From: Trichormus sp. M33_DOE_039
GTDB lineage: Bacteria > Cyanobacteriota > Cyanobacteriia > Cyanobacteriales > Nostocaceae
Assembly: GCA_015296085.1 (NCBI GenBank)
Contig: DVDT01000047.1
Coordinates: 1-64,000 of the forward strand
Length of the DNA stretch: 64,000 bases
Direction: 5' to 3'
In this document: positions 1 to 64,000 of the stretch, in pieces
How positions within the stretch are numbered: position 1 is the stretch's first letter
How the letters are laid out: each line of letters begins with the position of its first letter
Made by a program: the position numbers and the translations under genes
Notes under the pieces: generated by a model
What the model was told of the DNA's origin: nothing
The model's database searches: none
Seen by the model: only the letters and a program-made list of their open reading frames with translations

Positions 1-59
1 CGGGAAACCCGACGACACTTGCTACAAGTCGGGCATTGCCCGCCCAACGCAGTGTCTCT

Positions 60-137
60 CCAACGCAGTGGCTCCCCTTAAAAAGGGGGACTTTGATTCT
101 TGTTCCCCCCTTTTTCAAGGGGGGTTAGGGGGGATCA
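60..137. repeat. Intergenic C/G-rich inverted repeat
   Basis: A run of A5G5 (80-89) pairs with C5T5 (106-115), and further G6 tracts follow (119-133). The sequence gives a strong hairpin in the gap before the hydrolase gene. C/G-run hairpins of this kind are scattered between genes in many cyanobacteria. No ORF crosses it. It could be a transcription terminator of a gene left of the window or a small dispersed repeat. Confidence 0.6.
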
Positions 138-276
138 AAACGTTGTAGGGTTAGGTTATTAGACTGGTGTGTACACCGTAGCCTTGTAGGGGATAGGTTT
201 GGAGAGGGGTTTTCCAGATCCCGTGAAAAGTCAGGTTTTACGATAGTACGTAAATCAAATAGGCAGGAGCAATAAA

Positions 277-1002
277 GTGCAAATCGAAAAGACAGAGGTG
301 AAAATTTCTACGCCTGACGGACAAATGCCTGCATTCTTGTATAGGCGGCCTGCTGAACCTGGGCAAAAGCCAGCAGTGATTCTTTTGATGGAAGCATTTG
401 GTTTAACTCCCCACATTCAAGATGTAGCCGCTCGAATTGCCAATGAAGGCTACGTAGTCCTCACACCAGATTTGTACTATCGTGAGTTACCAAACAACAA
501 GTTTGGATATGAAGAGGTTGAGCAGGCGATGGCAATGATGTACCGCCTTGACTTCGGTAAACCAATAGAAGAGGATATTGAAGCAGCGATCGCTTATGTG
601 AAGTCTCAGCCTAATGTATTCCCAGAACAAATCGGAGTAACCGGATTTTGCTTAGGTGGTGGTCTGTCCTTTCTCACCGCTTGCAAATTTTCAGATAAAA
701 TTGCAGCTGTAGCTCCCTTCTACGGAATGGTTCTGGATGATTGGATAGAGGCAATAACAAACATCACAGTACCTATATACTTGTTTCACGGTGGTGTCGA
801 TCCATTTATTCCACTTGAACGTGTTAAACAAATTGAGACTCGGTTTAAGGAACTTGATAAAGAATACACATTGAAGGTTTATCCTGATGCTGATCATGGT
901 TTTTTCTGCCATGAGCGTTCTTCCTATAACCGTTTAGCAGCAGAAGACTCATGGCATGAGCTGACCCAGTTCTTCCACAGACATTTACAAAAGCCTGTTT
1001 AA
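277..1002 (+). CDS. Dienelactone hydrolase family protein
   Basis: A 241-residue alpha/beta hydrolase of the dienelactone hydrolase (carboxymethylenebutenolidase) family, probably cytosolic. The expected catalytic triad is visible: nucleophile Cys125 in GFCLGGG, Asp175 in HGGVDPF and His207 in DADHGFF, with the family Glu39 in the MEAFG motif. Length matches the family. The start is GTG at 277, supported by an AGGCAGGAG ribosome-binding site about 7 bases upstream. Family members open cyclic lactones in aromatic degradation, but many bacterial paralogues have unknown ester or lactone substrates; nothing around this gene points to a degradation pathway. It stands alone as a monocistronic gene. 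Confidence 0.88.
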   Translation: MQIEKTEVKISTPDGQMPAFLYRRPAEPGQKPAVILLMEAFGLTPHIQDVAARIANEGYVVLTPDLYYRELPNNKFGYEEVEQAMAMMYRLDFGKPIEEDIEAAIAYVKSQPNVFPEQIGVTGFCLGGGLSFLTACKFSDKIAAVAPFYGMVLDDWIEAITNITVPIYLFHGGVDPFIPLERVKQIETRFKELDKEYTLKVYPDADHGFFCHERSSYNRLAAEDSWHELTQFFHRHLQKPV

Positions 1003-1325
1003 GTTGACTCACCGTCAGCAACAAGGATCAAAATATTTCAGCTAGTAGACTGAACGCATTGATTGGGCTAAGTTGACCCAAGCAAGACAAGTTTCTCGCC
1101 CGTTATGGTGATGATAACTGCACTGCTCGATGGATCTGACTTTTCACATCATTAGGAAAAGTCTACGGAAAGTCTAACTTCTATACTACAAATTCAAAGT
1201 AAATCTCTCTCCTTGCAGGAGAGAGATTTACTTTGGAGCGAAAGAATAAGCCTTACGCACAGTCAAAAATAGTACCATAATCAAGGTTTCAGCTAATTCC
1301 GAACTCAGATTAACTCAAAATACCT
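1003..1325. other. Intergenic region with a perfect hairpin
   Basis: No ORF is supported. The only striking structure is the long hairpin at 1195-1235, listed separately. The rest shows no recognisable RNA gene or promoter by eye. Confidence 0.6.
1195..1235. repeat. Perfect 19-bp inverted repeat with 3-base loop
   Basis: The left arm (1195-1213) and right arm (1217-1235) are perfectly complementary over 19 bp around a TGC loop. There is no T-run on either side, so it is not a classical terminator. It lies about 90 bases before the phosphotransferase/kinase gene and may be a small palindromic mobile repeat or an RNA processing structure. Confidence 0.8.
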
Positions 1326-2867
1326 ATGACTGAAGTGACTCTTCCCGCTTTAATTGAGCAAATGTTACGACCAGAGTTCTATCCCCATCCTGTACAAGAA
1401 CCGATTCAACTCATTCAAACCCACGTTTCTTATGTGTTGCTGACTGGTGACTATGCCTATAAATTGAAAAAACCAGTGAATTTTGGTTTTTTAGATTTTT
1501 CCACCTTAGAGAAACGACAGCATTTTTGCCAGGAAGAACTGCGCTTAAATCAACGGGGAGCAGGCGAATTGTATTTGGAAGTGTTACCCATAACTTTGCA
1601 GGGTGAGCAGTACATTTTAGGGGGAACGGATGAGTCTGTAGAATACACAGTCAAAATGCGTCAGTTTCCTCAAGATACTCTACTTAGTTCATTGTTTGCA
1701 GAGGGTAAGTTAAACGAAGCCCATTTAGAAGAATTAGGACGGGTAGTAGCTCAATATCACGTCAAAACCGAGACAAATGATTACATTCGTAGTTTTGGGG
1801 AAGTAGCTCAAGTTAGAGCCGCATTTGATGAAAATTACGAACAAACCGAAAAATATATCGGTGGCCCTCAAACTCAGGCGCAATTTGACGAAACAAAAGC
1901 TTACACTGACAGTTTCTTTGCTGAAAGACAAGAGTTATTTCAACGCCGCATCCAAAATGACTATATTCGGGAGTGTCATGGCGACTTACATTTGAGAAAT
2001 ATTTGTCTGTGGCAAGATAAAATTTTGCTGTTCGATTGTATTGAGTTTAATGAACCGTTTCGCTTTGTGGATGTAATGTTTGATGTTGCTTATGCGGTGA
2101 TGGATTTGGAAGCACAGCAACGTCCTGATTTGAGTAACGCTTATCTTAATACTTATGTAGAGCAGACTGGCGATTGGGAAGGATTAGAGGTATTACCGAT
2201 CTATTTAAATCGTCAATCCTACGTTAGAGCGAAGGTAACATCATTTTTGTTAGATGACCCCAGTGTACCTGCGGAAGTTAAAGCAGAAGCCAGCAAAACC
2301 GCAGCACAATACTACAAACTCGCTTGGGAATACACTCAACCCAAACAAGGAAAACTGATTTTAATGTCGGGTTTATCTGGTTCTGGAAAGAGTACAACAG
2401 CCAAATATTTAGCACGACACACCGGAGCAATTCACATTCGTTCTGATGCAGTTAGAAAACATTTAGGGGGAATTCCTCTGTATGAGCGAGGAAGCGATGA
2501 TTTATATACCCCAGAAATGACACAAAAAACTTATGCCCGGTTATTAAATTTGGGGATTATACTAGCTAATCAAGGTTACACCGTGATTTTAGATGCTAAG
2601 TATGATAAACAAGAACTGAGACAAGAAGCGATCGCCCAAGCTCAAAAACACCAACTACCTCTGCAAATTATTTACTGCACAGCCCCCTTAGAAGTAGTGC
2701 AAGAACGTCTTGTCAAACGTACTGGTGATATCGCTGATGCGACAGTAGATTTATTAGCTTCGCAACTCAAGCAAACAGAATCCTTTACTGATACAGAAAA
2801 ACCCTACGTACAAATTTGGGATACAACTCAACCGCCGCAAACACAATTACCAAAAGTCATTCACTAA
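1326..2867 (+). CDS. Bifunctional phosphotransferase-like / P-loop kinase fusion protein
   Basis: A 513-residue two-domain protein. The N-terminal two thirds resemble the aminoglycoside/choline phosphotransferase (APH) fold, with a Brenner-type catalytic loop HGDLHLRN at 218-225 and the metal-binding Asp237 in LLFDCIEF. The C-terminal part is a P-loop kinase with Walker A GLSGSGKST at 349-357 and DAVRKHLGG shortly after, like zeta-toxin/gluconate-kinase-like small-molecule kinases. This APH-plus-kinase fusion is known in diverse bacteria, generally annotated as an AAA family ATPase; its substrate is unknown. Resistance to aminoglycosides should not be assumed. No operon partner is evident. 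The start ATG at 1326 lacks a strong Shine-Dalgarno sequence. Confidence 0.8.
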   Translation: MTEVTLPALIEQMLRPEFYPHPVQEPIQLIQTHVSYVLLTGDYAYKLKKPVNFGFLDFSTLEKRQHFCQEELRLNQRGAGELYLEVLPITLQGEQYILGGTDESVEYTVKMRQFPQDTLLSSLFAEGKLNEAHLEELGRVVAQYHVKTETNDYIRSFGEVAQVRAAFDENYEQTEKYIGGPQTQAQFDETKAYTDSFFAERQELFQRRIQNDYIRECHGDLHLRNICLWQDKILLFDCIEFNEPFRFVDVMFDVAYAVMDLEAQQRPDLSNAYLNTYVEQTGDWEGLEVLPIYLNRQSYVRAKVTSFLLDDPSVPAEVKAEASKTAAQYYKLAWEYTQPKQGKLILMSGLSGSGKSTTAKYLARHTGAIHIRSDAVRKHLGGIPLYERGSDDLYTPEMTQKTYARLLNLGIILANQGYTVILDAKYDKQELRQEAIAQAQKHQLPLQIIYCTAPLEVVQERLVKRTGDIADATVDLLASQLKQTESFTDTEKPYVQIWDTTQPPQTQLPKVIH

Positions 2868-3028
2868 TAGCCCATTGATTCAGAAAAGGGTGTATGGGCA
2901 TTAAATACTTCCCCTACACCCCCACATCCTGAAGTTGCGAAGCGTTTAGTTTACACAACATCACCCACTAGAATTCTGACTGTGATTTGGTTTTTTAATT
3001 TTGAATTGTTTACACCCCTATTTCTCTC

Positions 3029-3529
3029 ATGGCACAAAATAACAACTTATTCAATTTCTCCCCTGAGTCAATATCTCAATTTCTATTTGGGGCATTCATC
3101 ACATTTATTTTGAACTCAACAGGTACACCAATTACCTTAAGTATTTTTCTGGGGATTCTGGGTTGGTTGATGTTGGGTTGGTTTACTAATGCTAGTAAAA
3201 CTAGTCCTCAGCCCCCCACTGTACCCTCCTCTGATGGTATCGATGCTGGATTAAAATATTGGTTATTTTTTTTGCTAGGGTTTGGATTATTAGGATATCC
3301 GGCACTCATGAGTATCGTACTCGGTGGTATCGGGGCTTTAGGTGGAGGTTGGATAATAGCTTGGTGGAGAAGTAAGGAAGAAACCAGAACTCAATTACCT
3401 GTTGAAATTGTAGAAGAGATAGAAACTGAACAATCTACTAGTAGAATCACAAGACAGCAAAAGCGAAGATCCAGCCGTCGTTATCGTCGGACACCTGGCA
3501 GTTTCAGTTTTAAGTTTTGGGATAGGTAG
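3029..3529 (+). CDS. Hypothetical membrane protein
   Basis: A 166-residue protein that I do not recognise. Two hydrophobic blocks at about residues 15-55 and 75-115 contain Gly-rich segments (FLGILGWLMLGWF; GGIGALGGGWIIAWW) and probably form four membrane passes, followed by a basic cytoplasmic tail with an Arg-rich stretch (RQQKRRSSRRYRRT). Composition and the ATG start at 3029 look like a genuine gene. It sits between two plus-strand genes with gaps of 161 and 93 bases, so co-transcription with the downstream ElyC-like gene is possible but unproven. Confidence 0.6.
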   Translation: MAQNNNLFNFSPESISQFLFGAFITFILNSTGTPITLSIFLGILGWLMLGWFTNASKTSPQPPTVPSSDGIDAGLKYWLFFLLGFGLLGYPALMSIVLGGIGALGGGWIIAWWRSKEETRTQLPVEIVEEIETEQSTSRITRQQKRRSSRRYRRTPGSFSFKFWDR

Positions 3530-3622
3530 GAATTGGGGAGGCAGTGCGTATGAAAAAGTATAAAGGCAAAAATCTACTCTTTTGTCTTAACCACCTTCAG
3601 TACTTTGTCCCTTATACCTCAT

Positions 3623-4414
3623 ATGTTTTTATATCTTTCTAAGTTACTACCGCTATTTTTTTACCCTTTAGGGCTGGCTTGTGTCAGTTTAGTCTTTGCT
3701 TTATTCACTCTGGGGAAACGTCCGCGTATTGCTGCTGTAGCTATCTCCTGGTCTTTAATTTTATTATTATTGTGCGGTAATGCTTGGGTCGCTAAGTCGT
3801 TGGTGCGATCGCTAGAATGGCAAAATATTCCACCTGCACAATTACCGACAGCTGAAGCAATTGTGGTGTTGGGTGGTGCAACAAAATCAGCTTTTCCGCC
3901 TCGCCCGACGGTGGATTTAAGTGAACAGGGCGATCGCGTAATTTATGCGGCTCAATTATATCGGCAAAAAAAAGCTCCTCTAATCGTCCTGAGTGGCGGA
4001 CGAATCGATTGGCGCGGGAGTGGTTCACCAGAATCAGCAGATATGGCTGATATCCTCACATCTATTGGGATTCCAACTGAAGCACTAATTCAAGAACCAG
4101 ATTCCCTCAATACCTATCAAAATGCTGTTAATGTCAAAAAAATTCTCGCATCTCGCGGTATTCGCCAAATACTTTTAGTAACTTCAGCGTTACATATGCC
4201 GCGATCGCTGAAAATTTTCCAACGTCAAGGTATTGATGCCATCCCCGCACCAACAGACTTTCTAGTTAGTCAAGGCGAACTCCAAGAACTCACTAGCACC
4301 CCCAAAGCCGCCATCCTCAATTTATTACCAGACACTGACAACTTACATCAATTCACTAACGCGCTCAAAGAATACATTGGCAGTTTTGTTTATTGGGTGC
4401 GGGGTTGGTTGTAA
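3623..4414 (+). CDS. YdcF/ElyC family (DUF218) membrane protein
   Basis: About 263 residues. Two N-terminal transmembrane helices (residues about 8-30 and 36-60) precede a DUF218 domain beginning at AEAIVVLGGAT, with later family motifs such as PLIVLSGGR, EPDSLNTYQNA and LLVTSALHMPRS. ElyC and SanA of this family act in envelope biogenesis in Escherichia coli; the biochemical activity is unresolved. I chose the ATG at 3623 rather than the in-frame TTG at 3605 because it begins directly before the first membrane helix. Two HIP1-type GCGATCGC cores occur inside the gene. It is followed by a G-rich repeat. Confidence 0.82.
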   Translation: MFLYLSKLLPLFFYPLGLACVSLVFALFTLGKRPRIAAVAISWSLILLLLCGNAWVAKSLVRSLEWQNIPPAQLPTAEAIVVLGGATKSAFPPRPTVDLSEQGDRVIYAAQLYRQKKAPLIVLSGGRIDWRGSGSPESADMADILTSIGIPTEALIQEPDSLNTYQNAVNVKKILASRGIRQILLVTSALHMPRSLKIFQRQGIDAIPAPTDFLVSQGELQELTSTPKAAILNLLPDTDNLHQFTNALKEYIGSFVYWVRGWL

Positions 4415-4452
4415 GGGACTTCCAACTAAAAAAATATACAATCGCTTTGGTG

Positions 4453-4490
4453 AGCAGGGGAGGTAGGGGGAGCAGGGGAAGCAGGGGAGG
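4453..4490. repeat. Degenerate GCAGGGGA tandem repeat
   Basis: The sequence iterates an AGCAGGGGA-like unit four to five times with small variations. G-rich arrays of this type recur between genes in this window (for example 5904-5960 and 29433-29470) and are typical of Nostocales intergenic DNA. The units are too short and too close together for a CRISPR array. Confidence 0.6.
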
Positions 4491-4552
4491 AAGAATACAA
4501 TGATCATATTTGCTCTGACCCATTGAATAATTTATTTTCTGGAAGTCCCTAA

Positions 4553-4774
4553 TTAGCCAACATTGATTATTGACTTATAAACCTCATACATCAAAAGACT
4601 TCCTGCTACAGCAAGATTAAGAGAGTCAACCGCACCTGACATTGGAATTCGCACGAGATTTTGGCATAAATCTCGCTGTTGTGGAGTCAAACTTTGGCGT
4701 TCTTCACCGAGAAAAAGGAGAGTAGATTGGGGATAATTAAACTGATGATAGTCGCCGCAGATATCAAAATTCAT
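4553..4774 (-). pseudogene. 5'-truncated TrmH/SpoU family RNA methyltransferase remnant
   Basis: This 73-residue frame corresponds only to the C-terminal part of a SpoU/TrmH 2'-O-ribose methyltransferase. It carries LLFLGEERQSLT (motif 2 region) and IPMSGAVDSLNLAVAGSLLMYE (the knot-forming SAM-binding motif 3; key residues Pro, Gly, Ser, Leu, Asn). Intact family members are 150-280 residues, so the N-terminal half of the SPOUT domain is missing. Upstream on the minus strand the same frame meets a stop four codons before the ATG, and what lies beyond is not recognisable as the missing part. I infer a decaying gene. It could still be translated as a short peptide, but it would lack methyltransferase activity. 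Confidence 0.7.
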
Positions 4775-4936
4775 TGCTATTCATACTAGCACGCGATCGA
4801 TTAGCTTAGTAACTTCTGCGATCGCCTTCTCAGCAGAGATGAAAAATGCCTGCCAGATATTGCCCTGAAGTGTAGACAGGTAATAATAGCAGTATGTCGT
4901 TATTGATTAGTTCTTCCCTACACCCTTGCTTCAATC

Positions 4937-5161
4937 ATGTCCCAAAATCTCCCACACATCTTACCTGCCTTGCCACCGCAAGTTGAGAACGGTTTTGCTG
5001 AATACCAAACAACTAAGCAGTTTTATCATGAAGTGCAAACACGCTTAGAATTTGAGCGTTATTGTGAGTGGTACTCGGTGACGGCTGAACAAAATCGCCA
5101 AGACTTGAAAAAAATGCGCGGCGAAGTGAATATTTTGAGGTGGTTTCGCCGCTCATCATGA
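4937..5161 (+). CDS. Small conserved hypothetical protein
   Basis: A 74-residue soluble protein with many charged residues; the segment from about 22 to 66 looks helical (FYHEVQTRLEFERYCEWY, then RQDLKKMRGEVNILRWF). It resembles short proteins I associate with filamentous cyanobacteria, without a known function. The ATG at 4937 follows a pyrimidine-rich leader. It is convergent with ftrV, whose stop is only 2 bases away, so the two transcripts may overlap. Confidence 0.6.
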   Translation: MSQNLPHILPALPPQVENGFAEYQTTKQFYHEVQTRLEFERYCEWYSVTAEQNRQDLKKMRGEVNILRWFRRSS

Positions 5162-5163
5162 AT

Positions 5164-5385
5164 TTAAATCAGTTCTACTTCATTTTCGCGTAAGTGGACT
5201 TTAAACTTTTTATTAACTTGGACTAACAAAGGTAAGTTAGCACTTACAGGTCTACCTTGCCATTGGGTGACAATATCCACAATTTCGCCTTCTGTGCCTT
5301 TGATGTCAAAAGCTTTACCGCGATGTTCAGGATGATGGTACACTACCACTGACTCTTTAACACGAATGCGATCGCCTACTTTCAT
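5164..5385 (-). CDS. ftrV: Ferredoxin-thioredoxin reductase variable chain
   Basis: This encodes the variable (alpha) subunit of ferredoxin:thioredoxin reductase, an SH3-like beta-barrel that packs against the catalytic 4Fe-4S subunit FtrC and helps pass electrons from ferredoxin to thioredoxin in light regulation. Diagnostic segments are VGDRIRVKESVVVYHHPEH, KGTEGEIVDIV and GRPVSANLPLLV. I place the start at the ATG at 5385 (73 residues, the normal length) rather than the in-frame TTG at 5436, because an AAAGG ribosome-binding site lies just upstream of this ATG and the family begins with this Met. FtrC is not in the window, which is usual since the two genes are unlinked. Confidence 0.9.
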   Translation of the reverse strand: MKVGDRIRVKESVVVYHHPEHRGKAFDIKGTEGEIVDIVTQWQGRPVSANLPLLVQVNKKFKVHLRENEVELI

Positions 5386-5514
5386 ATCAACCTTTACACC
5401 TTGCTTTTGCTGTTCCACAAGTGTCTCCACGAACAACCCTCACTCAATTACAGTAACTCCTTTGGCGCGAATCTCTACAGATGCTTTATTTCACGTTTTT
5501 ACCTGTTATATAAA

Positions 5515-5538
5515 CAAAGCCTGCCTATGCAGGCTTTG
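5515..5538. repeat. Perfect 10-bp hairpin
   Basis: CAAAGCCTGC and GCAGGCTTTG pair perfectly around a CTAT loop. No T-run follows on the plus strand and it lies 130 bases upstream of ftrV on the minus strand. It may be an attenuating leader structure or a terminator of an upstream transcript. Confidence 0.55.
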
Positions 5539-5555
5539 AGCGTGATTAGTCAGCG

Positions 5556-5584
5556 ACATCAGAATTTCTGATTAGACTTATAAT
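5556..5584 (+). promoter_or_regulatory. Candidate promoter with overlapping palindrome
   Basis: A TATAAT hexamer occupies 5579-5584. Immediately upstream, at 5558-5572, ATCAGAA and TTCTGAT form a perfect palindrome with a one-base centre, placed where a -35 element or an operator would be. No good TTGACA-like -35 hexamer is present, so regulation by an activator is possible. The downstream 170 bases encode no convincing protein. Confidence 0.3.
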
Positions 5585-5903
5585 GTTATTCACAGGTTTG
5601 CGTGGAAAAACCCTGTATTTCCTAGTCTCTGATCGCAATGAAGCGCGAACTGCATAAAGGCTTTTGCGGCTACTCGTTGGTACGGCAGTTGTCGCTCAAC
5701 CACAGTTCTGTGGGCAGAAAATCCACAGCACTCTTTTCTCCTCAATGTACTTATTTACTTCTAAGGGTGTCTCAGAAGCACATTTTCAAGGAGAAAACAG
5801 CAAACAGTCCAGGAAAAACCGACTTTGCTCTTGATTTGCGCTTTAATGATAGATCCAATTCTACAACAATCAGCACTCAAAACTCAGCATGGGGTGTCAG
5901 GTG

Positions 5904-5960
5904 ACTGGGGATTGGGGATTGGGAAAGCAAGGGATGGGGATGCAGGGGATGCAGGGAGAT
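5904..5960. repeat. G-rich intergenic repeat (GGGGATT/GCAGGGGAT units)
   Basis: Short direct iterations of GGGGATT and then GCAGGGGAT-like units. The same words recur at 4453, 29433 and within two coding regions near 43000 and 61450. They look like a dispersed, low-complexity repeat family of this genome. Confidence 0.55.
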
Positions 5961-6121
5961 AAAGACTATTGAATTTTGACTTTTGTCTTTTTCTGCTCGA
6001 TGTGCCATGCCCAATTCCCAATGTGTCATGAGATGATCCAATTTGCTAACCCTGCATCAGATTCAGATGTTTTTTTAATCTGCCTTTGTCTAGTTTGGTT
6101 GGTTGTAAATTAGGTAGACCA

Positions 6122-6271
6122 ATGGTAGAGAAAAAAGTTACCTGTATTGATGTTTTAAAACCAAATGGTGAATTAGGTACAGCCGAAATCACCTTTGCTG
6201 ATGCAGAATGGGCTGATCAATCAGTCACAATTGTTTGTTTGTGGGATGTAAGCGATCGCTCTATCAACTAG
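6122..6271 (+). CDS. Possible small hypothetical protein
   Basis: A 49-codon frame beginning at ATG 6122 with protein-like composition (acidic middle, VTIVCLWDVSD near the end). A TTG at 6086 would add 12 residues but makes an unconvincing start. I do not recognise it; it may be a small gene or the leftover C-terminus of a larger one. A HIP1 site overlaps its last codons. It is convergent with the PP2C gene, 31 bases away. Confidence 0.3.
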   Translation: MVEKKVTCIDVLKPNGELGTAEITFADAEWADQSVTIVCLWDVSDRSIN

Positions 6272-6302
6272 CGATCGCTGGGGTGTAGAGGTATCAGTAA
6301 AA

Positions 6303-8282
6303 TTACTGCTGTGGTGGACAAAATCTTTGTACTCGTGCTGGTAATTTTTGACACATTTGTTGTAAGGTTTGTGGATAAAGTTGCGATAAAGCCAATAATG
6401 CTAAACCTGTACTCCCCCCTAGCGCAACTAATAACACGCCTAGCACTAACAAAGGTTTACGCCGACGACGGGGTCGTAGTGGCGGGGCTGGAGTGGGTTC
6501 TTCGGTCAGTTCTAAATCTAGCAGGGCTTGAGAACTTTCAGTCAAGGTAGATTGGGGTTCTATTTCTGTTAAGGCGTATTCTTCTGATGGTGATGTTTCT
6601 GGTGTAATTTCCGATATTTCTACTGATTCCTGGGGAATCTCTGCTAGAGGCTGTGGCTTAGGAATTGGGACTAAATAATCTTTGCTAAGACGGCAGAGAG
6701 TCAAAACCACTGAGATATTATCATGACCATTTTCTGTATTGGCTAACTCAATCCATTGCCTAACAGCATCATCAATGTACATTTCACCCAGTAAGACAGG
6801 TAGTGCGTAATCGCGCCAGTATTTTTCTACCAAATTGCGATCGCTTAAACCATCAGAACACAGCAGTAATATACCATCTTCCTCTAGAATAAAGCGTTGA
6901 ATCACACAACGGAGAGAGTCGGCATCTCTGCTCCCTAAGGCTTGAGTTAGGGCGTGAGCATCTGGTCTTTGCAGTGCTTGACGATACAAGCTCCTTCCCA
7001 AACGGACTTCCCTGGTAGTAACATCATCATCCACTGTCAGTTGTTGGCAATAGTCACGAGTTATCCAGTAAGCGCGGCTATCACCCACACTAGCTAAATA
7101 TAGTTCATGGGCATTCTCTGACTGCCGACCAGATATTGTTAAGACTCGTTGTGGGACTTGTAAAGCCATGACAAGAGTTGTCGCCATCCGTTCTCTACCT
7201 TGGCGTTTCTGTTCGTCGTTACGGGAGCTAATTACGTTATTTACTACCCGCAAGCAAGTTTCTAGTTGTTCCTGCAACAATTTAAGTGTGACTATTTCCG
7301 ATTCTTGGGCTACTTCTGCTAACAAAGCCCGGATTTGCAATCTCAAAGACTGTACTGCTAGCTGACTAGCAACTTCACCACCTTGATGTCCACCAATTCC
7401 GTCACAAACAATTGATAACTTTGGTAGCAAGGAATCATCGAAATTATCTAAACTCTGAGGAAAGCAAGTATCTTCATTCTGTGTGAGTCGCATCCCGGTA
7501 TGTGTTGCACCCATCACCTGGAGAGTTAGGGGTAATTCTGCTGCTGTTGAGAGTAACAAGGCATTGAGTCGAGTTGCAATCGTGTCTAACTCTATTTCCG
7601 AGTTACTCATTTGTTGGACAATGTGATTTAATTCTGCGGCAACTGGGTTTTGAGCAGAGGCAATCAGAGGTTGCCAACTCAGAGCTAAATCTTGCAAACT
7701 AGGTTGTGCTGTGATGGCGTGGAGTTCCAAAAGTCGCACGCACCAACCTTGGACTCGCAAGTTTTCTGGGATGAGCAAACTTTGGGCAACACCTAATTCT
7801 GATAAAGGTGTCCACAGTTGGAGAATTTGCCAGAGCCAGTAAATTTGTCTGACTGGTTGGGCTTCATCCCAGGCTGCGCTCAGGGAGGGATAGAGATTTC
7901 CCTGTTCATCGATAGGAACATCCTCTAGTAACAAAATATCCTCTTGACCTTCTTCCTCAGAGGGAACAAATCCATAAACTTGGGGGAGATGTAAACGCTC
8001 TGGGTATAAGCGAAGATAGGGGATCACTACTGGAGGTAGTTCTTGTGGTAAATCAGGCGATCGCCCTGGTTGAGTGTCTAGCCAAATTTGCGTTGTGATA
8101 GCTTCATATCTATTTGCTACCTTTGTACCTGGCGCAATCCTAGCTGCTAATGAGCCAGTAGCCCAAAGATAGCTATAGATTAAGGGTGTTTGGCAATTAC
8201 TACAAACAATCTGACCTACAGAATTTATCGGGTTATCACAGTTAGGATTTATACAATTAATTATTCGTTGAGTAGAAAGCAT
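6303..8282 (-). CDS. PP2C-type protein serine/threonine phosphatase with N-terminal zinc ribbon
   Basis: A 659-residue protein. Residues 10-30 contain a zinc-ribbon pattern (Cys10, Cys15, Cys27, Cys30). A middle region to about 250 is related to no domain I can name. The PP2C (PPM) catalytic domain spans about 255-540: RLTQNED near 265-271, CDGIGGHQGG with metal-binding Asp294, ATTLV, VGDSRAYW, LCSDGLSD and the terminal GHDNISVVL. A Pro/Glu-rich linker leads to a basic RPRRRRK stretch and one transmembrane helix close to the C-terminus, so the enzyme is probably membrane-anchored. Such phosphatases reverse Ser/Thr kinase signalling; the substrate is unknown and no kinase gene is adjacent. Confidence 0.88.
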   Translation of the reverse strand: MLSTQRIINCINPNCDNPINSVGQIVCSNCQTPLIYSYLWATGSLAARIAPGTKVANRYEAITTQIWLDTQPGRSPDLPQELPPVVIPYLRLYPERLHLPQVYGFVPSEEEGQEDILLLEDVPIDEQGNLYPSLSAAWDEAQPVRQIYWLWQILQLWTPLSELGVAQSLLIPENLRVQGWCVRLLELHAITAQPSLQDLALSWQPLIASAQNPVAAELNHIVQQMSNSEIELDTIATRLNALLLSTAAELPLTLQVMGATHTGMRLTQNEDTCFPQSLDNFDDSLLPKLSIVCDGIGGHQGGEVASQLAVQSLRLQIRALLAEVAQESEIVTLKLLQEQLETCLRVVNNVISSRNDEQKRQGRERMATTLVMALQVPQRVLTISGRQSENAHELYLASVGDSRAYWITRDYCQQLTVDDDVTTREVRLGRSLYRQALQRPDAHALTQALGSRDADSLRCVIQRFILEEDGILLLCSDGLSDRNLVEKYWRDYALPVLLGEMYIDDAVRQWIELANTENGHDNISVVLTLCRLSKDYLVPIPKPQPLAEIPQESVEISEITPETSPSEEYALTEIEPQSTLTESSQALLDLELTEEPTPAPPLRPRRRRKPLLVLGVLLVALGGSTGLALLALSQLYPQTLQQMCQKLPARVQRFCPPQQ

Positions 8283-8655
8283 AAAAGTATTTATTTAAAA
8301 ATAAATCGACTCATGAATTTCAATTAAATTTAGCTGTCAAAGACTTGAAGGCTAGAATAGACTGGATTTGTGTACATCTGACTACAGATTGTTACTGAAT
8401 TTAATCACAATTATTTACTAAAAAGAGAAAGTTTTTCTGTAAGTCGCTAGTGTGGTTGTGTATCCACTCTCAGAATATTTAGACATTGATGTTATGAAGA
8501 GTGCTGAATTTAAAATACTGAGTTAAAATACTGACCACTAAAATAGGATTACACTAAGTACACCAGTAAAAAGTACTTTCTCCCCACTCAGCACAGGCTT
8601 GTGTTCCGCTTACAGCACTGAATCGCTCACTACTAAGTTTGTCTAGGATGGCAAT
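8283..8655. other. Divergent intergenic region between PP2C and nfeD-like genes
   Basis: An AT-rich stretch that must contain the promoters of both divergent genes. Imperfect direct repeats of AAATACTGA-like sequence lie around 8510-8540. I cannot place the promoters with confidence. Confidence 0.4.
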
Positions 8656-9087
8656 ATGCCAATTTCTACATTAATCTGGCTACTGGCAGGAGCAGCCCTT
8701 TGTTTAACAGAACTGTTTTTACCGTCGGCTTTTGTAGCCTTCATGATGGGGATTAGTGCCTTAATTGTGGCGTTACTATCCCAATTCGGGTTGGCTTTAT
8801 GGATGCAAGTGATAGCTTGGCTTTTACTTTCTACCTTGTTGGTTGTGCTTTCTCGCCGATTTTTGCAACCACGACGGCGTAAGTCAAAAATTCAAGATGC
8901 AGTGACAGCCGAGACTTTAACAGAAATTCCCGCCGGTAAAACAGGGCGTGTATTATACGAAGGCAATTCTTGGCGAGCGTTGTGTGATGATGAAAAACTC
9001 AACATTGCAGTTCATCAAAAAGTTTATGTAGTTAGAAGGGAAGGTACTACATTGATTGTGATGCCAGATAATTTATTGCGTAGTTAA
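8656..9087 (+). CDS. NfeD family membrane protein
   Basis: A 143-residue protein of the short NfeD (NfeD1b/YbbK-like) type. Three hydrophobic helices occupy about residues 5-67, a basic turn (SRRFLQPRRRK) follows, and the rest (about 85-140) matches the soluble OB-fold with GKTGRVLYEGNSWRA and KVYVVRREGTTLIV. In bacteria this class is nearly always encoded beside an SPFH/stomatin-like protein and works with it in membrane microdomain organisation or quality control. That is the case here: the SPFH gene starts 54 bases downstream, so the two probably form an operon. ATG start at 8656. Confidence 0.88.
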   Translation: MPISTLIWLLAGAALCLTELFLPSAFVAFMMGISALIVALLSQFGLALWMQVIAWLLLSTLLVVLSRRFLQPRRRKSKIQDAVTAETLTEIPAGKTGRVLYEGNSWRALCDDEKLNIAVHQKVYVVRREGTTLIVMPDNLLRS

Positions 9088-9141
9088 TAGTCATTATTCA
9101 TTAGGTTCAAGTTGAATTTAAATGTTTGGGAGCATTAATAA

Positions 9142-10116
9142 ATGTTTGAACAACTTCTTTTACTGATATTTTTAGGATTGGGTGGTTCTGCTGTAGCTGG
9201 GTCTGTAAAAGTGGTGAACCAAGGTAATGAGGCTTTGGTAGAAAGACTTGGCAGCTATAACAAAAAACTCGAACCTGGACTAAATTTTGTTATTCCTTTT
9301 TTAGATAAAATTGTCTACCGCGAAACTATTCGGGAAAAAGTTTTAGATATTCCACCTCAAAAATGTATTACCCGTGACAACGTAGGGATTGAAGTGGATG
9401 CGGTGATTTATTGGCGGATTGTCGATATGGAAAAAGCCTGGTATAAGGTAGAAAATCTCCATTCAGCAATGACAAATTTGGTGCTGACTCAAATTCGCTC
9501 GGAAATGGGACAACTGGAATTAGACGAAACCTTTACGGCTCGCGCCCAAATTAATGAGATTTTGTTGAGAGATTTGGATATTGCGACTGATCCTTGGGGT
9601 GTGAAGGTGACACGGGTCGAACTGCGAGACATTATTCCTTCTCAGGCTGTACGGGAATCGATGGAATTACAAATGTCAGCAGAACGCCGCAGAAGGGCAG
9701 CAATTTTAAATTCTGAGGGTGAGAGGGAAGCTGCTGTTAATAGTGCTAGAGGTAAAGCTGAGGCGCAAATTTTAGATGCAGAAGCTAGGCAAAAATCCGT
9801 AATTTTACAAGCAGAAGCAGAACAGAAAGCCATCATTTTGAAAGCACAGGCGGAACGTCAGCAGCAGGTTCTGAAAGCGCAGGCGATCGCAGAGTCCGCA
9901 GAAATTATCGCCCAGAAAATCAACTCAAGTTCTACTACCCGCCCAGCTTTAGAAGTGTTGTTGGCTTTAGGTTATCTAGATATGGGTTCGACAATTGGGA
10001 AGAGCGATAGTAGCAAAGTCATGTTTATCGACCCCCGGAGTATCCCCGCTACTTTAGAAGGTATCCGTTCAATTGTTTCAGATACTCCAACAGATTCAAT
10101 AGTAAATGGGCGGTAA
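9142..10116 (+). CDS. SPFH domain (stomatin/QmcA-like, paraslipin) protein
   Basis: A 324-residue stomatin homologue. A short N-terminal membrane anchor (residues 1-20) precedes the SPFH/PHB domain (about 20-200; [20 protein letters not shown] is typical) and an Ala/Glu-rich coiled coil (about 175-255) built from [20 protein letters not shown]-like repeats. Family members form large ring or cage oligomers at the membrane and associate with proteases or NfeD partners. The gene directly follows the NfeD gene, which supports the paired role. A long inverted repeat followed by a T-run (10176-10231) probably ends the operon. Confidence 0.92.
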
Positions 10117-10175
10117 TTGAAAAAATAGAGGGAAGAAAGCTTACAGCCTTATGCTCTCTACCTTTTTCGCTCATC

Positions 10176-10233
10176 AACAGTTATTAGTTAATAAATCTAC
10201 TTGGGTTTAATAACTAATAACTGTTAACTTTTT
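10176..10233 (+). terminator. Inverted repeat with T-run after the SPFH gene
   Basis: Two perfectly complementary 15-base arms (10176-10190 and 10211-10225) enclose a 20-base loop, followed by AACTTTTT. The arms contain the TAACTAATAACTG-type heptamer words seen elsewhere in the window, so the structure may derive from such repeats while acting as terminator for the nfeD-SPFH operon. Confidence 0.5.
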
Positions 10234-10355
10234 GATAAAATATGCGTTTAGTTAAGTTAAGAATTATTAGTGTAAATAAATAATTTTAAAAGACGCAACG
10301 AATAGCGTCTATACATGAAGATCGTAGGTTGATTTTTTGGTTATTTGACTAATGA

Positions 10356-10754
10356 CTATTGACTATGATTCATCTGACATTTACCACACAAACCGAAAAA
10401 CTCTAGAGTGTGGTAGAAAATTTTGAACTTATGAACAGCTTGTAGCTGGTCTTCTAAATCATGTACAGGACATTGATGAATAGGAATTGACGCACCACAC
10501 TGCAAGCAAGTCAGGTGGTGTTTGTCTTGCTGTACCAAACTATACAGAGCTTCACCATTAGCTAAAGTCCGTACTTGCACCATACCTTCTAGTTTTAAGG
10601 CTTCCAGAGAGCGATAAACCGTAGCCAAACCCATATTCTGATTACGATTTCGTAGTTCCACGTATATATCTTGGGCGGAAATCCCTTGTTTTATGCTTTG
10701 TAGCAGGGTTAAAATTCGTTCTTGGCTGCGGGTGCGTATGGCTCTCATAGACAT
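10356..10754 (-). CDS. zur: Fur family transcriptional regulator, probably Zur (FurB type)
   Basis: A 132-residue Fur-family repressor. A winged helix (about 1-80) contains the recognition segment MGLATVYRSLEAL (41-53). The dimerisation domain has two CxxC pairs forming the structural zinc site (Cys83/Cys86 and Cys123/Cys126), plus His79, His80, His93 and Cys95 that could bind the regulatory metal. The IPIHQCPVHDLEDQL segment and short C-terminus resemble the FurB/Zur branch of Nostoc rather than FurA or PerR; that subgroup call is by memory. It would repress zinc-uptake genes when zinc is sufficient. It is divergent from purS, across 129 bases; no Zur target gene is adjacent, and I cannot identify a Zur box there by eye. 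Confidence 0.75.
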   Translation of the reverse strand: MSMRAIRTRSQERILTLLQSIKQGISAQDIYVELRNRNQNMGLATVYRSLEALKLEGMVQVRTLANGEALYSLVQQDKHHLTCLQCGASIPIHQCPVHDLEDQLQAVHKFKIFYHTLEFFGLCGKCQMNHSQ

Positions 10755-10883
10755 TTGTTTAATAGCAGAAGCTAGTTAAGACTGATCAATTAATAAATCA
10801 ACTTTAACGGCTTTATAATCTTATTCTGACTTAGTTGGAACAGAAAGTTATAGTATAGCGATCGCAGCATTCAGCAAAAACCC

Positions 10884-11162
10884 GTGCAAACCAAGTATCT
10901 AGCCAAAATTTTTGTCACCCTTCGTCCTTCAGTTTTAGATCCTGCTGGTGTGGCTGTCCAATCTGGTCTCCAGCAAATGGGATACGATAACGTAGAAAAT
11001 GTACGGATTGGTAAGTACATTGAATTGACTATTACCTCCAATGATGAAACTAAAGCCCGTCAAGATATGAATCGCATTTGTGACCAAATGTTAGCAAATC
11101 CTGTAATTGAAAATTACCGTTTTGATTTAATTGAGGTGGAAACGCAAACGGGAGTGTTTTAG
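10884..11162 (+). CDS. purS: Phosphoribosylformylglycinamidine synthase subunit PurS
   Basis: A 92-residue small subunit of the three-part FGAM synthase (PurS-PurQ-PurL) that converts FGAR to FGAM in purine biosynthesis. Typical segments are KIFVTLRPSVLDPAG, VRIGKYIELTI and NRICDQMLANPVIENY. PurS dimers link the glutaminase PurQ to PurL and may protect the ammonia channel. The start is GTG at 10884. purQ begins 84 bases downstream, after a short repeat stretch, and purL is not in the window. Confidence 0.95.
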   Translation: MQTKYLAKIFVTLRPSVLDPAGVAVQSGLQQMGYDNVENVRIGKYIELTITSNDETKARQDMNRICDQMLANPVIENYRFDLIEVETQTGVF

Positions 11163-11246
11163 GGACTGGGGACTGGGAAAGCAGGGGGCGAAAAATCCCA
11201 TACCCTGTTTACCCAATGACTAATAACTAATGACTAATGACTAATT
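11163..11246. repeat. GGGACTGGGGACTGGGAAAG and ACTAATG heptamer repeats
   Basis: The spacer between purS and purQ holds a G-rich GGGGACT duplication and then four consecutive copies of an ACTAATG/ACTAATA heptamer (about 11218-11245). Short tandemly repeated heptamers of this kind are a hallmark of heterocystous cyanobacteria. They run right up to the purQ start codon, so they lie in its translation-initiation region. Confidence 0.65.
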
Positions 11247-11921
11247 ATGAAATTTGGTGTTGTAGTTTTTCCAGGTTCTAATTGCGATCGCGATGTTGCT
11301 TATGTCACCAGAGACTTGCTAGGACAGCCAACTCGCATGGTTTGGCATCAAGATACAGATATCGATGATTTGGATGCCATTGTTATCCCTGGGGGATTTA
11401 GCTACGGTGATTATTTGCGCTGTGGCGCGATCGCCCGATTCTCACCTGTGATGCAGCAAGTAATCACCCATGCCGAAAAGGGTAAGTTAGTCTTGGGAAT
11501 TTGTAATGGTTTTCAGGTTTTGACTGAAGCCGGACTTTTGCCAGGGATACTGACCAGAAACCGGGATTTGCATTTTATCTGCGATCGCGTTCCTTTGACA
11601 GTTGAAAGCCAAAACAGTCCTTGGATGCAGGCTTACAATACTGGTGAAGTAATTACTTTACCTATTGCCCACGGCGAAGGAAGATTTTATGCTAATCAGG
11701 CAACTTTGTCTGAGATTGAAGATAATGGGCAGGTAGTATTGCGTTATGCAGGCGAAAATCCCAATGGTTCGCTAAATAACATTGCAGGTATTCGCAATCG
11801 TCAGGGTAATGTTGTCGGTATGATGCCACACCCAGAAAGGGCATCTGATCCTATGCTGGGTGGTGATGATGGGTTGAGATTGTTTCAAGGTTTACTAGAG
11901 AAGGTAGCCGCCTTGACATAA
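11247..11921 (+). CDS. purQ: Phosphoribosylformylglycinamidine synthase subunit PurQ (glutaminase)
   Basis: A 224-residue class I glutamine amidotransferase that supplies ammonia to PurL in purine biosynthesis. The catalytic triad is visible: Cys86 in LGICNGFQ, and His195 and Glu197 in MMPHPERA. The oxyanion segment [13 protein letters not shown] is also intact. Length is normal. The gene follows purS on the same strand. A strong hairpin-plus-T terminator at 11960-11984 closes the unit, confirming that purL is encoded elsewhere. Confidence 0.97.
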
Positions 11922-11959
11922 TTCTGACCATCACACGTATGATAGTTCAACAATTATAG

Positions 11960-11984
11960 AGGCACAGTCAGACTGTGCCTTTTA
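11960..11984 (+). terminator. Intrinsic terminator after purQ
   Basis: AGGCACAGTC and GACTGTGCCT pair perfectly over 10 bp around a single central A and are followed by TTT, 38 bases after the purQ stop. Confidence 0.8.
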
Positions 11985-12129
11985 TGGATGTATCTATTCA
12001 ATGCCCAATCACCCATTTCGATAAACCTTTAATGGGAATTAATTTTTATTTTTTTGCTGAGGAAGGTTAACTGAAGGCGACATAAATAAATTGAGTCTGT
12101 ATAGTTAATTTTATTAGAGCCTTATTCCC

Positions 12130-14070
12130 TTGGATGATCAAATGTCACCTGCTGATGCGGAAAAGCAATTCATAACATGGATACAATCTTTTGATTATCG
12201 GGTTTTACAAAACCAAGATGATGTAGAAACTGAGTTTATTACACCAATGTTTCATCATCTCTGTTATCCAAATAAATGTTGTACTAAAAAATCTAGTTTA
12301 AATTCTGAAAAAAATACCAAACAAGCAAATCAATTAGAAAACTTACAAATATATTTTTCCCATGATGATGTCATTCACCAAAATGCTGATACATCCTTAA
12401 TAATTGTTATCTGTTTATCACCAAACTCAAATAATTTTCAAGAAGCGATCGCTCAAGCAAGATTCTACAGTATTTATTTAAGACCTTTATTTTTTATTAT
12501 TACTAATGGTCATCAAATCAAGGTTTTTAAATACTTGCTTTACCATAGAGAAGAATGTATCATTGATAAAAACGTTTACTCCCTAAAAAATAGTAATACA
12601 GCCGCAGAATTTTATAAAAATTATAATTATTATTATATTAGTAATCTTGATAAAAATAAAATTAATACTTTAAAATATAGCCAATATAACTTAATTGAAA
12701 AATCTTTACGGCGATATAATTTACAGGAAGTTTTAGCTCAAACTGACTTTATACCTACATTTTTGCAAGCAGGCGATCGTATCATCGCCGTCAAACCTAA
12801 AGTTGTCATAGAGTGTAACTTACCTAAAGCTTTTAAAGAGGGTGATTGCCAAATCCAATTTAGTGGCGTGATTTTAAGAGGTTTCAAAATGAAACTCAAT
12901 CACCGAGATATTTTAGGTCAATTAATGATTGGACTGAATACTCGTCCTGAATGGGGTTGTCGGAGATTTATCAAACAAATAGATAAGAATGCTTTTGAAG
13001 TTACTCTAGGTCAAAATAAAATTATTTTATCTGATTTAGAAACGGCAGATTTATGTTTATGTATTGATGTAGTTTGCCAAGAATATAAACAGTCAATCAT
13101 CGAGTATGAAAATCTATTAGAAACTTGGGATTTTGAATTTGTTGAATTTCTAGGTAGTCGTGGTGTACATCTATTTTCTGTAGATGCCAAATTATGGCGA
13201 TTAATGCACGATTTTGCTAATGAATTCAATTATGTGCAAGGTAAATCAGAATGGCATTTATTTCAGCAAGAAGAAATTTCCATTCGCGTCAGTAGAGGAA
13301 TACGCGATCATGCCTTTATTTTACCTAGACCTGTAAATTATCTATCTTTATTACCTAGTGGCATAATTAATATAGTTTATGAAATTAATGATATTCACCT
13401 CCAGTCTTTAGAAACTAGTGATATTAATTCCTGGAAACAAGATATTGGCCCGCGAGGTACTTGGACAGCTACATATACAAAACAATGGTTATTAGAAAAA
13501 TTTATCCCTAAAGTTATTGATTACTATGCACAAACAAATAATTTATCGGCATCAGAGTTAAGGAGAAACATAGCAGATTATGCTAACGATCGTACTCCAA
13601 TTCTGGAAGTTTATGATATTCAAGAGTTAGTGCCTTATCTTAAAGATATTCAATGTTGGCTAAATAATTATGCAGAAAATATTCCTGCTGTAATTTTGAA
13701 AGATTATTATCAAACAATAACAAATTTATTGCGGAATACTGACTCATCAATTGAAGGAATAGACTATCTAATCCGCAACTTAACTTTAATGGAAGCAGGT
13801 AATACTAGAGACAAAATGAAGAGTAATTTTAGTCAATGGAATTTTAAAGATGTTTTATATTACTTAGATTCTCAAGTCAGTAGAATCAATAATTATCAAT
13901 ATGAGCGAAGTTTTAAAGCAGATTTAATAACTAGAACTTTTATCTGGATTATAGAACATGGCAAAACTAGTTTCTATCAATCCCAGTTAAATGTTGCTAA
14001 ACAAGCTTTATTACCACTGTGGGAACAGAGTCGTTTTGAAATGCGTTATGTAAACCCTTATCGCCAGTAA
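12130..14070 (+). CDS. Large hypothetical protein with degenerate type I restriction-like N-terminal domain
   Basis: A 646-residue, AT-rich, Asn/Ile/Lys-rich protein. Residues about 5-165 resemble the N-terminal nuclease-fold domain of type I restriction subunits (HsdR_N-like): an EKQFITWI...ETEFITPMF opening, then NADTSLIIVICLSP, EAIAQARFYS and IITNGHQIKVFKY. In active members the middle strand carries E-x-K; here the place reads ICLSP, so the catalytic pair appears lost. The remaining 480 residues are unrecognised, with no helicase motifs. The start is TTG 12130 or ATG 12142 (MSPADAEKQF); neither has a clear ribosome-binding site. No methylase or specificity gene is nearby. Function unknown; a DNA-binding or defence-derived role is only a guess. 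Confidence 0.6.
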   Translation: MDDQMSPADAEKQFITWIQSFDYRVLQNQDDVETEFITPMFHHLCYPNKCCTKKSSLNSEKNTKQANQLENLQIYFSHDDVIHQNADTSLIIVICLSPNSNNFQEAIAQARFYSIYLRPLFFIITNGHQIKVFKYLLYHREECIIDKNVYSLKNSNTAAEFYKNYNYYYISNLDKNKINTLKYSQYNLIEKSLRRYNLQEVLAQTDFIPTFLQAGDRIIAVKPKVVIECNLPKAFKEGDCQIQFSGVILRGFKMKLNHRDILGQLMIGLNTRPEWGCRRFIKQIDKNAFEVTLGQNKIILSDLETADLCLCIDVVCQEYKQSIIEYENLLETWDFEFVEFLGSRGVHLFSVDAKLWRLMHDFANEFNYVQGKSEWHLFQQEEISIRVSRGIRDHAFILPRPVNYLSLLPSGIINIVYEINDIHLQSLETSDINSWKQDIGPRGTWTATYTKQWLLEKFIPKVIDYYAQTNNLSASELRRNIADYANDRTPILEVYDIQELVPYLKDIQCWLNNYAENIPAVILKDYYQTITNLLRNTDSSIEGIDYLIRNLTLMEAGNTRDKMKSNFSQWNFKDVLYYLDSQVSRINNYQYERSFKADLITRTFIWIIEHGKTSFYQSQLNVAKQALLPLWEQSRFEMRYVNPYRQ

Positions 14071-14183
14071 AGCAATTTCTCATCCCTGTGTTTGATTTAG
14101 TTTAAGTGAAATTATATTAACTAGTTATTTAATCACAGGTACAAAATTGAAAGTAGATCAAGCCTATTCTGCGGCTATCTAAC

Positions 14184-15101
14184 TTAAATTCCCTGACAAA
14201 CACTTTGAAGTATTTGTCGTAACCAAATACTCGCCTGGTCTTGATTTGTGAGTTTGCTCCATAGCATAGAAATCATCCACGGTTGGGTTTGTACAGGAAG
14301 TTCAAAAATTTCTAATGTATCTTTGCAAGCAAATTGTGTCACTAATCGCGACGGAATAACACTCACTAAGTCACTAGATGAAATGATAGCTGGGAGTATG
14401 AGCAAATGCGGAGTAGTTAAAGCGACACGACGCTGAAGATGATATTTTGTCAACACTTTGTCAATTTCACCAATGTCATCTCGCCTGAGAGTAAAAAGAG
14501 CTTGGGGAAGACTGGCAAAGATTTCCGGTGTCATAGTTTCCTGAGAGATGGCAGGGTGTCCACAGCGACAAATACCGACAAAATGTTCTTGAAATAATGG
14601 CATTTGTATTGATTGTCGCGGAGGATCTTGAAACAAACCCAGTGCAACATCAATTTCTCTTTGCTCTAATAAATCTCCTACACCATCTTTTTCAAAACCA
14701 ATTAATCGAAAATTAATGTTTGGTGCAACCTGACGGCAAACTTCTAATAGCTTGGGTACAACAACATAACTGGTGTAGTCCGAACTCCCGATGGCAAAGG
14801 TATGTTGAGAAGTCTTGGGGTCAAAGGTTCGACTAGATTCTAATGTCTGTCGGATTTGCTGGAGAGCAACTGAGATACTGGGAGCAATTTCCAGAGCTTT
14901 TGCTGTCGGCTGCATTTCTCTGCCGATACGGATGAATAACTCATCTTGAAATAGTGTACGTAACCTTCCCAGAGCAGCACTCGTCGCTGGTTGTCCTAGA
15001 TACAAGCGTTGTGCTGCTGCTGTTACACTGCGTTCTTCAAACAGCACCTCAAAGGCGACAAGCAAGTTGAGGTCAATGGATGATAAATCTATTAATCCCA
15101 T
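14184..15101 (-). CDS. LysR family transcriptional regulator
   Basis: A 305-residue LysR-type regulator. The N-terminal winged helix-turn-helix (about residues 7-66) contains FEERSVTAAAQRLYLGQPATS followed by ALGRLRTLF, and the C-terminal part (about 92-300) is the periplasmic-binding-like effector domain. The start ATG at 15101 gives the standard length. It is divergent from the SDR gene with 85 bases between the starts; LysR regulators commonly control the divergent neighbour, so it probably governs the SDR/SMP-30 operon in response to an unknown small ligand. Confidence 0.92.
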   Translation of the reverse strand: MGLIDLSSIDLNLLVAFEVLFEERSVTAAAQRLYLGQPATSAALGRLRTLFQDELFIRIGREMQPTAKALEIAPSISVALQQIRQTLESSRTFDPKTSQHTFAIGSSDYTSYVVVPKLLEVCRQVAPNINFRLIGFEKDGVGDLLEQREIDVALGLFQDPPRQSIQMPLFQEHFVGICRCGHPAISQETMTPEIFASLPQALFTLRRDDIGEIDKVLTKYHLQRRVALTTPHLLILPAIISSSDLVSVIPSRLVTQFACKDTLEIFELPVQTQPWMISMLWSKLTNQDQASIWLRQILQSVCQGI

Positions 15102-15186
15102 TAATTAAATGTATCGCTGCAATCAATTTGCTTAATTTATAACATCTCAGTACAGTAAATCTAAAAGCATTTTGTAGGTCAAAAAA

Positions 15187-15933
15187 ATGACGACTTCAAC
15201 AAGAATTGCGGTGGTCACAGGCAGTAATCGGGGTTTGGGATATGCTATTGCTCGGAAGTTATCCCAAATGGGTGTCCGTGTAATTTTGACGAGTCGTAAT
15301 CAAACAGATGGTTTAGCTGCCAAACAGCAGCTATCTGGTGAAGGACTGGATGTAGACTATCATGTCCTAGATGTTACTGATGATGCAAGTGTGCAGCATT
15401 TTACTAAATGGCTGCGTGAAATCTATGGTAATGTAGATATTCTAGTCAACAATGCTGGTGTAAATCCCACAACTAAGCCAGAAGAATCTAGCTTGCTGAG
15501 TGTTCAACTGGAAACGATGCGAGTCACTTTTGAAACTAACGTTCTGGCGGTAGTGAGAATTTCTCAAGCATTAATCCCGTTGATGCAGTTACATAATTAC
15601 GGCCGTATCGTCAATATTTCTACCGAAATGGCTGCTCTGTCTACAATTTCCCATGATTATTACCCTTTAGCACCATCTTATCGACTTTCTAAGGTGGGAG
15701 TGAATGGAATCACAGCTATTTTAGCTAAGGAACTTCAAGGGACTAATATTCTTGTGAATGCTTATTCTCCTGGTTGGATGAAGACAGATATGGGCGGTGA
15801 GGATGCGCCTTTTACAGCAGAAGAGGGAGCGGAAACAGCCGTATATTTGGCAACACTTCCCGATGGAGGATATCAAGGACAATTTTTTGCAGAGATGCGG
15901 AAGTTCGGTGGCCCGGTTAAATTACAGTGGTAA
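15187..15933 (+). CDS. Short-chain dehydrogenase/reductase (SDR)
   Basis: A 248-residue classical SDR. The nucleotide-binding motif TGSNRGLG is at 11-18, NNAG at 88-91, and the catalytic Ser145, Tyr165 and Lys169 (YRLSK) are intact. The Arg of SRNQT after the second strand (position 37) suggests NADPH preference. It oxidises or reduces an unknown carbonyl or alcohol. The SMP-30-like gene starts 6 bases after its stop, so the two are co-transcribed, and the LysR gene upstream is the likely regulator. Confidence 0.92.
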   Translation: MTTSTRIAVVTGSNRGLGYAIARKLSQMGVRVILTSRNQTDGLAAKQQLSGEGLDVDYHVLDVTDDASVQHFTKWLREIYGNVDILVNNAGVNPTTKPEESSLLSVQLETMRVTFETNVLAVVRISQALIPLMQLHNYGRIVNISTEMAALSTISHDYYPLAPSYRLSKVGVNGITAILAKELQGTNILVNAYSPGWMKTDMGGEDAPFTAEEGAETAVYLATLPDGGYQGQFFAEMRKFGGPVKLQW

Positions 15934-15939
15934 GTCAAT

Positions 15940-16857
15940 ATGGAAAATTCAGTAGGTTTACCCCCTATTTACGAGGATACACCCGTTGATTTAGCTCCAG
16001 CTAAAGTTATTACCTCATTCCCCGCCTATACTTTTTTAGAAAATCTAGCGATCGCTCCCGATGGTACAATCTTCGTCACAAATCATGAAATTGGTAAGAT
16101 TGTTCGCGTCACTCCAGATGGCAATCAGCAGATCCATGCCAGTGTTACAGGCAAAGTCAGTGGTCTGGCTTTCACTAGCAATGGAGATTTGATAGCTACA
16201 GGATGGAATGCTGATTCCGTACCTGCCGTTTTTCTAATCGCTCCAGATGGTACAGCAGAAACCTTGTTGACTTTACCAGAGGCCATATTTCTCAACGGCA
16301 TCACCCCTCTATCTGATCATCAGTATTTGACAGCAGATTCCTATCGCGGTGCAATCTGGCTCATTGATGTTACTCAACCCAGTGCGTCAATTTGGTTAGA
16401 GCATCCTTTGCTGGCTCGTAGCAATTCGGAGAACCCCATACCAGCCGCCAATGGCATCAAACGCTTTTGCAGGACAGTCTACGTTTCCAATACCGAACAA
16501 ATGCTGTTGCTGCGGATTACTCTTGGTATTGGTGATAGTCCAGGTGAGCCGGAAGTCTTTGTGGAGAAGACTAATATTGATGACTTTGCGTTTGATGTAG
16601 AAGGCAACCTTTACGGAGCGACGCACATTTATAACAGTGTAGTACGGGTTGGTACTGACGGTATGACAACTATTATTGCTCAAGCGGAGCAAGGTGTAAT
16701 TGGCAGCACATCTGTAGCCTTTGGTCAAAGTGAAGGCGATCGCACCGCGATTTATGTTGTCACCAACGGTGGTATGTTTTTACCTCTTCCTTCGGGAGTC
16801 TTCCCTGCTAATGTTGTCCGACTAGAAGTCGGGAAAGCTGGATATAACTTTACTTAA
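15940..16857 (+). CDS. SMP-30/gluconolactonase-like beta-propeller protein
   Basis: A 305-residue predicted beta-propeller with repeated [26 protein letters not shown] and [17 protein letters not shown]-type blades, as in the SMP-30/gluconolactonase/NHL superfamily. Members hydrolyse sugar or other lactones using a single metal ion, but some are non-enzymatic; the exact metal ligands cannot be confirmed by eye. No signal peptide is present. It follows the SDR gene by 6 bases, which suggests successive steps on one substrate, for example oxidation then lactone opening. A hairpin terminator lies 28 bases after the stop. Confidence 0.75.
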
Positions 16858-16884
16858 ACAATACTTAGTCTAATTATCTGTGGG

Positions 16885-16905
16885 AGCGCACAACTGTGCG
16901 CTTTT
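16885..16905 (+). terminator. Intrinsic terminator of the SDR/SMP-30 operon
   Basis: AGCGCACA and TGTGCGCT pair perfectly around two bases and run into TTTT. It separates the SDR/SMP-30 unit from the ABM-domain gene. Confidence 0.8.
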
Positions 16906-16943
16906 ATCCCATATACCTGTTGTATTAAATAGTACTAATAAAA

Positions 16944-17504
16944 ATGGAACAAGACGATCAAATTATCACGGTGGTAATTTCACAAGTTGTCAAACCAGGA
17001 TGCGAAGCTGCTTACGAGGCTTGGTTGAAAGATATTACCACTGTCGCTAGAACATATGTTGGTCATATGGGTACGAATATCATTCGACCCCAACTCGGTG
17101 TGCGAACTGAGTATGTGATTATCTTCAGGTTTGACGGCTATGAAAATCTTAAGGCTTGGATGACATCGCGCGATCGCGAGTATTGGCTAGCCCAAGCCCA
17201 ATCTTTGGTAGAATCTGAACCTCAAGTTCAGCACATCAGTGGCTTAGAAGCTTGGTTTTCCCTTCCCGGTCAACCACTGAAGACACCACCACGCTACAAA
17301 ACAGCCTTCCTCACTTGGGTATCTGTATACGTGTTGATTAATGTCTTGAATACATTTGTCACACCTTTACTACGGGGCTTACCACCCTTCATTATTTCAT
17401 TAGTTATTACGATTACTATGGTTTTGCTACTAACCTATGTGGTCATGCCCAGAGTCACCCGTTTGTTTAGGTCTTGGCTATATCCTAAAACTAATTCTAT
17501 GTGA
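16944..17504 (+). CDS. ABM-domain protein with C-terminal membrane helices
   Basis: A 186-residue protein. The N-terminal 100 residues are an antibiotic-biosynthesis-monooxygenase (ABM) ferredoxin-like domain (VISQVVKPGCEAAYEAWLKDI, then YVIIFRFDGYENLKAW), and residues about 115-175 contain two transmembrane helices around a PPRYKTAF linker. Fusions of this kind are common in bacteria as 'antibiotic biosynthesis monooxygenase' proteins, but cofactor-free monooxygenase activity is not shown for them. ATG start at 16944. It lies after the terminator of the preceding unit, so it is probably transcribed separately. Confidence 0.82.
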   Translation: MEQDDQIITVVISQVVKPGCEAAYEAWLKDITTVARTYVGHMGTNIIRPQLGVRTEYVIIFRFDGYENLKAWMTSRDREYWLAQAQSLVESEPQVQHISGLEAWFSLPGQPLKTPPRYKTAFLTWVSVYVLINVLNTFVTPLLRGLPPFIISLVITITMVLLLTYVVMPRVTRLFRSWLYPKTNSM

Positions 17505-17959
17505 GGTTGAGTCTTATTCACGTAGAAAACATCTACAGGCTGTGATTTTGTGTAAGTTTTATCAGCGTATCTTCAAACAGAATTACTATAAATTTTAGGA
17601 CGATAATTGAAACCCCTGGGATTGAACAAATTTGCTTTCAGAACACTATGCTTATTTGTTTAGAATAGCCAGGTATTTTTAGCTCTATACATTTACCTGG
17701 GCTAGAGCATTTACTGTTTTTTTGTGTTGCTGACTATACAAAATTAACTAAATTTTATTTAATATTTTAAACAATAAAAATTACTCTCATAAATCCATAT
17801 TTGTGTTTTCAATTACTGTATGGGTTATTTTTTCAGATATAAAATATGTGTCTCAGAAGTTCGTAATAACGGCTAAATATCATTTTAATGCTTTTGTAGC
17901 TAAAGTTTCAAAATTCACTTCATTGTCCCAGTTATTTTTGCACCTTCTTAGGTATTTAT
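17505..17959. other. AT-rich intergenic region
   Basis: I see no RNA gene, repeat or convincing ORF here. A frame opening at 17803 runs into the next gene in another frame and has no coding character. Confidence 0.5.
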
Positions 17960-18376
17960 ATGACTTACAATTCAGAACAAATGCAACAAATTCTCCAAAA
18001 AGCTTTTGCTCGTCAGCAACAGGGAGAAATTTCACGGCAGCAGATTATAGAAATCGCTTCAGAACTGGGAGTTTCATCGGTATCCCTGCAAGCTGCTGAA
18101 CAAGAATGGTTAATGCAAGAAATAGAAGAGAAAAGACGGCATAAATTTCATTCCCAACGACAAGGGGAGTTTAAATCACATCTAATTTCTTTTATTGGTG
18201 TCAATGGATTTTTGATTGTATTGAATCTGTGGACAAGTCCTGCATATTTCTGGGCAATTTTTCCTCTACTGGGTTGGGGATTAGGTTTGTTTTTTTCTGG
18301 GATGAAGGCTTATAAAACTAGCGGGGAATCATATGAACAAGATTTTCAGGAATGGTCTAAAAAACTATCGAAATAA
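17960..18376 (+). CDS. 2TM-domain small membrane protein
   Basis: A 138-residue protein. The N-terminal 50 residues are helical and charged (QILQKAFARQQQGEISRQQI, then EIASELGVS), like short oligomerisation modules found before membrane domains. The C-terminal part fits the 2TM domain: two helices at about 74-93 and 95-115 separated by the short SPAYFWAIFPLLGWGLGLFF stretch. Function is unknown; 2TM domains often sit in sensor proteins. ATG start at 17960. A convergent hairpin downstream separates it from ndhD. Confidence 0.7.
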   Translation: MTYNSEQMQQILQKAFARQQQGEISRQQIIEIASELGVSSVSLQAAEQEWLMQEIEEKRRHKFHSQRQGEFKSHLISFIGVNGFLIVLNLWTSPAYFWAIFPLLGWGLGLFFSGMKAYKTSGESYEQDFQEWSKKLSK

Positions 18377-18389
18377 ATTAACCAAGAAA

Positions 18390-18428
18390 CAGTAAAAAAA
18401 TTTAAGGGGCGGTTATACAACCACCCCT
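18390..18428 (-). terminator. Intrinsic terminator of ndhD
   Basis: Reading the minus strand, AGGGGTGGTT pairs with AACCGCCCCT (one mismatch) around GTAT, then TAAATTTTTTT follows. It lies about 50 bases beyond the ndhD stop. Confidence 0.75.
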
Positions 18429-18480
18429 ATATTCCCCTCATATTAGAATTTACTTTTCATTCCCTTGTCGGGACATATAT

Positions 18481-20094
18481 TTACTTAGAGATATTAACTA
18501 AACTTTCAACTTGAGCAGAAGCGAGTGTTGGTGCTGTAAAAATTTGTGAGTACATACTTGCTGGCTGTTGTCCACCCACAACTGGTAACACTTGACGCGC
18601 ATGGGTTGCAACTTCTACTGTCTTCACATCGTAAGTTTGCGTTACCATCTTGGGATACAAGCCGATACCGATGATGGGAACAATTAAACAAGCGGTGATA
18701 AACAACTCACGGGGTTTGACATCAGCGACTACAGTATCTAAATGTAACTCTTCACTTTGCTTACCGTAGAACACTTGACGCAGCATGGACAGTAAGTAAA
18801 TTGGTGTCAGAATTACACCCACTGCTGACAGGAGGACGACTACAACCTTGAAGCTGGAACTGTAAACATCACTAGTAGCGATACCTAGGAATACCATCAA
18901 CTCGCCTACGAAGCCACTCATGCCAGGTAAAGCCAGAGAAGCCATTGCGCCTGCGGTGTAGAGAGCGAAAGTTCTGGGCATAACTTTACCGATACCGCCC
19001 ATTTTATCCATTAACAAGGTGTGGGTACGTTCGTAAGTTACACCAGTTAAGAAGAACAAGCTAGCAGCAATTAAACCGTGGGAAACCATCTGTAACATCG
19101 CGCCACTTACGCCTACTTCTGTGTAGGAAGCTAAACCGATGAGTACAAAACCCATGTGGGCAATTGAAGAGTAAGCGAGGCGGCGTTTGAGGTTGGTTTG
19201 AGCAAAGGCGCAACAAGCACCGTAGACAATATTAACTACACCCAAGATTGCTAAGACTGGGGCAAAGTAAACATGAGCGTTAGGTAACATTTCCATGTTG
19301 AAGCGGATTAGGGCATAACCACCCATCTTCAACAACACACCAGCTAAAATCATTGAACCAGGGGCAGAAGCTTCACCGTGAGCATCAGGTAGCCAGGTGT
19401 GTAAAGGGAAGATTGGTAATTTGACACCGAAAGCAATTAAGAAACCCGCGTAAGCTAATAATTCAATGGCTTTGGGATATTCTTTCATCCCTAAAGATGC
19501 AATATCAAAGGTAAATGTATCTCCAGAGAATGCTAGGGCAAAACCGGCTACGAGAATAAATATAGAGGCAGCAGCAGTATAAAGAATAAACTTGGTAGCT
19601 GCATAGCGGCGTTTTGGCCCTCCCCAGATAGAAATTAGCAAGTATACGGGAACTAGCTCAATTTCCCACATGAGGAAGAATAACAATAAGTCTTGGGCAA
19701 CAAACACACCTAATTGTGCGCTATACATTGCCAACATCAAACCATAAAATAATCGCGGCTTGTTGGTTACTTTCCAAGCCGCGAAGATTGCTAGGGTGTT
19801 AATTAAGCCTGTTAGTAACAGTAAAGGCATTGATAATCCGTCAACTGCTACAGACCAATTCAAACCTATTTGTGGTATCCAAGCGTATTTTTCTACAAAT
19901 TGGAAACTTGAGTTTTGAAAATCGTAGTTTTGCCAAAAGGCGTAAATCATTAAGGCAAAATCAGCGATCGCTACTCCTAAACCATACCAACGTACTGTTT
20001 TACCTTCTTTATCTGGAATTATAGGGATGGCTAGGGCTGCCACCAAGGGTAGGGCAATTATGGCTGTTAGCCAAGGAAATGCAACGGGATTCAT
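18481..20094 (-). CDS. ndhD: NAD(P)H-quinone oxidoreductase subunit 4 (NdhD1/D2 type)
   Basis: A proton-pumping membrane subunit of the cyanobacterial NDH-1 complex, homologous to NuoM, with about 14 transmembrane helices in the thylakoid membrane. Recognisable segments include [19 protein letters not shown] with the functional Glu, [20 protein letters not shown] with the buried Lys, and [15 protein letters not shown]. The long Gly/Ala-containing C-terminus fits NdhD1/D2, which serve respiration and cyclic flow, rather than the CO2-uptake forms D3/D4; that call is by impression. I prefer ATG 20094 (537 residues) to the in-frame TTG 20106. No ndhF is adjacent, also consistent with D1/D2. Confidence 0.93.
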
Positions 20095-20404
20095 CACTTC
20101 TGACAATCGTTTTTTGTTTTCGCTTTTGATTACATTATATTAAGGAATTCGTACTTTTGTAAATGTTATTTATCTCTAGGGAAATTAAATTTTCCTGATC
20201 GTTTAGTAATATATACTCAGTGAGAGCAGTATTTTCCGCAAAAAAGAGAATAAATACCTACAAAAATCTTAGCTAGTCCATCCTAAATGTAAACCTTTGT
20301 AACGTCAATAAAAAACGGCAGTAAAAACTACCGTTACAAAAGTTTATGAAAGTGGGGATTAAGCATGGGTGATTGGTTAAATTTCTTCTCCAATCCCCAG
20401 TCTC
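20095..20404. other. Intergenic region between ndhD and the thrB unit
   Basis: It contains the ndhD promoter (not resolved) and the terminator at 20308-20335 for the unit upstream on the minus strand. No gene is visible. Confidence 0.5.
20308..20335 (-). terminator. Intrinsic terminator of the thrB/coiled-coil unit
   Basis: On the minus strand AACGGTAGT pairs with ACTGCCGTT (one mismatch) around TTTT and continues into TTTTTTATTG. It is about 70 bases past the stop of the coiled-coil gene. Confidence 0.72.
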
Positions 20405-20944
20405 TCAAACAATCCGATTAACAATTGTCCAGACTTCCCCGTCTGAACGTACATGAGGAACTGAGATAGTTTTAAATCCGGTGATAAAAGGTTTGTAATA
20501 AACCTGCCAATATAAAGGACTGAGTTGATCAGCACAAGCTTTCAGTAGACGGATTTCTTTAGCTAGTTCCCCCGCTATCTGATTGATGCGTTCAGCATGG
20601 CCGTGAGCGACTTCTTTGGCTGCTTCTAGCTGTTGCTGTTGGGTGATTTGTTGTAATTTTCTGGGCAAATGAGTTAATTCAGCTTGTTTGTGCTGTAGCT
20701 GGTTTTGTAGAGCGGCGATCGCATCGTCTATACCTTTAAGTTCCGCAAATAGTTGAGCATTTTCCCTAGCTTGACGACGATAAGATTCCACAATTGCCCA
20801 AGGTGAATCATTTTCAGGCACAATTACATCATTATTATGAGTGAGAGCCGCACGTTCTTGCTCAAGCACCTGAATTTGAGACTTGAGTGCTGTAATCTCC
20901 GACTGCATTTGCTCCAAAGACAAGCCAGGATTAATTTTTTTCAT
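20405..20944 (-). CDS. Hypothetical coiled-coil protein
   Basis: A 179-residue protein I cannot assign. Residues 6-36 and about 55-135 are heptad-rich and predicted coiled coil (for example MQSEITALKSQIQVLEQE; LQNQLQHKQAELTHLPRKLQ). The last 40 residues are different (LSPLYWQVYYKPFITGFKTI; SDGEVWTIVNRIV) and may form a small globular end. There is no signal peptide or membrane helix. It follows thrB on the same strand after a 53-base spacer containing a dispersed repeat, so co-transcription is likely. Confidence 0.62.
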   Translation of the reverse strand: MKKINPGLSLEQMQSEITALKSQIQVLEQERAALTHNNDVIVPENDSPWAIVESYRRQARENAQLFAELKGIDDAIAALQNQLQHKQAELTHLPRKLQQITQQQQLEAAKEVAHGHAERINQIAGELAKEIRLLKACADQLSPLYWQVYYKPFITGFKTISVPHVRSDGEVWTIVNRIV

Positions 20945-20997
20945 TTTGAATTTTGTACGCTTTTAGCGTTCCCGTAGGGTATGCGTGAATTTTGAAT
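20945..20997. repeat. Dispersed repeat in thrB downstream spacer
   Basis: The word GCGTTCCCGTAGGGTATGCG sits in this spacer. Short AGCGTTCCCGTAGGGTA words are a recurrent intergenic element in Nostoc genomes, to my knowledge. It is flanked by TTTTGAATTT duplications (about 20944-20950 and 20990-20996), which look like short direct repeats on either side. Confidence 0.5.
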
Positions 20998-21906
20998 TTA
21001 TACTGCGCCGTGAGTATCGAGAGAAAGCGATCGCACTACGGCCTTAATTCCTTTTTCTTTCCAAGCTGAACCCATCGCCACCTCTACAGCCTGAGAATTT
21101 TTCACGTTTGTTAATGCTAGTAGTGTCGGCCCCGCACCACTAATTACCATACCGTAAGCACCAGATGCGATCGCCGCCGCATTCACAGCATCGTAACCAG
21201 GAATTAAAGCTTGACGATAAGGCTGATGCAACTTATCTTGTAAAGCTGCCTTTAACCATTCTCCCTTACCAGTTTCCAAACCGCGCAACAATAAACCTAA
21301 ATGAGCAGTATTGAAAATCGCATCTGCACGGCTAAATTCCGTTGGTAAAACTCGCCGCGCCTCCGAAGTTGACAATTCAAAATCAGGAATCGCTACCACA
21401 GGCACAATATCACCATGCCAAGGAACATCACAAATTTCCCAACCTGTTTGACTTGTAGCCGCCAGCCGACATCCCCCCAATAAAGCTGGGACGACATTAT
21501 CAGGATGTCCTTCCATTGCGATCGCTAATTCCATCACCTGCGCTTGAGATAAAGGCGCACCCGCCAATTTATTAGCAGCAACCAAACCGCCGATAATCGC
21601 CGTTGCAGAACTCCCCAAACCTCTGGCGAGGGGTACACCCAACTCAATCTCAATTTTCACAGGTGGGGGTGTCTGCTCTATATATTGATATAACTTGACA
21701 AAGGCCTGATAGAGTAAATTACTCTCATCAGTCTGTACCCGTTCAGCCTCCGCGCCTTTGACATTAATGATTAATGCACCTTCATCCAGACGAGTGAAGT
21801 TGAACTGATTATATATAGTCAAAGCTGCACCAATGCAGTCAAAACCAGGCCCCAAGTTAGCAGTTGTGGCAGGGACTCTCAGCGTGACAGAAGAAACAAC
21901 AGACAT
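20998..21906 (-). CDS. thrB: Homoserine kinase
   Basis: A 302-residue GHMP kinase phosphorylating homoserine to O-phosphohomoserine in threonine biosynthesis. The family signatures are clear: [19 protein letters not shown] at the N-terminus, the ATP-binding [16 protein letters not shown] glycine loop, and [17 protein letters not shown] near the end. The length is typical. The ATG at 21906 opens the unit, with the coiled-coil gene downstream. No other threonine gene (thrA, thrC) is in the window. Confidence 0.96.
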
Positions 21907-22010
21907 CTAAAAATACTCATCTAACCCGATCAACCAGCATCCCATGTAACAGGTCAAAAATAAAGGCTTCACTGGGTATAGGACATTGGGGTAAATATAC
22001 CTTGTCTTCT

Positions 22011-22811
22011 CTAATCCCAGTCCCCAGTCCCTTGTTGAATTGGTGCTAAAGGACAAATTTGTAGTCCCACAGGGGTGTTTAAAACTGCGACTTCTACCCC
22101 TAAAACTTCAGCTAAATTTTCTGGAGTGAGAACAATTTTCGGTTCTCCTAATGCAAAAATATTACCTTGATAAAGTAACGCAATCCGAGAACTATATCTA
22201 GCGGCTAAATTGATTTCATGTAAAACAGTTAAAATAGTTATCCCTGATAGTTGATTCAAGTTTTTCAATAATTCTAATAATTCTAATTGATAACGAATAT
22301 CTAAATAAGTTGTCGGTTCATCTAACAATAATATCTGGGGATTTTGTGCTAAAGCCAATGCTAAAAAAGCTCTTTGCCTTTCCCCGCCAGAAAGTTGTTC
22401 TACTAGTCGTTCTTGATAATCTGACATCTGGGTTAAATGCAAAGCTTCATCAACCTTTGTTCTATCGTCTGCATTTAAATCCCATTGCCACCAAGGTTGA
22501 TGGGGGGTACGTCCTAAAGATACTAGTTGCCGGACTGTTAAGCCTGGAGGAATTGCTTGTTGTTGAGGTAATAAAGCTAATTTTTGAGCAACAACTGCGG
22601 CGGGTTGAGAATGAATTGCTTTACCATCTAACAAGACAGTTCCTGTTTGTGGAACTAATAAACGACTCATGAGTTTGAGTAAAGTAGATTTACCAGAACC
22701 ATTAGCACCGACTAAACTCAACCACTCTCCTTTTGCGATTGCTAAAGATACGTTTTTAACTACAGTTTTAGCTACATATCCACCGGTTAAGTTTTGCGTT
22801 TCTAAAGGCAT
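22011..22811 (-). CDS. FecE/FhuC-type ABC transporter ATP-binding protein
   Basis: A 266-residue ABC ATPase of the iron-siderophore/haem/cobalamin importer family. Walker A GANGSGKST (35-43), signature LSGGERQ (140-146) and Walker B ILLLDEPT (160-167) are intact, with switch His in TVLHEINLAARYS. It energises import through the adjacent FecCD-type permease, whose stop lies 125 bases upstream on the same strand. Substrate is not determinable; iron chelate is the commonest in this family. Confidence 0.92.
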   Translation of the reverse strand: MPLETQNLTGGYVAKTVVKNVSLAIAKGEWLSLVGANGSGKSTLLKLMSRLLVPQTGTVLLDGKAIHSQPAAVVAQKLALLPQQQAIPPGLTVRQLVSLGRTPHQPWWQWDLNADDRTKVDEALHLTQMSDYQERLVEQLSGGERQRAFLALALAQNPQILLLDEPTTYLDIRYQLELLELLKNLNQLSGITILTVLHEINLAARYSSRIALLYQGNIFALGEPKIVLTPENLAEVLGVEVAVLNTPVGLQICPLAPIQQGTGDWD

Positions 22812-22936
22812 GATTAAAATTCAAAATTCACAAATAACAATTCTGGATCATAGTTGGAGATATTAAACTCCTAATTCTCTCTGCGTTGCTGCGCTTCTGT
22901 GTGCAATATCATCCCATGATCACCAACGCCAGAAAT

Positions 22937-23974
22937 TTAAATCCCATTTTTACGACGATATAGTAACCAAATAAATACGGGTGAACCTAATAAAGCCGTC
23001 ACTGAACCCACAGGAAGTTCTACAGCACCCAAGCGGGAAAGCAAATCTGCAATAGTCATCACTAATGCGCCTCCCAATGCACTGAGTGGTAATAAGGCAC
23101 GATAATCTGTACCTACTAGTAACCGGATGCCATGCGGTACGATTAAACCGACAAAACCAATCAAACCGCCAATACTAACTGCACCTGCGGCTAATAGTGT
23201 AGCAACTCCGCCGATGAAAATACGCGATCGCGTTAGCGAAACCCCTAAACTCACCGCTAACTCATCCCCCAAGCTTAATAAATTCAGCGATCGCGCTAAC
23301 AAACATCCCAAGACCAATGCCACACTAATATAAGCCCCGGCTGTGGTAACTTCTGACCATCCCCGACCATTTAAACTGCCAATTAACCAATTTAAAGCCG
23401 CCTGTATCCGTCCATCCTCTGTTAACAGAAGAAGCACCGACTGAATCGCGCCAAACATTGAACTAACCGCCACACCACCTAAAATCAACCGTTCAACAGA
23501 AACACCATCACCAGTTCGAGATAAAAAATACACAATCACCGTTGTTAAGACTCCGCCGACCCAGGCTGCCAGAGGAATCCAAGCCACGAATACACCTAAA
23601 GTAAACATGCAGATCGCGACTAAACCAGCACCAGCAGAAATACCGAGTAAGAACGGGTCAGCCAGTCCGTTGCGTAACATTCCCTGAAGTAAAGAACCCG
23701 CCATTCCCAAAGCTGCACCCACCAAAATAGCGGCTACTGTTCTCGGTAAGCGCAAATCCCAAAGAATAGTTTGATAAAGTTGGTCTCCTTGTCGCCAAAT
23801 AGCTTGCCACAATTGTTCAGGAGTCATGGCGACAGCACCAAACGACAAAGAAAAAGCGATCGCCAAAACCAGAACGACAACTAAGAACACAGTCGCTAAC
23901 AATACCCGTGCTTCATTTTTAGAAGCAGCGTTGACACTCTTGAACATTTTTTGCTGTCGCGGCTTGAGTTTCAT
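22937..23974 (-). CDS. FecCD-type ABC transporter permease
   Basis: A 345-residue inner-membrane permease of the BtuC/FhuB/FecCD class, with about ten helices starting at residue 22. Typical segments are LRLPRTVAAILVGAALGMAG, GLADPFLLGISAGAGL and GGLIGFVGLIVPHGIRLLVG. It pairs with the downstream ATPase. A complete importer also needs a periplasmic binding protein and usually a TonB-dependent receptor; neither is in the neighbourhood. The gene upstream is a divergent MerR regulator that more likely controls itself. Confidence 0.93.
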   Translation of the reverse strand: MKLKPRQQKMFKSVNAASKNEARVLLATVFLVVVLVLAIAFSLSFGAVAMTPEQLWQAIWRQGDQLYQTILWDLRLPRTVAAILVGAALGMAGSLLQGMLRNGLADPFLLGISAGAGLVAICMFTLGVFVAWIPLAAWVGGVLTTVIVYFLSRTGDGVSVERLILGGVAVSSMFGAIQSVLLLLTEDGRIQAALNWLIGSLNGRGWSEVTTAGAYISVALVLGCLLARSLNLLSLGDELAVSLGVSLTRSRIFIGGVATLLAAGAVSIGGLIGFVGLIVPHGIRLLVGTDYRALLPLSALGGALVMTIADLLSRLGAVELPVGSVTALLGSPVFIWLLYRRKNGI

Positions 23975-24189
23975 GGATGAATCTTGATTACTGGTGATGA
24001 ATGTACGACAACAAGTTTTTTACTTGAGGTAATGCCATCGTAGTGTCGATAGATAGCCTATCGTAGAAGTTCAGCACAGCTTTCAAATCCTGCTATCAAT
24101 ACTATCAAATACCTCTTGAGCAAAAACAAGAAGGACACAAGCCCCTAGATTTATCCTTGGGGTCTTTAATTTTGAATTCCCCAAGGGGG

Positions 24190-24222
24190 TTGACTCTACC
24201 CTTAGGGCAGAGTGTGTACTGT
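24190..24222 (+). promoter_or_regulatory. MerR-type promoter/operator
   Basis: A -35 hexamer TTGACT (24190-24195) is separated from a -10-like TGTACT (24215-24220) by 19 bp, the overlong spacing characteristic of MerR-activated promoters. Inside the spacer lies a near-perfect palindrome, ACTCTACCCT and AGGGCAGAGT (24193-24202 and 24204-24213; 9 of 10 pairs) around one T, very like operators of MerR/BmrR-type regulators. It stands about 30 bases before the ATG of the MerR gene, suggesting autoregulation. Confidence 0.7.
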
Positions 24223-24253
24223 AGAGAGTCACAAAGATAATGCAAATATCAAG

Positions 24254-25066
24254 ATGCTGAAGATAGGTGACTTTTCCAAACTTAGTCAAGTGAGTGTAAA
24301 AGCATTACGTCTTTACGACCAGATGGGACTGCTTAAACCACTACAAGTAGACAACTTTACAGGCTATCGCTACTACTCAGCTGAACAGCTACCACGACTG
24401 AATCGCATTTTAGCATTCAAGGATTTGGGTTTTTCGCTAGAGCAAATTGCCCCGTTACTAAATGAGAATTTACCACCGTCTCAAATTCGGGGGATGCTGC
24501 GACTCAAGCAAGCGGAAATTCAGCAATTAGTAGAAGCAGAACAAGCAAGACTCACACGAGTAGAAGCAAGACTCAAGCAAATTGAACAGGAGAATAGTAT
24601 GCCTAACTATGAAGTTGTGATCAAAAAAGCTGAACCAGTGCAAGTTGTATCTATACGGGAGACTCTACCGGATTACGCCTGTATCGGTAGACTATATGAT
24701 GAATTGCACGAATATCTTCAACAACAGCAAGCCCAACCTGGTAATTATTATGCTGGGATTTGGCATGATCCAGGCTATAAAGATGCTGATGTTGATGGAG
24801 AAGCTGTGATTTCCATTGCTGGATTAGTTAATGGTAATGAAAGAATCAAAGTATATGAGTTACCAGGACTAGAAGCGATCGCCTGTTTAATTCATCATGG
24901 TAGTTATGCAACTCTCAGTCAAGCCTATGCAACCTTAGTCTCTTGGATTGAAGCTAACGGCTACAAGATTACTGGGCCAAACCGTGAAGTATATATTGTT
25001 GGTGGTAACGAACAGAATAATGAATCTTATGTAACTGAGATCCAGTTTCCAGTTATTACAGCTTAA
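24254..25066 (+). CDS. MerR family regulator with GyrI-like effector domain (BmrR/TipA type)
   Basis: A 270-residue regulator. The N-terminal MerR winged helix (1-70: KIGDFSKLSQVSVKALRLYD, then GYRYYSAEQLPRLNRILA) is followed by a coiled dimerisation helix (about 75-115) and a GyrI-like small-molecule-binding domain (about 118-270) as in BmrR, which senses bulky cationic drugs. I start it at ATG 24254, not at the upstream in-frame codon at 24212, because the family begins with this methionine and the earlier codons would overlap the promoter. The MerR-type operator just upstream implies autoregulation. No efflux pump gene is adjacent. Confidence 0.9.
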   Translation: MLKIGDFSKLSQVSVKALRLYDQMGLLKPLQVDNFTGYRYYSAEQLPRLNRILAFKDLGFSLEQIAPLLNENLPPSQIRGMLRLKQAEIQQLVEAEQARLTRVEARLKQIEQENSMPNYEVVIKKAEPVQVVSIRETLPDYACIGRLYDELHEYLQQQQAQPGNYYAGIWHDPGYKDADVDGEAVISIAGLVNGNERIKVYELPGLEAIACLIHHGSYATLSQAYATLVSWIEANGYKITGPNREVYIVGGNEQNNESYVTEIQFPVITA

Positions 25067-25206
25067 CATCCCCATATAAGCTTATATGGTACGGGTTTTC
25101 TATCGATAACTAAATTGTGAGTTGAGATGACAACAAAGTTACTGTAGAAAGCCCTCTTTCTGTGTCGCCTATTAAGCACACCTGCAAATCTCCAATAGTT
25201 TTTTGA

Positions 25207-25280
25207 TGGCTCAGGTCTGACTTGAACAGACGACCCCAGGCTTATGAGTCCCGTGCTCTAACCAACTGAGCTACTGAGCC
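25207..25280 (-). tRNA. tRNA-Met (anticodon CAT)
   Basis: A complete cloverleaf on the minus strand: acceptor GGCTCAG/CTGAGCC (7 perfect pairs), D arm GCTC/GAGC, anticodon loop CTCATAA giving CAT, variable GGGTC, and T arm GTCTG/CAGAC around TTCAAGT. The discriminator is A and CCA is not encoded. The sequence is closest to elongator Met; tRNA-Ile2 (lysidine-modified CAT) cannot be fully excluded. The anticodon stem CGGGA/GCCTG has an A31-G39 mismatch and one G-T pair. Confidence 0.93.
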
Positions 25281-25532
25281 GTGTTTTTCACACATTTCTT
25301 AATGTAGCAGACAATTTTTGTTTTGGCTAGTCTGATTTTAAATTATTTTTTACTCCCCTGATGCCGATTACTAAATTACCTGACCAAAATTACTGAATTG
25401 GTCGGCTGTTCCCCAGCTAACTTGCATATTTAGACAGTAGATGACGTTTTTCACTCGATCTAAAATATGTAAGTTAAATGTGGAACAGCTGATGAAGTAT
25501 ATGAATTTCTCTAGAACTAATCTCGCTCTTTC

Positions 25533-26081
25533 TTAAACTAAGAATGGACGTGCTAAGAAAAAGCTGGAAATTGTCTTAGCATCTACGGGTTCTCCTTCTA
25601 GAATGGCTTTTTCCAATTCTTCAGGAGTTAAAAATACAATCTCAATATCTTCATCTGCCTCTTGTGCTGGCGGGTTGTCCAGCTTTTCTAAATCTCGTGC
25701 TAGGTAGGCGTAAAGAATTTCGTCGGAATAACCTGGTGCTAGGAAAAATTCACCTAATTTATGCCATTTTTGCGCGCTATAGCCAGTTTCTTCTTGAATT
25801 TCGCGCGTTACTGTCTCTAAGGGATCTTCATTGGGTTCTACTGTCCCAGCGGGAAATTCTAATATCCTGCCTTGAATTGCAAATCGATATTGGCGTACAA
25901 GTATGAGTTTACCTTCCGCAGTCACAGGCACAGCTAAAGCACCGCCGGGGTGACGAATGCACTCCCATTCCCCTTCGGATTTGTTGGGTAAACGCAAGCG
26001 ATTTACTTCAAAGTCAAACTTGCGTCCCTTGTAAAATAAGCGTTGCTTTAATAGCTGTGGTAATTCTCTACCTAATGGCAT
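25533..26081 (-). CDS. Nudix hydrolase (ADP-ribose pyrophosphatase-like)
   Basis: A 182-residue Nudix enzyme. The Nudix box GX5EX7REUXEEXGU is complete at residues 79-101 (Gly79, Glu85, Arg93, Glu94, Glu97, Glu98, Gly100). N-terminal LILVRQYRFAIQGRILEFPAG matches the ADP-ribose diphosphatase subgroup, which splits ADP-ribose or similar nucleotide sugars into two phosphates. It is followed on the same strand by folK 86 bases upstream, perhaps in one unit. Confidence 0.9.
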   Translation of the reverse strand: MPLGRELPQLLKQRLFYKGRKFDFEVNRLRLPNKSEGEWECIRHPGGALAVPVTAEGKLILVRQYRFAIQGRILEFPAGTVEPNEDPLETVTREIQEETGYSAQKWHKLGEFFLAPGYSDEILYAYLARDLEKLDNPPAQEADEDIEIVFLTPEELEKAILEGEPVDAKTISSFFLARPFLV

Positions 26082-26167
26082 ATCTAAGATTGTGTTATGT
26101 GTAACTACGCAAAAAACACTGCTTTGGCGATCGCACCAGCGTCTTCTGAGTTGATTGAATGGTCACT

Positions 26168-26668
26168 TTAACTGCCCTTTAACAAATGTACATCAGAACA
26201 GTCTACTTTTTTTACCAGTTCTTTCACGGTGAATCCGGAAATAGGGTCTACCCAATCTGGGGCAATTTCCGCTAAAGGCACTAGGACAAAGGCTCGCTCG
26301 TACATCCGGGGATGAGGGATCTGTAGCTTGGGACTATCAATAATCAAGTCATTGTATAGCAGTATATCTAAATCGAGCGATCGCGGCCCCCAACGTTGTT
26401 GACGCACACGCCCAAATTTTTGTTCTGTTGCTAGCAATGTCTCTATTAATTCCTGGGGACTGAGTTTGGCTTGTAAAATGATGCAGCCATTAATGTAGTC
26501 TGGCTGTGGTGGTCCTACCGCTTTAGTTCTATACCAACTGGATATAGCTACTAGCTGAACACCTGGAATTGCTGATAATTCCTCAATAGCTGCTGCTAAA
26601 GTTGCCACGGAATCGCCTATATTACTGCCCAGTGCGATCGCACTCTGATGGATGGACACGGTTGCCAC
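26168..26668 (-). CDS. folK: 2-amino-4-hydroxy-6-hydroxymethyldihydropteridine diphosphokinase
   Basis: A 166-residue HPPK transferring pyrophosphate from ATP to the pterin in folate synthesis. Diagnostic motifs are ALGSNIGD near the start, RWGPRSLDLDILLY with the two metal-binding Asp residues, and IPHPRMYERAFVLVPL. Length is normal. It precedes the Nudix gene on the minus strand; no other folate gene is in the window. Confidence 0.95.
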   Translation of the reverse strand: MATVSIHQSAIALGSNIGDSVATLAAAIEELSAIPGVQLVAISSWYRTKAVGPPQPDYINGCIILQAKLSPQELIETLLATEQKFGRVRQQRWGPRSLDLDILLYNDLIIDSPKLQIPHPRMYERAFVLVPLAEIAPDWVDPISGFTVKELVKKVDCSDVHLLKGS

Positions 26669-27147
26669 TAAATTTTTTCTAATACTTTCGATAGTTTTTT
26701 TATGAAAAAATTTTAACTAAAACAGATGTATTAATATTTACTAGAACAGTATTTGCACTCACTAATAGAATTCAAGATGCAGTAGCCAAAACGGATTTTG
26801 CTTGATTAGTGGATAAATAAATAAGTTTAATATCCCTAAAAGATTTGAGATTTAGTATTTTCTAACTCTTGATGAATTAGCCGTTTTTAGTTACTAATTT
26901 TGGATGTGGAATTATGACTTTTGGGTGATTTTCAATTCTTATCCAAAAACATTTTTGTGTAGTAATGAATTCAGTGAATTCATTATGGGATACTATACTA
27001 ACACGAATGTAGTGTGCCACAAGAAACTATTACTTAGTATTTAGCGGATAACTACATGATTTGGTGAAGAACTAATGTGGAGAAGCTTACCTCCTGGTTC
27101 AAGCAATTAACCGCATTTTAAGTGACTCAGATAAGGAGGAACTGCGC
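26669..27147. other. Divergent intergenic region between folK and the class A PBP gene
   Basis: An AT-rich stretch containing the perfect palindrome at 26963-26985 and, just after it, a TATACT -10-like hexamer at 26994-26999. The end carries the strong ribosome-binding site of the PBP gene. No RNA or protein gene is apparent. Confidence 0.5.
26963..26985. promoter_or_regulatory. Perfect 11-bp palindrome, candidate operator
   Basis: TAATGAATTCA and TGAATTCATTA flank a single G. It overlaps the place of a -35 element relative to the TATACT at 26994-26999, 160 bases before the PBP start, so a dimeric repressor or activator site is plausible. No known regulator motif is recognised. Confidence 0.45.
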
Positions 27148-27150
27148 TTG
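27133..27150 (+). promoter_or_regulatory. Strong Shine-Dalgarno that fixes a TTG start
   Basis: AAGGAGG at 27133-27139 is followed after 8 bases by TTG at 27148, the only start codon at a suitable distance. This is one of the best ribosome-binding sites in the window and supports the TTG start of the PBP gene. Confidence 0.8.
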
Positions 27151-29433
27151 TCGCCCGGTAATCATTTCAAGAACGAAGAATCGACCCATGAGCGATTACC
27201 ACAAACAAAGCAAGTGAAAGTCAGGCAAATATTCCAACATATGAGCAGAGCTACTTCTGGAATATTAGGCAACTTCACTAGCCGCGAGCGGCCGATTTAT
27301 CGGCGGGTGTGGTTTTGGGCAGGCTTGAGTTTAGGGGGAGGGATCATAGCTTTTAGCTACTGGATCTCCACAATAGATCGCTCCTTGCCAGATAGATCAG
27401 AATTGCAAACTGTCATCCGAGAACAAACATTAACTATTAAAGCTGTTGACGGGAGCATATTGCAACAACAAGGAGAAGCAACGCGAGAACTACTAAAACT
27501 AGAACAAGTACCATATAACCTGAAAAAAGCCTTTATTGCCATTGAAGATAGAAGATTTGAGCAGCACGGTGGCATAGATCCCCAAGGGATAATGAGAGCG
27601 GCTGTGAGTAATTTGCGATCGCAAAGTGTTGTCGAAGGTGGTAGTACCATCACCCAACAGCTAGCGCGTATTCTCTTCCTTAAACAAGAGCGAACACTTT
27701 GGCGCAAACTCAAAGAAGTACGCCTCGCCCAAAAAATAGAAAAAGAGTTAACTAAAGACCAGATTTTAGAACGTTATTTGAATTTAGTGTATTTGGGATC
27801 AGGGGCTTATGGTGTAGCAGATGCGTCTTGGGTGTACTTTAGTAAACCAGTAGATAAACTGACTCTAGGAGAAATAGCTACTATTGCTGGACTCGCCCCA
27901 GCTCCTAGTGCTTACTCTCCAGCTAATAATCTCGCAGCTGCCAAACAAAGGCGGAACTTAGTTTTGCAAAGGATGCAGGAAGAAGGTTTTATTTCCGCCG
28001 CTCAAAAACAAGCCGCAATTCAAGAGCCAATCAAACTCCAAACCAGTTTACCCAAACGCTTACAGTTAGAAGCTCCATATTTTAGCAGTTATATTCTGCA
28101 AGAATTACCCAAACTTGTTCCTTCAGATGTCTTAGCTAATGGGGGTTTAATTGTAGAAACTACCCTCAATCCCAATTGGCAAAAAGCCGCCGAAGCCGCC
28201 GTCACCAAAACCCTTAAAAATCAAGGTAGATGGCAAAACTTTAAACAAGCGGCTTTAGTAGCCATTGACCCCCGCAACGGTGAAATTCAGGCGATGGTGG
28301 GGGGTAAAGACTTTGGCAAATATCAATTCAATCGCGTCACTCAAGCCCAACGTCAACCAGGCTCAACATTTAAAAGCTTTGTTTACGCCACTGCGATCGC
28401 TACAGGCAAAAGCCCCTACGATAGCTATGTAGATGCACCTTTTGTCATTGATGGCTATGAACCCAAAAACTATGGCGAAACCTTCCGGGGTTCAATGAAT
28501 ATGCGTGATGCTCTCACGCGTTCCGTGAACGTAGTCGCACTCAAAGTCTTACTGGATGTGGGATTTGAGCCGACTATCAATGTAGCCCATAACATGGGGA
28601 TTAAATCTAAGCTACTACCTCACTATTCCCTCGCCCTCGGTTCTAATGAAGTGAACCTGTTAGAATTGACTAGTGCTTATGGTAGTTTTGCTACCCAGGG
28701 ATTACACGCCCAGCCTCATGGTATCCGCCGCATCCTCAACCGCAAAGGTGAGGTAATCTGGTCAGTCGATGCCCAACCCAAGCGTGTCCTTGACCCCACT
28801 AGTTCTGCCATCATGACTTGGATGTTACGCAACGTTGTCGAAGCTGGCACAGGTGCAGCCGCCCAATTAGACAACCGTCCAGTCGCAGGCAAAACAGGTA
28901 CATCCGATGAAGCTCGTGATTTGTGGTTTATTGGTTACATTCCCCAAGTAGTAGCCGGAGTGTGGCTAGGTAACGATGACAACCGCCCCACCTATGGCAG
29001 TAGTGGTAGTGCCGCTTACACTTGGCATGAATTTATGGAAGTAGCAGTACAGGGAATGCCAATAGAAAAGTTTCCCGAAAGACCAAAACTAGAAGGTCGC
29101 AAAGGTAGCATCAAAGCCAAACCTATTAGGGGGAGAAAAATCTTAAATCGTCCCTTAGAAGCTGGTGAAGAACAAGAGCAACAGGAAACTAGATCATCTA
29201 GAAGACGCAGAAGCCGCTACCAACAAACAGATGATAACTCATCTTCTAACTCATCTAGAAGACGGCGATCGCGCCGGAGACTAGAATCAACTTCTAGTGA
29301 TACCAATACAGTTTCTACCCCCAGAAGGCGGCGCATCAGAAACGTAGAATCAGGTTCTTCTACACCCCGGAGTTCTGGAGATTCTGCATCCCCCACACCC
29401 TCTTGGCGTGAACGGCTTAGACCGAGGAATTAG
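27148..29433 (+). CDS. Class A penicillin-binding protein (PBP1A-like)
   Basis: A 761-residue bifunctional peptidoglycan synthase. A cytoplasmic N-terminus and one membrane helix (about 53-75) precede the GT51 glycosyltransferase domain (about 95-270; catalytic Glu133 in EDRRFEQHGG, then GGSTITQQLARI) and the transpeptidase domain (about 365-640) with active-site Ser406 in STFK, Ser459 in RSVN, and KTGT at 582-585. The last 110 residues are a low-complexity tail with repeated RRRRSR and Ser-rich segments, beyond the catalytic core. TTG start is fixed by the AAGGAGG site. Cyanobacteria carry several class A paralogues, so the exact symbol cannot be given. Confidence 0.93.
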   Translation: MSPGNHFKNEESTHERLPQTKQVKVRQIFQHMSRATSGILGNFTSRERPIYRRVWFWAGLSLGGGIIAFSYWISTIDRSLPDRSELQTVIREQTLTIKAVDGSILQQQGEATRELLKLEQVPYNLKKAFIAIEDRRFEQHGGIDPQGIMRAAVSNLRSQSVVEGGSTITQQLARILFLKQERTLWRKLKEVRLAQKIEKELTKDQILERYLNLVYLGSGAYGVADASWVYFSKPVDKLTLGEIATIAGLAPAPSAYSPANNLAAAKQRRNLVLQRMQEEGFISAAQKQAAIQEPIKLQTSLPKRLQLEAPYFSSYILQELPKLVPSDVLANGGLIVETTLNPNWQKAAEAAVTKTLKNQGRWQNFKQAALVAIDPRNGEIQAMVGGKDFGKYQFNRVTQAQRQPGSTFKSFVYATAIATGKSPYDSYVDAPFVIDGYEPKNYGETFRGSMNMRDALTRSVNVVALKVLLDVGFEPTINVAHNMGIKSKLLPHYSLALGSNEVNLLELTSAYGSFATQGLHAQPHGIRRILNRKGEVIWSVDAQPKRVLDPTSSAIMTWMLRNVVEAGTGAAAQLDNRPVAGKTGTSDEARDLWFIGYIPQVVAGVWLGNDDNRPTYGSSGSAAYTWHEFMEVAVQGMPIEKFPERPKLEGRKGSIKAKPIRGRKILNRPLEAGEEQEQQETRSSRRRRSRYQQTDDNSSSNSSRRRRSRRRLESTSSDTNTVSTPRRRRIRNVESGSSTPRSSGDSASPTPSWRERLRPRN

Positions 29434-29470
29434 GGATTGGGGATTGGGGATTGGGGATTGGGGATTGGGA
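29433..29470. repeat. Tandem GGGGATT heptamer array
   Basis: Five consecutive copies of the 7-base unit GGGGATT begin at the stop codon of the PBP gene. It is a short tandem repeat that may vary in copy number by slippage. Confidence 0.85.
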
Positions 29471-29509
29471 GAAAAATTCAATGCCCAATGCCCTATCCCC
29501 ATTTACTAA

Positions 29510-30973
29510 TTAATGACTTCCTAAAATACAGCCGCTGCGTGGGGGTAGTGTTAGCGCAAGCTGCTTTGCTTCACCTTCACTATGCCAGTTAAACTCTGCT
29601 GTACCATATAACAATTTGTGGGGTTGAGTCTGTAAATTGGCGACCTCTACATCAGCTTGTGCTGGTGCTGTACCGATATTGACAGCGATCATCAGTTCTT
29701 CTTGTCCTAAAGTACGGGCGAAAATATATAATGCCCCCTGCGCTGAAATAACTTGATAGTCGCCTGTGCGTAAGGCTGGATAGTTGTGACGCAACGCGAT
29801 TAATTGACGGTGAGTCTGGTAAATTTCTCTATCCCAGCTTGCTTCTAAGGGGAAACCACGGCGGGAGTCGGGATCTAACTTTCCAGGTAAACCAACTTCA
29901 TCACCGTAATATACACTAGGCGCACCAGGAAAAGTGAGTAGCAGTAGGGTAGCTAGTTCTACGCTGGCTTTGTCGTCACCAGCAATACTAATTAATCTCG
30001 CTGTGTCATGACTGGCGAGTAAGTTAAGTTGAGTTAGCTGAATTTCCCAGGGGTAAAGTTGCAGTAATTCGGTAATTTTGGCAGCGTACTCAGCTGCAAA
30101 CAGGGGTGGGTATGGTTGATAGTCACGGCTTTGGACTTGTTCTAAAACTACGCGATCGCCTGCTGCAAAAGCAATGGTCGGCCCAGCAAATAAATAGTTC
30201 ATCACGCCGTCAAATTGCGTCCCATCTAGCCATTCGCGGGAATCTCCCCACACTTCCCCCACAATATAAGCTTCCGGGTTAATGGCTTTGACGCGATCGC
30301 GAAATTCTTGCCAAAAACCAGGTGTTTTAATTTCAAAAGGGACATCCAACCGCCAGCCGTCTATACCAAATTTAATCCAGTATTCGGCGATTTCCATGAT
30401 ATATTCCCGGACTTCTGGGTTGTCGTGGTTAAATACTGGTAAGGCGCGGTTGTCTGCCCAACCTACATAATTAGCAGGTAACTCACCTGTATATGGCGCA
30501 AGCGGCCAGCCTTCAATTTTAAACCAGTTTAGCCACGGGGAATAAGGGCCATTTTCTAAAATATCGTGAAAAAAGAAAAATCCTCGGCTGGCGTGATTAA
30601 ATACTCCATCGAGAACGACTTTAATATTTCTTTCGTGGGCCGCGTCTAGTAATTCTTTAAAGGCTGAATTACCCCCTAACATGGGGTCTACTTGATAATA
30701 ATCATGGGTGTGATAGCGGTGATTGCTGGCTGATTGAAAGATGGGTGTGAAGTAAATGGCGTTAATGCCTAAGTCTTGGATGTAGTCTAATTGTTCCATA
30801 ATGCCCCATAAGTCACCACCTTTGTAACCTTGCAGTGTGGGCATAGCCTCCCAATCTTCCCAACGCGCATCACCCAATAGGCGTTTGCGAGGTTGCTTAC
30901 TTCTGGCAAAGCGATCTGGGAAAATTTGGTAGAAAACTGCGTGCTTTACCCAATCTGGTGTTTGAATTTGCAT
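29510..30973 (-). CDS. GH13 alpha-amylase family glycosidase (cyclomaltodextrinase/neopullulanase-like)
   Basis: A 487-residue cytosolic GH13 enzyme acting on alpha-glucans. The catalytic residues are in place: nucleophile Asp210 in DGWRLDV, acid/base Glu240 in VGEVWG and transition-state Asp323 in ASHDTARL, plus conserved DGVFNH at 122-127. The compact domain order, starting at HAVFYQIFPDRFA without a signal peptide, resembles the neopullulanase/cyclomaltodextrinase subfamily but without the extra N-terminal domain. It may take part in glycogen or maltodextrin turnover; glgC is 2.4 kb away on the other strand. Confidence 0.9.
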   Translation of the reverse strand: MQIQTPDWVKHAVFYQIFPDRFARSKQPRKRLLGDARWEDWEAMPTLQGYKGGDLWGIMEQLDYIQDLGINAIYFTPIFQSASNHRYHTHDYYQVDPMLGGNSAFKELLDAAHERNIKVVLDGVFNHASRGFFFFHDILENGPYSPWLNWFKIEGWPLAPYTGELPANYVGWADNRALPVFNHDNPEVREYIMEIAEYWIKFGIDGWRLDVPFEIKTPGFWQEFRDRVKAINPEAYIVGEVWGDSREWLDGTQFDGVMNYLFAGPTIAFAAGDRVVLEQVQSRDYQPYPPLFAAEYAAKITELLQLYPWEIQLTQLNLLASHDTARLISIAGDDKASVELATLLLLTFPGAPSVYYGDEVGLPGKLDPDSRRGFPLEASWDREIYQTHRQLIALRHNYPALRTGDYQVISAQGALYIFARTLGQEELMIAVNIGTAPAQADVEVANLQTQPHKLLYGTAEFNWHSEGEAKQLALTLPPRSGCILGSH

Positions 30974-31217
30974 GAATTTCTTTTGAGTGGTTCAGTAGTC
31001 ATTTTGACTTTAAATTAAATATTTGTGGTTCTTACTTGTGGTAGAAAATTTGTAATATTTATTTTTTCCACGCAGAGATATAAAAACACAGAGATGGCAG
31101 GAAACAGGAGTTATTTGAGGTAATTAAAATTAGTATTTATTTTCGGGTTGAGCTATTAAGTCGATGTTATTAAGTAAGGTAAGACTTAAATATATTTCGG
31201 CTGAAAATTGAGGTCAA

Positions 31218-32945
31218 ATGATATACGAAAAGCTATCTCCTGGACTGTTGTTGGCTTGGGATGATTTTCAACGGGAAGGTGAGTTAGCATTAATTACACA
31301 TAGGCGATCGCTTGGTATTCTTCCTCCTAAAAGTGTAATTAAACCTACTAAAAGTGTAGTTTTTATTTATTGCGAACCTGATACAAATTTAAGTCATCTT
31401 TCACAATATGGTATTGAAATCAATCAGAGTTTTGGTGGTATACGGACGGCTTTTTTACCTTTAGATAGGTTAGAAATATTAGCAGAAGAAACTGCCATCC
31501 AACGTATTAAGCCATCACGTAAGCTGAAAATTAAAATGGATGTTGCACCCCAAGTTATGAAATTACCCAGTTTCGTTAACAGAACTGGACTAACTGGAAA
31601 AGGTGTAGTTATCGGCATTATAGACACAGGGATTGATGCCAAACATCCTGCTTTTGCTGGGCGAATTTTACGCATTTGGGATCAAACTCTCCCAGGCCCA
31701 GGGGTGAATGAAGGGCTTTACGGTGCGGAATTTACAGGGGAACAGCTTTGTATTTCTCAAGACATGGAAGGTCATGGAACTCACGTTGCGGGAATTGCGG
31801 CGGGTGCTGATGCGGTCTACAGTGGTGTTGCACCAGAGGCGGAATTAGTAATTATCAAGTCCGATTTACAGGATGCTCACATTGCTGATGCTATCCGTTA
31901 CGTGTTTCGGGTAGCTGGTGAGTTGGGACGACCTGCTGTAGTTAATCTTAGTGTCGGTGGTCACGCCGATGCTCATGATGGCAGTGATTCTCTGTCGCAA
32001 ATCATCAATGCTGAGTCTGGGGTGGGTAAAATTGTTTGCTGTGCGGCTGGGAATGAAGGCAACGATAACATTCATGGTCAAGCTAATATCCCCAGTGGAC
32101 GCAGCCGGGGGATGCGCTTCAATGTCCCTCTCAATCAAATGGGGATGGTCTGGTTAAATGCTTGGTATCAGAATTCTGGTCAATTAGAAGTTTCGGTGCG
32201 GAGTCCTAATGATTTTGTCACTCCTTACCAAAAAATCATGACTAGTGGTAATCCTTCTCAAAGCTACGATTTACCAGATTCCCAAGTAGAATTGGTAACA
32301 CCAGATCGCGACCCCTCCAATGGTGATTATCATTTCTTTGTGCAGATTCGCGGTAGGGGTAGATCCCTTGTGCAAGGTGGTATTTGGCAATTACGAGTTC
32401 GTAACACTTCAACATCAGACACCAGACTTGATGTGTGGACACTAGATGACACATTATCGGTGTATTTTACTGGTAAAAGTGTCAAAGATGCCGTAAAAAT
32501 AGGTTCTCCTGCTTGCGCTAGCAGTGCAGTGACAGTGGCAGCTTACACAACTAAAGTCAAATATGAAGATATCGATCGCCAAGTCCGTGAGATGGGTTTA
32601 GAATTAAACACTATTTCCGAATTTAGTAGTGAAGGGCCACTCAGGAATAATGCTCAAAAGCCAGATATAGCCGCACCTGGGGCAATGATTGTGTCTGCAC
32701 TGTCTAGTAATTTTAATAGCGATCGCTCCATGACAATTAATTCGCAGTTTGTCGCCATGTCTGGAACAAGTATGGCAGCACCTTTTGTCACCGGATTAAT
32801 CGCCTTACTATTACAACGTGACCCCAACTTAGACCCCACTACAGTCAAAGAACTCCTCCGCCAAAATAGTTCCATCCCCGGTAAACCCACAGGAACTTTT
32901 GATCACAAATGGGGATTTGGATTGATTAATACGGACAAGTTGTAA
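31218..32945 (+). CDS. S8 family subtilisin-like serine peptidase
   Basis: A 575-residue subtilase. The triad is intact: Asp136 (IIDTGID), His186 (GHGTHVAG) and Ser518 (GTSMAAP), with the oxyanion Asn279 (AAGNEGN). A large insert (about 290-430) separates Asn and Ser. The first 110 residues precede the catalytic domain and look like an I9/propeptide-type module (SVVFIYCEP; GIRTAFLPLDRLEILAEE). There is no signal peptide, so it is probably intracellular or exported by another route. The small gene 56 bases downstream encodes a stand-alone homologue of this N-terminal module. Start ATG 31218. Confidence 0.92.
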   Translation: MIYEKLSPGLLLAWDDFQREGELALITHRRSLGILPPKSVIKPTKSVVFIYCEPDTNLSHLSQYGIEINQSFGGIRTAFLPLDRLEILAEETAIQRIKPSRKLKIKMDVAPQVMKLPSFVNRTGLTGKGVVIGIIDTGIDAKHPAFAGRILRIWDQTLPGPGVNEGLYGAEFTGEQLCISQDMEGHGTHVAGIAAGADAVYSGVAPEAELVIIKSDLQDAHIADAIRYVFRVAGELGRPAVVNLSVGGHADAHDGSDSLSQIINAESGVGKIVCCAAGNEGNDNIHGQANIPSGRSRGMRFNVPLNQMGMVWLNAWYQNSGQLEVSVRSPNDFVTPYQKIMTSGNPSQSYDLPDSQVELVTPDRDPSNGDYHFFVQIRGRGRSLVQGGIWQLRVRNTSTSDTRLDVWTLDDTLSVYFTGKSVKDAVKIGSPACASSAVTVAAYTTKVKYEDIDRQVREMGLELNTISEFSSEGPLRNNAQKPDIAAPGAMIVSALSSNFNSDRSMTINSQFVAMSGTSMAAPFVTGLIALLLQRDPNLDPTTVKELLRQNSSIPGKPTGTFDHKWGFGLINTDKL

Positions 32946-33001
32946 CTTCGTTGGAAGTCGGAAATTAATTATTCCCTCACTATTCCCTTCTCCCAGTCCC
33001 C

Positions 33002-33295
33002 ATGAACTATCAAAAGCTGGATGCTAGTTTGGTTTTAGCACTGAATGAGGTGTTAGAGCCAGATTTAGTAAGTTTAGTTGTATTTGTCTATACGGAGCAA
33101 CCCTTAAGTAATGTGGCGGCAGCGGTGTTAAGGAATCTGGGTGTGGGTGGTGTTAGTAGTGAAAAGGATGTATTTACAGCGACGCTATCACTAGCGCAAA
33201 TTGCCCATTTATCAGACCAACCTTGGGTGAAATTGATCAAGCGATCGCAACATCTGCGTTTTCTTAATTTGGGCAGTGACATACATCACTATTAG
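33002..33295 (+). CDS. Stand-alone propeptide-like protein, homologous to the N-terminus of the adjacent subtilase
   Basis: A 97-residue protein without signal peptide. Its order of elements parallels residues 1-105 of the upstream peptidase: MNYQKLDASLVLAL against MIYEKLSPGLLLAW, SLVVFVYTE against SVVFIYCE, and ATLSLAQIAHLSDQPWVKLIKRS against AFLPLDRLEILAEETAIQRIKPS. The pattern (strand, helix, strand, helix, strand) suits an inhibitor I9/subtilisin-propeptide fold. Free I9 proteins in other organisms inhibit or help fold subtilases in trans. I infer the same here; it follows the peptidase by 56 bases on the same strand and is probably co-transcribed. ATG 33002. Confidence 0.7.
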   Translation: MNYQKLDASLVLALNEVLEPDLVSLVVFVYTEQPLSNVAAAVLRNLGVGGVSSEKDVFTATLSLAQIAHLSDQPWVKLIKRSQHLRFLNLGSDIHHY

Positions 33296-33345
33296 TTTTT
33301 GGGAAAATTCCTGCAAGATAATCTTTGATCCCCCCTTACCAGCTG

Positions 33346-33372
33346 CCACATACAGTCCTAAACTGTAGGTGG
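33346..33372 (+). promoter_or_regulatory. Hairpin in the glgC leader
   Basis: CCAC-A-TACAGT and ACTGTA-G-GTGG fold into a stem with one A-G mismatch around a CCTAA-type loop, 28 bases before the glgC start. It could influence translation or terminate the upstream transcript weakly; no T-run follows. Confidence 0.4.
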
Positions 33373-33400
33373 GAATCAAAAGGCAGTCGGGAGACATCTT

Positions 33401-34690
33401 GTGAAAAAAGTATTAGCAATTATCCTTGGAGGTGGTGCGGGTACTCGCCTGTACCCCCTCACCAAACTACGTGCTAAACCGGCAGTACCAGTAGCAGGGA
33501 AGTACCGCCTAATAGATATCCCTGTTAGTAACTGCATTAATTCAGAAATTTTTAAAATCTACGTTCTCACACAATTTAACTCAGCGTCCCTTAACCGTCA
33601 CATCGCTCGCACCTATAACTTTAGCGGCTTTAGTGAAGGCTTTGTGGAGGTGCTTGCAGCCCAACAAACACCAGAAAACCCCAACTGGTTTCAAGGGACT
33701 GCTGATGCTGTACGCCAGTATATATGGCTGTTGGAAGAATGGGATGTAGACGAGTACCTGATTTTGTCAGGTGATCACCTCTACCGCATGGATTACCGCC
33801 TATTTGTACAACGCCATCGGGAAACAAATGCCGATATTACCCTTTCGGTGATCCCCATAGACGATCGCCGTGCTTCAGATTTCGGTTTAATGAAAATTGA
33901 TCAGTCTGGGCGGGTAATTGACTTTAGTGAGAAACCCAAAGGCGAAGCTTTAGCGCAAATGCGAGTTGACACCACAGTTTTGGGATTGAGTCCAGAACAA
34001 GCTGCTCAACAGCCATACATCGCCTCAATGGGGATTTACGTATTTAAAAAAGATGTTTTGATCAAACTTTTGAAAGAAGCTTTAGAACGGACTGATTTTG
34101 GCAAAGAAATTATTCCTGATGCCGCAAAAGATTACAATGTTCAAGCTTATTTATTTGATGACTACTGGGAAGATATTGGAACGATAGAAGCCTTTTATAA
34201 TGCCAATTTAGCCCTGACACAACAGCCCCTACCACCGTTTAGTTTCTACGATGAAGAAGCCCCAATTTACACCCGTCCTCGTTATTTGCCGCCCACCAAG
34301 CTTTTAGACTGTCATGTGACAGAGTCCATTATTGGTGAAGGCTGCATTCTAAAAAACTGCCGCATTCAACACTCAGTTTTAGGAGTGCGATCGCGCATTG
34401 AATCTGGCTGTATCATCGAAGAATCTCTGCTCATGGGTTCTGACTTTTATCAACCTTCTGTAGAACGCCAGTGCAGCATAGATAAAGGTGATATCCCTGT
34501 AGGCATAGGCCCAGATACCATCATTCGCCGTGCCATCATCGATAAAAACGCCCGCATTGGTCACGATGTCAAAATTATCAATAAAGACAACGTGCAGGAA
34601 GCCAACCGCGAAAGTCAAGGTTTTTACATCCGTAGTGGGATTGTAGTTGTCCTGAAAAATGCTGTGATTCCTGATGGAACAATTATCTAG
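33401..34690 (+). CDS. glgC: Glucose-1-phosphate adenylyltransferase (ADP-glucose pyrophosphorylase)
   Basis: A 429-residue enzyme making ADP-glucose from ATP and glucose-1-phosphate, the committed step of glycogen synthesis and allosterically activated by 3-phosphoglycerate in cyanobacteria. The nucleotide loop [20 protein letters not shown], the catalytic [12 protein letters not shown] segment and the [19 protein letters not shown]-terminus, which holds an activator-binding Lys, are all typical. Start GTG at 33401. A short leader hairpin precedes it. The gene is full length. Confidence 0.97.
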
Positions 34691-34768
34691 TTGTTAATCA
34701 TTAGTCATTAGTCATTAGTTAATATCTTGACAAGGGAATATTGACTGTTGACTATGGACTGTTGACTA
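34691..34768. repeat. ATTAGTC/TTGACTA short tandem repeats
   Basis: Three ATTAGTC heptamers (about 34698-34720) are followed by degenerate TGTTGACTA units that run into the start codon of the next gene. This is the same heptamer family as between purS and purQ. Confidence 0.7.
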
Positions 34769-35284
34769 ATGACTAAACTACTGTTGCTAATCGGTCTTCC
34801 TGGTAGCGGTAAGTCAAGTTTGGCAAAAAAATTAATTGCAGAATGCCCCCAGATGCAGCTGATTTCTACAGATGCCATCAGGGGGCAATTATTTGGTTCA
34901 GAGGCAATTCAAGGGTCTTGGCTGCTAATTTGGCGGGAAATTGCACAACAATTACAGCAGGCGATCGCTACAGGTAAAAGTGTTATTTTTGATGCTACTA
35001 ATGCCCAACGTCAGCATCGACGAGAAATTATTACTCTTGCCCGTGACATAGGCTTTACTCACATCATAGGGGTGTGGGTGAAAACTCCGGTTTGGTTATG
35101 TTTGGCAAGGAATAGAAAGCGTCTACGCCAAGTTCCAGAAGACGTGATTTTACGAATGCACCGTCAACTTCGTGACGCACCCCCCAGCTTAGAAGAAGGA
35201 CTAAATTACCTTACTGATGATCAGACGTATGAATTACACTATGGGGGTAAGGAGGGGTATAGGGGAGAAAAACTCAATGACTAA
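34769..35284 (+). CDS. P-loop small-molecule kinase (AAA family ATPase-like)
   Basis: A 171-residue single-domain P-loop kinase with Walker A GLPGSGKS (8-15), STDAIRGQLFG (substrate/metal Asp) and VIFDATNAQRQHR, in the polynucleotide kinase/zeta-toxin-like superfamily. It is related to the C-terminal half of the fusion protein at 1326-2867. Substrate is unknown. The ATG at 34769 lies within heptamer repeats (ACTAATGAC), so its initiation region is repeat-derived. The next gene follows 27 bases later. Confidence 0.82.
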   Translation: MTKLLLLIGLPGSGKSSLAKKLIAECPQMQLISTDAIRGQLFGSEAIQGSWLLIWREIAQQLQQAIATGKSVIFDATNAQRQHRREIITLARDIGFTHIIGVWVKTPVWLCLARNRKRLRQVPEDVILRMHRQLRDAPPSLEEGLNYLTDDQTYELHYGGKEGYRGEKLND

Positions 35285-35311
35285 CCACTAATGACTACAA
35301 GGAATTAAACT

Positions 35312-35572
35312 ATGAGCCGAATCAATCCTTACACACTGCAAATGCAGATTACACGGATGTTTGAGCAAGGACAATCGTTCTTTGCGACGACTAAAGTACA
35401 AGAATGGTTGAAAGAACGCAATCACAATCCCTTAGATTACGATATTCTCTTCCATCAAAAACCTGCTCCTCCTGGTTCAAAGGAAGTGATGGTAGTAGAA
35501 ATTGAACTGCGACGCAAAGACGGACAACCCGTAGATCCTTGGTTACAAGAACAAGCTAACCTGCACGCTTGA
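35312..35572 (+). CDS. Small conserved hypothetical protein
   Basis: An 86-residue soluble protein with an acidic, mixed alpha/beta pattern (MQITRMFEQGQSFFATTKVQ; EVMVVEIELRRKDG). I regard it as a cyanobacterial protein of unknown function. A ribosome-binding site (CAAGGAATTAAACT) precedes ATG 35312. It overlaps the convergent PLP-enzyme gene by 17 bases at its 3' end and is probably co-transcribed with the upstream kinase. Confidence 0.65.
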   Translation: MSRINPYTLQMQITRMFEQGQSFFATTKVQEWLKERNHNPLDYDILFHQKPAPPGSKEVMVVEIELRRKDGQPVDPWLQEQANLHA

Positions 35573-36485
35573 TATTTTTCAGGGATAGATTTCCCTGTAA
35601 TCCACCTGTATGTACTAAGAGTAGGCGATCGCCTGCAAAAAAACCTTTCCGTATCATATCCATCACGCCATAAAACATTTTTGCAGTATACACGTAATCC
35701 AAGGGGATGCCGTAGGTATAGGTAAACTCCTCACCAAATGAGACAAGTTGATCATTGACCTTGGCATAACCCCCAAAATGGTAATCGCAAACTAATTCCC
35801 AAGGTGCAGGTGTATTGGCTGGTACAGGCAGGCCAGAGTCTAGGTATTGAGTAAGTAGATTGTTAATATCTTGCCGAAGAAAGTCACCATTTTTTAACAC
35901 AGGAAACCCAAGCGATCGCTGTTGTGGTTGTAACGCCAGAGTCAATCCCGCTAAAGTTGTAGCTGTCCCACAAGCTACACATACAGTATCAAATTTGGCT
36001 GTAACTTCAGAAAGTATCTCTGTACAGCCACGCACACCATTGACGTTACAACCACCTTCAGGAATAATCAACACTTCACCAAAACGTTGGCGTAAATGTT
36101 CTTGTAGTTCTGGGGTGTGGCGTTGACGGTAAGTGTCTCTGTCAATGTACACTAGCTGCATCCCTTGTTCCACAACAAAACTTAAAGTGGGGTTTAGAGG
36201 TAATCGTTCTTCACCACGAATCACGCCAATCGTGTGAAAACCTAAAAGTTTCCCAGCCGCCGCCGTTGCATAAATGTGATTGGAGTAAGCACCGCCAAAG
36301 GTGAGAATTTTGGTGTAATTTTGTTCTTTAGCTGTTAACAGGTTGTATTTCAGCTTGAACCACTTATTCCCATTTACCCACGGGTGCATTAAATCCAAGC
36401 GCAGTATAAATAATTCAACCCCAGCCTGAGTCAAAATTTCACTGCTGATTTGTTGTGTTGGCGGCGGAATTAAATTCAAAGACAA
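35556..36485 (-). CDS. Pyridoxal-phosphate enzyme, ACC deaminase/D-cysteine desulfhydrase family
   Basis: A 309-residue fold type II PLP enzyme. The cofactor Lys is probably Lys41 in NGNKWFKLKYNL; FGGAYSNHIYATAAAG and the phosphate-binding segment CVACGTATTLAGL follow. Family members either deaminate 1-aminocyclopropane-1-carboxylate or eliminate H2S from D-cysteine; most cyanobacterial homologues are thought to be the latter, which cannot be settled by eye. The start is TTG at 36485: the frame is closed by a stop shortly upstream and no ATG occurs before the cofactor motif. It lies 12 bases after the histidine kinase gene, so the two are probably an operon. Confidence 0.87.
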   Translation of the reverse strand: MSLNLIPPPTQQISSEILTQAGVELFILRLDLMHPWVNGNKWFKLKYNLLTAKEQNYTKILTFGGAYSNHIYATAAAGKLLGFHTIGVIRGEERLPLNPTLSFVVEQGMQLVYIDRDTYRQRHTPELQEHLRQRFGEVLIIPEGGCNVNGVRGCTEILSEVTAKFDTVCVACGTATTLAGLTLALQPQQRSLGFPVLKNGDFLRQDINNLLTQYLDSGLPVPANTPAPWELVCDYHFGGYAKVNDQLVSFGEEFTYTYGIPLDYVYTAKMFYGVMDMIRKGFFAGDRLLLVHTGGLQGNLSLKNIKRAG

Positions 36486-36497
36486 GATTGTAATTAA

Positions 36498-39212
36498 CTA
36501 TTCGTGACCTGATATTAATGGAATCTGAATTAAGAATTCAGTTCCTTTACCCAATTCTGAAAAACACTGTAACATTCCCCCATGTTTTTCGACAATAATT
36601 TGATAACTAATGGATAAACCTAATCCTGTTCCTTTACCTACAGGTTTGGTTGTGAAGAATGGATCGAATAAACGATTTCTGACTTCCTCAGTCATACCAG
36701 AGCCATTATCTGCAATTCTAATAGAAATAAAATTGTTGTCTAAAAGTTCAGTCCGAATCCGAATTTGTGGTTGCAATAATCGGGCATCATGGCTAGCCAT
36801 TGAATCTTCTAAGGCATCAATTGCATTGGTCAAAATATTCATAAATACCTGATTTAGCTGCCCAGGATAACAATCAACCACAGGCAAATTACCATACTCT
36901 TTAATTACGGAAATACCCAAACCAATGCCATTATTTTTCCAACGATGATGCAGAATTAGTAATGTATTATCGATGCCATCATGAATATCTACTAATTTCT
37001 TCTCAGCTTCATCAAGACGAGAGAAGTTTCTTAAGCTCAGGACAATCTCACGGATACGATTAGTCCCCATATTCATAGAATTAAGTAGTTTGGATAAATC
37101 ATCAGCCAGAAAGTTTAAATCAACTTCTTCAGTAAGTTCTTGAATTTCCGGGGTGGGGTTGGGGTAATTTTCACGGTAGAGGTTTAATAGAGTTAGTAAG
37201 TCTTCAAAATATTCTTGAGCGTAGGTTAAATTGCCATGAATAAAATTTACGGGATTATTAATTTCATGAGCAACTCCAGCTACTAGTTGTCCCAAACTAG
37301 ACATTTTTTCATGTTGAATCAGTTGAGATTGAGTTTGCTGCAACTGGTGTAATGCTGTGGTGAGTTGTTCTGCTTGGGTTTGGGCGGCTAAAGTGGCGGC
37401 GCGACTTTGATTGTACAATTGGGCGTGGTCAATGGCGATCGCTAGTTGATCTGTCACCGCTTGCAATAATCCAATTTCGCTTTGACTCCACACTCTTTCA
37501 CCACTACAATGACTACAAACAATTGCTCCTAATTCCCCAGCATGACTTTTCACTGGTAGTAACAATTGAGATGTAATACCAAATTCACTTAATAGTGCTT
37601 GTGTATTCTGATCAATACTACTATCGCTGTAAATATTATTGATACAGACTAACTCTTGATTCAAAAACACTTTGGTGAACAGATGATTATTTTGTAGGGG
37701 CAGATTACCTAACATGGGAGGTAATTGTGAATTACGAGCTTCATGGGTGATAGTGAAGCTAGGTTGAGATAAACTAACCGAATATTGAATGAAATAGCAG
37801 CGATCAACTTGTAATAAACTACGAATTTCATTGACGGCAGTTTCTAAAATTGTATCTATATCTAAGGAGCTACGAATTTGGCTAGCTAGCCGTAATAACA
37901 AGGCTTCTCTACGACTTAGAAGTTCTTCTCTAGCCCAAATACGATCAATGGCAACAGCAATATTGTTAGCAATCCAATTTAAAAGGTTATGGGTAGCTTC
38001 AGTGAGTAATTGCTGGTTAAATAATGCAATGATACCAATTAATTTCTGTTCGATAATTAATGGGTAAGCAGAAACTTGCAAGGATAAAAATAATGGATTA
38101 AGTAACTTATCTTGATGATTAACTCTCACTTGCTCATTAACAATAGGTTGATAGTTTTGAGCCATAACACCAATGATGTTATTAGCTAAAACCATGTGAT
38201 GAGGAAAGTCCTGTTGACTGCGTAAAACATTACAGCTAGCATTTTGACACTGCACACCAGCTTGTAACTCCAATTGTTGTGTTTGTCGCTCGAAAGTCCA
38301 AATGCAAGCAAAGGTAATATCAAGGTATTGTGAAATAGTATCTATACAATGTTGTAAAACTTCTGGTAGTGTACCGCTCTGCGATAAAGCTAAACTGACA
38401 TCTGCACTCAAAAGTGATAAACGCGATCGCTCTACTAACGCTAACTCTGAAAACTTACGCTGGGTAATATCTGTCCTAATTGACACATATTGATAGGGTT
38501 TACCATTTTTGTCTAATAAAGGTGCTATTAATGTGTCTACCCAATAAGCCGTACCATCTTTGGCTCTATTTTTAATTTCTCCCTTCCAAATTTGGCCTTG
38601 AGAAATAGTGCGCCACAAATTCGCAAAAAATTCTTTGGAGTGATAACCAGAATTAATGATGCGATGATCTTGTCCTAAGAGTTCTTCTCTAGAGTATTTT
38701 GAGACTTGGCAAAATTGCTGATTCGCATAAGTTATTCGCCCTTGAATATCTGTGATCGCCACTAAGGAATGAGCATTGAGAGCAAATTTAAATGCTTCTA
38801 ATTCTTTAATATTTTCCTGTACTAATATTTCTGTTTCTTTCTGAGCCGTTATGTCACGGGCTACAGCATAGATTACTTGCTCTTCCCTATCTATATTACC
38901 GTTCCACTCCAACCATTTATAAGAACCGTCCCGACATAAATAACGATTTTCAAACCCAATTACATCTGCTATACATTTGACAATTTTTTGTGTATTAAAA
39001 CTAGTAATTTCTCGGTCGTCGGGGTGAACAAATTCTATAAAAGGTTGAGCCTGTAATTCTGCCTGAGACCATCCTAGAGTCTTTGTCCAGGCTGAATTGA
39101 GAAATCTAAAGTAGCCATCAAAACTAGCAATACAGAATAAATCAATAGCTGATTCAAAGAAACGAGAGTGTTTTGCAGCTATTTGTTGAAATTGATGCTT
39201 GGTATCTTGCAT
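36498..39212 (-). CDS. Multi-sensor histidine kinase (PAS-PAS-GAF-GAF-HisKA-HATPase)
   Basis: A 904-residue cytoplasmic sensor kinase. Two PAS domains with PAC (about 18-130 and 145-260; CRDGSYKWLEWNGN, NRAKDGTAYWVDTL) are followed by two GAF domains (about 285-430 and 445-600), a dimerisation/phosphoacceptor helix with VAGVAHEINNPVNF (His is the phosphosite), and the ATPase domain with N-box MNILTNAIDALE, G1 IADNGSGM and GKGTGLGLS. There is no receiver domain and no transmembrane helix. The ligand is unknown; GAF domains in cyanobacteria may bind bilins or cyclic nucleotides, but no canonical chromophore Cys motif stands out. No response regulator is adjacent. Confidence 0.9.
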   Translation of the reverse strand: MQDTKHQFQQIAAKHSRFFESAIDLFCIASFDGYFRFLNSAWTKTLGWSQAELQAQPFIEFVHPDDREITSFNTQKIVKCIADVIGFENRYLCRDGSYKWLEWNGNIDREEQVIYAVARDITAQKETEILVQENIKELEAFKFALNAHSLVAITDIQGRITYANQQFCQVSKYSREELLGQDHRIINSGYHSKEFFANLWRTISQGQIWKGEIKNRAKDGTAYWVDTLIAPLLDKNGKPYQYVSIRTDITQRKFSELALVERSRLSLLSADVSLALSQSGTLPEVLQHCIDTISQYLDITFACIWTFERQTQQLELQAGVQCQNASCNVLRSQQDFPHHMVLANNIIGVMAQNYQPIVNEQVRVNHQDKLLNPLFLSLQVSAYPLIIEQKLIGIIALFNQQLLTEATHNLLNWIANNIAVAIDRIWAREELLSRREALLLRLASQIRSSLDIDTILETAVNEIRSLLQVDRCYFIQYSVSLSQPSFTITHEARNSQLPPMLGNLPLQNNHLFTKVFLNQELVCINNIYSDSSIDQNTQALLSEFGITSQLLLPVKSHAGELGAIVCSHCSGERVWSQSEIGLLQAVTDQLAIAIDHAQLYNQSRAATLAAQTQAEQLTTALHQLQQTQSQLIQHEKMSSLGQLVAGVAHEINNPVNFIHGNLTYAQEYFEDLLTLLNLYRENYPNPTPEIQELTEEVDLNFLADDLSKLLNSMNMGTNRIREIVLSLRNFSRLDEAEKKLVDIHDGIDNTLLILHHRWKNNGIGLGISVIKEYGNLPVVDCYPGQLNQVFMNILTNAIDALEDSMASHDARLLQPQIRIRTELLDNNFISIRIADNGSGMTEEVRNRLFDPFFTTKPVGKGTGLGLSISYQIIVEKHGGMLQCFSELGKGTEFLIQIPLISGHE

Positions 39213-39831
39213 GATATTTAAGTTCTGAAGCTAAGGTTCAAAATTTTTAGGAGTCATGCTAAAAATCTACTAATATTCTGTCCCAATTGACTTAATAATG
39301 GATTCATGATCATGACAAAAACGATATCCATATATCAATTTGGTTATTGTTCAAACTGTTGAGATTATATAAGCCAAGTTTCTACTAAATAGTATAGTTC
39401 CCTAAAAAAACATGAAGTCAACTTAAAAAAAACAAAATCAGGATAAGAAGTATTACGAAAAAATCAGAAAAATTTATAATTTAAGAGTGATTACTTCAAA
39501 AATACAAAGAATGCAAAATCTATGTATTTATACAAGTAAAATATTAACGAGTGAGTCCACAATCAAGTAAAAATTTCCTAATTCAGAAATATCACGGCAC
39601 ATGAATAAAACTATGAAACTTAAGTAATACTTAGCTAGGAAAATAAAATATTGGTACGTCCCGATAGGACTAGTCTATATTCCTTTTATATGTCTGATAC
39701 CATTGCAGTTAAATAGTCAACTATCCTCTGCTAGAAGAATGTCAGACAGAAAATTTGTCAAACTTAAACGTCATCATTGAAATTTTCGTTTGGGGCTTTA
39801 AAGTGTTTCATTGATGTACGGTAACTTTTTT
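39213..39831. other. Long AT-rich intergenic region
   Basis: About 600 bases with no convincing gene or long structure. It must contain the histidine kinase promoter, which I cannot place. Confidence 0.5.
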
Positions 39832-40059
39832 ATGTCTGTCGAAGAGAAAGAGAAATTGTTTCACACAGAACTAGTCAAGTACGGTGTGGAATATAAAACA
39901 GCAGGCAAAGTAGCCCGGATATTAGCATCAGGAAAACCAGATGAACTTTTAACACAACAAGAAAGACAGCTTGTCAAAGATGCTTGTCAAAAGTGGTTAA
40001 TCCAGAACAAGCGCAAAAAACGTATAGATTATCTTTTCAAAAACTTGGGTTATGATTAA
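39832..40059 (+). CDS. Small hypothetical protein
   Basis: A 75-residue, highly charged helical protein from ATG 39832 (SVEEKEKLFHTELVKYGVEY; basic C-terminus NKRKKRIDYLFKNLGYD). ATG 39814 or TTG 39811 would add 6-7 residues. I do not recognise it. The basic C-terminal half could bind nucleic acid, but this is only an impression. It stands alone between two long intergenic regions. Confidence 0.55.
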   Translation: MSVEEKEKLFHTELVKYGVEYKTAGKVARILASGKPDELLTQQERQLVKDACQKWLIQNKRKKRIDYLFKNLGYD

Positions 40060-40541
40060 TACTGGTACTTGCGACTACCTCTTGAGAGGAGATAGACGTT
40101 TTGGAAATATCGAAAGCTTTAACCAACAATTGATATCACTCACTGATGCACTTTGTACTGAACCTTGTAGGTTCTACCATTAGGCTCAATCGTAATGGTT
40201 TTTCGAGAAGAATTCGTCCTTGTTTTGATTTAACTATCAGCATCTATGTATATTTTTGACCAAAATATACATAGATGCACTTATTTCGACTCAACTGTGC
40301 ATAAGCAAAATTCCTAAAAATAAAATCTATCTATATGTAGATAACTTATAAGTACAAAGACAGATTTTAAGAACGATGAATGAGTGGCATGCTATTTCAA
40401 CGCCTATGCTTAACCATGTTTAAAAGTTGATGATCAATAAAGATGGATGAGTCGATGGAAAAAATTATAAAGTCAGATAATTAATAAAGTGTTTAAGCAT
40501 TACGGGGTTAGTTGTCATAGTATTGCTATATTAAGTGACTA
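40060..40541. other. Intergenic region upstream of the diguanylate cyclase
   Basis: The long hairpin at 40240-40278 is its chief feature. A second, smaller ATCTA...TAGAT element follows at about 40327-40342. No gene is apparent. Confidence 0.5.
40240..40278. repeat. Perfect 17-bp inverted repeat with 5-base loop
   Basis: The arms (40240-40256 and 40262-40278) are perfectly complementary over 17 bp around TGACC. The right end has no T-run. The structure is AT-rich and lies 263 bases before the diguanylate cyclase start, in the middle of a gene-free stretch. Confidence 0.8.
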
Positions 40542-42293
40542 ATGGAAGTTATTTACTGGAATTACATAATTGCTCACGGCATCACCGGATTTTCATACTT
40601 TGGTATGCCCATAGTCATAGCAGTGTTATTTAGCAAAACTAAAGCAACTGTCCCTTCTAAATTTTGGCTAGCCTTTTTTTTATCGGGCGCGTTTATACTA
40701 TTTTGTGGATTTCATCACTTTCTAGAAGTTTTTGAGCCACATACGCCAGTCTCCTCGCTGCATTTAGGCGTAATCGATATCATGGCGTTTATTTCTTTGT
40801 CTACCTTACTGTGGATGATGCCAACTGCTTATCAAATTGTAGAGGTGATTGCCAAATTTCAAGAAGATACGCGTGAACTTCAACGTAGCCAGCAGATGCA
40901 ACAGCTATTTTTAGATCAAGGCCCGTTTGGAGCATATATCAAAGATGAGCAATCTAGAGTACTTTACTACAACCAGGAAATGCAGTCTAGATTTTTGGTA
41001 GGGCCACTGGAATGGCTAGGAAAAACGGATAGTGAATTTTTGCCAGATCCAGAACAGGGGCGGTTGGTAATGGAAAACGATCAAATTGTTGTGAAGACTC
41101 TACGCCCATTGAAGTTGATTGAAGAGGTGAAGATACCAGGCAATGAAAAGCCATATTACTGGCTATCGTTTAAATTCCCATTTAGTGATCACACCACGGG
41201 AGAGCGTCGCATTGGAGGAATTAGCATAGATGTTACAGAATCTGTAGAAGCACAGCGAGTAATCGCGGACTTAAATCGGCAGCTAGAAGAAAAAACACTA
41301 ACATTAGAGTTTAAAAATCGGCAAGTTACGTATCTGTCAGATATGGTGAATATGCTCTATACTTGCGAGTCTGAAGATGAAGTATATCAAGTAGTTGCTT
41401 TAACCTGTACAAAGCTTTTTCCTAGTATGAGTGGTTGTATCAATATAATTTCTAATTCCAAAAATTATGTTGAAATTAAGAGTTTTTGGGGAGGCGAAAA
41501 AAAAGGTAAAGAAGTATTTTCACAATCGGAGTGTTGGGCATTGCGAAGAGGGAAATTGAACTTGTTATCGCCTCAGAATCTGGGGCTGATGTGCAGCCAC
41601 TTACTACAGCCTGTTAACGGCGCACATTTATGTGTGCCATTGTTAGGACAAGTTGAAGTCATTGGATTTTTACACATTCATTCCCTTGAAGAAATCGGCT
41701 CAGAAGAACAACAAATTGCTGAGATAATTGCTAGATATTTAGCCTTTGCGCTCAATAATCTCTTGATGAAACAACGCCTAACCCATGATAACTTGCGTGA
41801 TAGGTTGACTGAACTATTCAATCCTAGCTATATGCAGACCATAACAGATCAGAGGCTAGCGGAGGCTGAACGGTTGGGACAATCCCTTGGTATCGTTTTT
41901 CTTGATATCGATAACTTCAAATCTTACAACTCGCGCTATGGTCATTTAACGGCGAATATTGCTATCAAGGCATTAGCAAAGCTACTTTCAAAATCTATTC
42001 GCTCCTTTGATATTCCTTGCAGATGGGGTGGTGACGAATTTGTCATTGTCATGCCTAATGTTACAGTGGCAACACTCACTGAGCGAGTAGAGCAACTAAG
42101 GTTAGATATTTCTCAAATGCAACTCAAGGATGGTGATCAGATCCTCGAAAGTATCACCGCCTCTTTTGGAATAGCTATATCCGAACCTGGTATCACAGTT
42201 CAGGATTTGCTGAGTCGAGCCAATCAGGCGATGCTTGAGGCCAAGCGAACTTTAAAGAATCAGGTTATTGCATACAAACACAACCAAAATTAG
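40542..42293 (+). CDS. Diguanylate cyclase with ethylene-receptor-like membrane domain, PAS and GAF
   Basis: A 583-residue membrane sensor. Three N-terminal helices (about 6-30, 40-63, 73-100) resemble the copper/ethylene-binding domain of ETR1: Cys55 and His59 in FCGFHHF match ETR1 Cys65/His69, and Tyr19/Pro23 match Tyr32/Pro36; ETR1 Asp25 is replaced by His12. A PAS domain (about 118-240) and a GAF domain (about 270-405) follow, then GGDEF at 496-500 with RSFD five residues before it (an intact product-inhibition site). It should make c-di-GMP in response to a membrane ligand. Start ATG 40542 is directly before helix 1. Confidence 0.85.
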   Translation: MEVIYWNYIIAHGITGFSYFGMPIVIAVLFSKTKATVPSKFWLAFFLSGAFILFCGFHHFLEVFEPHTPVSSLHLGVIDIMAFISLSTLLWMMPTAYQIVEVIAKFQEDTRELQRSQQMQQLFLDQGPFGAYIKDEQSRVLYYNQEMQSRFLVGPLEWLGKTDSEFLPDPEQGRLVMENDQIVVKTLRPLKLIEEVKIPGNEKPYYWLSFKFPFSDHTTGERRIGGISIDVTESVEAQRVIADLNRQLEEKTLTLEFKNRQVTYLSDMVNMLYTCESEDEVYQVVALTCTKLFPSMSGCINIISNSKNYVEIKSFWGGEKKGKEVFSQSECWALRRGKLNLLSPQNLGLMCSHLLQPVNGAHLCVPLLGQVEVIGFLHIHSLEEIGSEEQQIAEIIARYLAFALNNLLMKQRLTHDNLRDRLTELFNPSYMQTITDQRLAEAERLGQSLGIVFLDIDNFKSYNSRYGHLTANIAIKALAKLLSKSIRSFDIPCRWGGDEFVIVMPNVTVATLTERVEQLRLDISQMQLKDGDQILESITASFGIAISEPGITVQDLLSRANQAMLEAKRTLKNQVIAYKHNQN

Positions 42294-42331
42294 GCAAGCA
42301 GGGAGAGATGGTATCAAGTAATGAGTGAAAA

Positions 42332-43549
42332 TTAGGCTATGCTGCCTCGTTTTCTAGCTTCCTTGTAAGAAGTGCCAACATTTTTCAAGCCAGCTTTAAT
42401 CATTTGTTTCTCTAACAACGCAAAGAAACGACTACGATCGCTACCTCTAACTACAGCTTGGTTATGTGCTTCTGCGATCGCTACAGGATAACCGTAACCT
42501 TTCTGTACCTGTGCAAGCATCAAACCCAAGGCTTGATCAAACATGGCTGTATTTTCTGCTACCCAAGCTGGTACTTCTATCCGTGCAATTTCTGTCCCCA
42601 CATGAACGTAACAAAAATAGATAGTTTGGTCGCCATAAAGTTCTAAAATTCGGTTATTGCTACGCCACAGTGGTCCCCGTTGTCCGGGTTTGAGTTGAGT
42701 AGTCCACAAAGCAGTGTCGCGCAGGGGGTCGAATACTTTACAAGGAACTTTTTCTAATTGATTTGGGCAGTAACTCAGACAATCTGGCACAGGATGGGTA
42801 CAAGCCAACAACCTTAAAAAATTTACCCCTTCCACATTACGAGAAGCACTCAGATAACCCATCAAAGGAATCTGCACATCGCGCATTTGCTGCCAAGCTG
42901 ACAAAATCGGGGGTAAGATGCGATCGCGTGCGTCTGTAGGTAACTGTTCCAAAAACCAGTAAATTAGCGAACCATCCACCATTGCGAGGGTAGGGACTGG
43001 GGATTGGGAACTAGATTTTTCTTCCCCATCTCTTGGTCTCCCAATCCCGACTCCCTTGGCTAACTCAGCCAGTACTATTGCTTCCGATGCAGTACGGCGA
43101 TAACTCATCCAATCCTCAGTTTTTATGCCCCACTGTCGGGACGCATATAAATCTTCTGGGCGGTAAAATACTTCTGGCAAACTATCCATGATGGGATAGC
43201 GATTTTGGCCGTAGTGAAGGACTACTCTACCGATATTGAGGAGATAACAGTAAGCAATTTCGTGATGGTTAGGGGCGATTTGCGAACCATCAGTAGCAAT
43301 AACGGTGTGTACCTTAGGGGGAATGGGAATATCTATGCAAGTATTTAACGGCTCAAGGGGGGTAGCATTAGCAAAGAGAATGCGATCGCGCCATTTTTCC
43401 TGAAGTGCAATCACCTCATGTTGATGCTCATAAGCCTTTTGTAGATGCTGTTGTGCCAACTCCAAACGTTGACGACTAGCCACAGCCTCTTCCGAAAGAT
43501 GCTGACTTAAACCCTGCATTTGGCGCGCTAATTTCGTTAAATCAAGCAT
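42332..43549 (-). CDS. NurA domain nuclease
   Basis: About 405 residues. The NurA nuclease core is recognisable from IATDGSQIAPNHHEIAYCYLLNIG (metal-binding Asp) and a second acidic motif TLAMVDGSLIYW; the C-terminal IARIEVPAWVAE...AIAEAHNQAVV completes it. NurA is a 5'-3' nuclease for double-strand-break end resection in archaea, with HerA; cyanobacterial homologues are uncharacterised. I place the start at ATG 43549, because the open frame upstream (to 43702) is repeat-derived and overlaps the HAD gene. Between the two acidic motifs an in-frame insert (about 42993-43060) has the G-rich repeat sequence. No HerA gene is in the window. Confidence 0.78.
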   Translation of the reverse strand: MLDLTKLARQMQGLSQHLSEEAVASRQRLELAQQHLQKAYEHQHEVIALQEKWRDRILFANATPLEPLNTCIDIPIPPKVHTVIATDGSQIAPNHHEIAYCYLLNIGRVVLHYGQNRYPIMDSLPEVFYRPEDLYASRQWGIKTEDWMSYRRTASEAIVLAELAKGVGIGRPRDGEEKSSSQSPVPTLAMVDGSLIYWFLEQLPTDARDRILPPILSAWQQMRDVQIPLMGYLSASRNVEGVNFLRLLACTHPVPDCLSYCPNQLEKVPCKVFDPLRDTALWTTQLKPGQRGPLWRSNNRILELYGDQTIYFCYVHVGTEIARIEVPAWVAENTAMFDQALGLMLAQVQKGYGYPVAIAEAHNQAVVRGSDRSRFFALLEKQMIKAGLKNVGTSYKEARKRGSIA

Positions 43550-43673
43550 AGATTTGAGTGCTGACGGTTGACTGTTAAACGTTGTGTGGGGTATTGGATC
43601 TGCTTTCCCAATCTCCCCTTCTCTTTCAGAGACGCTAACGCGAACGGGGTTCGCCAATCCCCAGTCCCTTAAC

Positions 43674-44459
43674 TTACAGCCACCCAGAAAAATCTTTAGC
43701 AAATTGAGACAGGGATAATAATTGAATTTCTCGATTGTTTTGGGCAGCTTTTCTTTCTGGTTGGGTATTATAACCCCAATCGGCTAGGAAAAGCTTGACA
43801 TCTTTTAGGTCTGTTTGTTGTTGGACTAACTCCAATGTTTTGAGTCTATCTTCTATAAACCATAAGTTACCAGATTGAATATTTGCTGCGGCAATTAATT
43901 CACGTAAAGTTTCGTATTTGGGACGTTTTACTTCTTTACCAAAAATTGCGCTTGGCGGTAACTCTACCCCTTCCCGTTGCAATAACTGCTGAATAAATCG
44001 TCCCTCTTTAGTGGAGACAATATATACCTTCATCTCACTGGCGATCGTCAATTTCAGTCTTTCTACCACTCCTGGATAAAATTTATGGAGACTCAACCAA
44101 CCATCTAAATCTGTAGCTATCCATTCATCTCGCAGGCTATCTAGTTTGACAGCAACTTCTTTTGACTGTAGCTTGTCAGTTGACAAAATCTCTGGGGTGA
44201 TATTTGTCCATTTCTGAAGAATTTTGTCTTCGGGAATGTTATCTATCAAAGCTTTGATTAAAACTGGCATTTCCCAACCTGTTTCAATTACAGGTCGAAG
44301 ACGATAGAATCTCAATGCTAAATCATCCGGTGGTGCGTCTTGAGCAGGCGACCAAATTTGACAGTAAGCGCGCCATGCTACCTCAAAGTATTCAATTAGT
44401 CCATCGCAAATCACACCATCAAAGTCTAAAGCTAAAATTTTTGGACTACTTGCTGTCAT
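43674..44459 (-). CDS. HAD superfamily hydrolase
   Basis: A 261-residue haloacid-dehalogenase-like phosphatase. Motif I is ALDFDGVICDG, motif II VYIVSTKEG, and the C-terminal motif FIEDRLKTL supplies the acidic metal ligands. Substrate is unknown. ATG 44459 is preferred to TTG 44504 because the conserved core begins ten residues later and the extension has no family match. It is followed by the NurA gene on the same strand, separated by 124 bases of repeat-rich DNA. Confidence 0.85.
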   Translation of the reverse strand: MTASSPKILALDFDGVICDGLIEYFEVAWRAYCQIWSPAQDAPPDDLALRFYRLRPVIETGWEMPVLIKALIDNIPEDKILQKWTNITPEILSTDKLQSKEVAVKLDSLRDEWIATDLDGWLSLHKFYPGVVERLKLTIASEMKVYIVSTKEGRFIQQLLQREGVELPPSAIFGKEVKRPKYETLRELIAAANIQSGNLWFIEDRLKTLELVQQQTDLKDVKLFLADWGYNTQPERKAAQNNREIQLLSLSQFAKDFSGWL

Positions 44460-44640
44460 GGTTTTGAGGGGTAAAACTGCTGTTGTCAGCTTAACTAAAT
44501 ACAATCAATATTTTCTGTATCGAGATGTCGCAATCAGGTAATTAAATACTCGTACAGGGAAAGAATGAATACAAATTATTACTTCCTTACACTCCTACAC
44601 CCTCGATATACTAGAGGCGATCGCCGGAGCAAAGCTAAAA

Positions 44641-46344
44641 ATGAAACTGCTCACACCTGTACTTTTGCTTTTTCTTTGCCTTACCCTAATCAGTGTGCGT
44701 TCATTTGGGTATACAAATATGACTTCAGCACCGCAACTGCTGACCGACCCATTTTTGCAATTACCAACGGAAAATTCTGTCAGAGTCGTTTGGTTTACTG
44801 AGTTTGCAGGTCAGCAACATCAAGTTACCTACGGTGAAAATTTGCAACAAACGGCTATAGCCGCTACTACTAAACTTAGTCGCACACGGGAAGACCAAAA
44901 CTCACGCATTAATAACCAAAGCCAACAGCCAGTCCAACGCCATATCTGGCGACATGAAGCCGAGGTAAATGGCTTAACTTCTGGTGTACGGGTTAACTAC
45001 CGCGTCACCAGCACTAGAGAAGATGGGCAAACTATCAGCAGCAATGTTTTTACCCTCGCACCCAAACCTCAACCCAACACACCACTAAAAATTCTTCTCA
45101 CCTCAGACCATCAACTCAAACCCATGACACCAGCAAATCTGCAAAAAGTTGTCGAAACGATGGGAAGAGTAGACGCAGTTTGGTTTGCAGGTGATTTAGT
45201 TAATGTCCCTGACCGCGCTTCCGAATGGTTTGATGATCAGCGAGGGAACGCATTTTTTCCTAGTTTGCAAGGCCACGCTAGTTACGAAATGGAACACAAC
45301 GGCGTGAAGACAACCTATACAGGGGGAGAAATTATTCAACACGCACCTATGTATAGTTGCATTGGCAATCATGAAGTTATGGGTAGATTCGCCAGAACTG
45401 ACAGCTTAGATGCTGAATTTAATGATACGATTCCTCGTGATGTTGCCCAAAGATTATATAAAGGTCAATCCTTAATCGATCACTCCTTTAATACATATAC
45501 CTACGAAGAAATTTTTACTTTACCTCAAAGTCGAAAGGGAGGTAAAAAATATTATGCAGTTAGTTTTGGAGATGTCCGTTTAGTAGTCTTATACATCACC
45601 AATACGTGGCGGACTCCTAAGTTAGATTCATCTTATAAAGGTAGATATAAAGAAACAGAAATAGATTTAAATCAGCCAGAAAATTGGGGTTATGGACAGT
45701 TAATCTATGAGCCAATTACTAAAGGTAGTAGGCAATATGAATGGCTAGAAACAGAACTGAATAGTCAAGAGTTCCAACAAGCGAAATACAAAATTGTCAT
45801 GTTCCATCACCCACCCCATACGTTGGGTGATAATATCGTACCTGCCTATACTGACCCTGTACAAATCATAGAACGGGATGCTGAAGGCAAAATTCAAGCT
45901 GTGCGTTATGAGTATCCCAAGGCATCAGATTATATTATTCGTGATGTCATCCCTTTACTAGAAGCTGCGAAAGTACAACTAGTTTTTTATGGTCATTCCC
46001 ATTTATGGAATCGCTTTATTAGTTCTAGTGGAATGCACTTTTTAGAAACATCGAATGTGGGTAATTCCTATGGTGCAGCTTGGGGTGATCAAAAGCGAGA
46101 AGTGCCATTTGATTATCAGGACGACTATACAGCGACAGGCGACCCCAATGGTTTAGCACCTGTGTTACCTGCAATCAATCCTCTAGTTGGAGAAAATGGT
46201 CAACCTCTACCCTATGTGGCCAGTAATGATATTACAGTTTTTAGTATTTTTGAAACAGCCACAGGGACGATTAGCAGCTATCGTTTTGACACCCGCAAGC
46301 CTGATTCAGAAGTGGTCAAATTTGATGAATTTAAATTACAGTAA
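44641..46344 (+). CDS. Purple acid phosphatase-like metallophosphoesterase
   Basis: A 567-residue exported metallophosphatase. An N-terminal signal peptide (about 1-23, LLTPVLLLFLCLTLISV) precedes a fibronectin-like N-domain typical of purple acid phosphatases (about 30-140) and the calcineurin-like catalytic domain: TSDHQ, WFAGDLVN, CIGNHEV, MFHHPPHT and FYGHSHLW provide the metal ligands. It probably releases phosphate from organic esters in the periplasm. ATG 44641. No phosphate-regulon gene or obvious Pho box is beside it. Confidence 0.87.
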   Translation: MKLLTPVLLLFLCLTLISVRSFGYTNMTSAPQLLTDPFLQLPTENSVRVVWFTEFAGQQHQVTYGENLQQTAIAATTKLSRTREDQNSRINNQSQQPVQRHIWRHEAEVNGLTSGVRVNYRVTSTREDGQTISSNVFTLAPKPQPNTPLKILLTSDHQLKPMTPANLQKVVETMGRVDAVWFAGDLVNVPDRASEWFDDQRGNAFFPSLQGHASYEMEHNGVKTTYTGGEIIQHAPMYSCIGNHEVMGRFARTDSLDAEFNDTIPRDVAQRLYKGQSLIDHSFNTYTYEEIFTLPQSRKGGKKYYAVSFGDVRLVVLYITNTWRTPKLDSSYKGRYKETEIDLNQPENWGYGQLIYEPITKGSRQYEWLETELNSQEFQQAKYKIVMFHHPPHTLGDNIVPAYTDPVQIIERDAEGKIQAVRYEYPKASDYIIRDVIPLLEAAKVQLVFYGHSHLWNRFISSSGMHFLETSNVGNSYGAAWGDQKREVPFDYQDDYTATGDPNGLAPVLPAINPLVGENGQPLPYVASNDITVFSIFETATGTISSYRFDTRKPDSEVVKFDEFKLQ

Positions 46345-46408
46345 GGGCACACAAATGTGCGCCACTTGCATCAATGAATAAAGATTATTATTCCTCATGT
46401 TCTATTCC

Positions 46409-47029
46409 TTATTCTCCTTGCTCAGTGGGTGATGGGAATAGTTTCTCAATCAATTGTAAATGTGCTTCGATCAGGGGCATATTTTTGATAGCAAAAGCTT
46501 TCAAATCTTGGTCTTGACCTAGCTGTAGCAAACGACTATGGAGGATGAGATTTTCCATATGTCCATTGATACCTGCTTCAGTTATGTATGCTTGATCAAA
46601 ATTTGCACCAGATAATTTTGATAGTTGCGCGATGACTGCTTGATATTTCGCTCCAATATCTGTAGGTGGAGTAATTCCTTTTTGTTTAGCCAACTGCATT
46701 AATTCTTGATTTACAGGTGTATGATCTTTGATCATCTGCTGGGCATAATCTTTCACTTTATTGTCCTGAGACTTCTGTAATGCCAATTTTGCCATTTCGA
46801 CTTCTGCCATTCCCGCTTGAGCTGCTTCTGTAGCATACAATCTATCAAGTTGAGTCAACTGATTAGTTCCAGGCAGAGGATTTTGGGTGATATTAGTAGC
46901 AGTCGCTTTAGGGTTAGCTTGTGTATAACCAGTAATTGCGATCGCTGCGCTTAACCCTATAATTCCGATCAGACTGGACAACTTTTTAGGAAGCTTTTTC
47001 TGTAATAATTGCATGGTCTTAATTATCAT
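46409..47029 (-). CDS. DUF4142 domain protein
   Basis: A 206-residue exported protein. A basic N-terminus and hydrophobic segment (about 18-36) form a signal peptide or anchor, and residues about 55-200 are a four-helix, ferritin-like DUF4142 domain ([57 protein letters not shown]). Function is unknown; His residues at the helix positions could bind metal. The gene overlaps the 3' end of the ndhI paralogue by 11 bases, so they are co-transcribed. Confidence 0.85.
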
Positions 47030-47615
47030 TATTTTCTAAAGTTTTCTCTAAAATTTCTGATGGTAATAAACCTGCCCGATGAGCATCATCAGGAATACCG
47101 TGAGGATTGAATATTCCCTTTGGTAAGTACACCAATTCTCGCAGTGGTGTCACCATTGGGTCATTAGTAACTTTGTAAGGTAGTCTACCCAGGGCTACAT
47201 TGTCGTAGTTTAATTCGTGGCGATCATATGTACAAAGTTCGTATTCTTCAGTGAAAGATATACAGTTTGTCGGGCAGTATTCTACACAATTACCACAGAA
47301 AATACAGACTCCAAAATCAATGCTGTAATGGTTGAGTTTTTTCTTTTTGGTGGCTTGGTCAAATTCCCAATCTACTACAGGTAAGTTAATCGGACATACC
47401 CGGACACAGACTTCACAAGAGATACATTTATCAAATTCAAAGTGAATTCTTCCCCGAAAACGCTCAGAAGGGATAAGTTTTTCATAAGGATACTGCACAG
47501 TAATAGGACGACGGTTCATGTGGTCAAATGTTACTGACAGTCCTTGTCCTATATATTGACCAGCTTGAAAAGAGGTTCGGACATAATCGCCAACTTGTTG
47601 GAGAAATTTAAACAT
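47019..47615 (-). CDS. ndhI: NAD(P)H-quinone oxidoreductase subunit I paralogue (2x 4Fe-4S)
   Basis: A 198-residue NdhI with both 4Fe-4S motifs intact: Cys64/67/70/74 ([12 protein letters not shown]) and Cys104/107/110/114 ([12 protein letters not shown]). In NDH-1 it carries electrons from ferredoxin toward plastoquinone. The canonical ndhI lies in the ndhA-I-G-E cluster in cyanobacteria; here ndhA, G and E are absent, so I infer a second, specialised copy. It overlaps the DUF4142 gene and sits divergent from the PsaX-like/psaB2 pair. The C-terminal 25 residues ([17 protein letters not shown]) look different from the usual Pro/Ala-rich end. Confidence 0.9.
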
Positions 47616-47870
47616 GAGTCAATTGCTCTTTACCAACACTTTTAATAAGCAAGTTAGTCATCTTGAGCAGCTTTAACCTCTATCAAATGAAATGAATTAC
47701 AGCTACAATTAACATTACTTTTTCATGTATTTGAGACTACGGACTAATTTCATATTGAATAAACATTGAGTAGTCTGATTTAGATAGAAACTAGTTCTTA
47801 AGGATGATGTAGGTAGGAAATATTTTTTTGATAAATAGCAATATCCTAACTTGAATAATATTGGCGATTT

Positions 47871-48086
47871 ATGAAATCACAAGATAAATCGGCTATAGAT
47901 TCTGCAGAATTATTATTGCATCATAATACCTCTAACACATCTGCAAATCATCAAAATATCCACACTCAACCAATAAAATCAAGAATAAATGATGGTTTTA
48001 TTATCTTGTTACGTAGCGGTTTTCTCTTAGTACTTCTAGCAATATTATTCGTGGCTGCTATTTACTATGGCATAATCAACCCTTAA
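47871..48086 (+). CDS. Small single-helix protein, PsaX-like
   Basis: A 71-residue protein. A hydrophilic, Asn/His/Ser-rich N-terminal extension (1-40) is followed by one transmembrane helix (about 43-68, LLRSGFLLVLLAILFVAAIYY then GIINP). That helix resembles photosystem I subunit PsaX, which I recall as FRTFWAVLLLAINFLVAAYY and GILK: the Arg, the LLAI core and the AA.YYGI end match. PsaX is about 35-40 residues, so the extension is unusual. It is upstream of psaB2 on the same strand (327-base gap). PsaX contacts PsaB in known structures, which suits this neighbour. No clear ribosome-binding site. Confidence 0.6.
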   Translation: MKSQDKSAIDSAELLLHHNTSNTSANHQNIHTQPIKSRINDGFIILLRSGFLLVLLAILFVAAIYYGIINP

Positions 48087-48413
48087 AACATTCAAGCAAG
48101 TTAGATGAAGTTAGCCCAAGCGAGAATAAGGCAAAAGCCCAAATCCTCATCATAAATTACTTTGGATTTAACTTGTATACACAACAACAAAATCGATTAA
48201 TGCTAATCTCCTTCTCTGGTGTGATGGAAGTAGTAGTTGAATTTTTTAATACTCCTATCAAGACTAATTACATCACATTGCCTAGGACATATAGGTCTTA
48301 AATTAGCCTGATCTATCTCTATAAATACCAACTTTGCTATCAGAATCATCAATAATTGCTAGCTGATGAGCAGTAGCAAATTGGTTTAGCACAGAAGGAT
48401 GTGATCAACATAC
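48087..48413. other. Leader region of psaB2
   Basis: No gene. It may hold a promoter for psaB2, but no strong box is apparent. An AAGGA sequence at 48395-48399 is a weak, distant ribosome-binding site for psaB2. Confidence 0.4.
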
Positions 48414-50642
48414 ATGGCAGTAAAATATCCTAAATTCAGCCAGGATCTTGCTCAAGATCCAACGACACGGCGTATTTGGTACGCAATGGCTCAAGGTAAC
48501 GACTTTGAGAGCCATGACGGGATGACAGAGGAAAATTTATATCAAAAAATCTTCGCTACTCACTTCGGTCATGTAGCGATTATTTTCCTCTGGGCTTCTA
48601 GTTTATTGTTTCACGTAGCTTGGCAAGGCAACTTTGAACGGTGGATTCAAGACCCCTTACATATTCGTCCCATCGCCCACGCGATTTGGGATCCACATTT
48701 CGGTAAACCAGCTATAGAAGCTTTTAGCCAAGGCGGTGCTAACTACCCAGTGAACATTGCTTATTCTGGTGTTTACCATTGGTGGTACACCATTGGGATG
48801 CGAACCAACAATGATTTGTACATGGGTTCGGTGTTCCTGTTGTTATTGGCTGCATTGTTTCTATTTGCTGGTTGGTTGCACTTACAGCCCAACTTCCGTC
48901 CTAGTTTGACTTGGTTCAAGAGTGCTGAACCCCGCCTAAATCATCATTTAGCCGGTTTATTTGGTGTCAGTTCTTTAGCTTGGGCTGGTCACTTGATTCA
49001 CGTTGCGATTCCTGAATCCCGCGGGGTTCATGTCGGGTGGAATAATTTTCTAACAACTTTACCTCACCCAGCCGGTTTAACACCCTTCTGGACTGGTAAT
49101 TGGGGCGTATATGCTCAAAATGCCGATACAGGCGGACATATCTTTGGCACTTCGCAAGGTGCAGGAACGGCGATTTTGACTTTCTTGGGTGGCTTCCATC
49201 CCCAGACACAATCTCTGTGGTTGACTGATATGGCGCATCACCATTTAGCGATCGCAGTTATTTTCATTATCGCCGGTCATATGTACCGCACTAACTTCGG
49301 TATCGGTCACAGTATCAAAGAAATGCTCAATGCGAGAAATTTCTTTGGTATCCGTACCGAAGGCCAGTTTAACCTGCCCCACCAAGGACTTTACGACACC
49401 TATAACAACTCCCTGCACTTTCAGTTAAGTATTCACTTAGCAGCTTTGGGAACAGCCGCTTCCTTGGTAGCGCAGCATATGTACTCGTTACCGCCTTACG
49501 CTTTCATAGCTAAGGACTACACCACCCAAGCGGCGTTATATACCCACCATCAATACATTGCCGGGTTCTTGATGATTGGGGCATTTGCTCACGCGGGGAT
49601 TTTCTGGGTGAGAGACTACGACCCCGAACAAAACCAGGGTAATGTACTTGATCGCGTCCTCAAACACAAAGAAGCGATCATCTCACACTTAAGTTGGGTG
49701 TCGTTATTCCTCGGTTTCCATACACTGGGGTTATACGTTCACAATGATGTAGTAGTCGCTTTCGGGACACCAGAGAAACAGATTTTGATTGAGCCGGTAT
49801 TTGCTCAATTTATCCAATCTGCTCACGGTAAATTGCTGTACGGCATGGATGCGCTGTTATCTAATCCAGATAGTATCGCTTTTACAGCCTATCCCAATCA
49901 TGGCAACGTCTGGCTACCAGGGTGGTTAGATGCAATTAACGCCGGCACTAACTCGCTATTCTTGACCATTGGCCCTGGTGATTTCTTAGTCCACCATGCG
50001 ATCGCACTAGGTCTACATACCACTACACTAATTTGTGTCAAAGGTGCATTAGATGCCCGTGGTAGTAAGCTGTTCCCCGATAAAAAAGACTTCGGTTTCA
50101 CCTTCCCCTGTGACGGCCCTGGTCGTGGCGGTAGTTGTCAAAGCTCCTCTTGGCAACAAACCTTCTTCCTCGCCTTTTTCTGGATGCTGAACCTTTTAGG
50201 TTGGGTGACATTCTACTGGCATTGGAAGCATTTAGGTGTTTGGCAAGGTAACGTTGCCCAATTTAATGAAAACTCTACCTACCTCATGGGTTGGTTTAGA
50301 GATTATCTCTGGGCGAACTCTGCACAGTTAATCAACGGTTATAACCCCTACGGTACAAATAACCTGTCTGTGTGGGCGTGGATGTTCCTCTTTGGACACC
50401 TAGTTTGGGCGACCGGTTTCATGTTCTTAATTAGCTGGCGTGGTTACTGGCAAGAATTAATTGAAACCCTCGTTTGGGCGCACGAACGCACACCCCTAGC
50501 TAACTTAGTCCGCTGGAAAGATAAGCCTGTAGCTTTATCGATTGTCCAAGGTTGGTTAGTTGGACTCGCACACTTCACTGTTGGCTATGTGTTGACCTAT
50601 GCTGCATTCCTCATAGCTTCAACCGCCGGTAAATTCGGCTAA
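48414..50642 (+). CDS. psaB: Photosystem I P700 apoprotein A2 paralogue (PsaB2)
   Basis: A full-length 742-residue PsaB, one half of the P700 reaction-centre heterodimer, with 11 membrane helices and the conserved chlorophyll and P700 histidines. It is not linked to psaA, unlike the normal psaAB operon, so it is a second copy. The FX iron-sulfur loop is altered: Cys566 and Cys575 are kept, but after the second Cys the sequence is CQSSSWQ rather than the usual PsaB CDISAWD. The C-terminal [17 protein letters not shown] segment is unchanged. A PsaB paralogue of this sort is known in Nostoc; its role is not established. It ends with a strong terminator. Confidence 0.95.
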
Positions 50643-50674
50643 AGATTTAAATTTCCTCTGACCATTTTGCCATT

Positions 50675-50706
50675 ATCCCCCTTTATTGCTATCAAAGGGG
50701 GATTTT
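50675..50706 (+). terminator. Intrinsic terminator of psaB2
   Basis: ATCCCCCTTT and AAAGGGGGAT pair perfectly around a 9-base loop and run into TTTT, 33 bases after the psaB2 stop. Confidence 0.85.
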
Positions 50707-50749
50707 ATTATGGACAAAAATTTGTCAGATGTTACAGATTACCTACAAC

Positions 50750-50779
50750 TGTAGAGACGTTGCATGCAACGTCTCTACA
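50750..50779. repeat. Perfect 30-base palindrome (dispersed repeat)
   Basis: TGTAGAGACGTTGCA is followed directly by its reverse complement TGCAACGTCTCTACA, a perfect palindrome of 15-bp arms. A related element occurs at 57470-57501, and a shorter one (AGACGC...GCGTCT) at about 10294-10311. I recognise TGTAGAGACGTTGCATGCAA-type elements as dispersed Nostoc repeats. Confidence 0.85.
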
Positions 50780-50869
50780 TATTATGCAAATTAAAGGTAC
50801 AAAAGCTTATTGATCGTTGTGTAATGATCTTACATAGAGCTACCTAGCTGAAGAAGATCGATAAAACTC

Positions 50870-51238
50870 ATGGATGCTGAGAATATTAAACGGCGTTATG
50901 CAGCAGGGGAAAGATATTTTCCCGCCGCGAACTTAGTTAGTGCCAAACTAATTGGAGCTTATTTGCCTGGGATAAATTTATGGGGAGCAGACTTGAGTGG
51001 TGCTAACCTAGCCAGAGCTAAACTTTGGGGAGCAGACTTGAGTAGAGCCAACTTAGCTAATGCTAATTTGACTAGAGCTAACTTGTGCGGTGTAAAGCTG
51101 AATGAAGCAAATCTGCGAGGAGCTAAACTCAACTTTACCAAGTTGTACGGAGCAGATTTAACTGGTGCTTATTACGACGAAACCACGCGCTTTTCTAGAG
51201 GTTTCGACCCCGTAAGTAGAAATATGCAAAAATTTTGA
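50870..51238 (+). CDS. Pentapeptide repeat protein
   Basis: A 122-residue protein with about 14 tandem A(D/N)LXX units between residues 22 and 100 (AKLIGAYLPGINLWGADLSG; ADLSRANLANANLTRANL), which fold as a right-handed quadrilateral beta-helix. There is no signal peptide. Pentapeptide proteins are abundant in cyanobacteria; functions vary from DNA mimicry to thylakoid roles, and none can be assigned here. ATG 50870. Confidence 0.93.
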   Translation: MDAENIKRRYAAGERYFPAANLVSAKLIGAYLPGINLWGADLSGANLARAKLWGADLSRANLANANLTRANLCGVKLNEANLRGAKLNFTKLYGADLTGAYYDETTRFSRGFDPVSRNMQKF

Positions 51239-51501
51239 TGAGAAGCTGTAGAGCAAATCAATTTGAATTGATATCATGCCTTAGTCTAGCTGAAAATACC
51301 TGAGTGCGATCGCTTGCCCGTGAAGAAAGGCGATCGCACAAAATCACCCATGAGACACAATCACATTTGCATCTCATTAGCCAATCAAACCATTAATCTT
51401 CAGAGTGATTTCTAAAGAAAGCCTAAAACTACTATAGGGACTTTGTTTCCTAACCAGATAATGCAGGTAGGTTATTTGCTACTTAGAAATTACGGATAAT
51501 T

Positions 51502-52083
51502 ATGGCAGGCACACCGAAAATCTTAGCCTTTGCTGGCAGCACACGTACAGATTCTTACAACAAGAAATTGGTGAAAATTGCGGCGGCTGGTGCTTCGGCA
51601 GCAGGTGCAGAAGTTACTTACATTGATCTACGTGACTTACCATTACCGCTGTTTGATGAAGACTTGGAAGCTCAACAAGGTTTACCAGCAAACGCCAGAA
51701 CACTGAAAAACTTATTGATTTCTCATCAAGGGCTATTGATTGCCTCTCCAGAATACAACAGTTCACTCACAGCAGTTTTAAAAAATGCCATTGACTGGGC
51801 ATCTCGTCCATCACCAAATGAACCTCCATTGGCTGCGTTTGCAGACAAAGTAGCAGCGATTATGAGTGCTTCTCCCGGCGGATTAGGCGGTTTGCGTGGC
51901 TTAGTTCATTTACGGGCTATCCTGGGAAATATCAAAGTTTTAGTGCTTCCTGCACAGGTAGCTGTGCCAAAAGCCTATGAAGCATTTAATGCTGATGGCT
52001 CTTTGAAAGACCCGCAACAACAAGAATCTATTGAAAAATTGGGTGAAAATTTAGCAACCATACTATCTAAACTCAACCCATAA
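51502..52083 (+). CDS. NADPH-dependent FMN reductase family protein
   Basis: A 193-residue flavodoxin-like reductase. The FMN phosphate loop is AGSTRTDSYNKKLVK (residues about 11-25), and SPEYNSSLTAVLKNAIDWASR is the family hallmark. Members reduce FMN, quinones, azo dyes or chromate using NAD(P)H; the natural substrate is unknown. ATG 51502. It stands alone, with 263 bases of gene-free DNA before it. Confidence 0.92.
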   Translation: MAGTPKILAFAGSTRTDSYNKKLVKIAAAGASAAGAEVTYIDLRDLPLPLFDEDLEAQQGLPANARTLKNLLISHQGLLIASPEYNSSLTAVLKNAIDWASRPSPNEPPLAAFADKVAAIMSASPGGLGGLRGLVHLRAILGNIKVLVLPAQVAVPKAYEAFNADGSLKDPQQQESIEKLGENLATILSKLNP

Positions 52084-52262
52084 AACCAAAATTCAATCCA
52101 CAGCAAAAGCTAGCCTCAACAAAGCGATCGCTCTTTAATTGTCTATCGCTAATGAATCAAAATAGAGCCATAATTTAGCTTGTCTAAACCTATTTTTTAA
52201 CCATTACATTATCATATAATCAATTATTGTTGATAGTTATAAAATGCTCGCAATCTATAATT

Positions 52263-53018
52263 ATGAATCAATCCAATAATAGTGGAATACTTGAAAGGTT
52301 TGTCAACACAGTAATGGGGGTAAAAACTGGGAATCAACAAAAGTCTTCAAATACATCAATAGCTACTACACAAGAACTAGATATCAAAGCTGTTTTAGTT
52401 TATAAACTAGGGACTATCCTCCAAATAGGAGTCATGATTCTTGTGTTGCTGGGAATAGAAAAATTGGTTATCTTGATTGATAACAATTCTTCTTTGCCCG
52501 GTTGGTTTAGCACCTTAGTAACTGGATTATTTTTTGCTCTTTTAAGTATCCGTTCAAGAATTTTTTCTCTGTTAGATAATACCCGTTCTAGTCAGACCTA
52601 TGACCAGGTAATCAGACCAAGATGGTCTCCTCCACCTTTAGTATTTCCCATAGTTTGGATGATAATTGCCGTTTTGCGGGTAATTTCTTCTGTCTTAGTT
52701 TGGCAGCAAATGAATCACCAATTTTTAGTGCTGCCTTTAATTTTGTTTGTCATACATCTGGCTTTGGGAGACACTTGGAATACAATTTTTACCGTAGAAC
52801 GCAGATTAGGTGCTGCTGTGCCTGTAGTGATTTTAGGCCCTTGGTTATCAGCTATAGTAGTGACGGCAGTTTATTGGCAAACTAATCCTGTAGCGGGAAT
52901 GATTTTATCATTTTCTTGCGTCTGGCTAACTGTAGCTGCTGCGTTAGTATTTAGAATTTGGCAATTAAATGGATCTGAACCATTGTATCCTTTAAAACTC
53001 ACACCTGTGGAGAAATAA
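52263..53018 (+). CDS. TspO/MBR-related membrane protein
   Basis: About 251 residues. A hydrophilic N-terminus (1-40) leads to two helices (about 45-65 and 75-95), then a TspO/MBR-like block (about 110-235) with RPRWSPPPLVFPIVWMII at helix 1, where Pro-x-Trp-x-Pro-Pro is the family signature, and GDTWNTIFTVERR. TspO proteins bind tetrapyrroles and cholesterol-like ligands and affect stress responses. Usual TspO has about 155-180 residues, so there is an N-terminal extension of roughly 85 residues with two extra helices. ATG 52263 is preferred to TTG 52227. Confidence 0.75.
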   Translation: MNQSNNSGILERFVNTVMGVKTGNQQKSSNTSIATTQELDIKAVLVYKLGTILQIGVMILVLLGIEKLVILIDNNSSLPGWFSTLVTGLFFALLSIRSRIFSLLDNTRSSQTYDQVIRPRWSPPPLVFPIVWMIIAVLRVISSVLVWQQMNHQFLVLPLILFVIHLALGDTWNTIFTVERRLGAAVPVVILGPWLSAIVVTAVYWQTNPVAGMILSFSCVWLTVAAALVFRIWQLNGSEPLYPLKLTPVEK

Positions 53019-53091
53019 ATAATCAAAACTAACCTTGCTAGAAAAGTAAGGAAAAATATTACCTGACTTGTGATTACCAAATTCAATATCA

Positions 53092-53124
53092 ATAAAAAGG
53101 GTAGAGAAGAATTAATTCTCTACC
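53092..53124 (-). terminator. Intrinsic terminator of the coupled hypothetical pair
   Basis: GGTAGAGAA and TTCTCTACC (9 perfect pairs, 7-base loop) are followed on the minus strand by CTTTTTATTG. It is about 62 bases past the stop of the downstream gene of the pair. Confidence 0.75.
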
Positions 53125-53186
53125 ATTTAACTTAGAAATTTAAGATGATAATAAAGTGCTGCTATATTCAACATAAGCTACAGCTA

Positions 53187-53735
53187 TTAAGTCGATTCTA
53201 GAGAAAAAACAAAAACTCCGTCTGATGTATTTGGCCAAACGAACAAGTTTTGCTTATCCAAATCCAAGTCAATAGCAACTGCTTCTATCTGATTGATATA
53301 GTGATCCTGATTTTTATATTTAACTAATGTAGTAAATTGACCAATTTCTAAAGTTGGTTCAATAATTCTGAATTTTACTGGCTGGTTCAATTTATCTGGT
53401 TTCCATCCACCTATGCCAGTATGTTTTATACTTTCAGTATGATATTGTGTAACAATCTTATCATTTAGATTGTTACACCACTCAGCAATTCTTTGAGCTT
53501 GACTTTGGTAATTATCTGTATTATTGCAATACCAGCCAATAGAATTTTTACTATACCTGATTGCTTCTGTAACTTTTTCTTCCCAATTTTCATCACTTGG
53601 GTTGATACTAACCATACGTCCTTCAGATTTTGAGCGATCTACATAGGTTTGAAAAGCTTCAATATCTTCCCTGTGAGTGAGAACATAAGGACGTAGTTCA
53701 TTAAGATTCATGGCTTGGTAATTAACTAAAGTCAT
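53187..53735 (-). CDS. Hypothetical protein with DUF6887-like N-terminus (second gene of coupled pair)
   Basis: A 182-residue soluble protein. Residues 5-57 (NYQAMNLNELRPYVLTHRED; IEAFQTYVDRSKSEG) resemble short cyanobacterial proteins that I recall as DUF6887, normally about 60-70 residues. The remaining 120 residues are an unrecognised domain with several Trp and Asn residues (SIGWYCNNTDNY; FVWPNTSDGVFVFS). ATG 53735 overlaps the stop of the upstream gene by ATGA, and a GGAGG ribosome-binding site sits within that gene, indicating translational coupling. The partner is the DUF6888-like protein. Function is unknown. Confidence 0.65.
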   Translation of the reverse strand: MTLVNYQAMNLNELRPYVLTHREDIEAFQTYVDRSKSEGRMVSINPSDENWEEKVTEAIRYSKNSIGWYCNNTDNYQSQAQRIAEWCNNLNDKIVTQYHTESIKHTGIGGWKPDKLNQPVKFRIIEPTLEIGQFTTLVKYKNQDHYINQIEAVAIDLDLDKQNLFVWPNTSDGVFVFSLEST

Positions 53736-54217
53736 TGTTCATCCTCCGATGTTTTATAGTCTCCACTCGGTTTAATCTCAAATTCTAAATCTTCTCCTGC
53801 TAGTACGTATAAATTACCTGTACGTTCATCTAATCTTACAAGTTCTATACTTTTGCATATCCAGCCAGATGTAATAACATTAGTAAGTTGGTAACAAATC
53901 CTGTATAGTGCTTGAGTTTGTTCATTTGTGGGTTTTATTTTCTTTAAGTGATCTAAACTCAAAGAAAAATAACCGTTTCGAGCAGATTTATACTGCTCCA
54001 GCAATAACTGATAGATTTCGTTTTGACCTTTAGTCAAACCATAAGCTCTAATCTCTGATAGCAAGTATTTAATCCCAGAAAATTCAAATTCTGTGGAAAC
54101 AGGGTAAAACTTACGTTGTCCTGAAGCATCAAGATTTGCATAGAAGTCAAACATTTGGATAAACTGCTCTGGAGTCATACGGTTATCTTGCTCAGAGATT
54201 TTTTTGTCACCCACCAT
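53732..54217 (-). CDS. Hypothetical protein with DUF6888-like C-terminus (first gene of coupled pair)
   Basis: About 161 residues. An N-terminal region of about 95 residues (MTPEQFIQMFDFYANLDASG; FEFSGIKYLLSEIRAYGLTK) is unrecognised; the C-terminal segment (PTNEQTQALYRICYQLTNVI; ELVRLDERTGNLYVLAGEDL) resembles what I recall as DUF6888, normally a 60-residue protein encoded just before DUF6887. I choose ATG 54217, with GGAG ten bases upstream; ATG 54262 or TTG 54271 would lengthen it. Its stop overlaps the start of the partner by 4 bases. The tight pairing suggests that the two proteins act together. Confidence 0.65.
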   Translation of the reverse strand: MVGDKKISEQDNRMTPEQFIQMFDFYANLDASGQRKFYPVSTEFEFSGIKYLLSEIRAYGLTKGQNEIYQLLLEQYKSARNGYFSLSLDHLKKIKPTNEQTQALYRICYQLTNVITSGWICKSIELVRLDERTGNLYVLAGEDLEFEIKPSGDYKTSEDEQ

Positions 54218-54269
54218 AAATTTTTGTCTCCAATAGTAGGACTTACTAAACAGCCTAGCCATAGCCGAC

Positions 54270-54311
54270 AAAAAAGAAAAACGGCAGGGGAATTTATCCT
54301 CTACCGTTTTC
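54270..54311 (-). terminator. Intrinsic terminator of clpC
   Basis: On the minus strand AAAACGGTAGAGGA pairs with TCCCCTGCCGTTTT (two imperfect pairs) and continues into TTTCTTTTTT. It stands 40 bases beyond the clpC stop and also just upstream of the coupled pair. Confidence 0.75.
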
Positions 54312-54347
54312 TAATTTTTTATTTGAGAATCAAATCCCAAACTTTAA

Positions 54348-56819
54348 CTAAGACTCAACACCTTGGGGTAACAATTCCCGACGCTGTTGAGAACTAACTT
54401 GGACATTCCCGTTTTCATCAACATCAACTAAGGCGACATCGCCATCTTTGATGCGACCAGAGAGAATTTCTTCCGCCAAGCTATCTTCTAACAAGCGCAT
54501 GATTGCACGGCGTAATGGTCTTGCACCGTAGCTGGGAGAGTAACCTTCTTGGATGAGGCGGTCTTTGAAGCGATCGCTTACTTCTAAGGTTATACCTTTC
54601 TCGGTCAAGCGACCAAATACTTCTTTGAGCATGATGTCCGCGATTTCGGTAACTTCCGCTTTGTTCAATTGACGGAAGACGATAATCTCATCTAGACGGT
54701 TGAGGAACTCTGGACGGAAGTACTGTTTGAGTTCTTCGTTCACCAAGTTCTTGATCCGGTTGTATTGAGATTCGCTTTGGTCTTCGCCAAACTCGAAACC
54801 GATACCACCGCCACCTTTTTCAATGACCTTAGAACCGATATTGGAGGTCAAAATCAGCAAGGTGTTCTTGAAGTCAACGGTGCGTCCTTTCGCATCTGTT
54901 AACCGACCGTCTTCTAAAATTTGCAGCAGCATATTGAAGACATCGGGGTGTGCTTTTTCGATTTCGTCAAACAGCACCACAGTGTAAGGACGACGGCGCA
55001 CAGCTTCGGTTAATTGTCCGCCTTCGTTATAACCAACGTAACCCGGAGGCGAACCGATCAATTTGCTGACGGTGTGGCGTTCCATATATTCGGACATATC
55101 CAGGCGGATCATTGCTTCTTCTGAACCGAAGAAGTAGGAAGCCAAGGATTTCGCCAACTCGGTTTTACCTACACCAGTCGGCCCGGAGAAGATAAAGCTA
55201 GCAATGGGTCGATTGGGATTTTTCAAACCGACACGCGCACGGCGAATAGCGCGGGAAACTGCTTTGACGGCATCTTCTTGACCGATGAGTCGCTGATGCA
55301 AGGTGTCTTCCATGTGCAGCAGTTTCTCAGATTCGGATTCGGTGAGTTTGTTCACCGGTACGCCTGTCCAGGAAGCGACGATGTGCGCAATGTCTTCTTC
55401 GGTGACTACGGGTTCTACGCCGTCACCGCCTGCACCGTTCGTCTTGCTTTGAGCGATCGCCCGAATTTCGGCTTTGATTTCCATTTCCCGATCGCGTAGT
55501 TCCCCAGCGCGGTCAAAGTCTTGGGAACGGACAGCATCATCTTTTTCTTTTAAGATTTGGCGCAGTTCTTTATCTAACTCTTTGGCTGCGGGGGGCAATT
55601 GGGAGTTAATTAACCGCACACGAGAACCAGCTTCATCAATCAAGTCGATGGCTTTGTCTGGCAGATAGCGATCGCTAATATAACGATCAGATAATTTCGC
55701 TGCTGCGACTAAAGCTTCATCGGAGATTTTCAGCTTGTGGTGTTGCTCGTAGCGATCGCGCAAACCATATAAAATTTCTATTGTTTCATCGACGGAAGGC
55801 TCACCTACCATTACTGGTTGGAAGCGGCGTTCTAACGCAGCGTCCCGTTCAATGTGCTTGCGGTACTCATCTAAGGTTGTCGCGCCGATGCACTGCAATT
55901 CACCTCTAGCCAAAGCTGGTTTGAGGATATTCGCCGCATCAATCGCCCCTTCGGCTGCACCTGCACCAATAAGGGTGTGTACTTCGTCTATTACCAGAAT
56001 TACATTACCCGCTTGCCGAATCTCATCCATGATTTTCTTCAAGCGTTCTTCAAATTCACCCCGGTATTTCGTACCTGCAACCAGCAAACCGATATCTAAG
56101 GTGACGACACGCTTATCTTCTAAGATGTCGGGGACATCTTTATTAGCAATGCGTGTTGCTAGACCTTCGGCGATCGCGGTCTTACCAACCCCAGGTTCAC
56201 CAATTAATACTGGATTATTTTTTGTCCGGCGACCCAATATTTGAATCACACGCTCGATTTCCTTGGCGCGTCCCACCACGGGATCGAGCTTGTTATCCGT
56301 GGCCATTTGGGTCAGGTTCGAGCCAAATTCATCCAATGTTGGTGTTTTAGTGCGTCCAGATGAACCGGTCGCTGAAACCTCGGCGGTTTCTCCCAACATC
56401 CGAATGACTTGGGTTCTGACCTTCGATAGATCCACCCCCAGGTTTTCTAGCACCCTGGCTGCCACACCTTCCCCTTCCCGGATCAGGCCCAACAGCAGAT
56501 GCTCGGTGCCAATGTAGTTATGCCCTAATTGGCGCGCTTCTTCTAGGGATAGTTCCAGAACCCGCTTTGCCCGTGGCGTAAACGGAATTTCCACGGCCAC
56601 AAAGCCCGAACCCCGGCCTATGATTTTTTCTACTTCAATGCGGGCATCTTTGAGATTGACACCCATTGATTTCAGCACCTTGGCCGCAACTCCCGTGCCT
56701 TCCCCAATCAGACCCAGGAGGATCTGCTCGGTTCCAACGAAGTTGTGACCTAAACGGCGGGCCTCTTCTTGGGCCAGCATGATTACCTTAATGGCTTTTT
56801 CTGTGAAGCGTTCAAACAT
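54348..56819 (-). CDS. clpC: ATP-dependent Clp protease ATP-binding subunit ClpC
   Basis: An 823-residue Hsp100 AAA+ unfoldase that feeds substrates to the ClpP/ClpR protease in the cytosol and is essential in cyanobacteria. Two N-terminal Clp repeats (about 1-145, [20 protein letters not shown]), AAA1 with Walker A GEPGVGKT, a UVR-type linker ([19 protein letters not shown]) and AAA2 with GPTGVGKT are in order. I start at ATG 56819, since the family begins with MFERFTEKA; the upstream in-frame codons to 56867 lack homology. A terminator follows at 54270-54311. The gene is monocistronic. Confidence 0.97.
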
Positions 56820-57541
56820 GGCATTTTTCCCATCACCTGCGTCGTGCCGGTACGCTGATTTTAGCACAGGCTAATTGGCTGGATGCCTGTATAAAGATAA
56901 TAAACATCCAGGAACTATCACCCAAGTTGATAGGCTAACTATTATTCATTTATTGCTTTTTATTTGACTGCTGTACTGAGGAGTTTGAATTTATCAGCAT
57001 TTCTAGGCTTGACTTACATACAGCAGGCTACCAAGTTGAAAATTTAATTAAGCAGTCACAAATGTTTATTATTAACACAAGTCGTGTTCAATAGTCAATT
57101 TTTTTAACAAAAACATATATTATTTAAAATAAGTTAACTAATAACATTAGAAATTTTAATCATTAAAATCGGACAAAATTTAAATTTTTCTCATTAATCG
57201 AAAAATGCTATTAACAACAGCAACATCATTTATTTCGTGGCTTCTCCCAGCTAAAAAATAACAATCATTATTAATTGTGTGCGTGATTAGTTGAAATCAA
57301 TCAACAATAAATAGTATCGAGGTCTTGATTGTAAAAATTGTTATTCTTGGGAGTTTAAAATACAGAAAGCAGAATAATTACAGAATAACAGATAACTTTG
57401 ATACAAAATGCTCAAAATAACTTAATAGTTATTTGCCCTACACAGGATGTGAGATTAGCCTCAAAATTACTGTAGAGACGCGATGAATCACGTCTCTACA
57501 GAGCAAGTATTTATAGTTATTGCTATTTAATATAGTCTTAG
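56820..57541. other. Long AT-rich intergenic region upstream of clpC
   Basis: It holds the clpC promoter and leader, and the palindromic repeat at 57470-57501. The stretch 57060-57360 is very AT-rich and carries no ORF. No RNA gene is recognised. Confidence 0.5.
57470..57501. repeat. TGTAGAGACG inverted repeat (dispersed family)
   Basis: CTGTAGAGACG (57470-57480) and CGTCTCTACAG (57491-57501) are perfect 11-bp arms around a 10-base centre. The arms match those of the element at 50750-50779, so both belong to one dispersed palindromic repeat family. Confidence 0.8.
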
Positions 57542-57901
57542 CTAAATGCTGCGATGAATTATAGAAATTATCAGACCGATACAACCCAAGAGTCCCGATG
57601 GAATAGTGATAATTCCACCCCAAGCACCAATAAATATCATTCCTGTAACCAACTCTCCCATCTGGGGATTGTCAGGACATTTATACGATATGCCAACACC
57701 TATCTCGTTTTGACAACCAAAGCGTTGAATTAAAATTAGGCCTATCCAGCCGATAACTAGCGGAGAAATACCGTAGAGAATGCAAACACCGAGCAGAACT
57801 AGCTGCCAACTCGCTGCTAGAGAATAGTATATGGCGATCGCAGCTAGCCCTGGCCCAAAAAGCAGCAGTAACAATAGACAAAACGGGTAAACAATAACCA
57901 T
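57542..57901 (-). CDS. Small hypothetical membrane protein
   Basis: About 119 residues from ATG 57901 (TTG 57952 would add 17). Three hydrophobic segments at about 3-22, 30-60 and 85-115 (CLLLLLLFGPGLAAIAIYYS; GISPLVIGWIGLILI; GAWGGIITIPSGLLGCIGLI) indicate a polytopic membrane protein. I do not recognise it. It lies downstream of pth with a gap of 90 bases. Confidence 0.55.
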   Translation of the reverse strand: MVIVYPFCLLLLLLFGPGLAAIAIYYSLAASWQLVLLGVCILYGISPLVIGWIGLILIQRFGCQNEIGVGISYKCPDNPQMGELVTGMIFIGAWGGIITIPSGLLGCIGLIISIIHRSI

Positions 57902-57990
57902 AAATATAGTAGTCTGCCTAAAATGTGCATAAGTGACTACCGCTTTTGGCAATAAAGTTCCGCAGATGTTGGTTGAGGCTCCCCAGCAAT

Positions 57991-58632
57991 TTAAGATTGA
58001 GAAACCTCAATAGTCCGGCTATTACAACGGTTCATAGCCTTTTCCACTCCTTGTTTAAGGCTCAGTTCCACACATTCAACCACAAACTGGAGTACAAGCG
58101 ACATCAATTGAGTCTCGGCTGTGGTAAACCTTCCTAAAACATAGGAAACAGTATCTGAGTTATCGTTACTAGCCGCATTTTTGGGTTTGCCAATACCAAT
58201 ACGTAACCGGGGGAAATTTTGTGTATTTAGATGAGCGATCGCACTCTTCATTCCATTATGCCCTCCAGCCGAACCAGATAAACGCAGACGCGTCTTTCCC
58301 AGAGGCAAATCCATATCATCATAAATTACCAGCACAGACTCAGGCGGTAACTTATACCAACTTGTTACTGCTTGTATAGACTGTCCTGAGCGATTCATAT
58401 AAGTTAACGGCTTGAGTAGGCGGATTTTGTAACCTCCTGGTGCAGTCCCTTCGCCGAATTCTCCTTGGAATTTGCGATTTTCTGTCAAGGAAATTTGCCA
58501 GGAACGAGCCAGCGCATCAACAGCCCCAAAGCCGATATTATGGCGAGTTTGGTCATATTTAGGCTCTGGATTCCCCAAGCCAACAATGAGTTGAGGAATC
58601 ACTAAAGCCGATGGTGTCACAACTTCTGTCAT
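57991..58632 (-). CDS. pth: Peptidyl-tRNA hydrolase
   Basis: A 213-residue Pth releasing tRNA from prematurely dropped peptidyl-tRNA. The catalytic His is in DQTRHNIGF, with IVGLGNPEPKYD before it and YDDMDLPLGKTRLR and GGHNGMKSAI after, all family hallmarks. The core starts near residue 14; ATG 58632 is preferred to the TTG at 58644. The C-terminus is about 15 residues longer than in E. coli. tatA lies 30 bases upstream on the same strand, so they are co-transcribed. Confidence 0.95.
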   Translation of the reverse strand: MTEVVTPSALVIPQLIVGLGNPEPKYDQTRHNIGFGAVDALARSWQISLTENRKFQGEFGEGTAPGGYKIRLLKPLTYMNRSGQSIQAVTSWYKLPPESVLVIYDDMDLPLGKTRLRLSGSAGGHNGMKSAIAHLNTQNFPRLRIGIGKPKNAASNDNSDTVSYVLGRFTTAETQLMSLVLQFVVECVELSLKQGVEKAMNRCNSRTIEVSQS

Positions 58633-58662
58633 GTTCTTTGTCAATCAATTCGCAGCAGTTAC

Positions 58663-58935
58663 TTAAGCGGCTGAAGAAGAACCAGCATTATCCTGCTCCG
58701 ATTTAATTCCCTCAATTTGCTTAGGTTCAAGTTCCGCAGTTGTTTTGACAGCCTGTTCTAATTGTTCAGCTTCCCGCTTAAATTCAGATTGAAACTCATT
58801 AGAAGCTTCTTGAAAACCGCGAATTGCTTTCCCTAAACTCCGGCCAATTTCTGGCAACTTCTTAGGGCCAAAGACCAACAAAGCCACAACCATAATTAGA
58901 GCCATTTCCGGTAAACCAATACCAAAAATATTCAC
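58663..58935 (-). CDS. tatA: Sec-independent protein translocase TatA/E
   Basis: A 90-residue TatA-type protein: one N-terminal transmembrane helix (about 7-21, EMALIMVVALLVFGP), the hinge FGPKKLPEIGRSLGKAIRGF and an amphipathic helix, then a charged tail. With TatC it forms the twin-arginine pore in the thylakoid and cytoplasmic membranes. TatA and TatB types are hard to separate by eye; the short length favours TatA. It precedes pth and follows psbH. Confidence 0.92.
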   Translation of the reverse strand: MNIFGIGLPEMALIMVVALLVFGPKKLPEIGRSLGKAIRGFQEASNEFQSEFKREAEQLEQAVKTTAELEPKQIEGIKSEQDNAGSSSAA

Positions 58936-59065
58936 GCGGTTTCTCCTCTCTATAATATGTATGTATCTATTAAAGGGGCATGGAAATATAGAAGTCGGAA
59001 GTTAATTACTCCCCAGTCCCCAATCCCCCACTTATTAAGACTAACTTTTTCAGGGGCAAAGGCAC

Positions 59066-59088
59066 AAAAAAACCCGGATAAACCGGGT
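59066..59088 (-). terminator. Intrinsic terminator of psbH
   Basis: On the minus strand ACCCGG and CCGGGT pair around a 5-base loop and run into TTTTTTT (59066-59072). It is 40 bases beyond the psbH stop, separating psbH from tatA. Confidence 0.82.
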
Positions 59089-59130
59089 ATGTGTTTTTTA
59101 GGTATAACAGCTTAGTTGCTGTATGTTCGA

Positions 59131-59334
59131 TTAACCACCTAAACTACGCCAATCAACCAAGACATCTTGAATCACGATTGACTTGTTGTAAAGTTGCAGA
59201 ATAATCAGCAAAAACACGAAAAATAGCCCCATAAAAATAGCCATTACAGGAGTTGTTCCCCAGCCAGGAGCTACTTTACCATACTCAGAATTTAAAGGTC
59301 GCAGGATATCTCCCAACCTAGTCCGTTGTGCCAT
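59131..59334 (-). CDS. psbH: Photosystem II reaction centre protein H
   Basis: A 67-residue PSII subunit with the cytoplasmic/stromal N-terminus [20 protein letters not shown], one transmembrane helix (about 28-50) and a lumenal tail [14 protein letters not shown]. It stabilises the PSII core near CP47 and the QB site. ATG 59334. psbN is divergent, 85 bases from start to start, as in other cyanobacteria. Confidence 0.97.
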
Positions 59335-59419
59335 AGTTCACCTAAGATTAGTTGCCAAAGCTTTTTTTAATCTTCTGTAATATTCTATAAGAATACCACT
59401 CATCATCTATAAAACACTT

Positions 59420-59551
59420 ATGGAACCCGCAATAGTTCTTATCATTTCTGTAGCTGCCGCCGTCATTGGGGTCACTGGGTATGGGATTTATGTCTCCTTT
59501 GGCCCTCCTAGTAAGGAATTGGCAGATCCTTTTGAGGATCATGAAGACTAG
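59420..59551 (+). CDS. psbN: PsbN protein (PSII assembly factor)
   Basis: A 43-codon gene that is below common ORF cut-offs. The translation starts MEPAIVLIISVAAAVIGVTG and ends with FEDHED; GYGIYVSFGPPSKELADPFE between them is the conserved psbN signature. The product has one membrane helix (about 4-26). PsbN is needed for PSII assembly and repair but is not a stable subunit. Its position opposite psbH is the standard arrangement. ATG 59420, stop 59549-59551. Confidence 0.95.
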   Translation: MEPAIVLIISVAAAVIGVTGYGIYVSFGPPSKELADPFEDHED

Positions 59552-59742
59552 GAATGAGGTATGGGGAATGGGCTTCCGCTGTGAGCATCAGCGACTCGAC
59601 TGAGGCTTCACCGAACGTCCGAACGGGAATGGGGAATGGGAGACAAGGTAAATTTTACCCCAATGCCCAACGACTGCAGTTGCTTCATTTGGGGAGACCC
59701 CTGCTACCCGTCACGCCTCCCCAATACCCCACTAAAAACGGT
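59552..59742. repeat. Repeat-rich spacer (GGGGAATGGG; CATCAGCGACTC)
   Basis: GGGGAATGGG words occur three times (about 59562, 59629 and 59637) around an insert with CGAACGTCCGAACG. The rest is C-rich with GGGAGACCCC. It looks like nested dispersed repeats; no gene is supported. Confidence 0.5.
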
Positions 59743-62700
59743 CTAAGGTATAGCATTCAGCACATGAAAACTGGCTATTTTCCAAGGTGAAATTGTAGAT
59801 TTTTGTTGCTGAGATGAGAATTCACTGCTAGGACGCTCTAATAAATCTACTGGTTCACCTAGGATTAAACTTAAATCACTCTGTAAAGATAACTCTGCTG
59901 TAGTTCCCTGAGATTCGTAACACCGGAGAATTAATTTATCTGGTTCGTCCTCAGATGGTTTGACAGCCATTAAAACTAGATTTTCGGCTGATAAATTTAA
60001 GAAACTTACCTTGTCTTGCTGAGGGAGTGGGTAGCGGGTGGAGACGCGATTAATTGCCTCTGTACTAGGGAGTGGGGAGTGAAGAGTAGAACTAAATATC
60101 ACTCGCATCGGGACATTTAATTCATAACCCCGTTTTACAGTCTGGGCGGATTCCCAGCTACCAGCGTGAGGATACAAAGCATACGTAAATTCATGTAAGC
60201 CTCGGTCGGCTATTGGGTCTGGCCAGTAAGGACTGCGTAAGAGAGTGAGGCGTAGTTGTTGGGGTTGTGCATCGTAACCATATTTACAATCATTGAGCAA
60301 ACTAACACCGTAAATATCTTCGTTAGTTGTTGCCGTTAAATCAGCCCAACGTAAAGCGGGAACTTCCCATTTGGCTTTGGCTTGGGGGTTTTCTGGTCGG
60401 GTGGGGCGACGAATCGCACCACAGGGAATTTCATAAGTAGCAAAGTCGGATGTCACAGAAAGAGGAAAAGCGGTTTTCACCAAAACGTGATTTTCTTGCC
60501 AGTTCACTCTAGAAGTGATTTTTAATAGGGGTGAACCTGCTGACAAAATATAATCTTGGCAAAATTCTGATTCTCCCAACTGACGCACCACACGCAGACG
60601 ACTCTGCACAAGTCCTTGTTCAAGCCACGTAATAGATTTCAGGTGAGTGGCGGGTAGAGGATGCTGGCTGTAATTGGGGTCTATATTCCAAGCATCCCAA
60701 TATTGCCCACTGTCTTTAAAACCTTGTAATTGATTACCTGCCCCATTCAAGATTTCCCGTTGATGGGTTTTGTCAAACACACTCGATAAATCTCCTGTGT
60801 CGGGGTCTACGATAACCAGCAGGTACTCGTTTTCTAGAATGAATTCTGCCGATGTGGGCAATGTGGAAGATGGGGAAGATTTGGGGGAAAGCCAAAATAC
60901 GCGGTAGCCTACAGGGGGAATCTCGGTGGCGAGGAAAAGTAGAGTTGAGTGTTCAGATAATTGCGAGATGATTGGCTGGCCTGTTGTATCGTAGACTTGC
61001 CACTGTTGATTGGCGGTGGGTAAGGTGACAGAGACTACCTCGGAGCGTTGCCAATTGAGAGAGTTAAAAACGAAAATTGGTAAACTATTGGGATTGGGTG
61101 GCTCTGGTAAGGTAAAGTGGGATGCGATCGCTTCTAATGATTCCTGTAATATCTTCGTTCCTGCTTGCTCAACTTGTTGCCATTCTGGTAAGGCATCCAG
61201 ATAAACTTGAGTAATAGAAGAACCCGGTAAAATATCGTGAAATTGATTAAATAAGACTTGCTTCCAAGCTGTTTCGATTTCGGTTTTGGGATATTCGACA
61301 CCACAAATTACTTTCGCGAAAGTAGCAAACAATTCAGCTTGATAGAGTAAATTTTCACTACTCCGATTCCAGCGTTTTTGGTCGGCGTGGGTAGTATAAC
61401 AGCCACGATGGAACTCTAAATATAGTTCATCATCCCAAATTGGAAATGAGGGACTGGGGATTGGGGATTCGGGACTGGGGACTGGGGAAGAAAATTTCTC
61501 CTCTGCTTCCGTTCGGCTGACGCTCACGGCGGAAGCCTGCACCCTGCCTTCTGCCTCAATTTCCTGGAGATATCTTTCCGCTGTGATAAATTCTAAATCG
61601 GGGAAAAAGGGCGAATTTTGCCAGCGTTGGGCGGTTTCTAACATATCACGGGTAGGGCCGCCGCCGTGGTCGCCAACGCCAGGAAGCCAAAGAGATGCGG
61701 TTAAATTTGTTTGAGCTTGCCATTCTAGAGAGTAGGCTGCCATTTTTATAGGATCAATACCTTCGCCAACTGGTGCAGACATATAACTAAATACTTGGCT
61801 ACCATCAGGCGATCGCCACCAAAAAGCCCCATAATCAAATTTATTAGTATCGTTCCACCGGAGTTTTTGGGTAACAAAGTATTTAATGCCAGCCTGATGT
61901 AAAAACTGGGGTAACGTGGCACAAAAGCCAAAGGTATCAGGAACCCAAATTACATTCGTCAGCTTGCCGAATTTTTCTTGAGTGTAGCGTTGACCATACA
62001 ATAGCTGACGCACTAAAGATTCCCCAGATGGTAAGTTTAAATCTGGTTCTACCCAAAAACCACCGACAATTTCCCACATTCCATCAACAACTTTTTGTTG
62101 AATCGTTTGAAATAAATCTGGGCGATGTTCTTCAACCCAAGCATAAAGAGCGGGAGTGGAATGACAGAAAATTAGTTCGGGAAAATCTTGTTGTAATTTC
62201 AGAACTGATTCAAAGGTGTTTTGGGCTGCCTTCCAAGTTTCGCTGACAGGCCACAACCATGCTAAATCTAAGTGGGCGTGTCCTAGTAAGTAGATTTTAT
62301 CTAGGAATTGAGATGTATGCAGCTCATTAATCAGGCGTTGACGTAGGGTGATGAGAGTTTCAGGTGTGTGAGCAGGAAATTGATTGATGATAGATGTTAA
62401 GGTGTCTAGTTTTTCTGGGGTGAATTTTTCTAGATATAGCTGCAATATTGCCAACTCATCAGCGACAAAACCGGGATCGTGATAATTATAATCTGTAGAC
62501 TCGTATAACAGGAGCGATCGCACCAACGCACCATCACAATGTCCCGGACTGACTAACCGCAAAGCCACGGTGAATTCTTCCCCTGGTGTCACCTCTCGAC
62601 TCAGCAGGATTCTAGGCGCGCAATCAAATAAATCACCTTCTAAGACTAATTCCCCATTCACATAAATCTTGGCTGAGTCTGCCCACCACAGCAATGACAA

Positions 62701-62985
62701 CCGCAAAGATAAACCCGCCACAGGATACCCGTGTAAACTTTGAGGAACTGTGAAGTTTTGGGCTAGCCACAAGACTTTTTGTCCACTTGTCCATGCGATG
62801 TTACCTTTAGCGTTTAACTCGATAGGTTGCCAATCAGACCAATTTGAGATGGGAAAACCAGTAATTTCTCTATCAACTTCTAGCTGTAACCAAGTAGACT
62901 GAGTATTAACTTGACAGTAATCGCGTAATTTAGCGATCGCATCTGAGATTAATTCTTTCTGGGGATAAGATACGGGAGTAGTCAT
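59743..62985 (-). CDS. GH38 alpha-mannosidase
   Basis: A 1080-residue GH38 enzyme, cytosolic without signal peptide. Residues 1-170 are a beta-rich N-domain; the catalytic barrel has GHAHLDLAWLWP (zinc ligands His238 and Asp240) and VPDTFGF with nucleophile Asp350, and WVEPD near 311-315. The central helical and C-terminal beta domains follow. It removes alpha-linked mannose; the physiological substrate is unknown. An in-frame insert (about 61447-61560) encodes a Ser/Pro/Glu-rich stretch of intergenic-repeat sequence between the barrel and the middle domain. ATG 62985. Confidence 0.92.
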   Translation of the reverse strand: MTTPVSYPQKELISDAIAKLRDYCQVNTQSTWLQLEVDREITGFPISNWSDWQPIELNAKGNIAWTSGQKVLWLAQNFTVPQSLHGYPVAGLSLRLSLLWWADSAKIYVNGELVLEGDLFDCAPRILLSREVTPGEEFTVALRLVSPGHCDGALVRSLLLYESTDYNYHDPGFVADELAILQLYLEKFTPEKLDTLTSIINQFPAHTPETLITLRQRLINELHTSQFLDKIYLLGHAHLDLAWLWPVSETWKAAQNTFESVLKLQQDFPELIFCHSTPALYAWVEEHRPDLFQTIQQKVVDGMWEIVGGFWVEPDLNLPSGESLVRQLLYGQRYTQEKFGKLTNVIWVPDTFGFCATLPQFLHQAGIKYFVTQKLRWNDTNKFDYGAFWWRSPDGSQVFSYMSAPVGEGIDPIKMAAYSLEWQAQTNLTASLWLPGVGDHGGGPTRDMLETAQRWQNSPFFPDLEFITAERYLQEIEAEGRVQASAVSVSRTEAEEKFSSPVPSPESPIPSPSFPIWDDELYLEFHRGCYTTHADQKRWNRSSENLLYQAELFATFAKVICGVEYPKTEIETAWKQVLFNQFHDILPGSSITQVYLDALPEWQQVEQAGTKILQESLEAIASHFTLPEPPNPNSLPIFVFNSLNWQRSEVVSVTLPTANQQWQVYDTTGQPIISQLSEHSTLLFLATEIPPVGYRVFWLSPKSSPSSTLPTSAEFILENEYLLVIVDPDTGDLSSVFDKTHQREILNGAGNQLQGFKDSGQYWDAWNIDPNYSQHPLPATHLKSITWLEQGLVQSRLRVVRQLGESEFCQDYILSAGSPLLKITSRVNWQENHVLVKTAFPLSVTSDFATYEIPCGAIRRPTRPENPQAKAKWEVPALRWADLTATTNEDIYGVSLLNDCKYGYDAQPQQLRLTLLRSPYWPDPIADRGLHEFTYALYPHAGSWESAQTVKRGYELNVPMRVIFSSTLHSPLPSTEAINRVSTRYPLPQQDKVSFLNLSAENLVLMAVKPSEDEPDKLILRCYESQGTTAELSLQSDLSLILGEPVDLLERPSSEFSSQQQKSTISPWKIASFHVLNAIP

Positions 62986-63160
62986 ATTTTCGTTAAGATT
63001 AAAGCAATTATGATAATTTGGCGTAAATCAAACCAGCTTATAAAATCAACAAAAAGTCAGAAAAATAAGCATTTTTTCTTTTGACTTTTGACATTTGACT
63101 TTTGACTTAAAATCTAGGAGTCTCACAAATTCATCAGGCTCAAATTCATTCTTTATTACC

Positions 63161-64000
63161 ATGTCTTCTGGTCGTTATCAAAGTAGACTCTTTAACTTTG
63201 TCCATCAGCACTCCCGGCGGTTGACATCACAGTGGGAACGCACCTTCCGACATTTACAAGTGGCTACTAAATGGGGTGTAGAAATATTACTGTATCCTGT
63301 ATACGTATTTTTGCAATCGGCTGATGCGGCTGTCAAAACGCTGTACTCTCAAGAACCTCCATCACAGCCAAAGTTATCGGCAAATCATAGCGATTCTGTA
63401 CCAGAAACTCCTCCCTCTGTTGATACACCGATTCAGCATGTACTGGAAGCTGTGCAGAATCTACCCAGTGAAGACACAAATGTTAATCAATTATGGCGAT
63501 CGCTAAAGTTACTGTGGTCGAAATTTTCCTATCATCTCACAACTAACTCCTCTAGTCCTCAAGCCTTAACCATTCCCAACAAAACTGCACAAAGTATTAC
63601 CCCTAACAGCCAAAATGATGTTATTAAACAGAGGCTCTCATTAGTGAGAGGAATCGCTACAAATTTGGTCAATCGGCGGTTGGTACTCATTAGCATCGAA
63701 AATGAAATTCTGGATATTTTGACAGCGCAACAACAAACAAAATTATCTACAAGAATTAATAGTGAAATTGCTCACTATTTTTATGACGAACAGTTACCTG
63801 AAGCTCAACATCAAAAACATTTACTACCAGAAATTGAGCGTGTCTTAGCTAAATTAACAGGCAATAATACCGTAAAAATCCCCTCACTCACTGCGGGAGT
63901 ACCTCAAGATTTACTAGATACCAGAAAAATTATTAACTCTCTAGACACAGCAGTCGCTCAATTAGAAGCCAAAACTATTGTTCCTAGCCAAGAAATAGTG
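63161..64000 (+). CDS. Unrecognised protein, 3' end outside the window
   Basis: An open frame of at least 280 codons begins at ATG 63161 and is still open at the window end. The first 50 residues are basic and aromatic (MSSGRYQSRLFNFVHQHSRR; WGVEILLYPVYVFLQSADAA) and could be membrane-associated; the rest is hydrophilic with a Pro/Ser-rich linker (about 70-90) and helical segments. I do not recognise a domain. It is divergent from the mannosidase gene across 175 bases. It is real in codon character but of unknown function. Confidence 0.65.
   Translation, partial: MSSGRYQSRLFNFVHQHSRRLTSQWERTFRHLQVATKWGVEILLYPVYVFLQSADAAVKTLYSQEPPSQPKLSANHSDSVPETPPSVDTPIQHVLEAVQNLPSEDTNVNQLWRSLKLLWSKFSYHLTTNSSSPQALTIPNKTAQSITPNSQNDVIKQRLSLVRGIATNLVNRRLVLISIENEILDILTAQQQTKLSTRINSEIAHYFYDEQLPEAQHQKHLLPEIERVLAKLTGNNTVKIPSLTAGVPQDLLDTRKIINSLDTAVAQLEAKTIVPSQEIV

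Follow-up and report, generated by a model that had tools for sequence, protein, structure and literature searches.

A free propeptide-like protein encoded beside a Csp-like subtilase in cyanobacteria: a candidate trans-acting inhibitor

Small proteins that resemble subtilase propeptides and are encoded by genes of their own are described as inhibitors of subtilases. The stand-alone I9-type examples given in one report (POIA1, the yeast proteinase B inhibitor, SPI-1 of Arabidopsis, TgMIC5 and SUB1-ProM of Plasmodium) are all eukaryotic (PMC6993865). SUB1-ProM, a natural stand-alone propeptide-like protein, inhibits SUB1, and three well-characterised I9 members are stated in the same source to be without significant sequence similarity to propeptides; such inhibitors are viewed there as possible products of convergent evolution (PMC6993865). 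A stand-alone inhibitor of the I9 or propeptide type from bacteria was not found in the open-access literature. For the bacterial subtilase CspB, the corresponding paper describes a propeptide that stays bound, inhibits the enzyme and also works when supplied in trans (PMC3567191). Given in this way it folds and blocks CspB, blocking depends on positions P3-P1, and the P1 residue is Ser96 (PMC3567191).

In the window, i.e. the entire stretch of 64,000 nucleotides of Trichormus DNA that was analysed, a subtilase gene is followed by a small gene whose product resembles the propeptide of that subtilase (Table 1). The two open reading frames lie where the original prediction had placed them, on one strand and with 56 bases between them. 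M1 of the small protein is invariant in 23 of 23 aligned family members which, together with its own reading frame, points to a separate small gene product; we refer to it as the free protein. A consensus scan of positions 32800-33500 revealed no promoter- or terminator-like site between the two genes, and a conserved leader found in many relatives (see below) is absent here. Co-transcription of the subtilase and the free gene is therefore likely in the window. By eye, GAGGT precedes the subtilase (31205-31217) and no Shine-Dalgarno-like stretch is seen ahead of the free gene (32985-33001); AAGGA is present ahead of the free gene in several relatives that carry the leader.

Table 1. Positions of the gene pair, its parts, and leader and relic sequences in relatives (window coordinates unless a locus is named)
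Feature	Position	Strand	Remark
Csp-like subtilase, 575 aa	31218..32945	+	Pfam, CspB and Foldseek matches; crude hydropathy
Subtilase N-terminal propeptide, residues 1-106, in-cis homologue of the free protein	31218..31535	+	end inferred
Putative mature enzyme, starting at invariant M107, with Csp-type inserted domain	31536..32942	+	
Intergenic gap between subtilase and free gene, 56 nt	32946..33001	+	
Free propeptide-like protein, 97 aa, predicted I9-type fold	33002..33295	+	
Conserved C-terminal tail of the free protein, residues 79-88, IKRSQHLRFL	33236..33265	+	alignment
Leader examples	L110:3410-3525; L113:4082-4197; L057:5489-5604	-; +; +	
Leader-like remnant, G028	L210 about 1984-2033	-	
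Leader-like remnant, G029	L209 about 2297-2385	-	
Probable free-gene relic, G019	L241 (G019:C453) about 2506-2704		stop-ridden; each piece alone weak

Judged by sequence comparison, the free protein and the subtilase propeptide share one origin. BLASTP with the two window proteins only aligned residues 1-86 of the free protein with residues 1-104 of the subtilase (29/107 identical, E 6e-4). Comparison of 23 free proteins with 25 propeptides by hhalign gave a probability of 97.8 and an E-value of 1e-12 over 86 columns, and alignment of the free-family profile with that of the whole subtilase was confined to the N-terminal 108 columns. A six-frame search of 386 cyanobacterial genomes with the free-family profile, in which at most 13 candidates per genome were scored, returned 20 matches at E<=0.001 among these candidates; 15 of them were free genes, and the other five were propeptides of the same subtilase (E 3.5e-7 to 1.2e-4). 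BLASTP, hhalign and the profile search thus rule out a chance likeness and bear out the predicted similarity of the 97-residue product to the N-terminus of the peptidase. That similarity had been traced by eye along the whole length of the product; the homology does extend over 86 columns, with gaps, and the propeptide contains an insert of 21 residues. Free and in-cis modules fall into two clans with 100/100 support in an unrooted tree in which three long branches were flagged. The two clans imply one split and no repeated copying, and a separate duplication in each strain is thereby ruled out. We infer that the free protein arose from the propeptide by duplication.

PF05922 (Pfam Inhibitor_I9) matched neither the free protein nor the subtilase, nor any other part of the genome at E<=0.1, and searching solved structures by sequence brought up nothing credible for either the free family or the propeptide taken alone. 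PHROGs and PADLOC had no match to the free protein. Two further matches were set aside, namely that of the free protein to Pfam TmoB (17.6 bits versus a cut-off of 25, over 34 residues) and that of the N-terminal part of the subtilase to Imm10 (13.2 bits versus a cut-off of 28.6).

Residues kept invariant or nearly so in both families include M1, K5, L6, L10 and a VFI strand, and further along G47/G65, T59/T77, A60/A78, L70/L88 and S71/S89 (free protein/propeptide). S82 of the free protein (23/23) and S100 of the propeptide (25/25) are likewise invariant; position 85 is Leu in 22 of 23 free proteins, and L103 of the propeptide is Leu in 19 and Met in 6 of 25. None of the 23 free proteins has the 21-residue insert (propeptide residues 26-46). 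W75, invariant among the free proteins, is not so in the propeptide. Residues 79-88 of the free protein align with propeptide residues 97-106, the SQxLxL tail being in register with positions 100-105. Past this tail the propeptide keeps M107 (25/25), D108 (23/25) and A110 (25/25). None of the three is kept in the free proteins, which mostly have Asn in the M107 column and end 0-22 residues beyond position 88. The residue equivalent to P1 is R in 18, S in 3 and K in 2 of 25 propeptides; it is variable in the free proteins (V 9, L 6, R 2; n=23). The tenth residue of the solved mature CspB chain aligns with residue 116 of the subtilase. If that chain starts at the cut, as we assume from its length, the autoprocessing cut of the subtilase would map near 106/107. 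With the register taken from CspB in this manner, the free protein resembles a propeptide whose end falls close to the expected autoprocessing site, and its tail would enter the active-site cleft of the enzyme.

The subtilase matches Pfam PF00082 (S8) at 1.6e-48. Among proteins of solved structure, its sequence is nearest to that of Tk-SP (best 2.1e-36, in pieces) and that of CspB (4i0w; 2e-31 over residues 116-549). In a Foldseek search with the model of the mature enzyme, whose quality is modest, ranks 1-11 were all Csp chains, and these align across the inserted domain that precedes the Ser motif. Residues D136, H186, N279 and S518, whose roles we presume from subtilisin motifs, are invariant in 25 of 25 orthologues, all of which also keep their own propeptide in the alignment. 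Its sequence thus characterises the enzyme as a Csp-like subtilase with a conserved triad that stands outside the NCBIfam families CspBA (122.9 of 1250 bits) and CspC (81.9 of 675 bits). The assumption of an intracellular protease is in line with a simple hydropathy scan, admittedly a crude one, that found no strongly hydrophobic (signal-like) segment in either window protein. Three PHROGs matches were obtained for the enzyme, the best being phrog_3677 'protease' (8e-52). A distant relative with 32% identity is located in another part of the class, inside an 1866-aa open frame (G252:C1:18005-19366 (-); L108); the free-profile search gave no free-gene match among the candidates scored in that genome, and the relative was not counted as an orthologue.

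The AlphaFold (AF2) model of the free protein (pLDDT 79.3, pTM 0.67) has the order helix-strand-helix-strand-helix-strand, followed by an unstructured tail (residues 85-91). Its Foldseek matches in the PDB at ranks 1-14 are chains of subtilase entries, among them Tk-SP, pro-subtilisin E, the BPN' propeptide, the PC1/3 propeptide and PCSK9, and also 'PAM protease' and 'ProteinT protease', which we take to be subtilases; from rank 15 onward the matches are mixed. None of the E-values is below 0.001, the best being 0.022, and TMq with Tk-SP is 0.61. At the level of prediction, the propeptide-like fold originally proposed is thus supported, and the model displays the fold feature of stand-alone I9 inhibitors, i.e. 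alternating strands and helices of the propeptide type. The complex was modelled as a single chain from G001, where the two genes are in frame (mean pLDDT 69, pTM 0.59). Several catalytic stretches of this model fall below pLDDT 50, and it yielded no readable contacts. Per core block, the free part reaches 82-96 in the complex model and 77-91 alone, values obtained with different sequences and alignments.

Occurrence of the free gene is tightly coupled to that of the subtilase. Among 59 relatives, 25 possess a subtilase orthologue and 23 of these the free gene, which is present in none of the other 34. The corresponding figures for 386 genomes of the phylum, based on the candidates scored, are 16 with the orthologue, 15 of these with the free gene, and 0 of the other 370. 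The two sets overlap; in their union, the free gene accompanies the subtilase in 32 of 34 genomes and is never present without the orthologue. The two subtilase-only genomes are G011, where the free gene was not found at a relaxed threshold and the only match (E 0.68) lies in a 284-aa frame, and G013, where the only match, also at a relaxed threshold, is the propeptide of its subtilase. Eight of the 32 genomes with both genes (G009, G014, G016, G032, G033, G038, G134 and G372) have them separated, either by at least 38 kb on one contig or on different contigs; the distance is less certain for G038, whose subtilase is at a contig edge.

A single short peptide pattern, applied to a collection of named genomes, retrieved 77 loci of which 76 contain true free genes. 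The remaining one, L196 (Limisphaerales), was dismissed as a chance match (33% over 77 residues, no match at 1e-10). Most of the 76 loci are labelled Nostoc, Calothrix, Scytonema, Tolypothrix or related genera, which we take to be heterocyst formers; other labels are Richelia intracellularis (a symbiont), a few Coleofasciculus, Symplocastrum and unnamed cyanobacteria. In the Richelia intracellularis locus L190, subtilase, free gene and glgC are kept together. In 58 of the 76 loci the subtilase precedes the free gene on the same strand, no more than about 6 kb away. These loci, along with the 32 of 34 genomes mentioned above, bear on the conservation in relatives for which the original prediction had suggested to look, and support a conserved pairing. 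Seventeen of the remaining 18 genomes were searched (L169 was left out), and an orthologue with 63-78% identity was detected in 15 of them. It was not found in G422 (L133), which has only a 31% relative, and in G427 (L156); both are MAGs in which the free gene lies 387 and 775 bases, respectively, from a contig end.

Taken together, these distributions show that the free gene is evolutionarily dependent on this subtilase. The argument is carried by the separated pairs and by the lack of any free gene without the protease in two genome sets. Since the pair is mostly adjacent, one deletion can remove both genes in the absence of a functional tie, and joint loss alone is weak evidence. A glgC tree built with 30 relatives out of the 59 requires at least eight changes of state for the subtilase and nine for the free gene. 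In 200 pairings of eight independent pairs, the free gene followed the subtilase in a mean of 7.4 (6-8) and never went the opposite way; the sign test on independent pairs gave a median p of 0.016 (range 0.0078-0.031) on this tree of a gene that itself neighbours the pair and whose history may differ from that of the species.

Closely related strains differ in whether they have the pair at its one fixed place beside glgC. For example, G008 keeps the pair and G003 is without it, and G000 keeps the pair that G010 and G012 are without; such strains form natural pairs with and without the two genes. In G003, G007, G010, G012 and G028 a glycosidase gene, which flanks the pair in several other strains, is located within about 1.2 kb of glgC, and tblastn detected no trace of the pair in the interval between these two genes; the missing pair is most simply explained by loss. 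Leader-like remnants are present upstream of glgC in G028 (E 5.5e-6) and G029 (E 5.6e-7), where both genes are absent. G019 has no subtilase orthologue. Just upstream of its glgC, two weak pieces lie end to end that resemble the later part of the free protein, carry stops and differ in frame. The first matches the free profile at E 1.08; in tblastn, three of the 23 free proteins hit the second (E 0.003-0.005; 4.3-kb locus, 48 queries). Going by these alignments, the pieces are probably a decayed relic of the free gene.

Expression of the free gene may in many strains be under a control of its own. In 69 out of 99 distinct loci the free gene is preceded by a conserved leader of about 110 nt (E<1e-10, extending to model position 80 or beyond); at E<=1 it is detected in 82 loci, with no match in 17, by a model that was built from 14 of the 99. 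It is absent from the window and from five relatives of the same genus that have the free gene. At the eight separated free genes, the leader is strong in G014, G016, G033 and G372 (three of which are in the model) and partial in G134, whereas G009, G032 and G038 yielded no match. After the eight separated subtilases, only a 25-base leader-like piece was seen, in G033 (L075; E 0.0054). The leader therefore goes with the free gene. Among the 59 relatives there are 12 leader matches at E<1e-11 (8 of the 12 in the model), each located 14-132 bases upstream of a free gene. Four of 18 weaker matches (E<=0.01) were inspected; those of G031 and G034 lie upstream of the free gene, and those of G028 and G029 are the ones upstream of glgC.

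The leader ends, a short way ahead of the start codon, in a hairpin with a run of T's after it. Double-sided changes occur in 8 of 9 base pairs of this hairpin (24 cells versus a shuffled mean of 11.6), with 85.4% of the cells paired. A search of 11 leader-bearing loci with Rfam at the gathering score found nothing at the leader, the only matches being tRNA and a CRISPR repeat; the CRISPR direct-repeat match (RF01356) at L110:8689-8712 (-) is about 5 kb away from the free gene of G415. By its sequence, the leader hairpin resembles a terminator ahead of a start codon, and that the leader works by attenuation is our guess.

In six genomes of the same genus, dN/dS amounts to 0.13-0.64 for the free gene (14 of 15 pairs, one being saturated), 0.06-0.35 for the propeptide (14 of 15 pairs) and 0.07-0.13 for the rest of the enzyme (15 of 15 pairs), with several dS values above 1 that make single ratios rough. 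The free gene is constrained, yet it evolves faster than its supposed target. The range of 0.13-0.64 rules out that the free frame is non-coding or decaying in the genus of the window.

We propose, with a probability of roughly 0.65, that the free protein is a trans-acting inhibitor of the neighbouring subtilase. As a stand-alone, pre-cut propeptide it would dock in trans onto the mature enzyme, at the site vacated by the built-in propeptide, and the SQxLxL tail, ending about at P1, would lie product-like in the substrate cleft. Bound in this way, it would keep the protease inactive or return it to the inactive state. A separate gene would allow the amount of free protein to be set independently of the enzyme, for which the own leader in many relatives outside the genus of the window suggests a regulatory role, and taking the free protein away would free the protease from this restraint. 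Several observations weaken this proposal. G011 and G013 keep the subtilase alone, and a brake is thus not always needed; conversely, G422 and G427 have a free gene and an orthologue was not found. The missing 21-residue insert might be part of the interface, and the P1-equivalents differ between the two families, so that the free tail may bind differently. An alternative that we consider unlikely is that the free protein acts primarily as a folding chaperone in trans, supplementing the subtilase's own propeptide, with inhibition being secondary. The free protein is the same module as the propeptide, and according to the CspB study the propeptide of that enzyme, supplied in trans, restores its folding (PMC3567191). 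However, the built-in propeptide is retained in all 25 cyanobacterial orthologues that were aligned, two of 34 genomes manage without the free protein, and the latter is devoid of the 21-residue insert. Moreover, if the free protein were needed in step with synthesis of the enzyme, its gene would not be expected to have a leader of its own as often as it does.

Somewhat less likely again is a toxin-antitoxin-like or defence pair, with the protease as an effector that is harmful or directed against phage and the free protein as the antidote to it. Such a role would fit the patchy distribution of the pair among closely related strains at the fixed place beside glgC, and also the match of the generic 'subtilase' model of PADLOC to the enzyme (4.5e-35). 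Yet the best stretch of this match and of the weaker ones to IetS is the common S8 part, the NCBIfam anti-phage peptidase model scores 28.2 bits versus a cut-off of 900, and PADLOC is silent on the free protein. The genes flanking the pair, which we named from their sequence, look like housekeeping genes, and G011 and G013 (2/34) would keep an effector without its antidote. Of the original idea of a duplicated propeptide turned into an inhibitor or chaperone in trans, common descent, a propeptide-like predicted fold and conserved pairing with an enzyme that has a conserved triad are thus supported; an inhibitory or chaperoning role is a proposal, and an enzyme/antidote pair in the strict toxin-antitoxin sense is weakened. 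The least likely of the alternatives is that the free protein has a different partner, such as another subtilase of the cell, or itself serves as a substrate adaptor, and that the linkage reflects inherited ancestry. A first subtilase search yielded 14 candidates in the genome of the window, hence other S8-like targets may exist, and the unconserved P1-equivalent as well as W75, invariant in the free family and not in the propeptide, are compatible with a different target. Against this stand the two genome sets in which free genes occur only with this orthologue, linked or not, its presence in 15 of 17 further named genomes, and the probable free-gene relic in G019, where the orthologue is gone.

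If the free protein is indeed an inhibitor, it is tempting to speculate further, if only tentatively, that cyanobacteria, most of them heterocyst formers, restrain a Csp-type subtilase in trans by means of a detachable propeptide under separate control, and that signals switch the protease by way of the leader that many of them have or of the stability of this brake; it would then be the first bacterial case found in the open-access literature. The link between a built-in propeptide and a free protein can be followed here through a single split with dozens of descendants, through joint presence and absence that recur among strains, and through the probable relic left where the target is gone. 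The pair also offers a handle on the role of a Csp-like protease in cyanobacteria, because deleting one gene would take away the supposed brake. It is a natural experiment, too, on what becomes of a propeptide once it is relieved of folding duty.

Comparison with the described systems reveals both shared and distinct features. Like the stand-alone I9 inhibitors, the free protein is small, comes from a gene of its own and has a propeptide-type fold, predicted in its case, and SUB1-ProM is likewise encoded beside subtilase genes (PMC6993865). Inhibition is reported for the listed I9 inhibitors, whereas the cyanobacterial protein is known here from its sequence, and the Pfam I9 model does not recognise it. 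Csp proteins, with CspB among the best relatives in sequence, are the best relatives of the subtilase in structure, and the alignment spans the inserted domain. The clostridial Csp germination proteases, however, are spore proteins, and the CspB propeptide supplied in trans was an experimental construct (PMC3567191), whereas the cyanobacterial partner is a natural separate gene. PopC and PopD of Myxococcus are alike in that a signal-less bacterial subtilase is complexed with another protein, which undergoes degradation when the cells starve; PopD is described as blocking secretion of PopC (PMC6434023), and we set it beside the free protein by that description only. Stand-alone propeptide-like inhibitors as such are already known. 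In contrast to the I9 members that lack significant similarity to propeptides, the likeness of the free protein to the propeptide of its neighbour is plain in the sequence and, if our reading is true, what is new is a bacterial inhibitor with visible kinship to the propeptide of its target.
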